Below, piece after piece: positions 1 to 43,222 of a stretch of 43,222 nt of DNA (position 1 is the stretch's first letter; every line of letters starts with the position of its first letter). A program made the translations under genes and the position numbers. The DNA is taken from assembly GCA_001801685.1 (NCBI GenBank), contig MGYJ01000062.1, forward strand, positions 1 through 43,222. The letters run 5' to 3'. The notes below the pieces were generated by a model. The model searched no databases. It saw only the letters and a program-made list of their open reading frames with translations, and was not told the origin of the DNA. Source of the stretch: Gammaproteobacteria bacterium RIFCSPHIGHO2_12_FULL_63_22 (GTDB lineage Bacteria > Pseudomonadota > Gammaproteobacteria > Xanthomonadales > Xanthomonadaceae).

Positions 1-51
1 CGTCCACTCACACGCCGGCAGATTTCAGCGCGAAAATAGGAGGCACTCGCC

Positions 52-252
52 ATGCGGACCAAAATCGTGATTGACGACAAGCTGCTGCGGGACACCCTGC
101 AGGCCACGGGCCTGCGAACGAAACGGGAAGTAATCGAGCTCGGGCTACGCACTTTGCTGCGTCTGAACCTGCGTCAGCAGGAGCAGATCAAGCGCTTTCG
201 CGGCAAGTTGCAGTGGCAGGGTGATCTTGAAGCGATGCGAAACCTAGCCTGA
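52..252 (+). CDS. vapB: VapB-family antitoxin (type II toxin-antitoxin)
   Basis: A 66-residue protein of the short VapB antitoxin family (DUF2191 type). The N-terminus (RTKIVIDDKLL) is the ribbon-helix-helix DNA-binding strand. The middle (TGLRTKREVIELGLRTLL) is the family's helix-turn-helix, and the C-terminal GKLQWQGDLEAMR is the stretch that normally blocks the VapC active site. A strong Shine-Dalgarno TAGGAGG at 37-43, 8 bases before the ATG, fixes the start. In intact loci vapC follows directly, encoding a PIN-domain RNase; here only its 3' half survives (303-491). The antitoxin therefore looks intact but orphaned. It may still bind its own promoter or a VapC from elsewhere; that is inference. 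The family call is firm. Confidence 0.88.
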   Translation: MRTKIVIDDKLLRDTLQATGLRTKREVIELGLRTLLRLNLRQQEQIKRFRGKLQWQGDLEAMRNLA

Positions 253-262
253 GTGCGCGGCC

Positions 263-310
263 TCACGGCCCGCCGACCTCAGCACTCTTCTTGTAAGGCA
301 CGATCGGCCG
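263..310 (-). pseudogene. C-terminal tail fragment of a TolB/TPR-type gene
   Basis: Read on the minus strand, 310-263 encodes RPIVPYKKSAEVGGP followed by TGA. The start of this is near-identical in DNA to the end of the neighbouring TPR gene (PMVPYKKSK, coded at about 617-641): the two share CCGAT(C/G)GTGCCTTACAAGAAG in the same orientation. It looks like the last codons of a second copy of that gene whose body is gone. It abuts and slightly overlaps the VapC fragment at 303, so the junction of an old rearrangement lies near 297-310. The match is short, so chance or a repeat element cannot be excluded. Confidence 0.45.
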
Positions 311-491
311 CGACATTGCCATCCGGGCGGCGAAGAACTTTCGTGCGCTTCGGTCGCTGGGTATCACTGTCCGCAAGACCATTGATGTGGTCATCGCGAC
401 GCGATGCATCAACAATCAGATGCCGCTGCTTTTCGGCGACCGGGATTTCGATCCGTTCGTGCAGCACCTGGGATTGAATTCGGCGCTCTGA
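303..491 (+). pseudogene. vapC: VapC toxin remnant (C-terminal half of PIN domain)
   Basis: In the frame ending at the TGA 489-491, 62 residues match the C-terminal half of VapC toxins: GRDIAIRAAKNFRALRSLG, then ITVRKTIDVVIATRCI, then LLFGDRDFDPFVQHLGL. The KTIDxxIAT and DRDFDPF stretches carry acidic residues of the PIN-domain metal site. The usual N-terminal half (about 70 residues with the first catalytic Asp) is missing, and a TAA lies in frame just upstream at 294-296, so no functional toxin can be made. It sits in the correct place and orientation behind vapB, so this was a vapBC operon that lost the toxin's 5' half. Confidence 0.8.
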
Positions 492-520
492 CTCCTGCGC
501 TGCTGTGCTTGATCTGGATT

Positions 521-586
521 CTTGAGCTTGGACGCGTAGGGGTTCTTCCGGGACTTCAGCTTTGACAGATCGTATTCAGTTTTCAT
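521..586 (-). pseudogene. CopG/BrnA-like antitoxin, N-terminal fragment
   Basis: From the ATG at 586-584 the minus strand encodes MKTEYDLSKLKSRKNPYASK plus two more residues, a start typical of a CopG/BrnA-like antitoxin family (family pattern: EYD-SK-K-RKNPYA-LKK then a TIRL ribbon strand). After residue 22 (about base 521) the expected ribbon-helix-helix sequence is absent. The frame continues with unrelated residues into the antisense of the VapC remnant and stops. The start overlaps the last codons of the upstream TPR gene. I read it as a truncated antitoxin. The identification rests on 22 residues recognised from memory, so confidence is moderate. Confidence 0.5.
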
Positions 587-2429
587 GGCTGGTCTCGTCC
601 ATAGAAAGTGCTTTCGACTTCTTGTAAGGCACCATCGGCTGCGGCTTCGCGCCGGCCTCTTCCATCCGGCGCATGAAGTTCGGCGCCGCCGCCGGGTCGA
701 ATGGCAAGCGCCCGGCCAGGCCGCTTACTTCGCCCAGCAATTCGAGCGATCCCAAGGGCCGCGCGTCCACCTGCGCGGCCAGCTGGTTGGCTTTTTCGAT
801 GTCGCCCAACTGGAAATACGCCAGGATCAGCGTCGCCGGACGCTCGCCTTCCACCTCCAGCGCGGCGAGTGATTTGCGTGCAGCGGCCTCGTCGCCATTT
901 GCCGCCTGGGCGATGGTCAGGAAGGCTCTGTTGGGGCTGCTTTTATCCAGCGTTGCCAACACGGCCAGCGCCCGGTCCGGGCGGCCGCGGCTAAGCGCGG
1001 TGCGAACTTCCGCTTCGGTGATCAAGCCGGTGCGGCCGACCTGGGCGAGGCTGTCGCGTACCATCGCATCGCTGCGGTCGTAGTCGCCTATCGCCTCCGC
1101 TGCCTGCGCGCCCTTGCCGCGTTGCTCGCGATCGAGCGGATTCAACTTCGCGCCGGCCTCCACCATTTCCAGGTAGTCGCGGGCGTGTCCGGTGACGGTC
1201 ATCATGTCGCTGAGCCAGATCATGTTGAATTGCTTGCCGGCGGCGATGCGCTGGCGCAGCTGTACGATCAGCCCGGGGATGCGGTCCCAGCGGTCGGCGA
1301 AAATCTGTCGTTCGAGGTCTATCCACAACTTGGTATCGGGGTCGCGGGCGGCATCGAAGGCGCGGTCGAAATGCCCGCGCACATTGGCCAGCGCCGTCGC
1401 CGTGTCGATGCCGCCATCGGGCGGCGGGATGTGGCCCATCAGGTAGTGTGTGTAGGGGTCGGCGCTGTCGATTTGCGCCATCACGAAATTCGGATCCAGC
1501 TTGGTCGCCTGGTCCAGTACCGCCAGCGCATCCCACATCATGCCGCTGCGGCGGTCGGTGGCATGCCAGTCGTCGAGCATCTGCAGCGCGCGCCGATAGG
1601 CCAGGAAGGCTTCGACATTCTGCGTGCCGCTGGCCAGCATGCCCTCGCGCCGCTTGGCGTCCAGCACCACATCCAGCGCGCGTGCGATGTTGGCGGCGAT
1701 GTCGGCCTGCACGGCGAAGATGTCGGCCACCGGGCGGTCGTAGGTTTGCGACCACAAGTGGAAGCCATCGCTGGCGCGGATAAGCTGCGCGGTAACGCGC
1801 AGGTTGTCGCCGGCGCGGCGAACCGAGCCTTCCACCACGTGCCCAACGCCCAGCGTCTTGGCGATGTCCGGCACGGGCACGTCGCGGCCCTTGAAGTGGA
1901 ACGCGGAGGTGCGCGCGGTAACGAGCAGGTCGGGCAGCGTGGTGAGGGCGTTGATGATTTCTTCGCTGAGTCCGTCGGCGAAATAGCCGTCTTCGGGCGA
2001 TTGGCTCATGGCCACGAAGGGCAGCACTGCTACAGATTTTTGATTCGTGTTGATTGCACTTGCAGTCGCGGCGGCTTGCGCGGTGTCTACCTTGCCCGCG
2101 GCGGGTGCGTCGCCGGTGGCGGCGCCGCGCCAGTACCAGCCGATCGCCAACACCATCATCACCACCGCAGCAATATAGAAACGCTTCGACCCAGCGCCGG
2201 CACGATCCACGCGCACGCCGTCTTCGCCGAACTCCAGCGCCCAGGCCAACACCAGGGCCAGCGGAAAACCCAGCATCACCAGGAAGGTGACAAGGCGCGG
2301 CGTCCAATCGGGCATGCCGAATTGCGGCGCGACGGTGGCCGCCACCTGGATGAGCACCCAGCCGGCGACGAGGTAGGCCGCACCGATGCGGAACACCTTG
2401 CGGCGCTTGAGTTCAACCATCAGGCTCAT
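576..2429 (-). CDS. Membrane-anchored TolB-like/TPR protein (paralog 1)
   Basis: 617 residues. The N-terminus (LKRRKVFRIGAAYLVAGWVL) begins a membrane region: helices at about 14-33, 45-66 and 82-100. A TolB N-terminal/FlgO-like domain follows at about 130-260 (KSVAVLPFVAMS, YFADGLSEEIINAL, HVVEGSVRRAGDNLRVTAQL, LWSQTYDR, IFAVQADIAANIA). The rest is helical and TPR-like. The same architecture, without the adenylate-cyclase or winged-helix domain often fused to it, is common in Xanthomonadales; its role is unknown, perhaps sensing or scaffolding at the inner membrane. The next gene (2489-4264) is a clear paralog with the same domain order, 59 bases away on the same strand, so the two probably form an operon. 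M4 (base 2420) is an alternative start. The stop overlaps the truncated antitoxin start at 586. Confidence 0.8.
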   Translation of the reverse strand: MSLMVELKRRKVFRIGAAYLVAGWVLIQVAATVAPQFGMPDWTPRLVTFLVMLGFPLALVLAWALEFGEDGVRVDRAGAGSKRFYIAAVVMMVLAIGWYWRGAATGDAPAAGKVDTAQAAATASAINTNQKSVAVLPFVAMSQSPEDGYFADGLSEEIINALTTLPDLLVTARTSAFHFKGRDVPVPDIAKTLGVGHVVEGSVRRAGDNLRVTAQLIRASDGFHLWSQTYDRPVADIFAVQADIAANIARALDVVLDAKRREGMLASGTQNVEAFLAYRRALQMLDDWHATDRRSGMMWDALAVLDQATKLDPNFVMAQIDSADPYTHYLMGHIPPPDGGIDTATALANVRGHFDRAFDAARDPDTKLWIDLERQIFADRWDRIPGLIVQLRQRIAAGKQFNMIWLSDMMTVTGHARDYLEMVEAGAKLNPLDREQRGKGAQAAEAIGDYDRSDAMVRDSLAQVGRTGLITEAEVRTALSRGRPDRALAVLATLDKSSPNRAFLTIAQAANGDEAAARKSLAALEVEGERPATLILAYFQLGDIEKANQLAAQVDARPLGSLELLGEVSGLAGRLPFDPAAAPNFMRRMEEAGAKPQPMVPYKKSKALSMDETSHEN

Positions 2430-2488
2430 TTCAGCACCGGCTCCGCTTGTTCGAGCATGTCGCCCCTGACCCTGCCCCAGCGGCCACC

Positions 2489-4264
2489 TTAACCGCGATC
2501 GGCCGACGCCGGGTAGAAGACATCCAGCTTCATTTTCCGAAGCAGCTCCCGGTAGCGCGGATCTTGCCGAACGGACTCATAGACAACACTCTGGCCCAGG
2601 AAGGGCATTTGCGGATCGCGCAGGTCGTAGGCTTCCTGCAATTTGGCAAAGGCCAGGTCGCGATCGCCCAAACCAAGCACGACTTCCGCAATCAGTTGGG
2701 GCGAAACGTAATGGCGCGTGGCCTCCTGCTGCAATTCCTGCAAGATCTCGCGGGCTTTCGCGGGCCGGCCCGCCTGGGCATAGGCCCAGCCCAAAAACGC
2801 CTGACGACCCAAGTTGTCTGTCCGGCGCTCGCCCGACAGGCGGTCGAGAAGTCGCAACGCCTCGTCTGGCCGTCCGGTCCTGATCAGGGCAACCGCCCTC
2901 CCGGCAAGTTGATCGCCTAGCTTCGACGGCGGGATGGCAGCAGTCAGGTCCAACACTTCCTGGTAACGCCCCTGCCCCAACAAGTAAACAGTTCCAACCG
3001 CATCGGCGCGCGTTGCAGACAGATCGTTCGCGCGTTGTTCGAAGGCCATCGCTTCATCGAATCGGCCCCATCCAGCCAGATGACCGGCGTGCCGCGAGTA
3101 CGCGATGGCGTAGTTGGGGTCGATGGCGATCGCGCGCAACATCGACTTCTCGGCCTCCGGCCAATCCCAGGCGAAGTGAAACGCCACTTCGCCCAATGCC
3201 GTATAGGCCTGCACCACCTGGTCGTCGAGTTCGATGGCGCGACGTGCCGATGCCTCGGCCAGGGGAAACGCCTCGGCCGGCGGTGCGATTCCGCCCATGG
3301 CCAGATAGATATAGGCCTCGGCCAGCGCGCCATGGGCCAGTGCGTAGTTCGGATCGAGCTTCAATGCCTCCTTGAACAAGCGGACCGACTCCTTCGCCGA
3401 GCCATCGGTCCACTGCTTCCTGCCCTTGAGGAACAGCTCGTAGGCGGCAAGGTTTTCAGTGGTGCCGGCCAGGCGTCCCCCGCCCGCCGTCCTGTCGAGT
3501 TGCAGCTTCAGGGTGTTGGCGACCGCCTCGGTTATTTCCTCCTGCACGTCGAAGATATTGGTCGCGCTAAGTGTCCGGTCGTAGCGTTCGGACCATTCGG
3601 TCTGGCCGTCGCTGGCGCGCACCAGCTGCACGTTGATCCGCACGCGATCGCCAGCGCGCTGCACGCCGGCCTCCACCAGGTGGGTGGCACTCAATCTTTT
3701 CGCAACCTGCGCCAGGTCCAGTTTGGAATCACGAAATGGCAACACCGCCGTTCGCGCAATGACGGTCAGGCCCGGCACCCGCGAAAGCGTGTTGATCAGG
3801 TCCTCCTGGATGCCATCGGCCAGGAAAGCGGCATCCTCGCCGCCGGCGCTGCGATTTTCGAAGGGCAATACCGCCACGGCCTTGCCTGACTGGGTGTTCG
3901 GTCCCGAAAGCGCGGGCACGGCCGCAAGCCCTGGCGCCGACGCCGTCTCTGCGTTGCCCGCGCCGGCACCGGGCGCGAACTTCCACATGAAGCCGCCGCC
4001 AATGGCCAGCAACAGGGACAACAGCAGCAGTTCGGCGCTGCTTATCTTCTGCTCGCCGCGCTCACCGTGGTACCAGGCCAGCAGCAGAGTGACGAAGAAT
4101 CCGACGAAGGAGGCGATGATCAATGCGCGGGTAATTGATTCCGGCCAGGCGAACCGCTGGGCAACGATGTCCACGCCTTGCAAAAGTGCGAAGGCCGCGG
4201 CCGCATAGGCGACGGACCATTGCACGATCTTGCGCTGCTTGAGGCGGGCGAACAGACCAGCCAT
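2489..4264 (-). CDS. Membrane-anchored TolB-like/TPR protein (paralog 2)
   Basis: About 591 residues from the ATG at 4264. The start MAGLFARLKQRKIVQW aligns with the paralog's LKRRKVFR, which is why I prefer it over an in-frame TTG at 4297. There are three predicted membrane helices in the first 110 residues. A TolB N-terminal/FlgO-like domain follows (KAVAVLPFENRS, FLADGIQEDLINTLSRVPGL, HLVEAGVQRAGDRVRINVQL, WSERYDRTLSATNIFDVQEEI). The C-terminus has recognisable TPR repeats (LKLDPNYALAHGALAEAY; AIDPNYAIAYSRHAGHLAG). It probably presents the TPR and TolB parts in the periplasm, since they follow the last helix. Cellular role is not known. It lies upstream of paralog 1 on the same strand. Confidence 0.8.
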   Translation of the reverse strand: MAGLFARLKQRKIVQWSVAYAAAAFALLQGVDIVAQRFAWPESITRALIIASFVGFFVTLLLAWYHGERGEQKISSAELLLLSLLLAIGGGFMWKFAPGAGAGNAETASAPGLAAVPALSGPNTQSGKAVAVLPFENRSAGGEDAAFLADGIQEDLINTLSRVPGLTVIARTAVLPFRDSKLDLAQVAKRLSATHLVEAGVQRAGDRVRINVQLVRASDGQTEWSERYDRTLSATNIFDVQEEITEAVANTLKLQLDRTAGGGRLAGTTENLAAYELFLKGRKQWTDGSAKESVRLFKEALKLDPNYALAHGALAEAYIYLAMGGIAPPAEAFPLAEASARRAIELDDQVVQAYTALGEVAFHFAWDWPEAEKSMLRAIAIDPNYAIAYSRHAGHLAGWGRFDEAMAFEQRANDLSATRADAVGTVYLLGQGRYQEVLDLTAAIPPSKLGDQLAGRAVALIRTGRPDEALRLLDRLSGERRTDNLGRQAFLGWAYAQAGRPAKAREILQELQQEATRHYVSPQLIAEVVLGLGDRDLAFAKLQEAYDLRDPQMPFLGQSVVYESVRQDPRYRELLRKMKLDVFYPASADRG

Positions 4265-4360
4265 GCGCTCCTGCATCCTTCGGAACCGGCTGGCCAATCT
4301 TCCGCCAGAATGCGGCGAAACGCGAGTCGCCCGGGTACTTCGAGAATCCGACCTCCGCAG

Positions 4361-5425
4361 TCAGTGGGCCTGGGTTGGCTGCAGGTAAAGGGTCTGGGTC
4401 GGATAGGCGAAGTGAATGCCCAGCCGGGCGAAGTCGCGGAAGATGGCCAGGTTGATCGCCTGCAGGATGTCCATATGCCGCAGGTAGTCGGGCGACAGCA
4501 CGAAGTACACGCACTGCAGGTCCAGCGAATGCGCGCCGAAGCTGGCGAAGTGACAGCGGTCGAAGCGGGTGTCGGCCTGCGCCTCGATGATGGCGCGGAC
4601 CGTGCCGGGCGCCGCTTCCAGCAGGTCCGGCGTGGTTTCGTAGGTAAGGTTGAGCACGAAGTCGACGCGTCGCTCGGACATTCGCCCGTAGTTGCGCACG
4701 CGGCTGCTGAGCAGGTCGGCGTTGGACACCACCACCTGCTCGCCGGTCAGGCTGCGCAGGCGGGTGCTCTTGATGCCGATGCTCTCGACGGTGCCGCGCA
4801 CATCGCCCACCGACAGCGCATCGCCGACCACGAAGGGCTGGTCCAGCGTGATCGCCAGCGACGCAAACAAGTCGCCCAGGATGTTCTGCAGGGCCAGCGC
4901 CACGGCCACGCCGCCAATGCCTAGGCCGGCGATCAGCGCGGTGATGTTGACGCCCAGGTTGTCCAGCGTCAGCAGCACCACCAGGGTCCATATCAGCACC
5001 CGCACCACGATGCCGATGATGGTGATGGAACCGATCTTGGACCGGTCCTGGTCCAGGCTGTGCCGGCGCTTGCGATCGAGCCAGGCCAGGAAGGCGGCCG
5101 ATGCCCAGATGCCGATCTGCCAGAAGGCAATGATGGTGATCGCCTTGTTCATGCCGGTGTCGACCGACGCGGGCAATTCGAGCAGCTTCAGCCCGGCGAA
5201 AGCCGCCACCGCGATGAAGAACAGCAGCGTCGTCCGCGACAACACGCCCAGCGGCACTTCCAGCAGTTCGGTACGCTCGGTCGCCAGCATGTCGCGATAA
5301 CGGCGCCGCACCAGGCGGCGCAGGCCCAGCAGCAGGGCCAGCAACAACGCGGCGGTGGCGCCGGCAATCATGCGGGCGACGACGGGATCGTATTCGGCCA
5401 GGGACGGCAGGAAGCCCAGGCTCAT
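4361..5425 (-). CDS. mscS: MscS-family small-conductance mechanosensitive channel
   Basis: 354 residues. Hydrophobic helices lie at about 9-32, 55-80, 92-112 and 130-152. A Gly/Ala-rich pore-lining helix follows (ALIAGLGIGGVAVALALQNI) and then the MscS beta-domain (FASLAITLDQPFVVGDALSV, GTVESIGIKSTRLRS, VVVSNADLLSSRVRNYG). The soluble C-terminal vestibule domain ends near FAYPTQTLYL. The protein would sit in the inner membrane and vent solutes on hypo-osmotic shock. Its ATG overlaps the ggpPS stop in an ATGA (5422-5425), so the two are translationally coupled. That pairs synthesis of a compatible solute with its emergency release valve. Confidence 0.9.
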   Translation of the reverse strand: MSLGFLPSLAEYDPVVARMIAGATAALLLALLLGLRRLVRRRYRDMLATERTELLEVPLGVLSRTTLLFFIAVAAFAGLKLLELPASVDTGMNKAITIIAFWQIGIWASAAFLAWLDRKRRHSLDQDRSKIGSITIIGIVVRVLIWTLVVLLTLDNLGVNITALIAGLGIGGVAVALALQNILGDLFASLAITLDQPFVVGDALSVGDVRGTVESIGIKSTRLRSLTGEQVVVSNADLLSSRVRNYGRMSERRVDFVLNLTYETTPDLLEAAPGTVRAIIEAQADTRFDRCHFASFGAHSLDLQCVYFVLSPDYLRHMDILQAINLAIFRDFARLGIHFAYPTQTLYLQPTQAH

Positions 5426-7710
5426 GCAGCCACGGCCTCGGGACTGTCGGCGGTTTCGGTGCCGCGCGCGGCATGCAGGAAATCATGACCCCAGCGCGAC
5501 AGGTCATAGTGGCGCACGATATCGAACAAGGTGCGTTGGCGGTCGTCGCGCTCGGCTTCGCCCATGGTCAGCGCCAGGCGCAGCGTGGACACCATTTCTT
5601 CGCTGTCGTGCGGATTGGTCAGCAACGCGCCTTTCAGCTCGGCCGCCGCACCGGCGAATTCCGACAGCACCAGCACGCCCTTGCCGTTGGTCAGGCCCTG
5701 GGTGGCGACGAATTCCTTGGCCACCAGGTTCATGCCGTCGCGCAGCGGCGTTATCCACATGACGTCGGCCGCGGCGTAGTGCGCGATCACCGAATCGAAG
5801 GGCAGCGCGCGTGCGAAGAAGCGCACCGGCGTCCAGTCCAGGCGCGACAGCCGGCCATTGATGCGCCCGACCGATTGTTCGATCTCGGCTTGCAGTTCGC
5901 GATAGACGGTCATCTCGCGCGCCGCCGGCACGCAGACCACCACCAGCGTCACTTCGCCGCGCAGGTCCGGTTCGCGCTCGAGCAACAGTTCGAAGGCGCG
6001 CAGTTTTTCCAGGATGCCCTTGCCGTAGTCCAGGCGCTCGATGGACAGCACTAGCTTGCGCGCGCCAATTTCTTCGCGAATGGCGGCGACGTGCTTGCGC
6101 ACCGCCGGCATGGCCAGCAGGCCTTCGATCTTTTCCACGTCGGTGCTGATCGGGTGCGCACCCAGGCGGATGCTGCGGCCCTGTGCCCGTACTTCGGTTG
6201 GCATGCTTTCCAGGCCGACGCAGCAGCCATAGGTGAGGAAGCGTGGCGCGCAGGACACGCGTGACACGACTTCCACCGGAGCGGCGCCGCGCAAGGTATC
6301 GACGAAATTCTCGACATGGCGCGGAATCTGGAAGCCGATGTAGTCGCAGGCCAGCAGGCTGCCGAGGATCTCGCGCCGCCACGGGATGATGTTGAAGATG
6401 TCGCCGGTCGGGAAGTGCGTGTGGTGGAAGAAGGCGATGTTCAGGTCCGGGCGCAGCTCGCGCAAGGTCGAAGGCACCATCCACAGGTTGTAGTCGTGCA
6501 ACCAGACGGTGGCGCCCGGCGCGGCTTCGGCCGCAGTCGCCTCGGCGAACAAGCGGTTCACCTGCTTGAATACTTGCCAGTCGCTTTCGACGAACCGCGC
6601 GCGTTCCCAGAAGGTGTTGATGATCGGCCAGAAGGCTTCCTTCGAAAAACGCTTGTAGAACACGTCCACCTGTTCCTTGCTGAGCGGTACGCGGGCCGCG
6701 GTCAGCAAGGGATAGCGCGCGGCATCGACCGCGGTATGTACCTTGAAGGATTCACCCTCAGCGCCGGCCACGCTCCATGCCACCCATGACCCCGGATGGC
6801 CGTCGCCGAAAAAACTCAACAGGCTGGGGATGATGCCATTGGGCGAACTGTGCGGCTGGCGAACCACCTTGTCCTGGACGAACTTTTCTTCATACGGCAG
6901 GCGGTGGTAGACCATCACCAGGTCGGCCTTGCCGATGCTGCCTTCAAGATCGGGCACGTCAATGGCTTCGTCCACCATTCCAAAATGGCGGATCGCTTCG
7001 AGGATGCCGCCGCAGCCGGGCGACTGCGCGTGCAGCACTTGCGGCAGTTGATCGGTGGCCGCCAGCAGCGCGGGTTCTGATTCCGCCACGCACACGCCAC
7101 GAAAGCCCACGCCGAACATGGACAGGTCATTGAGCGTATCGCCGGCAACCAGCACGTTGGCAGGCGCGATGCCCAGCAGTTCGGTCAGCGCCAGCAGCGT
7201 CGAGCCCTTGTTGGTATCTCGCGGCAGGATGTCGAGGTAGCGATCGGCCGAATACAGTACGTCGCACGACAACAGGCTGGCCTGCGCCTCGATGGCCAGG
7301 CGCATGGACGCGAGTTCACCGGGTTGGCAATAGTAGGAACAACGACGTTGTTGCGGCACGTCCTGGCGCACCATCGGCTCGAAGCCGGACATGCCTTCCA
7401 CCACCACTTGTTCGCCCGGCCAACGCGATTCGATGTCCGACTGCAGCGGTTGCAGCGGCTGCATGTCGTTGGTGGCGATGACCGTCGCGCCAACGTCGCA
7501 CACCACATAGTCCGGACGTGGCAGCAAAGGGTCCGACAAAAGCGGAAGCACTGTCTCCAGTCCGCGGCCCGTCACCCAGGCAGTGTGGATTCCGGGATGG
7601 TTGGCGAGCAGGCGATACAACTGGCGGCGATCGCCGGCGTCGCCGGCCAGGAACGTACCGTCCAGATCGGTGGCCAACAGCATCGTGGGCCCTGGAGTGG
7701 AAGTCATCAT
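5422..7710 (-). CDS. ggpPS: Bifunctional glucosylglycerol-phosphate phosphatase/synthase (GgpPS)
   Basis: About 762 residues. The N-terminal third is an HAD-type sucrose-phosphatase-like domain with the nucleophile motif DLDGT near residue 14, KGSTLLAL (Lys motif) and AGDTLNDLSMF (acidic metal motif). The C-terminal part is a GT20 glycosyltransferase (OtsA-like): HDYNLWMVPSTLREL, FFHHTHFPTGDIFNIIPW, LSIERLDYGKGI and TPLRDGMNLVAKEFV. The FFHHTHFPTGDIFNI version and the fusion order fit GgpPS of Stenotrophomonas-like bacteria rather than trehalose-phosphate synthase. It would make glucosylglycerol from ADP-glucose and glycerol-3-phosphate as an osmoprotectant. The ATG at 7710 (or 7707) has AGAGG at 7720-7716; a GTG at 7716 overlaps that site and is less likely. 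A trehalose role is the main alternative. Confidence 0.85.
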   Translation of the reverse strand: MMTSTPGPTMLLATDLDGTFLAGDAGDRRQLYRLLANHPGIHTAWVTGRGLETVLPLLSDPLLPRPDYVVCDVGATVIATNDMQPLQPLQSDIESRWPGEQVVVEGMSGFEPMVRQDVPQQRRCSYYCQPGELASMRLAIEAQASLLSCDVLYSADRYLDILPRDTNKGSTLLALTELLGIAPANVLVAGDTLNDLSMFGVGFRGVCVAESEPALLAATDQLPQVLHAQSPGCGGILEAIRHFGMVDEAIDVPDLEGSIGKADLVMVYHRLPYEEKFVQDKVVRQPHSSPNGIIPSLLSFFGDGHPGSWVAWSVAGAEGESFKVHTAVDAARYPLLTAARVPLSKEQVDVFYKRFSKEAFWPIINTFWERARFVESDWQVFKQVNRLFAEATAAEAAPGATVWLHDYNLWMVPSTLRELRPDLNIAFFHHTHFPTGDIFNIIPWRREILGSLLACDYIGFQIPRHVENFVDTLRGAAPVEVVSRVSCAPRFLTYGCCVGLESMPTEVRAQGRSIRLGAHPISTDVEKIEGLLAMPAVRKHVAAIREEIGARKLVLSIERLDYGKGILEKLRAFELLLEREPDLRGEVTLVVVCVPAAREMTVYRELQAEIEQSVGRINGRLSRLDWTPVRFFARALPFDSVIAHYAAADVMWITPLRDGMNLVAKEFVATQGLTNGKGVLVLSEFAGAAAELKGALLTNPHDSEEMVSTLRLALTMGEAERDDRQRTLFDIVRHYDLSRWGHDFLHAARGTETADSPEAVAA

Positions 7711-7943
7711 GGGCACCTCTGTTCTTCAAGCGCGCGGGATGAAACACGGGCGCATGTACAGCACAACGTGCCCCCTGCCGCTTCATCGTTGACGAAGCGA
7801 CCAGCACTGGCTGCGAACAACCAAGAACCTTCATGGATTGCGAAACGAATTGTGAGGTGATTTTAACAGCGTGCGCTTTTGGGATGAAAACAAAACGTTA
7901 AGTCATTCATGTAACGTGGTTGCACTCGCGACTCACGATCACT
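7711..7943 (-). promoter_or_regulatory. Upstream region of ggpPS with AT-rich promoter candidate
   Basis: This 233-base gap lies between ggpPS (minus) and the fic stop (minus). It is markedly AT-richer than its flanks between about 7850 and 7915. On the minus strand TAAAAT at 7865-7860 is a fair -10 box, with only a weak -35 (TTCATC at 7888-7883, 17-base spacer). The leader of about 140 bases would be long. I see no gene in it. A salt-responsive promoter here would be expected, but the sequence alone does not show it. Confidence 0.3.
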
Positions 7944-9104
7944 TCAAAGCGGCGACGCCCCTTCACTGAGGATGGCGTAGTAGTCCTGGTACAACCAGAC
8001 CCGGTTGCGTTGCTGGCCGGTAATCTCGTTGATCAGGCCCAGCTTGCTCAACTCGACCAAGGCCTTGCGCACCGTCAGCGGTGACAATGAAAGTTGCGCG
8101 GCGATTTGCGGCGCCCCCAACACCGGCCTGCGTGCGAACTGCTCGAACACCTGTCCGGCACTCGCGGCCTTGCGGCCAAGGCTGCGCAGCTTCAGTCGAT
8201 CGGCATCGAACAAGGCCAGGATGCGGCGCGCGGTGTCTACCGCTTGCGTCGAGGTTTGCTCGACGCCTTCCAGGAAAAACGCCAACCAGGTTTCCCAGTC
8301 GCCGGTGCGGCGAACGCGATCGAGCTGGTCGTAGTACTCGCTGCGATGTGCCTTGAAGTACAGGCTCAGGTACAGGCTCGGCTCGGCCAGTACTTTGTCT
8401 TCGCACAGGATCAGCGCGATCAGCAGCCGCCCCAGTCGCCCGTTGCCGTCGTTGAAGGGATGGATGGTTTCGAACTGCAGGTGCGCGAGAGCTGCCTTGA
8501 TCAGTGATGGCATCACGTCGTGTGGCAGGTGCAGGAATTGTTCGAACGCGTGCAGGCATTCGTCCAGGCGTTCCGGCGGCGGCGGGACGAAGCTTGCGGT
8601 GGCCGGCGTGCGCCCGCCGATCCAGTTTTGCGTGCGGCGGAATTCACCCGGCGTGCTCTTGGCGCCGCGCCCGCCACGCAACAGCACGGCGTGGATCTCG
8701 CGCAACAATCTCAGCGACAGCGGAAAGCCGCCGCGCAAACGTTCCAGGCCGTGGTTGAGCGCGGCCACGTAGTTGGAGACTTCCTCGACATCGTCGATGG
8801 GTACTCCCGGCGCTTCATGCAGTTCGAACAACAACAGGTCGGACAAGGACGACTGCGTGCCCTCGATCTGCGACGACAGCAGGGCTTCCTTGCGCACGTA
8901 GTGATAGAGGAACAAGTCGGGGTCGGGCAGCATCCGCGCCATGCCGTCGAGCCGGCCAAGCGCTTGATTGGCGCGCTCGAGGCGCGCGACCAGACCGGCA
9001 TCGAAGGCCAGGGGTGGGTCGGGTGGCAGCGGCCTGGGGACATAAGCCTGGTAGCGGCTGTCCGCGAGGCTGCCAGGAACCGTCTCACCGCCGATGCGAT
9101 CCAT
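7944..9104 (-). CDS. fic: Fic/DOC family protein with inhibitory helix and C-terminal winged helix
   Basis: 386 residues. A Fic_N-type N-terminal domain carries the inhibitory motif (S/T)xxxE(G/N) as S77-SQI-E81-G82. The Fic core motif HPFNDGNGR is at residues 215-223 with the catalytic His215, so the AMPylation (or related NMP-transfer) centre looks complete but autoinhibited in cis (class II Fic). The C-terminal 80 residues (VLGAPQIAAQLSLSPLTVRKALVELSKLGLINEITG) form a winged helix-turn-helix, suggesting DNA binding. No separate antitoxin gene is adjacent, consistent with self-inhibition. A perfect 18-base palindrome lies 46 bases upstream of the start (9150-9167), a possible operator for its own winged helix. 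The target is unknown. Confidence 0.88.
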   Translation of the reverse strand: MDRIGGETVPGSLADSRYQAYVPRPLPPDPPLAFDAGLVARLERANQALGRLDGMARMLPDPDLFLYHYVRKEALLSSQIEGTQSSLSDLLLFELHEAPGVPIDDVEEVSNYVAALNHGLERLRGGFPLSLRLLREIHAVLLRGGRGAKSTPGEFRRTQNWIGGRTPATASFVPPPPERLDECLHAFEQFLHLPHDVMPSLIKAALAHLQFETIHPFNDGNGRLGRLLIALILCEDKVLAEPSLYLSLYFKAHRSEYYDQLDRVRRTGDWETWLAFFLEGVEQTSTQAVDTARRILALFDADRLKLRSLGRKAASAGQVFEQFARRPVLGAPQIAAQLSLSPLTVRKALVELSKLGLINEITGQQRNRVWLYQDYYAILSEGASPL

Positions 9105-9149
9105 GCGGCGCCTCCCTTGCTCAAGACGCCCTAGTTTGCCATTTGCGTT

Positions 9150-9167
9150 ACTTTAGTCAACTAAAGT
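9150..9167. promoter_or_regulatory. 18-bp perfect palindrome upstream of fic (candidate operator)
   Basis: ACTTTAGT-CA-ACTAAAGT: 8-base perfect arms around two bases, AT-rich in a GC-rich genome. On the minus strand the palindrome contains TTGACT (9160-9155), a good -35 box for fic, so a bound protein would cover the promoter. The Fic protein has a C-terminal winged helix that could be the ligand; that is inference. Confidence 0.55.
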
Positions 9168-9242
9168 TACCTAATATGGGGAAATATTCATTTAAGGTAA
9201 GTTTAACAAGGGCCCCCAGGGGCGTCGTCAGGAACGCCGGGC

Positions 9243-9272
9243 AAAAAAAACCGCCCCGGGCGAGGGGGCGGT
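9243..9272 (-). terminator. Rho-independent terminator (minus strand)
   Basis: Stem ACCGCCCC (9250-9257) pairs with GGGGCGGT (9265-9272) around a 7-base loop. Reading the minus strand, the stem is followed by eight T (9250-9243; one T is shared with the stem). It ends a minus-strand transcript coming from above 9272, yet no gene is recognised there; fic starts after it. On the plus strand only TATGTTTT follows, so it is mainly a minus-strand signal. Confidence 0.75.
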
Positions 9273-9280
9273 ATGTTTTC

Positions 9281-9480
9281 GCCCGCGTCCTTGCAGGCAC
9301 CTCACAGACATGACGCTGGTCTTCCTTGACCAGGTTGCAGGATCCCGGTTTGGCCGCCGCGGCTCGGTGCGCTTCCGCACATTGGGCGGGCGGCGGTTTT
9401 GATCGGTTCAGGTGGGAAGCGCGCAGCCAAAAGTCGCTTGTATCGCCCGGTATTTTCCGCAGGAAGTCTATTTCCTTCAC
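9281..9480 (-). ncRNA. Candidate structured small RNA upstream of the terminator
   Basis: This stretch leads into the terminator 9243-9272 on the minus strand and has no recognisable protein in any frame. It can fold: CCGCCGC (9354-9360) pairs with GCGGCGG (9390-9396), enclosing a GTGCG/CGCAC tetraloop hairpin (9367-9380), and CTGGTC/GACCAG forms another hairpin at 9316-9333. I tried to match it to 6S RNA, 4.5S RNA and c-di-GMP riboswitches without success. The 5' end is not defined. It could instead be the untranslated leader of the receiver-GGDEF gene on the other strand. Confidence 0.25.
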
Positions 9481-9518
9481 GTTTGCCGACGGAACGCACA
9501 CTAAGGCCCGGACCGGAC

Positions 9519-10562
9519 ATGTTTATCTGTACCCGGGTGACTCCAACCCACGGCGGGCCCTTGGACAACAACAGCATCATCCTGTGCGTGGACGACGATT
9601 CGACGGTGCTGAACGCGCTGCGCAGCATGCTGTCGAGCCACTTCGGGCCGGAGCTGCAGGTGGAGTTCGCCGAAAGCGGCGAGGAGGCGCTGGAGATCGA
9701 GGCCGACCTGCGCGGCCAGGGGCGCGAGTTGGGCCTGGTGATTTCGGACTTCATGATGCCGGGCCTGCGTGGCGACGAGCTTCTCGTCCAGTTGCATGAG
9801 AAGTCCCCGAATACGGTCAAGATTCTGTTGACGGGCCAGAGCGACATGTCCGGCGTGAAGCGCGCCATCAACGACGCCAACCTGTACCGCTTCCTGGAAA
9901 AGCCCTTCCTCAACGACGACATCGTGCTGACGGTGCGCGCTGCGGTGCGCGCCTACTGGCAGGAACGCGACCTGATCCGGCAAAACGAAGAACTGCGCCG
10001 CATGAACGCCGAGCTCGAGAACATCGTCGCCGCGCGCACCGAAGAACTGGTGGAAAAAAATCGCCTGCTGGAAGTGTTGTCGGTCACCGACAAGCTGACC
10101 GGCCTGTACAACCGGCGCAAGCTGGACGAATTGCTGGACGAGGAATTGATCCGCGCCCGCCGCTACAAGGTGGACGTGTCCATCATCATGCTCGACATAG
10201 ACCACTTCAAGCGGGTGAACGACACCTACGGCCATGCCGTGGGCGATGAGGTGCTGATTGCGATGGCGCAGTTGCTGCGCGACAACACGCGCGATGCCGA
10301 CGCCCTGGGCCGCCTGGGTGGCGAAGAGTTCGTGGTGGTGTGCCGGCATAGCGATGCCGCGGCCTGCCTGCGCACGGCCATGAAATTGCGCGAGGCGATT
10401 GCCGCGTTTCATTTCCCGGGCGTGGGCCAGGTGACATCGAGCTTCGGCATTGCCTCGTGCCGCGCCAACGACACGGCGGCGACGCTGCTGGCGCGCGCCG
10501 ATGCCGCGCTGTACCGGGCCAAGGATGCCGGCCGCAACCGGGTGGAGCTCGAGCATGCTTGA
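9519..10562 (+). CDS. Response regulator diguanylate cyclase (REC-GGDEF)
   Basis: 347 residues from the ATG at 9519; a TTG at 9561 (MDNNSIILCVDDD) is a plausible shorter start. The receiver domain (about 18-140) has the acidic pocket DDD 25-27, phospho-acceptor Asp77 in ISDFMMPG and Lys128 in LEKPF. A coiled-coil linker (150-185) joins it to a GGDEF domain with the active signature GGEEF (267-271). The product-inhibition site RDAD (258-261) lies five residues upstream, so a working, feedback-controlled cyclic-di-GMP synthase is predicted. The stop overlaps the start of the histidine kinase by 8 bases, making that kinase the likely phosphodonor. Cytoplasmic. Confidence 0.92.
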   Translation: MFICTRVTPTHGGPLDNNSIILCVDDDSTVLNALRSMLSSHFGPELQVEFAESGEEALEIEADLRGQGRELGLVISDFMMPGLRGDELLVQLHEKSPNTVKILLTGQSDMSGVKRAINDANLYRFLEKPFLNDDIVLTVRAAVRAYWQERDLIRQNEELRRMNAELENIVAARTEELVEKNRLLEVLSVTDKLTGLYNRRKLDELLDEELIRARRYKVDVSIIMLDIDHFKRVNDTYGHAVGDEVLIAMAQLLRDNTRDADALGRLGGEEFVVVCRHSDAAACLRTAMKLREAIAAFHFPGVGQVTSSFGIASCRANDTAATLLARADAALYRAKDAGRNRVELEHA

Positions 10563-12690
10563 CGAGACCGCGCAGCTTTCCGAGCGCATCGCCAACCTGG
10601 AGATCGAGCTGGCCGAACGCCGGCGCGCGGAGGAATTGCAGCGCGCGCTGTACGAGATTGCCGCGCTGTCGGCCGCCGACAGCCCGCAGCACGAACACTA
10701 TGTGGAGCTTCACGAGATCGTCGGCCGCTTGATGTATGCGAAGAATTTCATCATCGCGTCCTTCGATGCCGAGCAAGGCATGATCCGCCAGCAATACCTG
10801 GTGGACGAAGATCCGAACGAGGTGATGGAGTCATTTCCGTTTGGCGAAGGCATCTCATCCTTGGTGATTCGCAGCCGCCTGCCATGGCTGATGGACCATG
10901 CATTGTTCGAATCGCTGGTGGCGGCGGGCGAGATCCGCGCACCACGCGGCGTGGTGGATTTCAACAGCTGGATGGGCGCGCCGCTGATCGCGCAGGACCG
11001 CGTGTACGGCCTGATCATCGTGCAGAGCTACAGCGCGGACGTTACCTACACGCAGGCCGACCTCGACCTGCTGAACTACGTGGCCAGCCACGTGGCCGCC
11101 ATCGTCGCGCGCTGGCAGTCGAACATTGCACTGAAGCAGGCCAACGACGAACTCGCCGCGTCGGCCGAAACGCTGCGGCTGCTGGGTGATATCGGCAAGG
11201 ACTTGACGGTGAGCCTGGATGCGCTGGCGATCTGCATGACGATGGAAAAACACATCGCCGCGCTGCTGCCGATGGATGCCTTCGGCGTGGCGCTTCTGGC
11301 GCCGGACGGCGACTCGCTGGACTACATCTACTACATCGAGGATGGCGTGGTGGATTCGGCCAACTCGTATCCGCTGGACCATCCGACCTCGCTGGCGGTG
11401 CTGACTTTTCGCGAAGACCGCGAGCTGACCTTGTTCAACGACACGCAGCTGGGCAGCGCGCCGACCGCGACCAATATCGAGGAAAGCGCGCCGATTCTTT
11501 CTGCGGTATTCCGGCCCCTGATCGCTAACGGCCGGCGCATCGGCGTGGTAACCGTGCAAAGCCACCTGGCCGACGCCTACCAGGAGCGCGACCTGGAAGT
11601 GTTCCGCTCGGCCACCGCCTATGCGGCGATTGCGCTGGCCAATGCCGATGCCTATGCCACCGCCGAAGCCGCGCGCGCGCAGGCCGCGCAGGCCTTGCAC
11701 GACTTGCACCAGGCCGAAGCGCACCTGGTGCATTCGGAAAAGATGGCGGCGCTGGGCCAGCTGATTGCCGGCGTGGCGCACGAGATCAACACGCCGATCG
11801 GCGCGATCAAGTCGAGCGGTCGGAATATTTCGGAAGCGCTGGACAGTGCGCTGCTGGACTTGCCGGGTTTGCTGGATGAACTCGATGCCGCGCACCGCGT
11901 GCATTTCAGCGAACTGTTGAAGCGCGCCAGCCAGCCCAAGGCGGTGCTGAGCACGCGCGAGGAACGCGCGATCGTGCGCGAGGTAACCGAAAAACTCGAA
12001 GCGCTGGGCCTGGGCCAGGCGCGGCACCGCGCCGGCTTGCTGGTGCAGCTGCAGTCGCACACCGACGTGGACGCGATGCTGCCCCTGCTGCGCCACCCGG
12101 CCGTGGACCGAATCCTGGACACGGCGCATGGCATCGCCACCATCACCACCAATGCCGACAACATCAACACCGCGGTGGACCGCGTCGCCAAGATCATCTT
12201 TGCGCTGAAGTCCTTCTCGCGCTTCGGCGGTGTGCAGGTGTGGACGGAGTCGGACCTGCGCGAGGGACTCGAAACGGTGCTGACCATCTACCAGAACCAG
12301 ATCAAGCACGGCATCGAGCTGATCCGGAATTTTGACGACTTGCCGCCCGTGCGTTGCCTGCCCGACGAGATCAACCAGGTCTGGACCAACCTGGTGCACA
12401 ACGCGCTGCAGGCGATGGACCACAAGGGCAACCTGACCCTGGGCCTGCGCCGCGACGGCGACAATGCGCTGGTGTCGGTGACCGACACCGGCTGCGGCAT
12501 GACGCCGGAAGTGCGCGCGCGCATCTTCGATGCCTTCTTCACCACCAAGCCCGCTGGCGAAGGCACCGGACTGGGCCTGGACATCGTGCGCAAGATCATT
12601 GAAAAACATGGCGGCCATATCTTCGTGGAAAGCGAAGTCGGCCGCGGCAGCACCTTCACCGTCAGTTTGCCAATTGCAGGAGTCGAGTGA
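10555..12690 (+). CDS. Soluble GAF-GAF sensor histidine kinase
   Basis: 711 residues from the ATG at 10555, inside the end of the preceding gene. After a short coiled coil there is a first GAF domain (about 45-190) and a second (about 205-365), then a coiled coil leading to the dimerisation/phospho-acceptor helix [20 protein letters not shown] with His409. About 150 residues separate this from the HATPase domain ([11 protein letters not shown]-box, DTGCGMT G1 box, [18 protein letters not shown]). That long helical insert, containing a second region rich in HR and RE pairs, is unusual. No membrane segment is visible, so it should sense a cytoplasmic small molecule or redox state. Its stop overlaps the next receiver gene (TGATG). 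Confidence 0.9.
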
Positions 12691-13091
12691 TGGAAAAGGG
12701 CGTGCTGTTATGCGTTGACGACGAGATCATCGTCCTGACGGCATTGAAGGACCAGTTGCGGCGCGCCTTCGGCAGCGACTTCCACATCGACGTGGCCGAA
12801 AGCGCGGAAGAGGCCCTGGAGCTGCTGGACGAGTTGGCGCTGGACGGCCACAAACTGCTGGTGATCGTGTCGGACTGGCTGATGCCGGGCATGAAGGGCG
12901 ACGAGTTCCTGATCAAGGCGCACGAACGCTTTCCGTCGGTGGTGAAGATCATGCTGTCGGGCCAGGCCGAATCGGCCGCGGTGGATCGCGCGCGACGCGA
13001 GGCGGCGCTGCATGATTTCCTGTCGAAGCCGTGGAATGCGGCGGCGCTGGTCGAGTCGATCAACCAGGGCTTGAAGGAACGCGCTGTCTAG
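12690..13091 (+). CDS. Single-domain response regulator
   Basis: 133 residues, starting at the ATG 12690 that overlaps the kinase stop by one base, with AGGAG 7 bases upstream. It is a receiver domain only: LLCVDDE acidic pocket, phospho-acceptor Asp in VIVSDWLMPGMKGDEFL, and Lys in FLSKPW. It resembles the receiver of the diguanylate cyclase two genes upstream (SDxxMPGxxGDE; ESxEEALE), so the pair probably arose by duplication and share the kinase between them. With no output domain it may act as a phosphate sink, shuttle or protein-binding switch. Confidence 0.88.
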   Translation: MEKGVLLCVDDEIIVLTALKDQLRRAFGSDFHIDVAESAEEALELLDELALDGHKLLVIVSDWLMPGMKGDEFLIKAHERFPSVVKIMLSGQAESAAVDRARREAALHDFLSKPWNAAALVESINQGLKERAV

Positions 13092-13093
13092 TT

Positions 13094-13117
13094 GCGCAGT
13101 CGTGCGCGCAGTCGTGC
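13094..13117. repeat. 12-bp tandem repeat, two copies
   Basis: GCGCAGTCGTGC occurs twice head to tail (13094-13105 and 13106-13117) in the 31-base gap between two convergent genes. It is short and could be slippage; no terminator with a T run is visible here. Confidence 0.6.
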
Positions 13118-13122
13118 GCCTG

Positions 13123-13614
13123 CTAGTCGCGTTTCGGTTGCCAGTCGATGACCGGCGGTGTCTTGCCGTCGTCGCAGACCCAGGCCACGGCGCGCATGCC
13201 ATCGATCAACACGCCCGGTGATTTTTCTATCTGCGCGAAATCCGCAGCGGTGAAGGGCGCGCCCCACAGCAGGTAATGCGCGCGGCCGTCGGCCTGCCCG
13301 TCGTGGTCCACGGCAAGCGCCTCGACGGTGTCTTCGTCGGTGCTGATTTCGAAATGGGTGTTGTCGGGATCAACGCGATAGCCACTGACGACACCGGAAT
13401 AGGAGGTGAGGTTGTTGCGGTCGCAGGCGAGCTGCGGCGAGGGCCGCAGGCGGCCGGAGGGTGCCGATGCGTCCGCTTGCACCGATGCCTCGGGCGGCGG
13501 GCTGTCTTGTGCGGCCATGGCGGTGCATCCCAACAATCCTGCCGTGAAGAACGCAAAGACGAAGGGGCGCACGAGGCGCCCCTTCGGTTGTTGCTGGCGG
13601 TACGTGTTCGGCAT
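13123..13614 (-). CDS. Small predicted lipoprotein, unknown function
   Basis: 163 residues from the ATG at 13614. The hydrophobic stretch VFAFFTAGLLGC ends in a lipobox (LLGC), so the mature protein would be lipid-anchored at about Cys30. The rest is polar, with an Ala/Pro-rich spacer and a compact C-terminal part (GVVSGYRVDPDNTHFEISTDEDTVEALAVDH; YLLWGAPFTAADFAQIE) that I do not recognise. The ATG overlaps the stop of the metalloprotease upstream (TAATG), and codons 9-18 run through the protease's 3' hairpin (13561-13585). A later in-frame GTG inside that hairpin (VRPFVFAFF) is an alternative start. The lipobox and undisturbed frame support a real gene. Confidence 0.6.
   Translation of the reverse strand: MPNTYRQQQPKGRLVRPFVFAFFTAGLLGCTAMAAQDSPPPEASVQADASAPSGRLRPSPQLACDRNNLTSYSGVVSGYRVDPDNTHFEISTDEDTVEALAVDHDGQADGRAHYLLWGAPFTAADFAQIEKSPGVLIDGMRAVAWVCDDGKTPPVIDWQPKRD
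13561..13585 (-). terminator. Hairpin downstream of metalloprotease A
   Basis: GAAGGGGCGC (13561-13570) pairs perfectly with GCGCCCCTTC (13576-13585) around a 5-base loop, 28 bases beyond the protease stop. The same 10-base stem occurs at the same place behind paralog B. There is no clean T run on the minus strand, so it may be a 3'-end stabiliser or weak attenuator rather than a full terminator. It lies within the lipoprotein coding frame. Confidence 0.5.
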
Positions 13615-14525
13615 TACTTGCCGGCGCGATACGCGGTCCACATGTCCTTGGTACGCGTGGCCTGGCCAGCGCTGAACTGGTACATGCACTGGTCGTCCGT
13701 GTAGTCCATGAAGTTGGTGATCGGATCGAGACCGGCCTTGTTGGGGCCGCTCTTGCAGGTGTCGCGGCCGGTCGGGCAACCATAGGCGGCCGACTTTTCA
13801 GCGGGGGTGTCGGAGACGTAGTCGCCGCTGCCATTACAGCCACCCTGGAAGGTGTGGTACAGGCCGAGCCAATGGCCGACTTCGTGCGTACCGGTGTCGC
13901 CCAGGTTGTACGGGGCAGCGGTGCCGCCCGGCAGGGAGGCGGTCAACACGACCACGCCGTCCTTCAACGGGTTGGAGGCGTAGCTGGACGGGAAGGTCGC
14001 CCAACCGAGCAAGCCGCCGCCGATGTTGGCCGAATAGATGTTGAGGTCGTCGGCCGAACCCTGGCGCAGGGCGGACTTCATTTGGGTTTCAGCCGCGGTG
14101 CCGTAGCCCACGGTGTACCAGGTGTTGTTGGCAGTGGTGGTCGTGCCGGCCAGCGTGAACTGGAAACCCTTGCCGTTGTAGGCGGCGTTGAGCACGTTCA
14201 TCTGGGCGGTGATCATCGCGCCGGTGGCGCCACCAGCACCCGAGGAATTGGTGATGTTGTGGAAATAGACATTGATGACGGTGTCGCCGACGGCGTTCGT
14301 GCCGACGGTGCCCGAGCCCTTGGCGGCCTGGTTGCCCATCAGGGTGCGCACGAAGTTTTCTTCGCGCAGCAGGGCGTCCATGTCGGACGGGTTGTCGGTG
14401 CCGCAACGCAGGAACTTGGCGTTGCCGTTGGCATTGCTGATGCCGCTGTCGACCGGCGTGGCCGTGGCGGACATCGGAAGCACCAGGGCGCAGCCCAGGG
14501 CGATGGTGAGAAGTTTGATACGCAT
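13614..14525 (-). CDS. Secreted zinc metalloprotease, M43/pappalysin type (A)
   Basis: 303 residues from the ATG at 14525. The signal peptide MRIKLLTIALGCALVLPMSA is probably cleaved near ATA-TP. The catalytic zinc motif [11 protein letters not shown] (His214, Glu215, His218, His224) and the Met-turn NFMDYTDD (Met273) are those of metzincins of the M43 (pappalysin/cytophagalysin) family. Paired cysteines around GGC, YGC, DTC and DQC suggest disulphides. The region before residue 90 is likely a short propeptide containing FLRCGT, whose Cys could act as a cysteine switch; that is inference. A close paralog lies directly upstream (14792-15685). The first start codon possible, GTG 14615, would place the signal peptide internally and is rejected. 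Confidence 0.9.
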   Translation of the reverse strand: MRIKLLTIALGCALVLPMSATATPVDSGISNANGNAKFLRCGTDNPSDMDALLREENFVRTLMGNQAAKGSGTVGTNAVGDTVINVYFHNITNSSGAGGATGAMITAQMNVLNAAYNGKGFQFTLAGTTTTANNTWYTVGYGTAAETQMKSALRQGSADDLNIYSANIGGGLLGWATFPSSYASNPLKDGVVVLTASLPGGTAAPYNLGDTGTHEVGHWLGLYHTFQGGCNGSGDYVSDTPAEKSAAYGCPTGRDTCKSGPNKAGLDPITNFMDYTDDQCMYQFSAGQATRTKDMWTAYRAGK

Positions 14526-14615
14526 GCTTGTGAATACCCCTAAATCGATCAAGAAATTAGGCAGCAACGAGCAATAGCTCGCCATCGGCCCCCGGAAAAC
14601 CGTTGAAGCGGTCAC

Positions 14616-14645
14616 ACCATAGCGGTAGTTCGGACGATTGGATAG
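14616..14645 (-). promoter_or_regulatory. Promoter candidate of metalloprotease A
   Basis: On the minus strand CTATCCAA (14645-14638), 16 bases, then TATGGT (14621-14616) followed by GTGA. The paralog's promoter has CTACCCAA, 16 bases, TATGGTGTGA, the same spacing. TATGGT is a fair -10; the upstream box is unlike the usual -35. Conservation between two diverged copies is the main support. Confidence 0.5.
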
Positions 14646-14662
14646 CTGCTATGCAGCAGAAA

Positions 14663-14707
14663 CCGCTTTCAGGTCGCACCGTTGGTCGGAAATGCGACTG
14701 AAAGCGG
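14663..14707. repeat. Imperfect inverted repeat between the two metalloprotease genes
   Basis: CCGCTTTCAGGTCGCA (14663-14678) is the reverse complement, with one base bulged, of TGCGACTGAAAGCGG (14693-14707). The loop is 14 bases. It resembles the short extragenic palindromes scattered in Xanthomonadaceae genomes. It lies downstream of gene B and upstream of gene A, so could also separate their transcripts. Confidence 0.6.
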
Positions 14708-14743
14708 GCCGCCAGCGTGAAGTGGCCCTGCCCCAGGCGTGAA

Positions 14744-14768
14744 GAAGGGGCGCACCGGGCGCCCCTTC
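14744..14768 (-). terminator. Hairpin downstream of metalloprotease B
   Basis: GAAGGGGCGC (14744-14753) pairs with GCGCCCCTTC (14759-14768), 23 bases beyond the stop of paralog B. The stem is identical to that behind paralog A, with a different 5-base loop. No T run follows on the minus strand. Confidence 0.5.
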
Positions 14769-14791
14769 GGGTCTGGCGGTGTCGGCTGGAC

Positions 14792-15685
14792 TTACTTGTC
14801 AGCGCGATAGGCGGTCCACATGCTCTTCATGCGATCGGACTGGCCGGGCGTGAACTCGTACATGCAGAAGTCGTCGGAGTAATCCATGAAGTTCTCGATG
14901 GGATCGACCTCGCCGCCGCGGCAGGTGTCACGACCAATCGGGCAGCCATAGGCCGGGGAACGTTCCGCTGCGGTGTCGGCCACATAGTCGCCGGACTTGC
15001 TGCAACCGCCCTGGAAGGTGTGGTACAGGCCCAGCCAATGGCCGACTTCATGGGTGGCGGTGTCGCCTTCGTTGTACGGGTCCGCGCTGCCGCCCGGCAT
15101 CGACTCGGTCAGGATGATGACGCCGTCGTTGAGCGGGTCGGCCGAATAGCTGGACGGGAAGGTGGCCCAGCCGAGCAGGTTGTTACCGATGTTGGCCGCG
15201 TAGATATTCAGGTCGTCGGCGCTGCCTACCCGCAGCGCGGCTTTCATCTGGTCTTCGGCCGCCGAGCCGTAGCCGACGTTGTACCAGGTGTTGTTGGCCG
15301 TGGTGTCGGTGCCGGCAAGCACGAAGTTGAAGCCATAGCCGGCGTAGGCATCGTTCAACACGTTCATTTGCGCGTTGATCTGGCCGGCGGACAGGGCACC
15401 GTCACCCGACGTGTTGGTGATGACATGGAAGTACACGTTGACCGTACCGCCCGTGCCACCACCACCGCCGCCGCCCGGCTTGCCCTTGCCGACGGCGTTG
15501 AAGGTCTTGAGGAAGTTCTCTTCGCGCAGCAGCGCTTCCATGTCGCTGGGGTTCTTGGTGCCGCAACGCAGGAATTTGGAATTGCCGTTGGCGTTGTCGA
15601 GGCCGGACTGGCTCGGCGTGGCCGACACGGAAAGTGGGAGCGCCAGGGCGGCGCCGAGGGCGAGGGCAATAAGTTTGGTACGCAT
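14792..15685 (-). CDS. Secreted zinc metalloprotease, M43/pappalysin type (B)
   Basis: 297 residues from the ATG at 15685. It has a signal peptide ([20 protein letters not shown]) and the zinc motif [11 protein letters not shown] (His212, Glu213, His216, His222), with Met-turn NFMDYSDD. It is clearly paralogous to gene A along the whole length ([39 protein letters not shown]). It differs in having a glycine run at 71-80 between the N-terminal part and the catalytic domain, where A has a Gly/Ser/Thr stretch. Promoter elements and the 3' hairpin are also shared, so the duplication covered the whole transcription unit. An extracellular protein- or peptide-degrading role is expected. Confidence 0.9.
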
Positions 15686-15776
15686 GCTGTTTGATACTCC
15701 TGGGTCGAGTGATGAGTTCGGGCAGAAGCGAGCAAATGTTCGCCAAGCACCCACGTAAAACCGCAAACGCCATCAC

Positions 15777-15806
15777 ACCATAACCCCAGTCTTGCCCGTT
15801 GGGTAG
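15777..15806 (-). promoter_or_regulatory. Promoter candidate of metalloprotease B
   Basis: On the minus strand CTACCCAA (15806-15799), 16 bases, TATGGT (15782-15777), followed by GTGATG. It matches the gene A promoter in sequence and spacing. It overlaps the upstream region of the divergent yqhA gene (start 15861). Confidence 0.5.
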
Positions 15807-15860
15807 CCGTAGCGCGGCTCCCCTGTAAACTGCCGGCTGTCCTGAATCACGAGTCCGCCC

Positions 15861-16490
15861 ATGACCAACCCCGTCTCGCCCCGCCTCGGCCCGCTGCCTG
15901 CCCTGATCTTCTCGTCACGTTGGCTGCAGTTGCCGCTGTATCTCGGCCTGATCGTCGCGCAAGGCGTGTACGTGGTCTTGTTCATGAAGGAGCTTTGGCA
16001 CCTGATCCTGGGCGCCACCAGCTACGGCGAACAGGAAATCATGCTGATCGTGCTGGGCCTGATCGACGTGGTGATGATCAGCAACCTGCTGATGATGGTG
16101 ATCGTGGGCGGCTACGAAACCTTCGTTTCGCGCCTGGGACTGGAAGGCCACCCCGACCAGCCCGAGTGGTTGAGCCACGTAAACGCCAGCGTGCTGAAAG
16201 TGAAACTGGCGATGGCGATCATCGGCATCTCGTCCATCCACCTGCTGAAGACCTTCATCGAGGCCGGCGCGCTGGGCGGCCTGCCCCTGGTCGGCACGCC
16301 CGAGTGCCTGGCCGCCATCGAGGCGATGCGCGCGGCCGGCTTCACGTCCAGGACCTGCACCATCGTCACCGCGACCGGCGTGATGTGGCAGACCATCATC
16401 CACACCATCTTCATCCTGTCGGCGATCGGCATCGCCTGGACCGACAAGTTGATGTCGCACACGGCCAAGCCGGCGCGCGCGGAGCATTGA
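15861..16490 (+). CDS. yqhA: YqhA/UPF0114 family inner-membrane protein
   Basis: 209 residues with four hydrophobic helices: about 23-43 ([20 protein letters not shown]), 59-86 ([27 protein letters not shown]), 113-131 ([19 protein letters not shown]) and 172-195. The stretches [12 protein letters not shown] and [14 protein letters not shown] are hallmarks of UPF0114/TIGR00645. The function of the family is unsettled. The first Met (15861) gives the expected N-terminus; the Shine-Dalgarno is weak. It is transcribed away from the proteases and faces alkC tail to tail 36 bases later. Confidence 0.9.
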
Positions 16491-16526
16491 TCCGCGCCGG
16501 CGCTTGCCGGCGCCAAGCATCAAGCG

Positions 16527-17654
16527 CTAAGCACTCAGCGTGAAAACGGCCTCGGCGACGTCGCGGCCGTTTACCTGCACGGTGATGCGGTGCTTGCCGG
16601 GGTAATAACGGCGAGTCGTGATGGGCCTGAGTGAATGTTTCTTGGCCAGGGTGCGGGTTTCGCCCGGCGCCAGTTCCAGCTGCCAGCCCTTGAACACTTT
16701 CGGACTGGTGCTGCCGTTGGCCTTCACGTGGTGCACGGCGTAGTCGACGGCAATGCGCTGCTTGCTGCGCGCCGTTGATTTCAATTCCAGGGCCAGTTGC
16801 ACGGCATCGCCGATGCGCACGCGCTTCGGCGAAATTTTCAGCGTCGCCTCGCCTTTGTACTTGCCGCCGATGCCCCAGGCCTGCAGCACGGCCGGGTGGC
16901 CTTTCTTGATCAGTGTGCGACTGGCATGCCGGAGCAGCGCGCGGCGCTCCGCACTTGCATCGGGTAAATGTGTTTGCAGCCAGTCGGCCAGGACGCCCGG
17001 ATGGTCCTTGGCGATGTCGTTCAAGTGGTTGGCGACACTGCGCCGCACGTAGGCGCTTTCATCATCCTGCAGCGCGCGCAGCAGCGGCAGCATGGGCGTC
17101 GGGTCGGCGATGAAGGGCTTGAGTTGCACGCCCCAGGGCAGGCGCGGGCGGCTGCCTTCACTGGCCAGGCGGCGCACGTGCGCGCTGGAATCGGTGGACC
17201 AACGCATCAGGATGTCGACGCCTTGTTCGGGATGCGCCAGCAGCAGCGGTCGGATCGCGAACTCGGCGCTGAAACGCTGGGTGAGCGCATGCAAGGCGGC
17301 GAAGGCGCGCGCGGGATGGTCTATGCCGCGGCGCGCGACCACTTCGCCCAGCGACCAACAGATCCAGCCGGCCAGCCCTTGGTGGTCGGTGGCGAAACCG
17401 AGACCGTCGCCCTCGCCCGCCGGGCCCAGCGCGTTTTCGATGACCCGCGCAGCGTGATGGAAGTCATCGGGCAGCGTCGCTTCCAGCGCGTCGGCGACCT
17501 GCATCGCGCGCGCCTTGAGTTCCAGCGTGTCGAGTTGGTGCAGCGCCTGCTTTTCGAATGCGGCGCGATCGAACTCGGGCCAGGTGCGGGCAAGGTGTTC
17601 GCCGGCTTCGCGCACGCGCGCGGCATTGATCAGGTTCTTGAAGGCGTCGGGCAT
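16527..17654 (-). CDS. alkC: DNA alkylation repair protein, AlkC-like
   Basis: 375 residues. The first 265 are HEAT-like helical repeats with features of the AlkC/AlkD superfamily of alkylpurine DNA glycosylases (MRWSTDSSAHVRRLASEGSRPRLPWG; DDESAYVRRSVANHLNDIAKDHP; LLRHASRTLIKKGHPAVLQAWG). The last 100 or so residues (ATLKISPKRVRIGDAVQLALEL to AEAVFTL) form a beta-rich Ig-like domain, as in the AlkC subgroup that carries one. It would remove N3-methyl purines from DNA. The start is 13 bases downstream of the PhzF-like gene's stop, on the same strand, so co-transcription is likely, though no functional tie is evident. Confidence 0.85.
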   Translation of the reverse strand: MPDAFKNLINAARVREAGEHLARTWPEFDRAAFEKQALHQLDTLELKARAMQVADALEATLPDDFHHAARVIENALGPAGEGDGLGFATDHQGLAGWICWSLGEVVARRGIDHPARAFAALHALTQRFSAEFAIRPLLLAHPEQGVDILMRWSTDSSAHVRRLASEGSRPRLPWGVQLKPFIADPTPMLPLLRALQDDESAYVRRSVANHLNDIAKDHPGVLADWLQTHLPDASAERRALLRHASRTLIKKGHPAVLQAWGIGGKYKGEATLKISPKRVRIGDAVQLALELKSTARSKQRIAVDYAVHHVKANGSTSPKVFKGWQLELAPGETRTLAKKHSLRPITTRRYYPGKHRITVQVNGRDVAEAVFTLSA

Positions 17655-17666
17655 GGCCCGGCGACT

Positions 17667-18506
17667 TTACATCAGCCGTGCGCTGCCCGACACGCGAATG
17701 GAACTGCCCGGCTCGGCCGGAATTTCCGCATGCAACAGGGACCGGCTGCCCATGTCCTCGCCTTGCACCACGTCTATCGCGCCGCCATGCGGCCAGCCGA
17801 TGTCGCGCAGGTAGGCGGCGAAGGCCGCGGTGCCCGCACCGGTCGCCGGATCTTCGTATACGCCGCCGGACGCAAACGGATTGCGCGTGTGGAAGCGCTG
17901 GTCGGTTTCCGGCCAGGCAATGACCACCGTTACCAGGCCGGCCAGGTTCATCAGCGCGCGTCCGGCGGCGAGGTCGTAGTGCATGGCGGCGAGTTTCTCG
18001 CGCGACTTGAGCACCAGCGCCAGATGGTCGGCGCCGGCGTGGATGCGGAAAACAGGAAAGCGCGGATCGAGGTCGTCGACCGTGTAGCCGAATAAATCGA
18101 GGATGGCGTCGACCAGCGGCGCCGGCATCACCGACGTGCGCGTGGGCGGCGATTGCAGCGCCGCGCTGAAGCGGTCGCCGTCGCGATGGCCTTCGACGGT
18201 GATGCGGGCATTGTTGAGCGCCAGCGGAAAGATGCCGTCGCCTTCCTGCATGGCCAGGGCCGCGCCCAGCGCGATGGTCGCGTGGCCGCAGAACGGCACT
18301 TCCGATTCCGGCGAAAAATAACGGACCCGCCAATCGCCATCCTGCGGCGCGGCGAAGGCGGTTTCGGAGAAGCCGATGTCGGCGGCGATGCGCTGCATCT
18401 CGGCGGCATCGGGCAGGCGCTCGCTGATCAACACGCCGGCCGGATTACCGCCCGAGTCGCCGTCTGAAAACGCCGCGATCCGCTGCACTTGCGTACTGGT
18501 GGCCAT
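17667..18506 (-). CDS. PhzF-family isomerase/epimerase-like protein (1)
   Basis: 279 residues of the PhzF fold (two diaminopimelate-epimerase-like halves). Conserved features: GGNPAGV at 19-25, the general acid/base Glu48 in GFSETAF, CGHAT at 73-77, and EDPATGAGTAAFAAYL in the C-terminal half. All canonical PhzF motifs are present, so activity is likely. There is no phenazine cluster around it, and the substrate is unknown; most members of this family outside phenazine loci are uncharacterised. The next gene (18547-19380) is a tandem paralog. Confidence 0.85.
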   Translation of the reverse strand: MATSTQVQRIAAFSDGDSGGNPAGVLISERLPDAAEMQRIAADIGFSETAFAAPQDGDWRVRYFSPESEVPFCGHATIALGAALAMQEGDGIFPLALNNARITVEGHRDGDRFSAALQSPPTRTSVMPAPLVDAILDLFGYTVDDLDPRFPVFRIHAGADHLALVLKSREKLAAMHYDLAAGRALMNLAGLVTVVIAWPETDQRFHTRNPFASGGVYEDPATGAGTAAFAAYLRDIGWPHGGAIDVVQGEDMGSRSLLHAEIPAEPGSSIRVSGSARLM

Positions 18507-18546
18507 GTGGTCGCCCCCTGCATCCGGTGCGACAGATTGTAAGCCT

Positions 18547-19380
18547 TCAGTCGATGAATCGCGCCTGTCCCGAGATGCGGATCGGGCTGCCTTTTTCTTC
18601 CCCGATGTCGGCGCGGATCAGGGCGCTGTGGCCGCTTTCTTCGCCGTGGACGATCTCGATGCTGCCACCGTGCGGCCACTTCAGGTCGCGCAGCCGGCCG
18701 CCCAGGGCGGCGGCGGCCGCGGCGGTGGCCGGGTCTTCGAATTGCGCCGCCGAGGTGAAGGGGTTGCGGGTGTGGAAACGGCGCAGGTTTTCCGGCCAGG
18801 CCAGGATGACGGCGGCCAGGCCGGCGGCCGACATCAGCATGCGGCAGGCGGCCAGGCCGTAGGCGCGCGCGACCAGCGCCTCGCGATTGGCCAGTCCGAT
18901 CAGCAGGTAGTCGTCGCCGGCGTTGGCGCGTGCGGCGGGAATGCGCGGGTGCAGGTCCACCTTGCCGAAGTCGAAGATTTCCAGCACGGCCTCGACCAGC
19001 GGGCCGGGGGCCGCGCCGCTTTTGGTCGGCCCCGATTGCAGGCTGGCGGCATAGCCTTCGCCTTCGCTGCGGCCTTCGACGAAGATGCGGCCGTCGTTGA
19101 GCGTCAAGGCAAACAGGCCGTCGCCTTCGCGCATCGCCAGTACCGCGCCGAGCGCGATGGTGGCGTCGCCGCGAAAACCGACCTCGGCCACGGGTGTAAA
19201 GGTGCGGACACGGAATCCGCCGGCCACGGGCATGGCGAACACGGTTTCAGGCAGGCCCGATTCCGTGGCCAGGCGCTGCATTTCCGCATCGTCGGGATGC
19301 GTCTGGTCGACGTAAACGCCCACCGGGTTGCCGCCGGTTTCGCCATCAGAAAATGCCGCCAGCCTCAGTACCTTTGCCAT
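18547..19380 (-). CDS. PhzF-family protein (2), with altered active-site motifs
   Basis: 277 residues, co-linear with PhzF paralog 1 (AAFSDG-TGGNPVGV; WPE-L-RFHTRNPF; LRDLKWPHGGSIEIVHGE). Glu45 is kept (GLPETVF), but CGHAT has become RGDAT (70-74) and EDPATG has become EDPATAAAAAA. The loss of the Cys/His pair and the glycine of the second motif suggests a changed or lost reaction. The 40-base gap to paralog 1 indicates one operon. Divergence after tandem duplication is the simplest reading. It could form a heterodimer with paralog 1, since PhzF proteins dimerise; that is inference. Confidence 0.82.
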   Translation of the reverse strand: MAKVLRLAAFSDGETGGNPVGVYVDQTHPDDAEMQRLATESGLPETVFAMPVAGGFRVRTFTPVAEVGFRGDATIALGAVLAMREGDGLFALTLNDGRIFVEGRSEGEGYAASLQSGPTKSGAAPGPLVEAVLEIFDFGKVDLHPRIPAARANAGDDYLLIGLANREALVARAYGLAACRMLMSAAGLAAVILAWPENLRRFHTRNPFTSAAQFEDPATAAAAAALGGRLRDLKWPHGGSIEIVHGEESGHSALIRADIGEEKGSPIRISGQARFID

Positions 19381-19393
19381 TCAAACGCCCCTG

Positions 19394-22153
19394 TTAACGA
19401 TGGACCTTCTGCGGCACCGATTCGCCGAAGCGGAAATACGCGACCGGATTGGTGGCGGCCGGAATGCGCAAGGTTACGGCGCGGCAGGTGCCGGCCCAAG
19501 CCTTGGACGGACGCCAGTCGATCGAGTAGTTGTCGCCGGATTTTTGCAGGCCCGTCGCCGACGACAGCGCGATCGGCGCCGCGCTGGTCGGTTCGAGCGT
19601 GGCGCAATCGACCTGCTGCGTGTCGATGACCAGCGGACCGGTCAAACCCGTGACCGAGAACTGCAAGGGAATGGTTTGCGTGGTCGGAACATAGGCCAGG
19701 TTGAACGCGGGTGCAGCAAGGATCGGCGCCTGGAAGCCACCGAAGGTCGCGGCGCTGCAGGCGGCCGGCAAGTCGAACGCCTGCACGCCATCGCTGCGAT
19801 TGTTGCCATCACCCTGGGTGGCGCTGACGCCGAGGCCGCGCTTGGCGAAGCCGCGCCAGATTTCGCAGGTGTTGGCGCCGCCGGTCAGGGCGGTGTCGGC
19901 CGCGAGGATCGCGTTGCGCCCGTCCACGAAGCCGGGACTGCAGGGCTGCATCTTCATGCCGTCCATCACCAATTGCATCGCCAGGTTGTTGCCGCCGGAA
20001 TTCCAGCCCTGGTAGAGGTTGGGGTTGAAACCGTAGCGATTCACCAGGTTCCAGTACACCTCCCACAGCATGCTGTTCCAGACATAACCGATGCCGTGTG
20101 GCGAGCTGATGCTGGTGGTGTTGGCGACCGCGAGGTAGTTGGCCGGATTGATCGCCATGTCGGTGCTGTAGGGGGTGTTGCGCAGGCCGGTGCCGGTGAT
20201 CGGCTGGTAATAAAGATAGCTGGCCATGCCGCGGCGCGTGCTGCCCACGTCGGAGGGTCGCGCGGTGAAGGTGGACGCGAAAAAGTCGCTCCAGCCCTCG
20301 CCCATCTGCTCGGCGTTGCCGAGGCACGAGGTGGTGTTGGGACCGCCAGTGAGTCGGTTGGAAATGCCGTGGCCGTATTCGTGCACGATCACGCCGGCAT
20401 CCAGGTCGGAGTCGCGCTGCGCCGGCGGACTGCCATTGCTTTGCGCGGTCGCCGTGGCCGGCAAGTGCGGCTTGAGCTTGTTGCCATCGGCCAAGCTGAT
20501 CATGCCCGACGGAATGGTGATGGTGGCATCGGTGCCGCCCATTGAAATCGGTTCGCCGTCGATGTTGTTGACCATCACCACGGCGATGGCGCTGGCGTTT
20601 TGCGCGTTCTTCACCTTGACTACGAAAGTGCATGAGCCACGATCCATCATCGCGATGGCGCCGGCGGGGAAGCCCACCAGTGCTTCGCAACCATCGCTGG
20701 TGGCGCCGGTGCCGTCGTTGGCCAACACCAGTGAGCCCGCCTTCGCGCCGCTGGCCGAATACAACGGGCCGAAACCGGCGGCCGTGGAAATATAATTGCC
20801 GACGGCCGGCGCCGGTGCAGTGACGTTGACCACGTTCGGGAACGGATACAGCCAGCGGTACATCTGCATCCTGGGTGCTTCGCCATCCGGCCCGGTGCTG
20901 AAGTTGGCATTGTCGGTGCCGCTGCCGTCTTGCGCCTCGGCGCGCACCTGGTCACCTTCGAAACCACCCTTTCCGAAATTGTTCAGCTGGAAATTGCCGG
21001 ACGCTTCATTGAAGCCGTAGCCGTAGGTGATGTCGTGGACGATGTTGTTCCAGTAGAAAAGATTGACGACCGCGGCGTTCTTGTACGCGGCTGGCTCCTG
21101 CCCGGCCAGGATCGCCGGGGCAAAATTAAGCGCGCCGCCGCCATCGACTTCGCTGCCGGCGTCGACACTGTCGTTGCCGTCGGTGTCGGTGTAGGCGCGC
21201 ACGTTATTGCCGCGCGTCACCGTGGACTCGGGGCCGGCCGCGCCATTGGTGTCGTGCCAACCATGCGGCGATGCGGTCGGGCTTGCCGCGCCGGTCACCG
21301 AACGACGGCCGCCATCGCTGGGGCTTTCGAACGGAAAGGGATAGACGGTGTAGGACGCGCCGTCGATGTTCGGGAACACCGGCAGTGGATCGGGCGAGGC
21401 GGGCACCAGCGCGCCTGCGGAAGTGAGCAGGGCCATCGCGCCAGGGCCGGCATTCGCCGTTGCCGTCGCACCGGCGATGGAGCTGTAGGTTTCATGGATG
21501 ACGCGGTCCTTGGCGGCCAGCGGCTCGCCATTTTCCGCATCAACGAAGACATCCCAGTGATGGGTGCTTGAGCTTTCGATCTGCAGGCGCCATGCCAGGC
21601 GCAATTGCTTGATGTCCTGCGCGTGGTACCAGACCAGTTCGGCTTCGATCGGGCGCAGTGCAACGCCGCCGGTGCTGAGCGTGTGCTTCTGCGCCGGGCC
21701 GCCGCGATTGGCGGTGGCGCGAATGGGCTGTTTGAGCTTGAGGCCGATAAAGCCCGCCGCGACCTGCGCAGCCTGCACCGGATTGCGGCGCACGGCCTGG
21801 CCGGCGGTGCGCGCGGCGAGCCGGTTGAAGAATCGGTTGCCCGGATTGATCACCGAGCCGTCGCCCGCGACGTTGACGGTGAACACCGCGTTCCACACCC
21901 GGATGCCACGCGCGTTCTGTTGCAGGTAAACATGGCGCATGCCACGCGCGGTGCCAGGCACGTTGGCGCTGATGGTCATCTCGCGCAGGTCGGCAGCGTC
22001 CAGCCCGAGGCTTCGCTGGTTCTTCTGCAGGAAGTCGCGGGCAATTTTTTCAGCGTTGCCTGGTGTACCGGCCGACGCGATCGGCATCGAAACCAGGCAG
22101 GCAAGCAGTGCGGCGGAAAGGAGGGTGGGCGTGTTGCGGGTGACTCGGGCCAC
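19394..22153 (-). CDS. Secreted M36 (fungalysin) metalloprotease with PA insert and PxKF domain
   Basis: About 919 residues from a GTG at 22153, which has AGGAAG 6 bases upstream and directly precedes the signal peptide (TLLSAALLACLVSMPIASAG). An upstream ATG at 22213 would add 20 polar residues. In order: FTP-type propeptide (AEKIARDFLQKNQRSLGL to about 180), M36 catalytic region (YKNAAVVNLFYWNNIVHDI), a protease-associated insert (CEALVGFPAGAIAMMDRGSCTFVVKVKNA), zinc motif HEYGHGISNRL (591-601) and GEGWSDFF with Glu619, then a C-terminal PxKF-type beta domain (YSIDWRPSKAWAGTCRAVTL). It would be exported and processed outside the cell. Well supported. Confidence 0.9.
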   Translation of the reverse strand: MARVTRNTPTLLSAALLACLVSMPIASAGTPGNAEKIARDFLQKNQRSLGLDAADLREMTISANVPGTARGMRHVYLQQNARGIRVWNAVFTVNVAGDGSVINPGNRFFNRLAARTAGQAVRRNPVQAAQVAAGFIGLKLKQPIRATANRGGPAQKHTLSTGGVALRPIEAELVWYHAQDIKQLRLAWRLQIESSSTHHWDVFVDAENGEPLAAKDRVIHETYSSIAGATATANAGPGAMALLTSAGALVPASPDPLPVFPNIDGASYTVYPFPFESPSDGGRRSVTGAASPTASPHGWHDTNGAAGPESTVTRGNNVRAYTDTDGNDSVDAGSEVDGGGALNFAPAILAGQEPAAYKNAAVVNLFYWNNIVHDITYGYGFNEASGNFQLNNFGKGGFEGDQVRAEAQDGSGTDNANFSTGPDGEAPRMQMYRWLYPFPNVVNVTAPAPAVGNYISTAAGFGPLYSASGAKAGSLVLANDGTGATSDGCEALVGFPAGAIAMMDRGSCTFVVKVKNAQNASAIAVVMVNNIDGEPISMGGTDATITIPSGMISLADGNKLKPHLPATATAQSNGSPPAQRDSDLDAGVIVHEYGHGISNRLTGGPNTTSCLGNAEQMGEGWSDFFASTFTARPSDVGSTRRGMASYLYYQPITGTGLRNTPYSTDMAINPANYLAVANTTSISSPHGIGYVWNSMLWEVYWNLVNRYGFNPNLYQGWNSGGNNLAMQLVMDGMKMQPCSPGFVDGRNAILAADTALTGGANTCEIWRGFAKRGLGVSATQGDGNNRSDGVQAFDLPAACSAATFGGFQAPILAAPAFNLAYVPTTQTIPLQFSVTGLTGPLVIDTQQVDCATLEPTSAAPIALSSATGLQKSGDNYSIDWRPSKAWAGTCRAVTLRIPAATNPVAYFRFGESVPQKVHR

Positions 22154-22224
22154 GGGCGTCTTCCTGTCGGATCGGGCCCGGTGGGAGTGGCCCACCAGCG
22201 CCCGGCTCCGCATGGTAACGCGCC

Positions 22225-23064
22225 TCAGTGCGAGAACAGCACCGCCGTGCGCGCGCCCTCCAGGATGTTGCGGGTTGCGCCGCCCAGCACCACTTCACGC
22301 CAGCGGGCATGGCCGTAGCCGCCCATCACCAGCAGGTCGGCGCCTACGTCCTGAACGTGGCGGAGGATGGCGGCGCCATCGCTGCGGCCTTCACGCGGCT
22401 GTGCGACGACGTTCACGGTTAGGCCGTGCCGCGCGAGATGGTGGGCGATGTCGGCGCCGGGCTGCTCGCCATGGCGACCTTCGGTAACCTGCGGGTCGAT
22501 CATCAACACGTCTATCTGTGAACTCGCGGCGAGCAGGGGCAAGGCTTCATGCACGGCGCGCGCGGCTTCCGCCGTGGGCTTCCAGGCGATGACCACGCGA
22601 CGCGCCGGCGCGCTGACCGTGGCGCCTTGCGGCACCACCAGCACCGGACGACCGGAATGCATCAGCAGGGTTTTGAAGTTCAGGCCGAAGTGCGGCGACG
22701 GGTCCTGCGCATCGGGCCCGCCCATCACCGTCAGGTCGCAGTGGCGTGCGTGCAGCGCGGCGGTTTCCTCGCTCCACAGCAGCATCACTTCGGTAACGCG
22801 GACTTCACTGGTGACATCTTCATGCGCGAGTTGGGCGCGGGTGCGGGCCGCCAGGGCCTCGGCGGCGGCGCGTGATTCATCAAGTTGCCGCTGGCTGGCC
22901 TCGCTCGGCACGTAGCCAAATTCAGTGACCAGGGGCATTGGGTGCTCGAGCGTGACCAGGCTGGTGACGTGGGCCTTGTGGGCCCGGGCCAGGACCATGG
23001 CCGCATCCAGCGCGGCGCCGTCGCTGGCGCTACGCAGCAGGGGAACGAAGATCTCGCGAATCAT
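22225..23064 (-). CDS. Universal stress protein, two UspA domains
   Basis: 279 residues; ATG at 23064 with GGAG 8 bases upstream. Two UspA-like halves: MIREIFVPLLRSASDGAALDAAMVLA to VLVVPQG (1-150), and ARRVVIAWKPTAEAARAVHEALPLL to the end. The second half closes with VGADLLVMGGYGHARWREVVLGGATRNIL, close to the G-2x-G-9x-G(S/T) nucleotide motif but with GG for GS/GT. The first half has the weaker MGGPDAQDPSPHFGLNFKTLL. Cytoplasmic. A patatin-like gene diverges from it across 123 bases. Confidence 0.9.
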   Translation of the reverse strand: MIREIFVPLLRSASDGAALDAAMVLARAHKAHVTSLVTLEHPMPLVTEFGYVPSEASQRQLDESRAAAEALAARTRAQLAHEDVTSEVRVTEVMLLWSEETAALHARHCDLTVMGGPDAQDPSPHFGLNFKTLLMHSGRPVLVVPQGATVSAPARRVVIAWKPTAEAARAVHEALPLLAASSQIDVLMIDPQVTEGRHGEQPGADIAHHLARHGLTVNVVAQPREGRSDGAAILRHVQDVGADLLVMGGYGHARWREVVLGGATRNILEGARTAVLFSH

Positions 23065-23187
23065 GGCGGACTCCAGTGGTGGCTGGATAGGAACTCTAGA
23101 CCGTTTGCAGCGGGCCGCATTGATCCGGGTCAATCGCGGTCTTTGCTTTAGGCGCAGGCTGGCCTCCCGTGGCAAACTTCTGCCCCC

Positions 23188-24168
23188 ATGGCCGACCTCA
23201 CCTTCCGTTCCCCGCCCGAGCAACCGTTTCGGATCCTGTCCCTGGCCGGCGGCGGATACCTGGGCCTGTACACGGCCTGCGTGCTGGCCGAGCTGGAGGA
23301 AATGGCCGGCGAACCGCTCGGTCGACGCTTCGACCTGATCGCCGGTACCTCGGTGGGCGGCCTGCTGGCGATTGCGCTGGCTTTTGAAATGCCCATGTGG
23401 GACTTGCGTGAATTGTTCCTGCGCCACGGCACCGAGATTTTTTCCAAGCGCGGGTTGGCGACCGGCGCCATCGGCAAGCTGCGCGACCTGACCCGGTCGG
23501 TGATGGGCCCGAAGTACGACGGCAATGCCTTGCGCCACGCGCTGGTGGAACACCTGGGCCGCGCGACCCTGGGCGAGGCGCTGCACCCCGTGGTGATTCC
23601 GGCCACCAACATCACGCTGAGCCAGACCAAGATCTTCAAGACGCCGCATGCGCCGGGCTCGGGCGGCGATGAAAAACGGCACGCGGTCAGCGTCGCGATG
23701 GCGACCAGCGCGGCGCCTGCCTATTTTCCGTCGGTGCGCATCGGCCGCTATCTGTATGCCGACGGCGGCATGTTCGCGGTGGCGCCCGACCAGGTGGCGC
23801 TGCACGAGGCCGAACACTTCATGGGCATTCCCGCCTCGCGCATGCACATGCTGTCGATCGGCACCGGCACGGCGCGTTACGCACCCGCGACGAAAGTGAG
23901 CGAGCGCGACGGCGCGGTGGACTGGTTGTCGGAGGGCCGGCTGATACTCACGCTGATTTCGGTGCAGCAGCAACATGCGCAGGCGATGGTGGAAGACCGC
24001 TTGGCCGATCGCTACCTGCACCTGGATGGCGACTGGCCGCGCGACGCCGCGCTGGGCATCGACGTGGCGACGCCACAGGCGGTGGCCGTGCTGGGCAAGA
24101 TGGCGAAGGACACCATGCGCCGCGTGGACAAGGCGCGGCTGGCGCGGGATTTCCTGTCGCCGCGTTGA
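23188..24168 (+). CDS. CapV-like patatin phospholipase without a CBASS partner
   Basis: 326 residues of the patatin fold: oxyanion motif GGGYLG (21-26), nucleophile Ser55 in GTSVGG, and the catalytic Asp192 in DGG. The body resembles CapV, the cyclic-GAMP-activated phospholipase of CBASS defence: RILSLAGGGYLGLYTACVLAELE, MATSAAPAYFPS, and a C-terminal RLILTLISVQQQHAQAMVE then DRYLHLD. No CD-NTase, Cap2/Cap3 or other CBASS gene lies nearby; neighbours are a stress protein and KDG kinase. It may be a free-standing phospholipase of the same lineage, or answer to a nucleotide made elsewhere. No clear ribosome-binding site precedes the ATG. Confidence 0.82.
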   Translation: MADLTFRSPPEQPFRILSLAGGGYLGLYTACVLAELEEMAGEPLGRRFDLIAGTSVGGLLAIALAFEMPMWDLRELFLRHGTEIFSKRGLATGAIGKLRDLTRSVMGPKYDGNALRHALVEHLGRATLGEALHPVVIPATNITLSQTKIFKTPHAPGSGGDEKRHAVSVAMATSAAPAYFPSVRIGRYLYADGGMFAVAPDQVALHEAEHFMGIPASRMHMLSIGTGTARYAPATKVSERDGAVDWLSEGRLILTLISVQQQHAQAMVEDRLADRYLHLDGDWPRDAALGIDVATPQAVAVLGKMAKDTMRRVDKARLARDFLSPR

Positions 24169-24179
24169 TTTTTGCCCGG

Positions 24180-25214
24180 TCAGCGCTTCACGTCGAAGCG
24201 GGCCTCTCCGGCACACGCCAGGATGTCCGCCTCGCTGGCGAGGTTGAAATCACCGGGGATTGAATGCTTGAGCGCGGCCGCGGCCAGCGCGAAGCGCAGC
24301 GCGGCCATGGCATCGTCCTTGCGCGTCATTGCGCCGCCTTGCTTTGCGAGTGCATGCAAGAGTCCGGCGGCGAAGGCATCGCCACCACCGATGCGGTCGA
24401 CGATGCCGGGCAGGTCCATGGCCGGCGCCAGCGTGCTTTGTCCGTCGCGCGTGATCATCACTGCGGCCAGTGCGTGATGGTCAACGCTGTGCTGGGTGCG
24501 GATCGTGCTGGCCAGCATTTGCAGGTTTGGAAACGCGGCGAAAGCCTCGCGCGCGGCGGCCTGCACCTGCAGCGCGGGTCCTTCGTCGGCGAATTGAATG
24601 CCCAGCACGACGGACATGTCGCGGTGGTCGGCGAATACGAGGTCGGCTTCGGCGATCAGTTCGCGCAGGATCCCGGGCGCGTCGCCCTGCCAGGCCTGCC
24701 AGAGCTTGGGCCGGTAGTTGCCGTCGAAACTGACCTTCACGCCCAGCTTGCGGGCGGCGCGGGCAGCGGCCAGCGCGGCGGCGCTGGTGCGCTGGCCCAG
24801 GGCCGGGGTGACGCCGGACAGATGCAGCCAGTCGGCGCCCGCCAGCAGGGCGGGCCAGTCGTAGCCGGCCGGATCGGCCAGGGCGAAGGCTGAATCGGCG
24901 CGGTCGTACAGGACTTCGCTGGGCCGCAGGCCGGCGCCGGTCTGCAGGAAATACAGGCCCATCCGGCCTGGGCCGGTACGTAGCGCGGCGGTGTCCACGC
25001 CATGTCGGCGCAATTCGCCGGCGGCGGCGTCACCGAGTGGTCCGGCCGGTACCACGCCGACCATGCGGGCCTGGTGCCCCAGCCGGGAAAGGGAGACGGC
25101 GACGTTCGCTTCGGCCCCGCCAACCTGAACGGACAGCCGGGGCGATTGCAGCAGGAACTCTCGTCCCGGGGCCCCCAAACGCAGTAAAAGCTCGCCAAAA
25201 CAGACAATTTCCAT
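24180..25214 (-). CDS. kdgK: 2-keto-3-deoxygluconate kinase (PfkB family)
   Basis: 344 residues of the PfkB/ribokinase fold: FGELLLRLGAPGREFLLQ at the start, VGGAEANVAVSLSRLG substrate loop, VSFDGNYRPKLW, and the anion-hole/catalytic signature DRIGGGDAFAAGLLHAL near residue 290. The DGNYRPKLW and GELLLRL features fit KDG kinases. It phosphorylates 2-keto-3-deoxygluconate, the product of KduD (36636-37400), to KDPG. It is divergent from the TonB receptor. An operator copy at 25288-25303 lies about 75-90 bases upstream of its ATG. KDPG aldolase, the next step, is not in the window. Confidence 0.9.
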   Translation of the reverse strand: MEIVCFGELLLRLGAPGREFLLQSPRLSVQVGGAEANVAVSLSRLGHQARMVGVVPAGPLGDAAAGELRRHGVDTAALRTGPGRMGLYFLQTGAGLRPSEVLYDRADSAFALADPAGYDWPALLAGADWLHLSGVTPALGQRTSAAALAAARAARKLGVKVSFDGNYRPKLWQAWQGDAPGILRELIAEADLVFADHRDMSVVLGIQFADEGPALQVQAAAREAFAAFPNLQMLASTIRTQHSVDHHALAAVMITRDGQSTLAPAMDLPGIVDRIGGGDAFAAGLLHALAKQGGAMTRKDDAMAALRFALAAAALKHSIPGDFNLASEADILACAGEARFDVKR

Positions 25215-25287
25215 GGTCCCGCCCCCAGGTTTAGGGGGGTCGCCGGACCCCCTTGTGCAGACTGCCATTCTTTTTGGTACGCTTTTC

Positions 25288-25303
25288 TGACCACCGGTGT
25301 CAG
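25288..25303 (-). promoter_or_regulatory. Operator copy 1 (kdgK side), ACCGGT palindrome
   Basis: TGACC-ACCGGT-GTCA: core ACCGGT at 25293-25298 with a perfect right arm and one extra base in the left arm. On the minus strand CTGACA (25303-25298) could be the -35 of kdgK. It is centred 31 bases, about three helical turns, from copy 2, so two dimers could bind on one face of the DNA. Confidence 0.65.
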
Positions 25304-25318
25304 AAACTCCAGGAGGAA

Positions 25319-25346
25319 ATGATACCGGTGTCAAAGCGTTTATAGA
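25319..25346 (+). promoter_or_regulatory. Operator copy 2 with TonB-receptor promoter
   Basis: TGATACCGGTGTCA (25320-25333) is palindromic but for one pair, and matches the locus consensus. It overlaps ATGATA (25319-25324), a possible -35, and lies just before TATAGA (25341-25346), a fair -10 at a 16-base spacing. A bound repressor would cover the promoter of the TonB receptor (start 25392). The same geometry is seen at kduI. Confidence 0.7.
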
Positions 25347-25391
25347 ACCGGCGACCCACGCCGGTCCACCATATGTCTGGAGGGAGACATC

Positions 25392-28199
25392 ATGAACTCA
25401 GTTAGCAAGGGCCAACGCGGCCCCTTAGTGGCGGTGCTGTCGGCAGCGATTGCGCTTGCCTTGCCCGCGATGGCCCAGGCGCAAGCCCAGGCACAAGCCA
25501 CGACCGAACAAGCTACGGCCGAGAAAGAAAAAGCCGAGGCAGAAGCCGAGGGCGTGAAGACGCTCGAAAAGGTGACTGCAGTCGGTTACCGCGCCAGCCT
25601 CGAGAAAGCGATGGACATCAAGCGCGCCGAAACCAGCGTGGTCGATGTGATCGTCGCCGAGGACATTGCCGACTTCCCCGACCTGAACCTGGCCGAATCG
25701 CTGCAGCGCATCCCGGGCGTCTCCATTGCCCGCGACGCCGGCGAAGGCCGCAACATTTCCGTGCGCGGCCTGGATTCGCAATTCACCCGCGTGCGCATCA
25801 ACGGCATGGAAGCACTGACCACCACCGGCGGCACCGACAGCTCGGGCGGCGCCAATCGCGGCCGCGGCTTCGACTTCAACGTGTTCGCGTCGGAATTGTT
25901 CAGCCGCCTGACCGTGCGCAAGACGGCCGCGGCTGAGGTGGAAGAAGGCTCGCTCGGCGCGACAGTGGATTTGCAGTCAGCGCGACCGTTCGACTACGAC
26001 GGCTTCACCTTCGTGGCGGGTGGGCAGTACGGCTTCAACGACCTGTCCGAAGACTACGATCCGCGCGCATCGATGCTGATCAGCAATACCTTCGCCGAAG
26101 GCCGCCTGGGCGCACTGCTGTCGGTGGCCTACACCAAGCGCAACCTGGTGGAAGAAGGCCACAGCACCGTGCGCTGGGACCGGGGCAACAGCAGCGGTGG
26201 TTTCAACGCGTCGTCGCCGTTTGCTGACGCGCGCCTGGCCAGCACTTTCCATCCGCGCCTGCCGCGCTACGGCATCCTGGAACACGAGCAGGAGCGACTG
26301 GGCGTCACGGGTTCGCTGCAATTCAAGCCGGCGCCCGGCACGGAATTCAGCCTGGACATGATGTACGCGGAGTTCGATGCCAAGCGCACCGAAAACTTCC
26401 TGGAAGCGGTGTCCTTCAGCCGCACCGGCGCCGGCAAGCCGCAGACCATCGTGCGCGATGGTGAGATCGATGGCCGCGGCAACCTGGTCTATGGCTTGTT
26501 CGACGACGTGGACGTTCGATCGGAGGCGCGTTACGACGAACTCAATACGCGCTTTACGCAGTTGGGCCTGACGGGCTCGCACATGTTCACCGACTCGCTG
26601 GAACTGAGCGGCTTCGTTGGCCATTCGAAATCGGATTTCGACAATCCGATCCAGACCACGATTACGCTCGACCGTCAGAACACGGATGGTTTCAGCTGGG
26701 ACTACCGTGACAATGACCGCCTGCCGGTGATTGACTACGGCTTCGATGTGTCCGATCCGAACAACTGGACCTTCGTCAACGGCACGTCCGAAATCCGGCT
26801 GCGCCCGCAAAAGGCGGTGAACTCGTTCGACACCGGGCAACTGGACCTGGGCTGGTCGCTGTCGCCCACCTGGAAGCTGTCCACCGGCATCGTGCAGAAG
26901 CGCTACAAGTTCGTGAGCCAGGAATGGCGACGCAGCAGCGAGCTGGCCGTACCGGCCTTGCCGCCGGGCACCACGCTAGCCGACCTGACTACGCTGATCG
27001 GATTGAACGGCACGCCGGTCGGCGCGGGCAATGATTCGCAGTGGCTGATTCCCGACATCGACGCCTTCAACGCGCTGTACAACATCTACAGCAATTCGGG
27101 CACGTTCGCGGTCAGCCAGAACGTGGCCAGCGTCCGTGGCAACAACCGCAGCGTGATCGAGAAGAGTCTTGGCTGGTACGTGCAGGCCGAGTTCGATGCC
27201 GATATCGGCAGCGTGCCGGTGAAGGGCAATATCGGCGTGCGCCGGGTGGATACCGAACAGAGCTCGACCGGCTTCTCGGTGGTCGGCGGTGTGCCGGTAC
27301 TGACCACGGTTGATCGCGAATACAGCGACACCTTGCCGTCGCTGAACCTGGTGGCGAACCTGACCGATAGTTTCCTGGTGCGCTTCGGCGCCGCCAAGGT
27401 GATGGCGCGTCCGGGCCTGGGCAACCTGACGCCGGGCGTGACGGTCAACGTAAGTGGTGGCAGCCGCACGGTAAACGGCGGCAATCCGCTGCTCGAACCG
27501 TTCCGCGCCAAGACCTACGACCTGGGATTTGAATGGTATTTCGCCGAGGAAAGCCTGTTGTCGCTCGGGTTCTTCTACAAGGACATCGGCAGCTTCGTGC
27601 AGACCTCTCGCGAGACCCGTCCGTACAACACCTCGGGCTTGCCCGACAGTTTGCTGGTCGGCACCGGCGCGTCGCCCACGGATGATTTCCAGTTCAACAT
27701 CCCGGTCAACACGCCCGGCGGTCCGCTGAAGGGTTACGAGATCACCTACCAGCAACCGTTCTCGTTCCTGCCCGGGTTCTGGAGCAAGTTCGGCACGCAG
27801 CTGAACTTCACGCACGTCGCCTCGCAGATCCAGTACGTGACGTCCACCGGCGCCAATTCGCTCAAGACCGACCTGACCGGCTTGTCGGCGAATGCCTACA
27901 ACGCGACGCTTTATTTTGAAGGCGAGCGTTTTGGCGCGCGCGTGTCGGCGGCCTATCGCGATGACTACCTGACCACCGTGCCGGGTCGCAACAACGCGGA
28001 CGTGGAAGGCACCAAGGGCGGCACCAATATCGACATGTCGGCCTCGTGGAAGGTCAATGACCAGGTCGAGATCACCTTCGAAGGCCTGAACCTGACCGAC
28101 GAATACAACGACCAGTGGGTGGACTCGGTGGGCGATCGCGCATCGGTGTACCACCACACCGGACGCCAGTACATGCTGGGCGTGCGTTTCAAGCTCTGA
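25392..28199 (+). CDS. TonB-dependent outer-membrane receptor (TonB-Xanth-Caul type)
   Basis: 935 residues; GGAGGGAGA just before the ATG. The signal peptide ends near AMAQA, followed by a Gln/Ala/Glu-rich spacer (AQAQAQATTEQATAEKEKAE). The plug begins at VTAVGYRASLEKAMDIKR and contains DFPDLNLAESLQRIPGVSI and ISVRGLDSQFTRVRINGM. About 700 residues of beta-barrel end with QYMLGVRFKL, the terminal aromatic-flanked strand. It resembles the TonB receptor subfamily of Xanthomonas and Caulobacter that imports plant oligosaccharides. Operator-controlled promoter and the pectinesterase six bases downstream point to unsaturated galacturonides or pectin fragments as cargo; that assignment is inferred from context. 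Confidence 0.92.
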   Translation: MNSVSKGQRGPLVAVLSAAIALALPAMAQAQAQAQATTEQATAEKEKAEAEAEGVKTLEKVTAVGYRASLEKAMDIKRAETSVVDVIVAEDIADFPDLNLAESLQRIPGVSIARDAGEGRNISVRGLDSQFTRVRINGMEALTTTGGTDSSGGANRGRGFDFNVFASELFSRLTVRKTAAAEVEEGSLGATVDLQSARPFDYDGFTFVAGGQYGFNDLSEDYDPRASMLISNTFAEGRLGALLSVAYTKRNLVEEGHSTVRWDRGNSSGGFNASSPFADARLASTFHPRLPRYGILEHEQERLGVTGSLQFKPAPGTEFSLDMMYAEFDAKRTENFLEAVSFSRTGAGKPQTIVRDGEIDGRGNLVYGLFDDVDVRSEARYDELNTRFTQLGLTGSHMFTDSLELSGFVGHSKSDFDNPIQTTITLDRQNTDGFSWDYRDNDRLPVIDYGFDVSDPNNWTFVNGTSEIRLRPQKAVNSFDTGQLDLGWSLSPTWKLSTGIVQKRYKFVSQEWRRSSELAVPALPPGTTLADLTTLIGLNGTPVGAGNDSQWLIPDIDAFNALYNIYSNSGTFAVSQNVASVRGNNRSVIEKSLGWYVQAEFDADIGSVPVKGNIGVRRVDTEQSSTGFSVVGGVPVLTTVDREYSDTLPSLNLVANLTDSFLVRFGAAKVMARPGLGNLTPGVTVNVSGGSRTVNGGNPLLEPFRAKTYDLGFEWYFAEESLLSLGFFYKDIGSFVQTSRETRPYNTSGLPDSLLVGTGASPTDDFQFNIPVNTPGGPLKGYEITYQQPFSFLPGFWSKFGTQLNFTHVASQIQYVTSTGANSLKTDLTGLSANAYNATLYFEGERFGARVSAAYRDDYLTTVPGRNNADVEGTKGGTNIDMSASWKVNDQVEITFEGLNLTDEYNDQWVDSVGDRASVYHHTGRQYMLGVRFKL

Positions 28200-28205
28200 C
28201 TGTCG

Positions 28206-29288
28206 TTGAAGCGCAGGGATTTCATAGCCCTGGGGTTGATGGCTACGGCGGGCCTGGTGGCCTGTCGTAGCCGGTTCGCTGCGACGCGCATGGATGCGCG
28301 CGTGGGAAGCGCGGAATTCCCGACGCTGGCCGCCGCGATTGCCGCGGCGCCTGCGGATGGACGACACCCCTTCCGCATCCAGGTCGGCGCCGGTCGCTGG
28401 CACGAAAAGCTGATCATCGACAAACCCAACATCCATCTGCTGGGTGAAGGCCGCGCGCGCAGCATCATCAGCTTCGATGCCGCCGCAGGCCTGCGCCGTC
28501 CGGACGGCGAGCCCTGGGGGACCTGGGGCTGCGCCAGCGTGATCGTGCGCGCGCCGGATTTTCGCGCCGAGCACCTGACCATCGAAAACAGCTTCGACTA
28601 CGTCGGCAACCTTTCCGCGCCGAAATTCGAGCCGATCGGACCCAATGGCGCGCAGGCCGTGGCCTTGATGCTGGACGCGGGCGCGGACCGCTGCCTGCTG
28701 CAGGACGTGGACATCCGCGGCCACCAAGACACCTTGTTCGTCGATGCCGGGCGCAGCTTGTTCCGGCGCTGTCGAATCAGCGGCAGTGTCGACTTCGTTT
28801 TTGGCGCGGGGCAGTCGTGGCTGGAGGATTGCGAAATTCTTTCCCGGTTCCGTCCGGGCAAGGAACGGCAGGGCTACATCGCGGTGCCGAGCACGCTGCA
28901 ATCGCAGGCGCATGGCCTGGTGTTTTCGAAATGCCGGCTGATGCGTGAAGCCGGCATTCCCGACGGCAGCGTCGCACTCGGGCGCGCGTGGCGACCGGGG
29001 CGCAGCTTTGCCGATGGCAAGTATGGCGATCCGGCGGTGTTGGGATCGGCCGTGTTCCTGTCGTGCTGGATGGATGCGCATATCGCGCGCGAAGGCTGGG
29101 ATCCGATGGCCTACACCGCGCGCGATGGCCGCCGCGTGATGCTGCAGCCGCTCGACGCGCGGCTATTTGAATTCGACAGCCGCGGGCCCGGCGCCGCGCA
29201 GTCGGCCGGTCGGCGCTGGCTGGATGCTGCGAGCGCAGCGCAGGTTTCGATGCAACGCGTATTGCAGGGTTGGACTATCCTCGACTGA
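28206..29288 (+). CDS. Pectinesterase (carbohydrate esterase family 8)
   Basis: 360 residues, starting with TTG at 28206, six bases after the receptor's stop. The N-terminus KRRDFIALGLMATAGLVAC has a twin-arginine pattern and a lipobox (LVAC), so it is probably a Tat-exported lipoprotein. It is a right-handed beta-helix with the CE8 motifs GHQDTLFVDAG (transition-state Gln and first catalytic Asp), GSVDFVFGAG (second Asp) and LGRAWRPG (Arg and Trp). It removes methyl esters from pectin, making it a substrate for pectate lyase. Co-transcription with the TonB receptor is very likely. The non-ATG start is my choice because no later Met retains the signal. Confidence 0.9.
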   Translation: MKRRDFIALGLMATAGLVACRSRFAATRMDARVGSAEFPTLAAAIAAAPADGRHPFRIQVGAGRWHEKLIIDKPNIHLLGEGRARSIISFDAAAGLRRPDGEPWGTWGCASVIVRAPDFRAEHLTIENSFDYVGNLSAPKFEPIGPNGAQAVALMLDAGADRCLLQDVDIRGHQDTLFVDAGRSLFRRCRISGSVDFVFGAGQSWLEDCEILSRFRPGKERQGYIAVPSTLQSQAHGLVFSKCRLMREAGIPDGSVALGRAWRPGRSFADGKYGDPAVLGSAVFLSCWMDAHIAREGWDPMAYTARDGRRVMLQPLDARLFEFDSRGPGAAQSAGRRWLDAASAAQVSMQRVLQGWTILD

Positions 29289-29352
29289 TCGCGATCAATG
29301 GATCGCCGGCCCGTCACATCGACAGACTGTCGCAAGGTCTTGCGCCGCCCGC

Positions 29353-30732
29353 TTACTTCAGCGGCGCGCGACGCGGCAGCGGCTTCAGCGGCTCCATGGT
29401 GTCGAGGTCCCAGTCGGCCGGCACGAAGGCTTGTCGCGTCTCGGCCTGCACCGGATAACCTCCCACTTCGCTTTCATTGTCGATGATCTTGCCGCGGCCT
29501 TCGATCACGTCGGCCAGGATACGGCGATCGATGTCGTCGCGGTCCCAGGGCCGTGCGCCCGCTTGCGCGACCACGGCGTCCTGCACTTTCGCCGACGGCA
29601 GGAGTTTTACGCCGAAAGGCAGCGATGGCATGGGCCCGCTGCGATCGATGGTGACGGGAGCCGTGGTGTAGCGGCCTTCGATGTCCATGCGGCGTCCCAC
29701 GCGATCCACTGCCAGGTTGTCTTCCATGTGCAGCTCGAGATCACCCGAGCCGCCAATCATGAAGAAGGCGAGATCCTCGGTGGACGGGCCGGCGCGCATC
29801 ACGTTGCCGCGCACCACCATTTGTCCGCGCGAATACGGATGGCCGATCCATTCCTCGGCGATCAGGTTGTAGTGCACGGCGCGCTGGCCGGGGTTGTAGA
29901 TGAGGTTGTTGATGACCTGCCCGCGCGCGCCGCCCTTGAACAAGGGACTGCGCTCGTAGTTGTGCGCATACAGGTTGCCGACGATCAGGATGTCATTGAC
30001 ATGGTCGTGCACCAGCGAGCCCTTGGAATGTTCGCCCTTCTTGTGCGCGGAATTGGCCAGGCCTTCGGCCAGCAGGTTGTTGCTGAAGGTGATGGCGTGC
30101 GAGGCGGATTTTTTCCACGCCGCTTCGTCGGGTCCGTCAAAACGCGTGCTGGACGCTGACAGGTTTTCATCGGTGGCCCAGGTCATCGAGCAATGGTCGA
30201 CGATGATGTTGTAGGCGCCGCGCTGGGTGGTTAGCGCGTCGAAGTCGGGCCCTTCCATCTTCGCGGAACCGGCCTGGCCGGGGCGCACGCGCAGGTGGCG
30301 GATGACCACGTCATGCGTTGCGATGACGAGGCCGCCGCGGATGAGGGTGATGCCGGGCATGGGCGCGGTTTGTCCGGCGATGGTCAGGAAAGGTTCGGTG
30401 ATGCGCACGTCCTCCTTGCCCAGGTCGATGACGCCGCCGACTTCGAACACGACGGTGCGCGCGCCGGGCGTGGCCAGCGCCTCACCGAGTGAGCCGGGAC
30501 CCTTGGGCGCTAGCGTGGTGACGCGAATGAGTTTGCCGCCACGGCCGCCGGGCGTGTGCGCGGCCCAGCCCTGCGCGCCGGGGAAAGCCAGCGTCGGTGG
30601 GGTGGCGGTGGCGGCAGCGGCAGCGACGGTGCCGGACTGCAGCATCGCGGCCAGCAGCGACGCAGCAAGCAGCAACGGCGCCCCGCGCCAACCCGCGGGG
30701 GTCCTGGAAAGGGTGGATGGCTTGATGGGCAT
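29353..30732 (-). CDS. Secreted pectate lyase (PL1-like beta-helix)
   Basis: 459 residues from the ATG at 30732. The signal peptide has a hydrophobic core (APLLLAASLLAAMLQSGTVA). The mature part begins LAFPGAQGWAAHTPGGRGG and continues as a parallel beta-helix (SLGEALATPGARTVVFEVGG, ITEPFLTIAGQTAPMPGITL, VVIRHLRVRPGQ, YNIIVDHCSMTWATDENLS, NDILIVGNLYAHNYERSPLF). These features fit pectate lyases of family PL1; the DHCSMTWATDE stretch would carry calcium-binding acids. It cuts de-esterified polygalacturonate to unsaturated oligomers. It is convergent with the pectinesterase and divergent from the FAH/TRAP operon, sharing the operator at 30819-30832. Confidence 0.85.
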   Translation of the reverse strand: MPIKPSTLSRTPAGWRGAPLLLAASLLAAMLQSGTVAAAAATATPPTLAFPGAQGWAAHTPGGRGGKLIRVTTLAPKGPGSLGEALATPGARTVVFEVGGVIDLGKEDVRITEPFLTIAGQTAPMPGITLIRGGLVIATHDVVIRHLRVRPGQAGSAKMEGPDFDALTTQRGAYNIIVDHCSMTWATDENLSASSTRFDGPDEAAWKKSASHAITFSNNLLAEGLANSAHKKGEHSKGSLVHDHVNDILIVGNLYAHNYERSPLFKGGARGQVINNLIYNPGQRAVHYNLIAEEWIGHPYSRGQMVVRGNVMRAGPSTEDLAFFMIGGSGDLELHMEDNLAVDRVGRRMDIEGRYTTAPVTIDRSGPMPSLPFGVKLLPSAKVQDAVVAQAGARPWDRDDIDRRILADVIEGRGKIIDNESEVGGYPVQAETRQAFVPADWDLDTMEPLKPLPRRAPLK

Positions 30733-30811
30733 GTCCGGCTCCGCAGGTTGGGTTTTGGCGAGGAATCGTGGACGGGAGGACCGTTGCCGAGCATCGGCCC
30801 GTGGCGACCGA

Positions 30812-30840
30812 TTGTAAATGACACCGGTTTCCTTTATACA
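30812..30840 (+). promoter_or_regulatory. Operator copy 3 inside the FAH/TRAP operon promoter
   Basis: TTGTAA (30812-30817), a 17-base spacer, then TATACA (30835-30840): a good promoter for the gene starting at 30903. The operator TGACACCGGTTTCC (30819-30832) fills the spacer exactly. Bases 30816-30833 are identical over 18 positions to 35725-35742 upstream of kduI. It also lies 87 bases upstream of the pectate-lyase ATG, so it may control both directions. Confidence 0.75.
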
Positions 30841-30902
30841 GATTACGCTTGGATTCGCCCCCGCGGCGAACCGGAAACCAGGGCCCAGGGAGGCCGACCG
30901 CG

Positions 30903-31739
30903 TTGGACAGCAGCCAGCACACGAGCGAATCGCCAGGAACCCAGGCCATTGCGGCGGCGTTCGTGCGGGCGCGGTTGGCGGGCACACCGCTCGATGGCTT
31001 CCCCGGGCGCATCCCGGACGACCTCGAGGCGGCGTACGCCTGCCAGGACGCGGCCATTGCCCTGTGGCCGGACCAGGTGGTCGGCTGGAAGGTTGGCTAT
31101 ATCGCCCCGGCGCAGCGCGATGCCGGCGGGGACCCCAGGCTGGTCGGTCCGATCTTCAAGCACGCGGTCTGGCCGGAAAATCCGGGCGGGATCCTCGACT
31201 TTCCGGTCTTCGTCGGCGGCTTTGCCGCGGTCGAGGCCGAATACATCTTCCGACTGGGCAGCGACGTGCCCGAAGGCAGGACCGAATTCAGCGCCGACGA
31301 GGCCATCGCACTGGTGGCTTCGCTGCAAGTCGGCGTCGAAACCGCGGGCAGCCCGCTCGCGACTATCAACGTGCTCGGCCCACGCGTCGTGGTTTCGGAT
31401 TTCGGCAACAATGCCGGCCTGATCCTGGGCCCGGAAATTCCGGACTGGACGCACATGCCGGACTCGCAATTCAACTGCTCGTGCAGCATCGACGGCGTGC
31501 TGGTCGGCCGCGGCGGCGCCGGATCGGTGCCGGGTGGGTTGGCGGCTGCATTGGCATTTGCCATCGGACGTTGCGCACGGCGCGGCATTCGCCTGCGCGC
31601 GGGCACACTGGTCACCACGGGCGCTGCCACCGGCATCCACGATATTTCGGTCGGCCAGGTCGCGCGACTCGACTTCGACGGCATCGGCAGCATCCAGTGT
31701 CGCGCCGTGCCGGCGACGGCAAGCGCAGGCCAGGCATGA
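30903..31739 (+). CDS. Fumarylacetoacetate hydrolase/2-keto-4-pentenoate hydratase family enzyme
   Basis: 278 residues from a TTG at 30903, chosen because AGGGAGG lies 9 bases upstream; an ATG frame-mate at 30849 has no such site. The fold is that of FAH/MhpD proteins: GWKVGYIAPAQRDAGGDPRLVGPIF, the metal-binding VEAEYIFRLG, ALVASLQVGVETAGS, and the C-terminal AGTLVTTGAATGIHDISVGQ. It should act on a 2-keto acid through a divalent metal. It is the first gene of an operon with the TRAP transporter (ATGA overlap at 31736). In a uronate locus it may handle a keto-deoxy sugar acid by-product, but no step of the known Kdu pathway needs it. Substrate unknown. Confidence 0.82.
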   Translation: MDSSQHTSESPGTQAIAAAFVRARLAGTPLDGFPGRIPDDLEAAYACQDAAIALWPDQVVGWKVGYIAPAQRDAGGDPRLVGPIFKHAVWPENPGGILDFPVFVGGFAAVEAEYIFRLGSDVPEGRTEFSADEAIALVASLQVGVETAGSPLATINVLGPRVVVSDFGNNAGLILGPEIPDWTHMPDSQFNCSCSIDGVLVGRGGAGSVPGGLAAALAFAIGRCARRGIRLRAGTLVTTGAATGIHDISVGQVARLDFDGIGSIQCRAVPATASAGQA

Positions 31740-32755
31740 CCAGTCGTCGCGGCTTCCTCGGCATGGTGGCCGCGGCGGGCGCGGTGGCGCTGGCCTCGCG
31801 TTCGCGCGTTGCGGGCGCGGCGGCTTCAGCAGGCACGAACGCCTCGGGCGCGATGGTGCTGACCGCCACCGACGTGCACGTGAAGGACTATCCGACGGTG
31901 AAAGCCGTGCAATGGATCGGCGAGCAACTGGCGCGTGAAACCGACGGCCGCATCTCCATCCGCCAGTATCATTCCGGCCAGCTGGGCCGCGAGTCGGAAG
32001 CGATCGACATGGCGCGCTTCGGCGCGATCGACTTCACCCGCGTCTATACCGGCGCGCTGAACAATGCGTTTCCGCAGACGCAGGCGCTATGCCTGCCCTA
32101 CACCTTCGACTCCGTGGCGCACTTGCGTCGCACCCTGGATGGAGCCGTCGGTGCGCAGGTGTTGAAGGGGTTTGAAGCGCGCGGCCTGGTCGGCCTGGCC
32201 ATCTACGATTCCGGCGCGCGCTGCTTCTACAACACGCGCCGGCCCATCAACGTACCGGCCGACCTGCACGGCCTGAAGCTGCGCGTGCCGCCGTCGGACA
32301 TTTTCATGGCGCTGATTCGCCAGCTGGGCGCCAACCCGACGCCGCTGCCCTATGGCGAGGTCTTTTCGGCGCTGCAAACGCACCTGATCGACGGCGCCGA
32401 AAACAATATCCGTAGCTTCCATTCCAGCCGCCAGTTCGAAGCGGCGCGCTACTGGTCGGAAACCGAACACTCCTACGCGCCAGATGTATTGGTGATGTCG
32501 AAATCACGCTTCGATGCACTGTCGGCCGACGACCGCGAGCGCATTCGCCGCCTGGCTGCCGCCTCGGTGCAGGTGATGCGCGGGTTGTGGGACCAGGGCG
32601 CGAATGAGGCGCGGTCGAAATTGCTCGAGCAGGGCGTGCAGATGAATGCGGTGGACATGGCGGCGTTCCGCCAGGCTGCCGAGCCGGTGCTTCGTGCCTA
32701 TCGCGACGATGCGACCGTCGGCCCACTCGTACGCGCGATTCGCGCGTTGGCCTGA
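31736..32755 (+). CDS. dctP: TRAP transporter solute-binding protein (DctP family)
   Basis: 339 residues; the ATG overlaps the upstream stop (ATGA). The N-terminus SRRGFLGMVAAAGAVALASR is a twin-arginine signal, so the protein folds before export to the periplasm. The mature DctP features are VKAVQWIGEQLARETDGRISI, YHSGQLGRESEAIDMARFGAIDF, KLRVPPSDIFMALIRQLGANPTPLPYGEVFSALQTHLIDGAENN. The conserved Arg in LKLRVPP binds the carboxylate of the ligand. Context suggests a uronate or a keto-deoxy sugar acid produced outside or in the periplasm. Confidence 0.92.
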   Translation: MTSRRGFLGMVAAAGAVALASRSRVAGAAASAGTNASGAMVLTATDVHVKDYPTVKAVQWIGEQLARETDGRISIRQYHSGQLGRESEAIDMARFGAIDFTRVYTGALNNAFPQTQALCLPYTFDSVAHLRRTLDGAVGAQVLKGFEARGLVGLAIYDSGARCFYNTRRPINVPADLHGLKLRVPPSDIFMALIRQLGANPTPLPYGEVFSALQTHLIDGAENNIRSFHSSRQFEAARYWSETEHSYAPDVLVMSKSRFDALSADDRERIRRLAAASVQVMRGLWDQGANEARSKLLEQGVQMNAVDMAAFRQAAEPVLRAYRDDATVGPLVRAIRALA

Positions 32756-32766
32756 AGGACCAAGGC

Positions 32767-33273
32767 ATGACCGATCAAGCCACTCCCAACACGCAGCCCA
32801 GCACCGGACTCGATTCGCTGGCGCGCATCGCCATCGGCATCGCCGGCCTGTCATTGATTGGCGTGGTGATCGTGCAAGGCTGGCAAGTGGTGGCGCGTTA
32901 CGTGTTGAACGATTCGCCGGGCTGGACCGAACCGGTGGCCGTGCTGCTGCTGAACACCGCCATGAGCTTCGGCGCGGCGGCGGCGGTGCATGGCAACGCG
33001 CATTTTTCGTTTCCATTGTTGCTGGCGAAATTGCCGCCGACGCTGCGTCGCGCCTGCGCGGTCCTGGGCAACCTGGCCATCGCTGGTTTCGGCGCGGCCC
33101 TCGCCTTCTGGGGGACGCAGCTGCTGATCGACGGGCTGGATGTGCGCATGGCCGGCGCGATGCTGCCGCAGAGCGCCGCCTTCGCACCGATGTCCATCGG
33201 CGGCGCGCTGATGGTGCTGTTTGCGCTGGCGCGATTGCGCAGCGACGGCACGAAACCGACGGAGTCGCACTGA
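32767..33273 (+). CDS. dctQ: TRAP transporter small permease (DctQ family)
   Basis: 168 residues with four hydrophobic helices (about 20-38, 56-73, 96-116, 137-157). The family motif is seen in YVLNDSPGWTEPVAVLLLNTAMSFGAA, matching the W-E-E region of DctQ. It follows dctP by 11 bases and precedes dctM by one, in the order usual for TRAP operons. Confidence 0.9.
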   Translation: MTDQATPNTQPSTGLDSLARIAIGIAGLSLIGVVIVQGWQVVARYVLNDSPGWTEPVAVLLLNTAMSFGAAAAVHGNAHFSFPLLLAKLPPTLRRACAVLGNLAIAGFGAALAFWGTQLLIDGLDVRMAGAMLPQSAAFAPMSIGGALMVLFALARLRSDGTKPTESH

Positions 33274-33274
33274 C

Positions 33275-34555
33275 ATGGCCGTTGCGCTGCTGTTCGCGGT
33301 CTTCGCGCTGCTGCTGGCCATCGGCGTACCGGTGGCCTTCGCCTTGGCGACCTCGTCGCTGGCGACGCTGCTGTACCTGGGGCTGCCGCCGATCGTGGTG
33401 GTGCAACAGACGGCGGCGGGCGCAGGTTCGGCCTCGCTGCTGGCAATTCCGCTTTTCATATTCGCCGGCGAGATCATGCTGCGCGGCGGCATTTCGGAGC
33501 GATTGATCGCGCTGGCCTCGGCGCTGGTGGGCCATATGCGCGGCGGCCTGGGCCAGGTCAGCGTGGTGTCGTCCCTGTTTTTCGGTGGCGTGTCGGGTTC
33601 GGCCATTGCCGATGTATCGGCGATTGGCGGCGCCATGATCCCGCAGATGGCCAAGCGCGGTTTTGATCGCGACTTCGCGGTGAATGTCAGCATTACCGCG
33701 GCGCTGGTCGCCTTGCTGGTACCGCCTTCGCACAACCTGATCCTGTATTCCGCCGCGGCCGGCGGCGGCCTGTCCATCGCCGATTTATTTGCCGCAGGTC
33801 TGTTGCCGGCGCTGTTGATGACCGCCGTGCTGATGCTGACCGGCTGGGTGATCGCGCGCAAACGCGGTTACGCGGTCGAAGCCTTCCCGGGCATGACGGT
33901 GGTGCTGACGCGTTTCCTCGCGGCCTTGCCCGGCCTGTTGCTGGTCGCGCTGATCTTCATCGGCATCCGCGCCGGCGTTTTCACGGCCGTCGAAAGTGCG
34001 GCGATTGCGGTGGTATACGCGTTGGCGGTGACCGCGCTGCTGTATCGCGGCCTGAGCTTCACGGGTTTCATCGAGGCTTGCAGCGGCGCGGCACGCACCA
34101 CCGGCGTGATCGTGTTCGTGATTGCCGCGGCGTCCACCTTCGGCTGGCTGCTGGCCTACCTGCAGGTGCCCGCGGCCGCCGTGGATGCGCTGCGCGAGAT
34201 TGCCCACGACAAGACTGCGGTACTCGCGCTGATCGTGGTGGTGTTGCTGGTGCTCGGCACCTTCATGGACCTGGCGCCGCTGATCCTGATCTGCACGCCA
34301 ATCTTCCTGCCCGTGGCCAAGGCCTACGGCATCGACCCGATCCACTTCGGCGTGGTGCTGATCCTGACCGGCGGCGTCGGCCTGATCACGCCGCCGGTGG
34401 GTTCGGTGCTGTTCGTGGGCGCGGCCATCGGCAAGATCAGCGTGGCGCAAACCCTGCGCAGCATCTGGCCCTTCTACCTGGCGGCCTTGTCGGTGGTGTT
34501 GATGGTGACCTTCATCCCGGCGCTGTCGCTGTGGCTGCCAGCCGTGATGAAGTGA
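33275..34555 (+). CDS. dctM: TRAP transporter large permease (DctM family)
   Basis: 426 residues from the ATG at 33275. It has about 12 hydrophobic helices and classical DctM motifs: LLAIPLFIFAGEIMLRGGISERLI, GGLGQVSVVSSLFFGGVSGSAIADVSAIGG, TAALVALLVPPSHNLILY, and near the end LTGGVGLITPPVGSVLFV. It uses the sodium or proton gradient to import the acid delivered by DctP. The gene starts two bases after the dctQ stop. The LacI regulator follows 46 bases later. Confidence 0.93.
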   Translation: MAVALLFAVFALLLAIGVPVAFALATSSLATLLYLGLPPIVVVQQTAAGAGSASLLAIPLFIFAGEIMLRGGISERLIALASALVGHMRGGLGQVSVVSSLFFGGVSGSAIADVSAIGGAMIPQMAKRGFDRDFAVNVSITAALVALLVPPSHNLILYSAAAGGGLSIADLFAAGLLPALLMTAVLMLTGWVIARKRGYAVEAFPGMTVVLTRFLAALPGLLLVALIFIGIRAGVFTAVESAAIAVVYALAVTALLYRGLSFTGFIEACSGAARTTGVIVFVIAAASTFGWLLAYLQVPAAAVDALREIAHDKTAVLALIVVVLLVLGTFMDLAPLILICTPIFLPVAKAYGIDPIHFGVVLILTGGVGLITPPVGSVLFVGAAIGKISVAQTLRSIWPFYLAALSVVLMVTFIPALSLWLPAVMK

Positions 34556-34601
34556 TCGGCGGCTTGCCTTAGAATCAGGGACAGACCGCTTCGGGATCCG
34601 C

Positions 34602-35666
34602 ATGCCACCGCGCCGCGCCAAGGACACTCGCCCCGCCGCCGCGCCCAAGCCCAGCGCCGCCGGCAAGACCACCATCAACGACATCGCGCGCCTGGCCGGC
34701 GTGTCGAAGAAGACGGTGTCGCGCATCATCAACCACTCGCCGCTGGTGCGCGAAGACACCCGCGAAAAAGTGCAGTCGGTGATGAACGAGCTGGGCTTCG
34801 TGCCCGACCCGATGGCGCGCGCGCTGGCCTTCCGCCGGTCCTTCCTGATCGGCATGGTGTACGACAACCCGAACGCGGAATACATCGTCAACATGTTGAG
34901 CGGTGCGCTCGACAGCCTGCGCGGCACCGGCTTCGAGCTGGTCGTGCATCCCTGCGACAGCAAGAGCCCCGACTACATCGAGGGCGTGCGCCAGTTCGTG
35001 TTGCAGCAGCGCCTGCATGGCGTGTTCCTGGTGCCGCGCGTGTCCGAGGACCAGGCGCTGGTGGACATGCTGAAGGAAACCGATTGCCGTTACGCGCGCA
35101 TCGCCGCCATCAGCCTGGACGACGCGGCGCGCATGATCACCACCAACGACCGCGAAGGCGCGGTGGAAGTGGCGAAGTACCTGGAGTCGCTCGGCCACAA
35201 GCACATCGGCCTGATCACCGGCCCGCAGCGCTACTTGTCCACGCGCGAACGCGGCGCGGGCTTCATCGATACTTTGTCGAAACGCGGCGCCGCGCTTCCT
35301 GCGAAATACATTGCCGAAGGTGGTTACACCTTCGAGTCGGGCGTGGCCTGCGCCGAGCGCCTGCTGGCCCTGAAGCCGCGGCCCACCGCCATCTTCGCGC
35401 TGAACGACGAAATGGCGGCGGGCGTGTACAAGGCCGCACACAAGCTGGGCCTGTCGGTGCCGGAGGATCTGTCCGTGGTCGGTTTCGATGACAGCCCGAT
35501 CGCCTCGCGCCTGTGGCCCTCGTTGAGCACCGTGCGCCTGCCGATCCGCGACATGGGGCTGCACGCGGCGGCGATGCTGCTGGCCGACCCGGCCCGGCCG
35601 CGCCCGGCCCCGGTCATCACGCCCTACCTGGTGGTCCGCGAGTCCTGCCAGCCGCCGCGCGGCTGA
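34602..35666 (+). CDS. LacI-family transcriptional regulator of the uronate locus
   Basis: 354 residues. After a basic, Ala/Pro-rich leader (1-22), the helix-turn-helix TINDIARLAGVSKKTVSRIIN and hinge PDPMARALAF are typical of LacI proteins. The effector domain has MVYDNPNAEYIVNMLSGALD, AISLDDAARMITTNDREGAVE, HKHIGLITGP, AIFALNDEMAAGVYKAA and SVVGFDDSPIASRLWPSL. It is probably the protein that binds the four ACCGGT-centred palindromes of this locus; a central CpG is usual for LacI operators and the pattern is restricted to uronate promoters here. The effector may be KDG or a related intermediate. Both binding and effector are inferences. Confidence 0.9.
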   Translation: MPPRRAKDTRPAAAPKPSAAGKTTINDIARLAGVSKKTVSRIINHSPLVREDTREKVQSVMNELGFVPDPMARALAFRRSFLIGMVYDNPNAEYIVNMLSGALDSLRGTGFELVVHPCDSKSPDYIEGVRQFVLQQRLHGVFLVPRVSEDQALVDMLKETDCRYARIAAISLDDAARMITTNDREGAVEVAKYLESLGHKHIGLITGPQRYLSTRERGAGFIDTLSKRGAALPAKYIAEGGYTFESGVACAERLLALKPRPTAIFALNDEMAAGVYKAAHKLGLSVPEDLSVVGFDDSPIASRLWPSLSTVRLPIRDMGLHAAAMLLADPARPRPAPVITPYLVVRESCQPPRG

Positions 35667-35726
35667 ATCCCTGCATCGAGGCCCACGGCGTCCGGGTCGC
35701 CCCCAGCACCGCTTGCCGAGGGCAAA

Positions 35727-35755
35727 ATGACACCGGTTTCCTACCGGGCTATGAT
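35727..35755 (+). promoter_or_regulatory. Operator copy 4 over the kduI promoter
   Basis: ATGACA (35727-35732) and TATGAT (35750-35755) with a 17-base spacer form a strong promoter for kduI, about 36 bases before its ATG. The operator TGACACCGGTTTCC (35728-35741) covers the -35 and part of the spacer, as expected for repression. Bases 35725-35742 repeat the sequence at 30816-30833 exactly. Confidence 0.75.
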
Positions 35756-35790
35756 GCGCCAACTGATGCTGTAACCCGGAGCCCGCCCGC

Positions 35791-36639
35791 ATGTACGCCA
35801 AGACCTACCACGCCACCCATCCGGACATGATGGTCGGCGCCAGCAACGACCAATTGCGCGACCGTTACCTGTTCACCGGCCTGTTCACCGCCGACAAAAT
35901 CGCGCTGAACTACACGCATTACGAGCGCATCGTGGTCGGTGGCGCGGCCCCGGTGGCCGGCGCGGTCGAATTGCCCGTGCAGATCGAACCCGCGTCCGCG
36001 GTCGGCAAGCCTTTCCTCGATCGTCGCGAACTGGGCGTGGTGAATGTCGGCAATGGTTCGGGCCGCATCACGGTGGACGGCGCGGTCTTCGCGATGAAGC
36101 CGCGCGACGGCCTGTACGTACCGATGGGCAGCGCGCAGGTGCGCTTCGAATCCGACGATTCGGCGAACCCCGCGCAGTTCTACCTGGTATCCACGCCGGC
36201 GCATGCGCGCTTCGAAACCGTGCACATTTCCATCGACCAGGCCGTGCCGCTCGAACGCGGCGCGCTGGAAACCTCCAACCAGCGCGTGATCTACCAGTAC
36301 ATCGTGCCGGCCACCTGCCGCAGCTGCCAGTTGCTGCTGGGCCTCACGTTGCTCAGCCCGGGCAGCGTCTGGAACACCATGCCGCCGCATTTGCACGACC
36401 GTCGCAGCGAGGTCTATTTCTACTTCGGGCTGGCCCAGGGCCAGCGCGTGATGCACTTCATGGGCGAGCCCAGCGACACGCGCCACCTGGTGGTGAATGA
36501 TGGCGAGGCGGTGGTGTCGCCGCCGTGGTCCATCCACATGGGCTCGGGCACCAGCAACTATGGTTTCATCTGGGCGATGGGCGGCGAAAACCTGGACTAC
36601 ACCGACATGAACCAGCTCGACATCTGCCAGCTGAAATGA
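35791..36639 (+). CDS. kduI: 5-keto-4-deoxyuronate isomerase KduI
   Basis: 282 residues, full length for the family. It is a cupin-like protein: [24 protein letters not shown] at the start, [20 protein letters not shown], and the zinc-binding cupin stretch [17 protein letters not shown] with its histidines and Glu, followed by [24 protein letters not shown]. It converts 4-deoxy-L-threo-5-hexosulose uronate, from complete lyase digestion, to 2,5-diketo-3-deoxygluconate. Its stop overlaps the kduD start (ATGA). Control is by operator copy 4. Confidence 0.96.
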
Positions 36640-37400
36640 ACGCCGCCAACAACCCCTTCAACCTGCAGGGCAAGGTTGCGCTGGTCACCGGCGCCAACAC
36701 CGGCCTGGGCCAGGCGATTGCGATCGCACTCGCCGCCGCGGGCGCCGACATCGCTGCCGCGGGTACGTCGGCGCCTGATGAAACGAAAGCGCAGGTGCTC
36801 GCGCTCGGCCGCAGTTTCGCCGCGATCGAGGCCAATCTTTCCAGCATCGAACCGGTGCAGCGCATCGTCGAGGAAACGATCGAGGCGCTGGGCGGCATCG
36901 ACATCCTGGTCAACAACGCCGGCACGATCCGTCGTTGCGATGCGGTGGACTTCACCGAGGCCGACTGGGACGCGGTGATGGACGTGAACCTGAAAACCGC
37001 CTTCTTCCTGAGCCAGGCGGCGGGCCGGCGGATGCTGGCGGCCGGCCATGGCAAGATCATCAACATCGCCTCGATGCTGAGCTTCCAGGGCGGCATCCGC
37101 GTGCCGTCCTATACCGCCAGCAAGCACGGCATCGCCGGCGTCACCAAACTGCTGGCCAACGAATGGGCGAGCCGCGGCATCAACGTCAACGCGATCGCGC
37201 CCGGCTACATGGTGACCAACAACACGACGGCGTTGCGCAATGATGAAACCCGCAATCGCGACATCCTCGCCCGCATTCCGGCCGCGCGCTGGGGCGAGGC
37301 GAAGGATATTGGCGGCGCCGCGGTGTTCCTGGCGTCGGCGGCTTCGGATTACGTCAACGGCATCGTGTTGCCGGTGGATGGCGGCTGGCTGGCGCGCTAG
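36636..37400 (+). CDS. kduD: 2-deoxy-D-gluconate/2-dehydro-3-deoxygluconate 5-dehydrogenase KduD
   Basis: 254 residues, short-chain dehydrogenase. The cofactor motif is [12 protein letters not shown] (TGxxxGxG), then NNAGTIRR, catalytic Ser in [12 protein letters not shown], and YTASKHG (Tyr-x-x-x-Lys). The C-terminus [26 protein letters not shown] is typical. [30 protein letters not shown] is characteristic of KduD. It reduces 2,5-diketo-3-deoxygluconate to KDG with NAD(P)H, feeding KdgK (24180-25214). It is translationally coupled to kduI. The 3' end overlaps the convergent GGDEF-EAL gene by four bases. Confidence 0.95.
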
Positions 37401-39601
37401 GCGACCGTCGCAGTTCTTGCGCGCAGGAAACCCGCGAGCTGATCGGGCGACAACGGCTTCGCATACAGGTAGCCCTGTGCCTGGTTGCAGCCCAGGCGCA
37501 GCAGGGCATCGGCAGCGGCCTGGTCCTCGACGCCTTCGGCAATCGTTTCGAGTCCCAGCGATCGCGCCAGCTGGATGATGGCGGCGACGATCACCTCGCC
37601 ATCGTCGCGCGCGCCCATCTCGCGCACGAAACTCTGGTCCACCTTCAGCTTGTCGATCGGAAAATCGCGCAGGTAGGCCAGGCTGGAATAACCGGTGCCG
37701 AAGTCGTCGATGGAAAGGCGCACGCCCAAGGCGCGCAGCTGGCGCACGGTGGCGAGCACCTGCACGGCATCCTGGATGAGGATCGATTCGGTGAGCTCGA
37801 GCTCGAGGTCGGTGGCCGGCAGTCCGGATTTCTCCAGCGCGCCCAAGACCATGGCAACGACGTTGTCGCGCTGGAACTGCACCGCCGACAGGTTGACCGC
37901 GACGCGCGGCACGCGGATGCCGGCCGCGCGCCAGGCCATGGTCTGGCGACAGGCTTCGTGCACGATCCACTGCCCGATCGGCACGATCAGCCCGCTGGCC
38001 TCGGCCTCCGGGATGAAGCGCATCGGCGCCACCATGTCGCTGTTGGGCGGCTGCCAGCGCACCAGCGCCTCGACGCCCACCAGCGCCTGCGACTGCAGGT
38101 CGAATTGCGGCTGGTAGTGCAAGACGAACTCGCCGCGCTCCAGCGCCTGGCGCAGCCCGTTGCGCAGTTGCAGGCGTTCGGCGACATCGTGGTTCATGGT
38201 GGCGTCGTAGAAACGCCAGCAGTTGCCACCGCCTTCCTTGGCCCGATGCAGGGCAATGCTTGCGTTCTGGAACAGCGCCTCGAAACTGGCGCCATCGGCG
38301 GGTGACAGGGCCACGCCAATCGAGGCGGTGACGTGCGTTTCCTGGCCGAACAGGTGCATCGGCCGGCCCAGTTCAAGCAGGATGCGTTCGAGCACCAGGG
38401 CCGCATCTTCGCCGTCGGCGACATTGCGCAACATCACGGCGAATTCGTCGCTGCCCAGGCGCGACACCGTGTCGGCATCGTCCAGGCAACGGGGAAGGCG
38501 CTCGGCGATCGCGTGCAGCACGGCGTCGCCGAAGCGATGGCCGAAGGAATCGTTGATGTGCTTGAAGCCATCGACGTTGATCAGCAGCAGCGCAGCCTTG
38601 CCCTGCCCGGCGTGTCGCGCCGCCAGGGTCTGCGTCGCGCGGTCGCGCAACAGGGCCTTGTTCGGCAAGCCGGTGAGCGAGTCGTAGAAGGCCAGCGCCT
38701 CGACCTGCAATTCAGCGGCCTCTTTTTCCTCGATCTCCACGGCGAGCCGGTCGTAGGGTTCGCGAACGCTGGCCACGAACGCCAACCGATAGATGAAGAA
38801 GAACGCGAGCACCTTGCACAGATGGCCGAGCAGGCTGAAGACGTCGTTGACGTTTTCGTAGCTCATCAGGGCCAGCTCTGAAATGATCCACAGCAGCGTG
38901 GCAGTCAGCATGCCCTGCACGTCGTAAGGCGGATCGATGCCCTTGCTGCGCCACAGGCGCAACGCCACCACCGACAGCACGACCACGACGCCGGTTTCGA
39001 TCGCGATCTTGATCGGCGTCAGGCCCTGCCCATCGATGAAAAAGCGCGGCCACGCCGATTCGTGCCACAACAACAGGTAATAGACGGCGGCGACCACCGC
39101 CAGGGTCGTGCCCACCATCCAGTAGCGCGTCCCCGGATTCACGAACGGATTCCAGGCACGGAACGCGATCACCAATACCGTCAGCGCGCCAATGATGCGC
39201 GCGCACAGCCAGAACGAGATGGCTTTCTGCGGCGAGGCTCCCGTGATGAATTGCGGCATGTCGCGATACGACATCAGGTGGCCGAAATCGAGCAATGCCG
39301 TAGCCAGGAAGCCGCAGGCCAGGATCATCAGGTTGCCGGGCCGCTCGGGCCGGTAGGCATGCCAGGACACGGCAAACACCATCACCGACACGACGATGGA
39401 GAAGGCTTCTGTCACGGTGTGCAGGGCGACGGGGAACCAGCTTTCGCTCTGTCGCAGCTGGTCGGAACCGGGCCATAGCCACAGCGCGACGAAGACAAGG
39501 GTGAATACGCTTACCAGCGCGATGCGAAACCGGGCGGACCCGAACAGGTCCTGGCCGACTTGCATGCCTGCGAACACCCGGGGCCTTACCGGTGGAGTCA
39601 T
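37397..39601 (-). CDS. MASE3-GGDEF-EAL membrane cyclic-di-GMP protein
   Basis: 734 residues. The first 270 form a multi-helix membrane sensor resembling MASE3 (LHTVTEAFSIVVSVMVFAVSW, GFLATALLDFGHLMSYRDMPQFI, KAISFWLCARIIGALTVLVIAF). Next a GGDEF domain (SLTGLPNKALLRDR; signature SRLGSDEFAVML, i.e. GSDEF) and an EAL domain with all usual motifs: GVEALVRWQ, the second Asp pair in DDFGTGYSSLAYL and IDKLKVDQSFV. The GSDEF form may reduce cyclase activity, so net phosphodiesterase activity is more likely, but GSDEF enzymes can be active. Signal unknown; MASE3 is a ligand-sensing membrane domain. Confidence 0.9.
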   Translation of the reverse strand: MTPPVRPRVFAGMQVGQDLFGSARFRIALVSVFTLVFVALWLWPGSDQLRQSESWFPVALHTVTEAFSIVVSVMVFAVSWHAYRPERPGNLMILACGFLATALLDFGHLMSYRDMPQFITGASPQKAISFWLCARIIGALTVLVIAFRAWNPFVNPGTRYWMVGTTLAVVAAVYYLLLWHESAWPRFFIDGQGLTPIKIAIETGVVVVLSVVALRLWRSKGIDPPYDVQGMLTATLLWIISELALMSYENVNDVFSLLGHLCKVLAFFFIYRLAFVASVREPYDRLAVEIEEKEAAELQVEALAFYDSLTGLPNKALLRDRATQTLAARHAGQGKAALLLINVDGFKHINDSFGHRFGDAVLHAIAERLPRCLDDADTVSRLGSDEFAVMLRNVADGEDAALVLERILLELGRPMHLFGQETHVTASIGVALSPADGASFEALFQNASIALHRAKEGGGNCWRFYDATMNHDVAERLQLRNGLRQALERGEFVLHYQPQFDLQSQALVGVEALVRWQPPNSDMVAPMRFIPEAEASGLIVPIGQWIVHEACRQTMAWRAAGIRVPRVAVNLSAVQFQRDNVVAMVLGALEKSGLPATDLELELTESILIQDAVQVLATVRQLRALGVRLSIDDFGTGYSSLAYLRDFPIDKLKVDQSFVREMGARDDGEVIVAAIIQLARSLGLETIAEGVEDQAAADALLRLGCNQAQGYLYAKPLSPDQLAGFLRARTATVA

Positions 39602-39682
39602 GTTCCCCGCCAGGGAAAGAGTCGTTTCGACACTGACACCGATCGGATCAAAAATCCACCGACGGTGGGCGACGCAGGTTGA

Positions 39683-40261
39683 TCAGTCGTGGGACGGTGC
39701 GGCGTGGTTCTTCAGGATCAGCTCGGCCAGCCAGGGCTCGCCCTTTTCCATGATTTCCAGCGGCGTGAGTTCCCAGTTGGTAAGCACGATCGCTTCCGAC
39801 AGGCTGAACTCAAGTTGCCCCTTGGTGAAACGACGCTCGCCGGCGATGACGGCTTCGAGCACGGCCTGGCCGGGAATCGGCGCCTCCATCTCGGCTTCCT
39901 TCGCCGCCAGCGCCGCATGCGGATCGGTGCCGCCGCGACTGGCCAGCCATTCGATGCGGCGCAGCGCGATGTGCTGCGGCTCACCGTCTTTTTCGCCCTC
40001 GTAGTTGGGCGTAGCGGCAGTCAGCGTCTTGTACAGCGTGTTCAGTTGGCCGAACACGCGCATGCGCGCGAGGTTGGCGGCGTCGCGCGTGTGCTCGGCG
40101 TCTTCGATGTCCTGGCGCAGGCGATCGATCTTCGAGGCCTGAGCTTCGAGCGTCTTCGCAATCGCGTCGATGCGCGCCAACCAGTCCTCGCGCGCCGCCA
40201 GCGCCGGGGCGATGACAACACGGGAACGGAAATCGGCGAGCAGGGTACGCGGGTCTTTCAT
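39683..40261 (-). CDS. Hypothetical coiled-coil protein
   Basis: 192 residues, not recognised. It is soluble with no signal peptide. Residues about 28-65 (IDAIAKTLEAQASKIDRLRQDIEDAEHTR) are a likely coiled coil. The middle is polar (TPNYEGEKDGEPQHIALRRIEWLA) and the C-terminus reads as an ordinary globular stretch (LSEAIVLTNWELTPLEIMEKGEPWLAELIL). The gene stands alone on the minus strand; the next upstream region is the inverted-repeat element. Consistent codon use supports coding. Confidence 0.65.
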   Translation of the reverse strand: MKDPRTLLADFRSRVVIAPALAAREDWLARIDAIAKTLEAQASKIDRLRQDIEDAEHTRDAANLARMRVFGQLNTLYKTLTAATPNYEGEKDGEPQHIALRRIEWLASRGGTDPHAALAAKEAEMEAPIPGQAVLEAVIAGERRFTKGQLEFSLSEAIVLTNWELTPLEIMEKGEPWLAELILKNHAAPSHD

Positions 40262-40368
40262 GGGCCGATTATGGCTTATTTACAGTCCTGTTTTGTACGA
40301 GGCCTGCCGAAGTCAGGGTCCTCCATCGCCAGCGCTTTCATAGCCATCGCTTGCCGGCGCCGGGGGCC

Positions 40369-40764
40369 GGGTCCGCCCTGGTCGCCCCGGCGTAGCCGCT
40401 CCATGCGGACTCAGGGTCGACCGGTTGGCCATCCATGGCCAACCTCCTGTGCGAACCCGCCCCCCGTCACCAGCAAGCGTGGGTACGACTCCACCAACCT
40501 GATGAAAGAGCTCAGATCAAGATCAGTTCTTGACCAAACCCAGATCGATTGTGTACGCCATCACAGTTTGCTGGGAGGCAGTCCATTCAAGACTGCTGGG
40601 CCTTCGCCGGATGTCGGGATGCACTTCGTGCGTTCGTGCCGAATTCGCGCGCGATGCTGAAGGACGACGAGGGTGGGGTTCGCACAGGAGGTCGGCCATG
40701 GATGGCCGACCGGTCGACTCTGAGTCCGCAGGAGCGGCTACGCCGAGTCGACCAGGGCGGACCC
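40369..40764. repeat. Element bounded by 90-bp inverted repeats with nested palindromes
   Basis: Left arm 40369-40458 (starting GGGTCCGCCCTGGTCG) and right arm 40676-40764 are reverse complements with only a handful of mismatches and one indel. They flank 217 bases with no recognisable gene. Each arm contains a near-perfect hairpin: GGTTGGCCAT/ATGGCCAACC at 40423-40444 and GGTCGGCCAT/ATGGCCGACC at 40690-40711. The difference between them is a paired change that keeps the stem. The element fills most of the 552-base gap 40262-40813 between the coiled-coil gene and folE. It looks like a non-autonomous mobile or REP-type repeat; no transposase is present. Confidence 0.75.
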
Positions 40765-40813
40765 CACCCTCGGCGGCATTCAGCATTGCAACAAGAAATC
40801 TCAGCAAGAAGTC

Positions 40814-41407
40814 TCAGCGCGTGTTCTGCATTCCGATGAACTGCAGGAATTCGGATCGCGTGCGTGCATCGTCGCGGAATGCGCCGAGCATCGCGCTGGT
40901 GACCATGCTGACCCCGCGCTTGTGGATGCCGCGCGTCGTCATGCATTCGTGCGCCGCTTCGATCACCACCGCCACGCCACGCGGCTGCAGCACTTCCTCG
41001 ATGGAGCGGGCGATTTGCGCGGTGAGTTTTTCCTGTACCTGGAAACGCCGCGCGTAGGCTTCGACCACGCGCGCCAGTTTGCTGATGCCGACCACGCGGC
41101 CGTTGGGCAAATATCCGACGTGCGCCTTGCCGATGATCGGCGCCATGTGGTGTTCGCAGTGGCTTTCGAATTCGATCGCGCGCAACACGATCAGCTCGTC
41201 GTAGCCTTCGACTTCCTTGAAGGTGCGACGCAGGTAATCGGCCGGATCCAGTGCGTAACCGGAAAACCAGTCCTTGTAGGCGCGAGCGACGCGCGCCGGC
41301 GTGTCCAGCAAGCCCTCGCGTTCGGGATCTTCGCCGGCCCACTGCAACAAGGTGCGGACGGCGGCTTCGGCATCGGCCTGGGAAACGACGGGGGGTGGCT
41401 GGGCCAT
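40814..41407 (-). CDS. folE: GTP cyclohydrolase I (FolE)
   Basis: 197 residues from the ATG at 41407, with AGGAG 8 bases upstream; the longer frame to 41461 adds an Arg/Ser-rich stretch and is rejected. The zinc-binding residues of type I enzymes are present: Cys and His in [20 protein letters not shown] and the second Cys in [37 protein letters not shown] is the family's N-terminal signature. It converts GTP to dihydroneopterin triphosphate, the first step of folate (and some pterin) synthesis. A homodecameric cytoplasmic enzyme. Confidence 0.95.
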
Positions 41408-41479
41408 GGCGGTACTCCTGGCGGATCGCCTGCGCGAACTTGCGCGACGCTGCGTCCCCACATCGTACCGAAGCGCGGC

Positions 41480-42700
41480 TCAGGCCGGGCGGGTGGCGCG
41501 CCAGGCCATCACGCCGGCCACGATCAGCATCGCCGCCGCCAGCCAGAAGGTGACGCCGGCCCAGCCGCTATGCAGGTCGCGACCGGTCACTTCGGCGAAG
41601 GCGCGGGTGAACACGGTCGGCCCGAAGATGCCGGCCAGGCTCGACAAGCTGACGATGGCGCCCTGCAGGCGGCCTTGTTCATGTGGATCGACCTGGCGCG
41701 TCATCAGCGCCTGCGCCGCGGGCATGGACACGCCCCACAGCGCGGCAATCGGCATCGCCAGCCAGAACCAGCCGCCGGTGGGCGCGAGGCCGTAGAGGAT
41801 GAAGCCGACGCTGCCGAAGCCCAGGCCCATCAACAGCGTCTTTCGTTCGCCGAAGGCGCGGATGAAGCGACTGATCAGGCCACCCTGCACGATGGCGGAC
41901 AGCACGCCGACGCCGGCCAGCGTGTAGCCGACCATCTTCGCGCCCCAGCCGAAACGATAGTCGGCGTACAACACGAAGGTGCTTGGATAGACGATGTGCG
42001 CCATCTGCATCAGGAATACCACGCCCGCCAGCGCGAACACTTCCGGATGGTGGGCGAGGAAACGCAGCGAGGCTATCGGGTTGGCGCGACGCCAGGAAAA
42101 CGGCGTGCGGCGATCCTTGGGCAAGGATTCGGGCAAGACGAAATAGCCGTAGCAAAAATTCGACAGGCTCAGCCCGGCGGCGATCCAGAACGGCAGGCGC
42201 GGGCTCATGTCGCCAAGCAGGCCGCCGATCGCCGGCGCGAGCACGAAGCCGATGCCGAAGGCCATGCCCAGCTTGCCGTAGGCCGCCGCGCGCTTTTCCG
42301 GCGGCGTGACGTCAGCGATGTAGGCGTTGGCCGTACTGAAACTGGCCGAGGTGATGCCCGACAACACGCGGCCGATGAACAACAGCGGCAGCGTCTGCGC
42401 CACCGCCATCAGGATGAAGTCCAGGCCCAGCCCCAGGTTGGACAACAGGATCAACGGCCGCCGACCGAAGCGGTCCGACAACGCGCCCTGCACCGGCGAG
42501 AACACGAACTGCATGACCATGAAACTCGACGCGAACAAGCCATGCATCACCGCGGCCCGCGACAGGTCGCCATCGAGGAAGCTCGCGATAAGGTGCGGCA
42601 ACACCGGGATGATCATCCCGAATGCCAGGATGTCGAGCAGCACGGTGATGAAGATGAAAACCAGCGCGGCGCGGCGCACGGGAGTTACCGCAGCATCCAC
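41480..42700 (-). CDS. MFS transporter, TetA/Bcr-like drug exporter
   Basis: 406 residues with 12 predicted membrane helices. Motif A appears as GALSDRFGRRPLILLS between helices 2 and 3; the start (VFIFITVLLDILAFGMIIPVLP) and helix 4-5 region (GRVLSGITSASFSTANAYIADVTPPEKRA) match the tetracycline/H+ antiporter branch (TCR/Tet). It is close to TetA-like proteins often annotated without proven resistance. The substrate cannot be told from sequence. It lies 72 bases upstream of folE on the same strand. Confidence 0.88.
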   Translation of the reverse strand: MDAAVTPVRRAALVFIFITVLLDILAFGMIIPVLPHLIASFLDGDLSRAAVMHGLFASSFMVMQFVFSPVQGALSDRFGRRPLILLSNLGLGLDFILMAVAQTLPLLFIGRVLSGITSASFSTANAYIADVTPPEKRAAAYGKLGMAFGIGFVLAPAIGGLLGDMSPRLPFWIAAGLSLSNFCYGYFVLPESLPKDRRTPFSWRRANPIASLRFLAHHPEVFALAGVVFLMQMAHIVYPSTFVLYADYRFGWGAKMVGYTLAGVGVLSAIVQGGLISRFIRAFGERKTLLMGLGFGSVGFILYGLAPTGGWFWLAMPIAALWGVSMPAAQALMTRQVDPHEQGRLQGAIVSLSSLAGIFGPTVFTRAFAEVTGRDLHSGWAGVTFWLAAAMLIVAGVMAWRATRPA

Positions 42701-43006
42701 GGACTTCTCGCTTTTACGGGGGTGTCAGTATTGTAGCTGTACGAGTTCGGGGCGGTTTAGCGTACTAGCGGTACGCGTTACGGTGCAGCTGGGTCCGGCA
42801 TTCATTTTGAGTCGCGTCCCTCCGCCTGCGGCGTCGGGCCGACTTGGTCAAAAGTGAACGCCCGCCCCTGCTCCTATACGTAATCCGTAGTTCAGTCCTG
42901 CTGTCCTCACGACTAGGTACCCATCCAAGGCTTCCACTTCGTCTCGGCGAATGGCAGGGTCAGAGTGAGCGCGCGATGGGGTCGTCGGTGTCGTTCTTAT
43001 TCTCTC

Positions 43007-43047
43007 GAAGCGCCGCTTGTCACGTGGTGAAGCCACGTGTGCGCTTC
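43007..43047. repeat. Compound inverted repeat
   Basis: GAAGCGC (43007-43013) pairs with GCGCTTC (43041-43047), and inside it CACGTGG (43021-43027) pairs with CCACGTG (43033-43039) around a 5-base loop. There is an unpaired internal stretch on the left side only. No T run follows, so it is not an ordinary terminator. Confidence 0.6.
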
Positions 43048-43073
43048 CCTTGATGTTGCGCTACTTCGCATTG

Positions 43074-43094
43074 GAAGCGCGGCTTCGGCTTTTT
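43074..43094 (+). terminator. Weak terminator-like hairpin (plus strand)
   Basis: GAAGC (43074-43078), three-base loop, GCTTC (43082-43086), then GGC and five T (43090-43094). The stem is short. No plus-strand gene ending here is identified. Confidence 0.3.
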
Positions 43095-43222
43095 CATGTC
43101 AGGAAGAGGCGGCTCGAGCGCCCTTGATCTCAGCCCGAAATGTGCGGTCGTGATTGGGTCAACGTCGGGGCAGGGCATGTTCGTCCGAGTGGTGCAGGAC
43201 GCAATGAACGGCGGCTTGTAAA

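Follow-up and report, generated by a model that had tools for sequence, protein, structure and literature searches.

A predicted pectin and uronate regulon of a LacI-family repressor, with operator-like sites of mixed half-site spacing

KdgR of Dickeya and Pectobacterium, an IclR-family protein that responds to 2-keto-3-deoxygluconate (KDG), represses pectin catabolism; the regulator described here has a similar pectin target and belongs to the LacI family instead. The gluconate repressors GntR and IdnR are likewise regulators of sugar-acid use, and GntR operators have an ACCGGT-like core, but the LacI-family protein of the window (the whole stretch of 43,222 nucleotides that was analysed) scores far under both equivalog cut-offs (60.1 bits against 433 for GntR, and 85.8 against 500 for IdnR), and identity with either was rejected.

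Among local LacI-family regulons, those of the LacI-type KdgR, UxaR, UxuR, and ExuR are described in PMC4052901. According to the part of that study drawn on here, highly conserved palindromic operators are usual in the family, and the members of an ortholog group usually share one distance between half-sites, flexibility being confined to rare cases. The window resembles these regulons in its LacI-type regulator, apparent autoregulation, promoter-near sites and association with uronate and KDG genes, with sites before kduI-kduD, kdgK, and the FAH-TRAP operon; unlike in them, so far as the same part of the source goes, the second half-site varies here in both sequence and spacing, and in the terms of PMC4052901 the flexible spacing would be such a rare case. 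The main text of PMC4052901 makes no mention of Xanthomonad or Xanthomonas. The sux CUT locus of Xanthomonas campestris, as presented in the part of PMC1790865 drawn on here, brings together a TonB receptor, carbohydrate enzymes, an inner-membrane transporter, and the LacI-type regulator SuxR, and the window is alike in having genes for a TonB-dependent receptor (TBDR), pectinesterase, pectate lyase-like protein, TRAP transporter, and LacI protein clustered at 24 to 37.4 kb. The same part of PMC1790865 reports that XCC0120 is induced by polygalacturonate and that XCC0120-0122 is a putative pectin locus which seems unique to Xcc, and gives no operator for it; orthology of XCC0120 to the TonB receptor of the window could not be shown. 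Our literature search, with RegPrecise and paper supplements outside its scope, found no earlier description of a pectin operator in this bacterial family, and none of the 17 papers containing the string TGACACCGGT is titled on this subject.

We propose, with a probability of roughly 0.85, that the local LacI protein is the repressor of a pectin/unsaturated-uronate regulon of some eleven genes under three control regions. Sugar regulons with a local LacI-family regulator are well known, and the circuit is in that sense solid but ordinary, while the mix of site shapes is unusual; what is gained is a concrete, testable pectin-use regulon for this family.

The pectin gene cluster and its LacI-family protein

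The cluster comprises the following genes, with positions given in the window.

24180..25214, minus strand: kdgK, PfkB-family, 2-keto-3-deoxygluconate kinase-like (Pfam PF00294)
25392..28199, plus strand: TonB-dependent receptor of the TonB-Xanth-Caul type (TIGR01782, 709 bits, cut-off 310)
28206..29288, plus strand: pectinesterase (PF01095)
29353..30732, minus strand: pectate lyase, PelZ-like (NF041900, 404 bits, equivalog cut-off 840)
30903..31739, plus strand: FAH/hydratase-like protein, start uncertain (NF008461, 31 bits against a cut-off of 350)
31736..34555, plus strand: TRAP transporter dctP-dctQ-dctM (dctP PF03480; dctM PF06808/TIGR00786)
34602..35666, plus strand: LacI-family regulator of 354 aa, final gene of FAH-dctPQM-lacI (PF00356, PF13377)
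35791..36639, plus strand: kduI, 5-dehydro-4-deoxy-D-glucuronate isomerase (NCBIfam NF002091, 394.5 bits, cut-off 250)
36636..37400, plus strand: kduD, 2-dehydro-3-deoxy-D-gluconate 5-dehydrogenase (TIGR01832, 405.1 bits, cut-off 338.85)

The Pfam/NCBIfam cut-offs are passed by kduI, kduD, the receptor, and the scanned TRAP subunits, dctQ (32767-33273) being named from its position alone. The PelZ-like pectate lyase, kdgK, the PemA-like pectinesterase, and the FAH protein fall below the NCBIfam equivalog cut-offs, and their exact functions are putative. For kdgK the top NCBIfam model is a KDPG aldolase/kinase fusion, with a score under the cut-off; the Pfam scan gave no match for the pectate lyase (29353-30732), and the FAH/hydratase-like protein (30903-31739) matched zero Pfam models and only weakly the NCBIfam hydratase models. 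The latter might act on an unsaturated uronate; its gene precedes the TRAP genes in most of the relatives read as well. The pectinesterase gene follows that of the TonB receptor after a gap of 6 bp, and the two are likely co-transcribed.

The product of 34602-35666 contains both LacI/GalR domains over their cut-offs (PF00356, 69.5 bits; PF13377, 127.9 bits). A search of solved structures returned 71 distinct sequences at E <= 1e-10, the best being 7ff4, and among the 60 of these 71 that were listed most are named LacI-family regulators. Two other LacI-type proteins were found in the genome, with 33 and 37% identity to the local one; their recognition helices read SMKT and SVAT, and that of the local LacI protein SKKT. 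A further observation concerns one of the other LacI-type genes (L032, G000:C82, locus position 1343), which has an upstream TGATAGCGCTGTCA palindrome with the core AGCGCT and encodes a recognition helix with M in place of K.

Operator-like sites and their conservation in relatives

The window has four operator-like sites, distributed over three intergenic regions, namely between kdgK and the TonB receptor, between the pectate lyase and FAH-TRAP-lacI, and upstream of kduI-kduD.

25288..25302, minus strand: operator 1, odd-spaced TGACACCGGTGGTCA (TGAC-N7-GTCA), identified by sequence and from the kdgK/TBDR regions of relatives
25320..25333, no strand assigned: operator 2, even near-palindrome TGATACCGGTGTCA, its core 31 bp from that of operator 1
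30819..30832, plus strand: operator 3, TGACACCGGTTTCC, between pectate lyase (minus) and FAH-dctPQM-lacI (plus)
35728..35741, plus strand: operator 4, TGACACCGGTTTCC, upstream of kduI-kduD

The positions of the sites in an earlier note on this DNA all hold on re-checking, as does its statement that 30816-30833 and 35725-35742 share 18 identical bases, of which 14 form the operator proper. That note had also described the sites as an ACCGGT core with TGAC/GTCA arms, which is only partly right: the relatives are better described by a fixed TGACACCGNT and a second half that differs between promoters.

An ortholog of the LacI protein (59-73% identity, E <= 1e-110, list read by hand) is present in 81 of the 198 sampled genomes of the family, the window's own genome included; up to 20 kb was read around 40 loci from the 80 relatives with an ortholog (29 best-scoring and 11 hand-picked). 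When 10-mers were counted over about 250 bp upstream of gene starts, with the motif not used as input, the top one was ACCGGTGTCA both at kduI (35/36 regions) and at FAH (36/37). The top 10-mer is much rarer at the control starts of lacI (14/40) and dctM (23/38); the other control starts, dctP (30/38) and kduD (34/38), are also high, their upstream stretch being conserved coding sequence. The site itself was found within 2.5 kb in all 37 kduI regions, window included (within 102 bp in 36 of them, and furthest off in L064, at 1.5 kb), and at the FAH promoter in 37 of 38 regions. This de novo count and the site positions at kduI and FAH are the unconditioned support for the motif, as the fixed left half seen in the position weights arises by construction, the sites having been chosen with TGAYACCGGT.

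The 14-mer TGACACCGGTTWMC occurs in 44 of 119 genomes (reversed control, one match in all 119), comprising 43 of the 45 with a lacI ortholog and 1 of the 74 without (Fisher p 9e-29, with phylogeny ignored; nearly all genomes belong to one family and the counts are not independent). In the one genome that has the 14-mer but no ortholog (G096) the match lies inside a 442-aa ORF. By hand count about 81 of 85 matches are no more than 12 kb from lacI on the same contig. Additional matches were seen upstream of FAH on another contig (a second match in G092), in the start of a TonB-receptor homolog preceded in addition by TGACACCGGTGCCA (G018), and, by eye, directly before an esterase-like ORF (G117). 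The gene kduI is found in 72 of the 198 genomes, all 72 on the ortholog list, and none of the 198 has kduI without the lacI ortholog.

The LacI ortholog occurs together with the sites and the target genes in some 20 genera of this family, and at two loci outside it. One of these is in a genome of another family of the same class (homolog of 52% identity, L147/L211, locus GC 46%), with three such sites around FAH-lacI and kduD; the other is in the alphaproteobacterium Glycocaulis profundi (homolog of 55%, L160), with four sites in the neighbourhood of lacI, kduI, and a TonB receptor. Six of 46 loci were examined (L155-L160, among them L157 of the relative Chiayiivirga flava, which has all the sites), and every one of the six has sites close to lacI or kduI. 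By contrast, no site was found up to 1.5 kb away in L148, whose homolog is 48% identical, and two genomes with the ortholog, G028 and G071, lack the 14-mer and have no TGAYACCGGT in the 12.5-15 kb around lacI. The co-occurrence bears out the reading of the earlier note and strongly supports placing the four sites in a putative regulon under the local LacI protein, which, judged by sequence comparison, very likely binds them.

Two side observations belong here. The LacI protein of G071 (L210) is 59% identical and has the same recognition helix, yet no TGAYACCGGT occurs in 12.5 kb of its locus. A second LacI gene (52-53% identity) stands beside the locus, with its own upstream TGACACCGGTAGTCA site, in L084, L087 (G090, G138), L245, and L246.

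Two half-site geometries and the question of a second regulator

In relatives the conserved element is TGACACCGGT plus a degenerate right half. From these comparisons the fixed part of the operator appears to be TGACACCGNT and ACCGGT to be dispensable; ACCGGT as an essential core was rejected, as the sites of 20 kdgK/TBDR regions carry C or A for its second G. Operator 2, TGATACCGGTGTCA, is a near-perfect even palindrome with a central CG, but relatives keep only one half constant and show no enrichment of the symmetric form, with 5 matches at <=2 mismatches in 29 lacI loci of relatives (L034-L062). Of 268 permuted palindromes run on the same loci (mean 1.0), 8 or more had 8-18 matches; this speaks against a simple palindrome as the conserved form, several permuted ones matching as well or better.

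The second half instead depends on the promoter, being TWMC at kduI and FAH and giving a 15-bp odd-spaced TGACACCGNTRGTCA at kdgK/TonB receptor. The TWMC form was found in 33 of 37 kduI regions (19 genera; the others have the odd form in 2, another form in 1, and no site within 400 bp in 1) and in 37 of 38 FAH regions (22 genera; no site in 1). Among 20 kdgK/TBDR intergenic regions (L212-L231), hand-picked from ortholog genomes with tandem-ACCGGT-pair genomes left out, all 20 contain TGACACCGNT, 13 of them in two copies, and 19 contain TGACACCG[CA]T[GA]GTCA, with the TGAC and GTCA arms 7 bases apart; the exception, L225, has TGACACCGCTAGCCA at that place. On the minus strand operator 1 has this odd form with G as its middle base, which explains why its TGAC/GTCA arms are one base out of register with those of the other window sites; judged by the relatives, this is a second operator form in its own right. 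In six of the 20 loci (L215, L217, L224, L225, L230, and L231) a variant (A or C)GACACCGGTTACC was also seen before the aligned receptor start, possibly inside the stretch that encodes the signal peptide.

Over whole genomes the odd 15-mer is present in 75 of 198 (one match for the reversed control), and, counting matches anywhere in the genome, in 71 of the 81 ortholog genomes and 4 of the 117 others. Of the three inspected among these four (all but G053), two have their match in a long ORF and one is ambiguous. The ten ortholog genomes without the 15-mer include G028, G071, G124, and G179, which also lack kduI. By our own count, 30 loci with the 15-mer (one per genome) are sorted into 18 beside kdgK, 2 before the second lacI, 1 before kduD, and 9 elsewhere. 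Single-base shuffles were used in reading the 20 kdgK/TBDR regions.

Doubling of sites is a further trait. Tandem ACCGGT pairs, their cores 31-35 bp apart, were found in six of the 198 genomes (none with the reversed control), and all six adjoin kdgK, five between kdgK and the receptor and one, in G018, between kdgK and pectate lyase; the five that were typed mix even, odd, and other forms. Second copies at 112-179 bp from the first are found in 22 genomes. The spacings of doubled sites being in phase with helical turns is suggestive only (Monte Carlo p 0.006 over 13 spacings and 0.056 over seven classes, with classes and control ranges chosen by us and not every pair checked at the receptor promoter).

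The least ordinary feature is this mixed half-site spacing inside one regulon. We tentatively suggest, at a little short of even odds, that one LacI repressor reads two geometries which are sorted by promoter and kept across many genera, the even hybrid TGACACC/GGTWMC at catabolic and transporter promoters and the odd TGACACCGNTRGTCA at kdgK/outer-membrane-receptor promoters. The second half could then set affinity or cooperativity, so that receptor and catabolic genes would respond at different inducer levels, and the doubling at receptor promoters, with spacings near whole helical turns, would point to looping or cooperation. If one protein does use both spacings, dozens of genomes offer a natural operator comparison set at the same promoters, which would show how far LacI-family proteins tolerate changes in half-site spacing and asymmetry.

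The division of forms between promoters (TWMC at kduI and FAH, odd at kdgK/TBDR) and the presence of further LacI-type proteins in these genomes would also fit two regulators, with the local LacI protein on the TWMC sites and a different LacI-type protein on the odd 15-mer. We consider this unlikely. In g10 and g44 one locus apiece has the odd form in place of TWMC at kduI, and in G022 (L233) the odd form precedes kduD, observations which argue that one regulator reads both; odd and even-type sites also stand side by side at one promoter in the window and in G103, and the odd 15-mer tracks the ortholog of the local protein.

Proposed repression, promoters, and genome-wide occurrence

The sites, their conservation, and their co-occurrence with the regulator were computed, and from them we infer binding, repression, promoter assignments, cooperativity, and inducer. 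In the preferred reading, that of the local LacI protein as a single repressor, the units under control would be kdgK with receptor-pectinesterase, pectate lyase with FAH-TRAP-lacI, and kduI-kduD. The protein would bind the fixed half-site TGACACCGNT together with a variable second half and, when pectin is absent, block sigma-70 polymerase. The FAH cluster ends with lacI, which lies 46 bp beyond dctM, so autoregulation is likely. The promoter elements on which the model draws are as follows.

35727..35755, plus strand: kduI promoter ATGACA-17-TATGAT, operator 4 over the -35 box (10/12 consensus matches)
30812..30840, plus strand: tentative promoter TTGTAA-17-TATACA, operator 3 in the spacer (by eye)
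25278..25283, plus strand: tentative -10-like TACGCT of the TBDR promoter (TGNTA in tandem-pair loci)

By our own count, a -10 element matching 4 or more of 6 positions at a spacing of 17-19 is found in 30 of 37 kduI regions, window included, and in the FAH regions of relatives TTG.. and TATAC/TACAA elements flank the site by eye; a consensus promoter scan at 30700-30920 and 25200-25420 gave no promoter. In six tandem-pair loci a TGNTA element lies, by eye, about 9-10 nt before the first core. The sites had been said to lie over or between -35 and -10 boxes, which stands at 35728, where there is a consensus match, and by eye at 30819; the TonB-receptor pair, by eye, sits downstream of the -10-like TGNTA element.

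The repressor would thus cover the -35 box at kduI; at FAH it would occupy the -35/-10 spacer, where it would probably also impede the pectate lyase promoter on the opposite strand; and at the receptor it would sit at and just past the start, where it may bind cooperatively to the two operators, separated by about three helical turns. These layouts fit repression by occlusion. Some LacI-family proteins activate, for example Cra/FruR, and an activator or dual regulator of that type would suit the second copies lying 112-179 bp from the first; the proximal sites overlap the core promoter or start region (partly by eye), as occlusion would have it, and we regard activation as distinctly unlikely.

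Release of the local LacI repressor would come from an intermediate of the lyase pathway, most likely KDG or an unsaturated/5-keto uronate before it. A search whose control was positive for 7 of 14 genomes found no UxaC in the genome, a result that favours an inducer from the lyase pathway over galacturonate. By eye, the LacI gene of G071 (59% identity) is two ORFs away from an aldolase-like gene. Together with the presence of kduI, kduD, and kdgK, the absence of UxaC and this neighbour would point to KDG or a nearby intermediate.

It is very improbable that the conserved block is a promoter element only, that is, a -35 box TGACA with its spacer and no operator. TGACA does double as the -35 box of kduI, with the -10 spacing given above, but at FAH the block lies between -35-like and -10-like elements, tandem copies adjoin kdgK, 10-14 bases are fixed, and the 14-mer is missing from 73 of 74 genomes without a LacI ortholog. 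The three g14 loci read all carry the kduI operator in reverse orientation with TGACACCGGTTACC preserved, so the site is more than a -35 box, and a pure promoter element was rejected on this ground.

The earlier note had called for a genome scan, since many unrelated matches would speak against its interpretation; the scan leaves that interpretation in place. Exact TGAYACCGGTNTC, a 13-mer taken from that note, occurs in the 4.26 Mb genome as 4 strand-hits in 3 places, all at these promoters. At <=1 mismatch the motif says little, because 38 strand-hits stand against 22 for the reversed control over the whole genome. The 10-mer TGAYACCGGT gives 13 strand-hits (6 for the reversed pattern), of which 5 are window sites, all intergenic and one near-palindrome counted twice, and 8 lie inside apparent coding frames, among them L104, with a frame of only 129 aa, and L112, which is murE by eye. 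Within the window, TGAYACCGGTNTCA at <=3 mismatches gives 23 matches, against 11.4 +/- 3.5 in shuffles. Chance resemblance of short palindromes in a GC-rich genome, for which these loose matches and the unenriched symmetric palindrome at the lacI loci of relatives might speak, is scarcely credible, the exact matches being limited to these promoters and the asymmetric form being conserved across relatives, and it was refuted by the comparative data.

A pattern allowing both spacings, TGACACCGNTN{2,3}CA, has 5 matches in the genome and 1 for its control. Two of the five are window sites, two lie within long ORFs, and one (L263) lies just beyond the end of an open frame and about 1 kb before an ORF that by eye resembles the start of a TonB receptor, with no pectin gene recognised in its surroundings. 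From these genome-wide matches, the regulon in this genome appears to be confined to the window.
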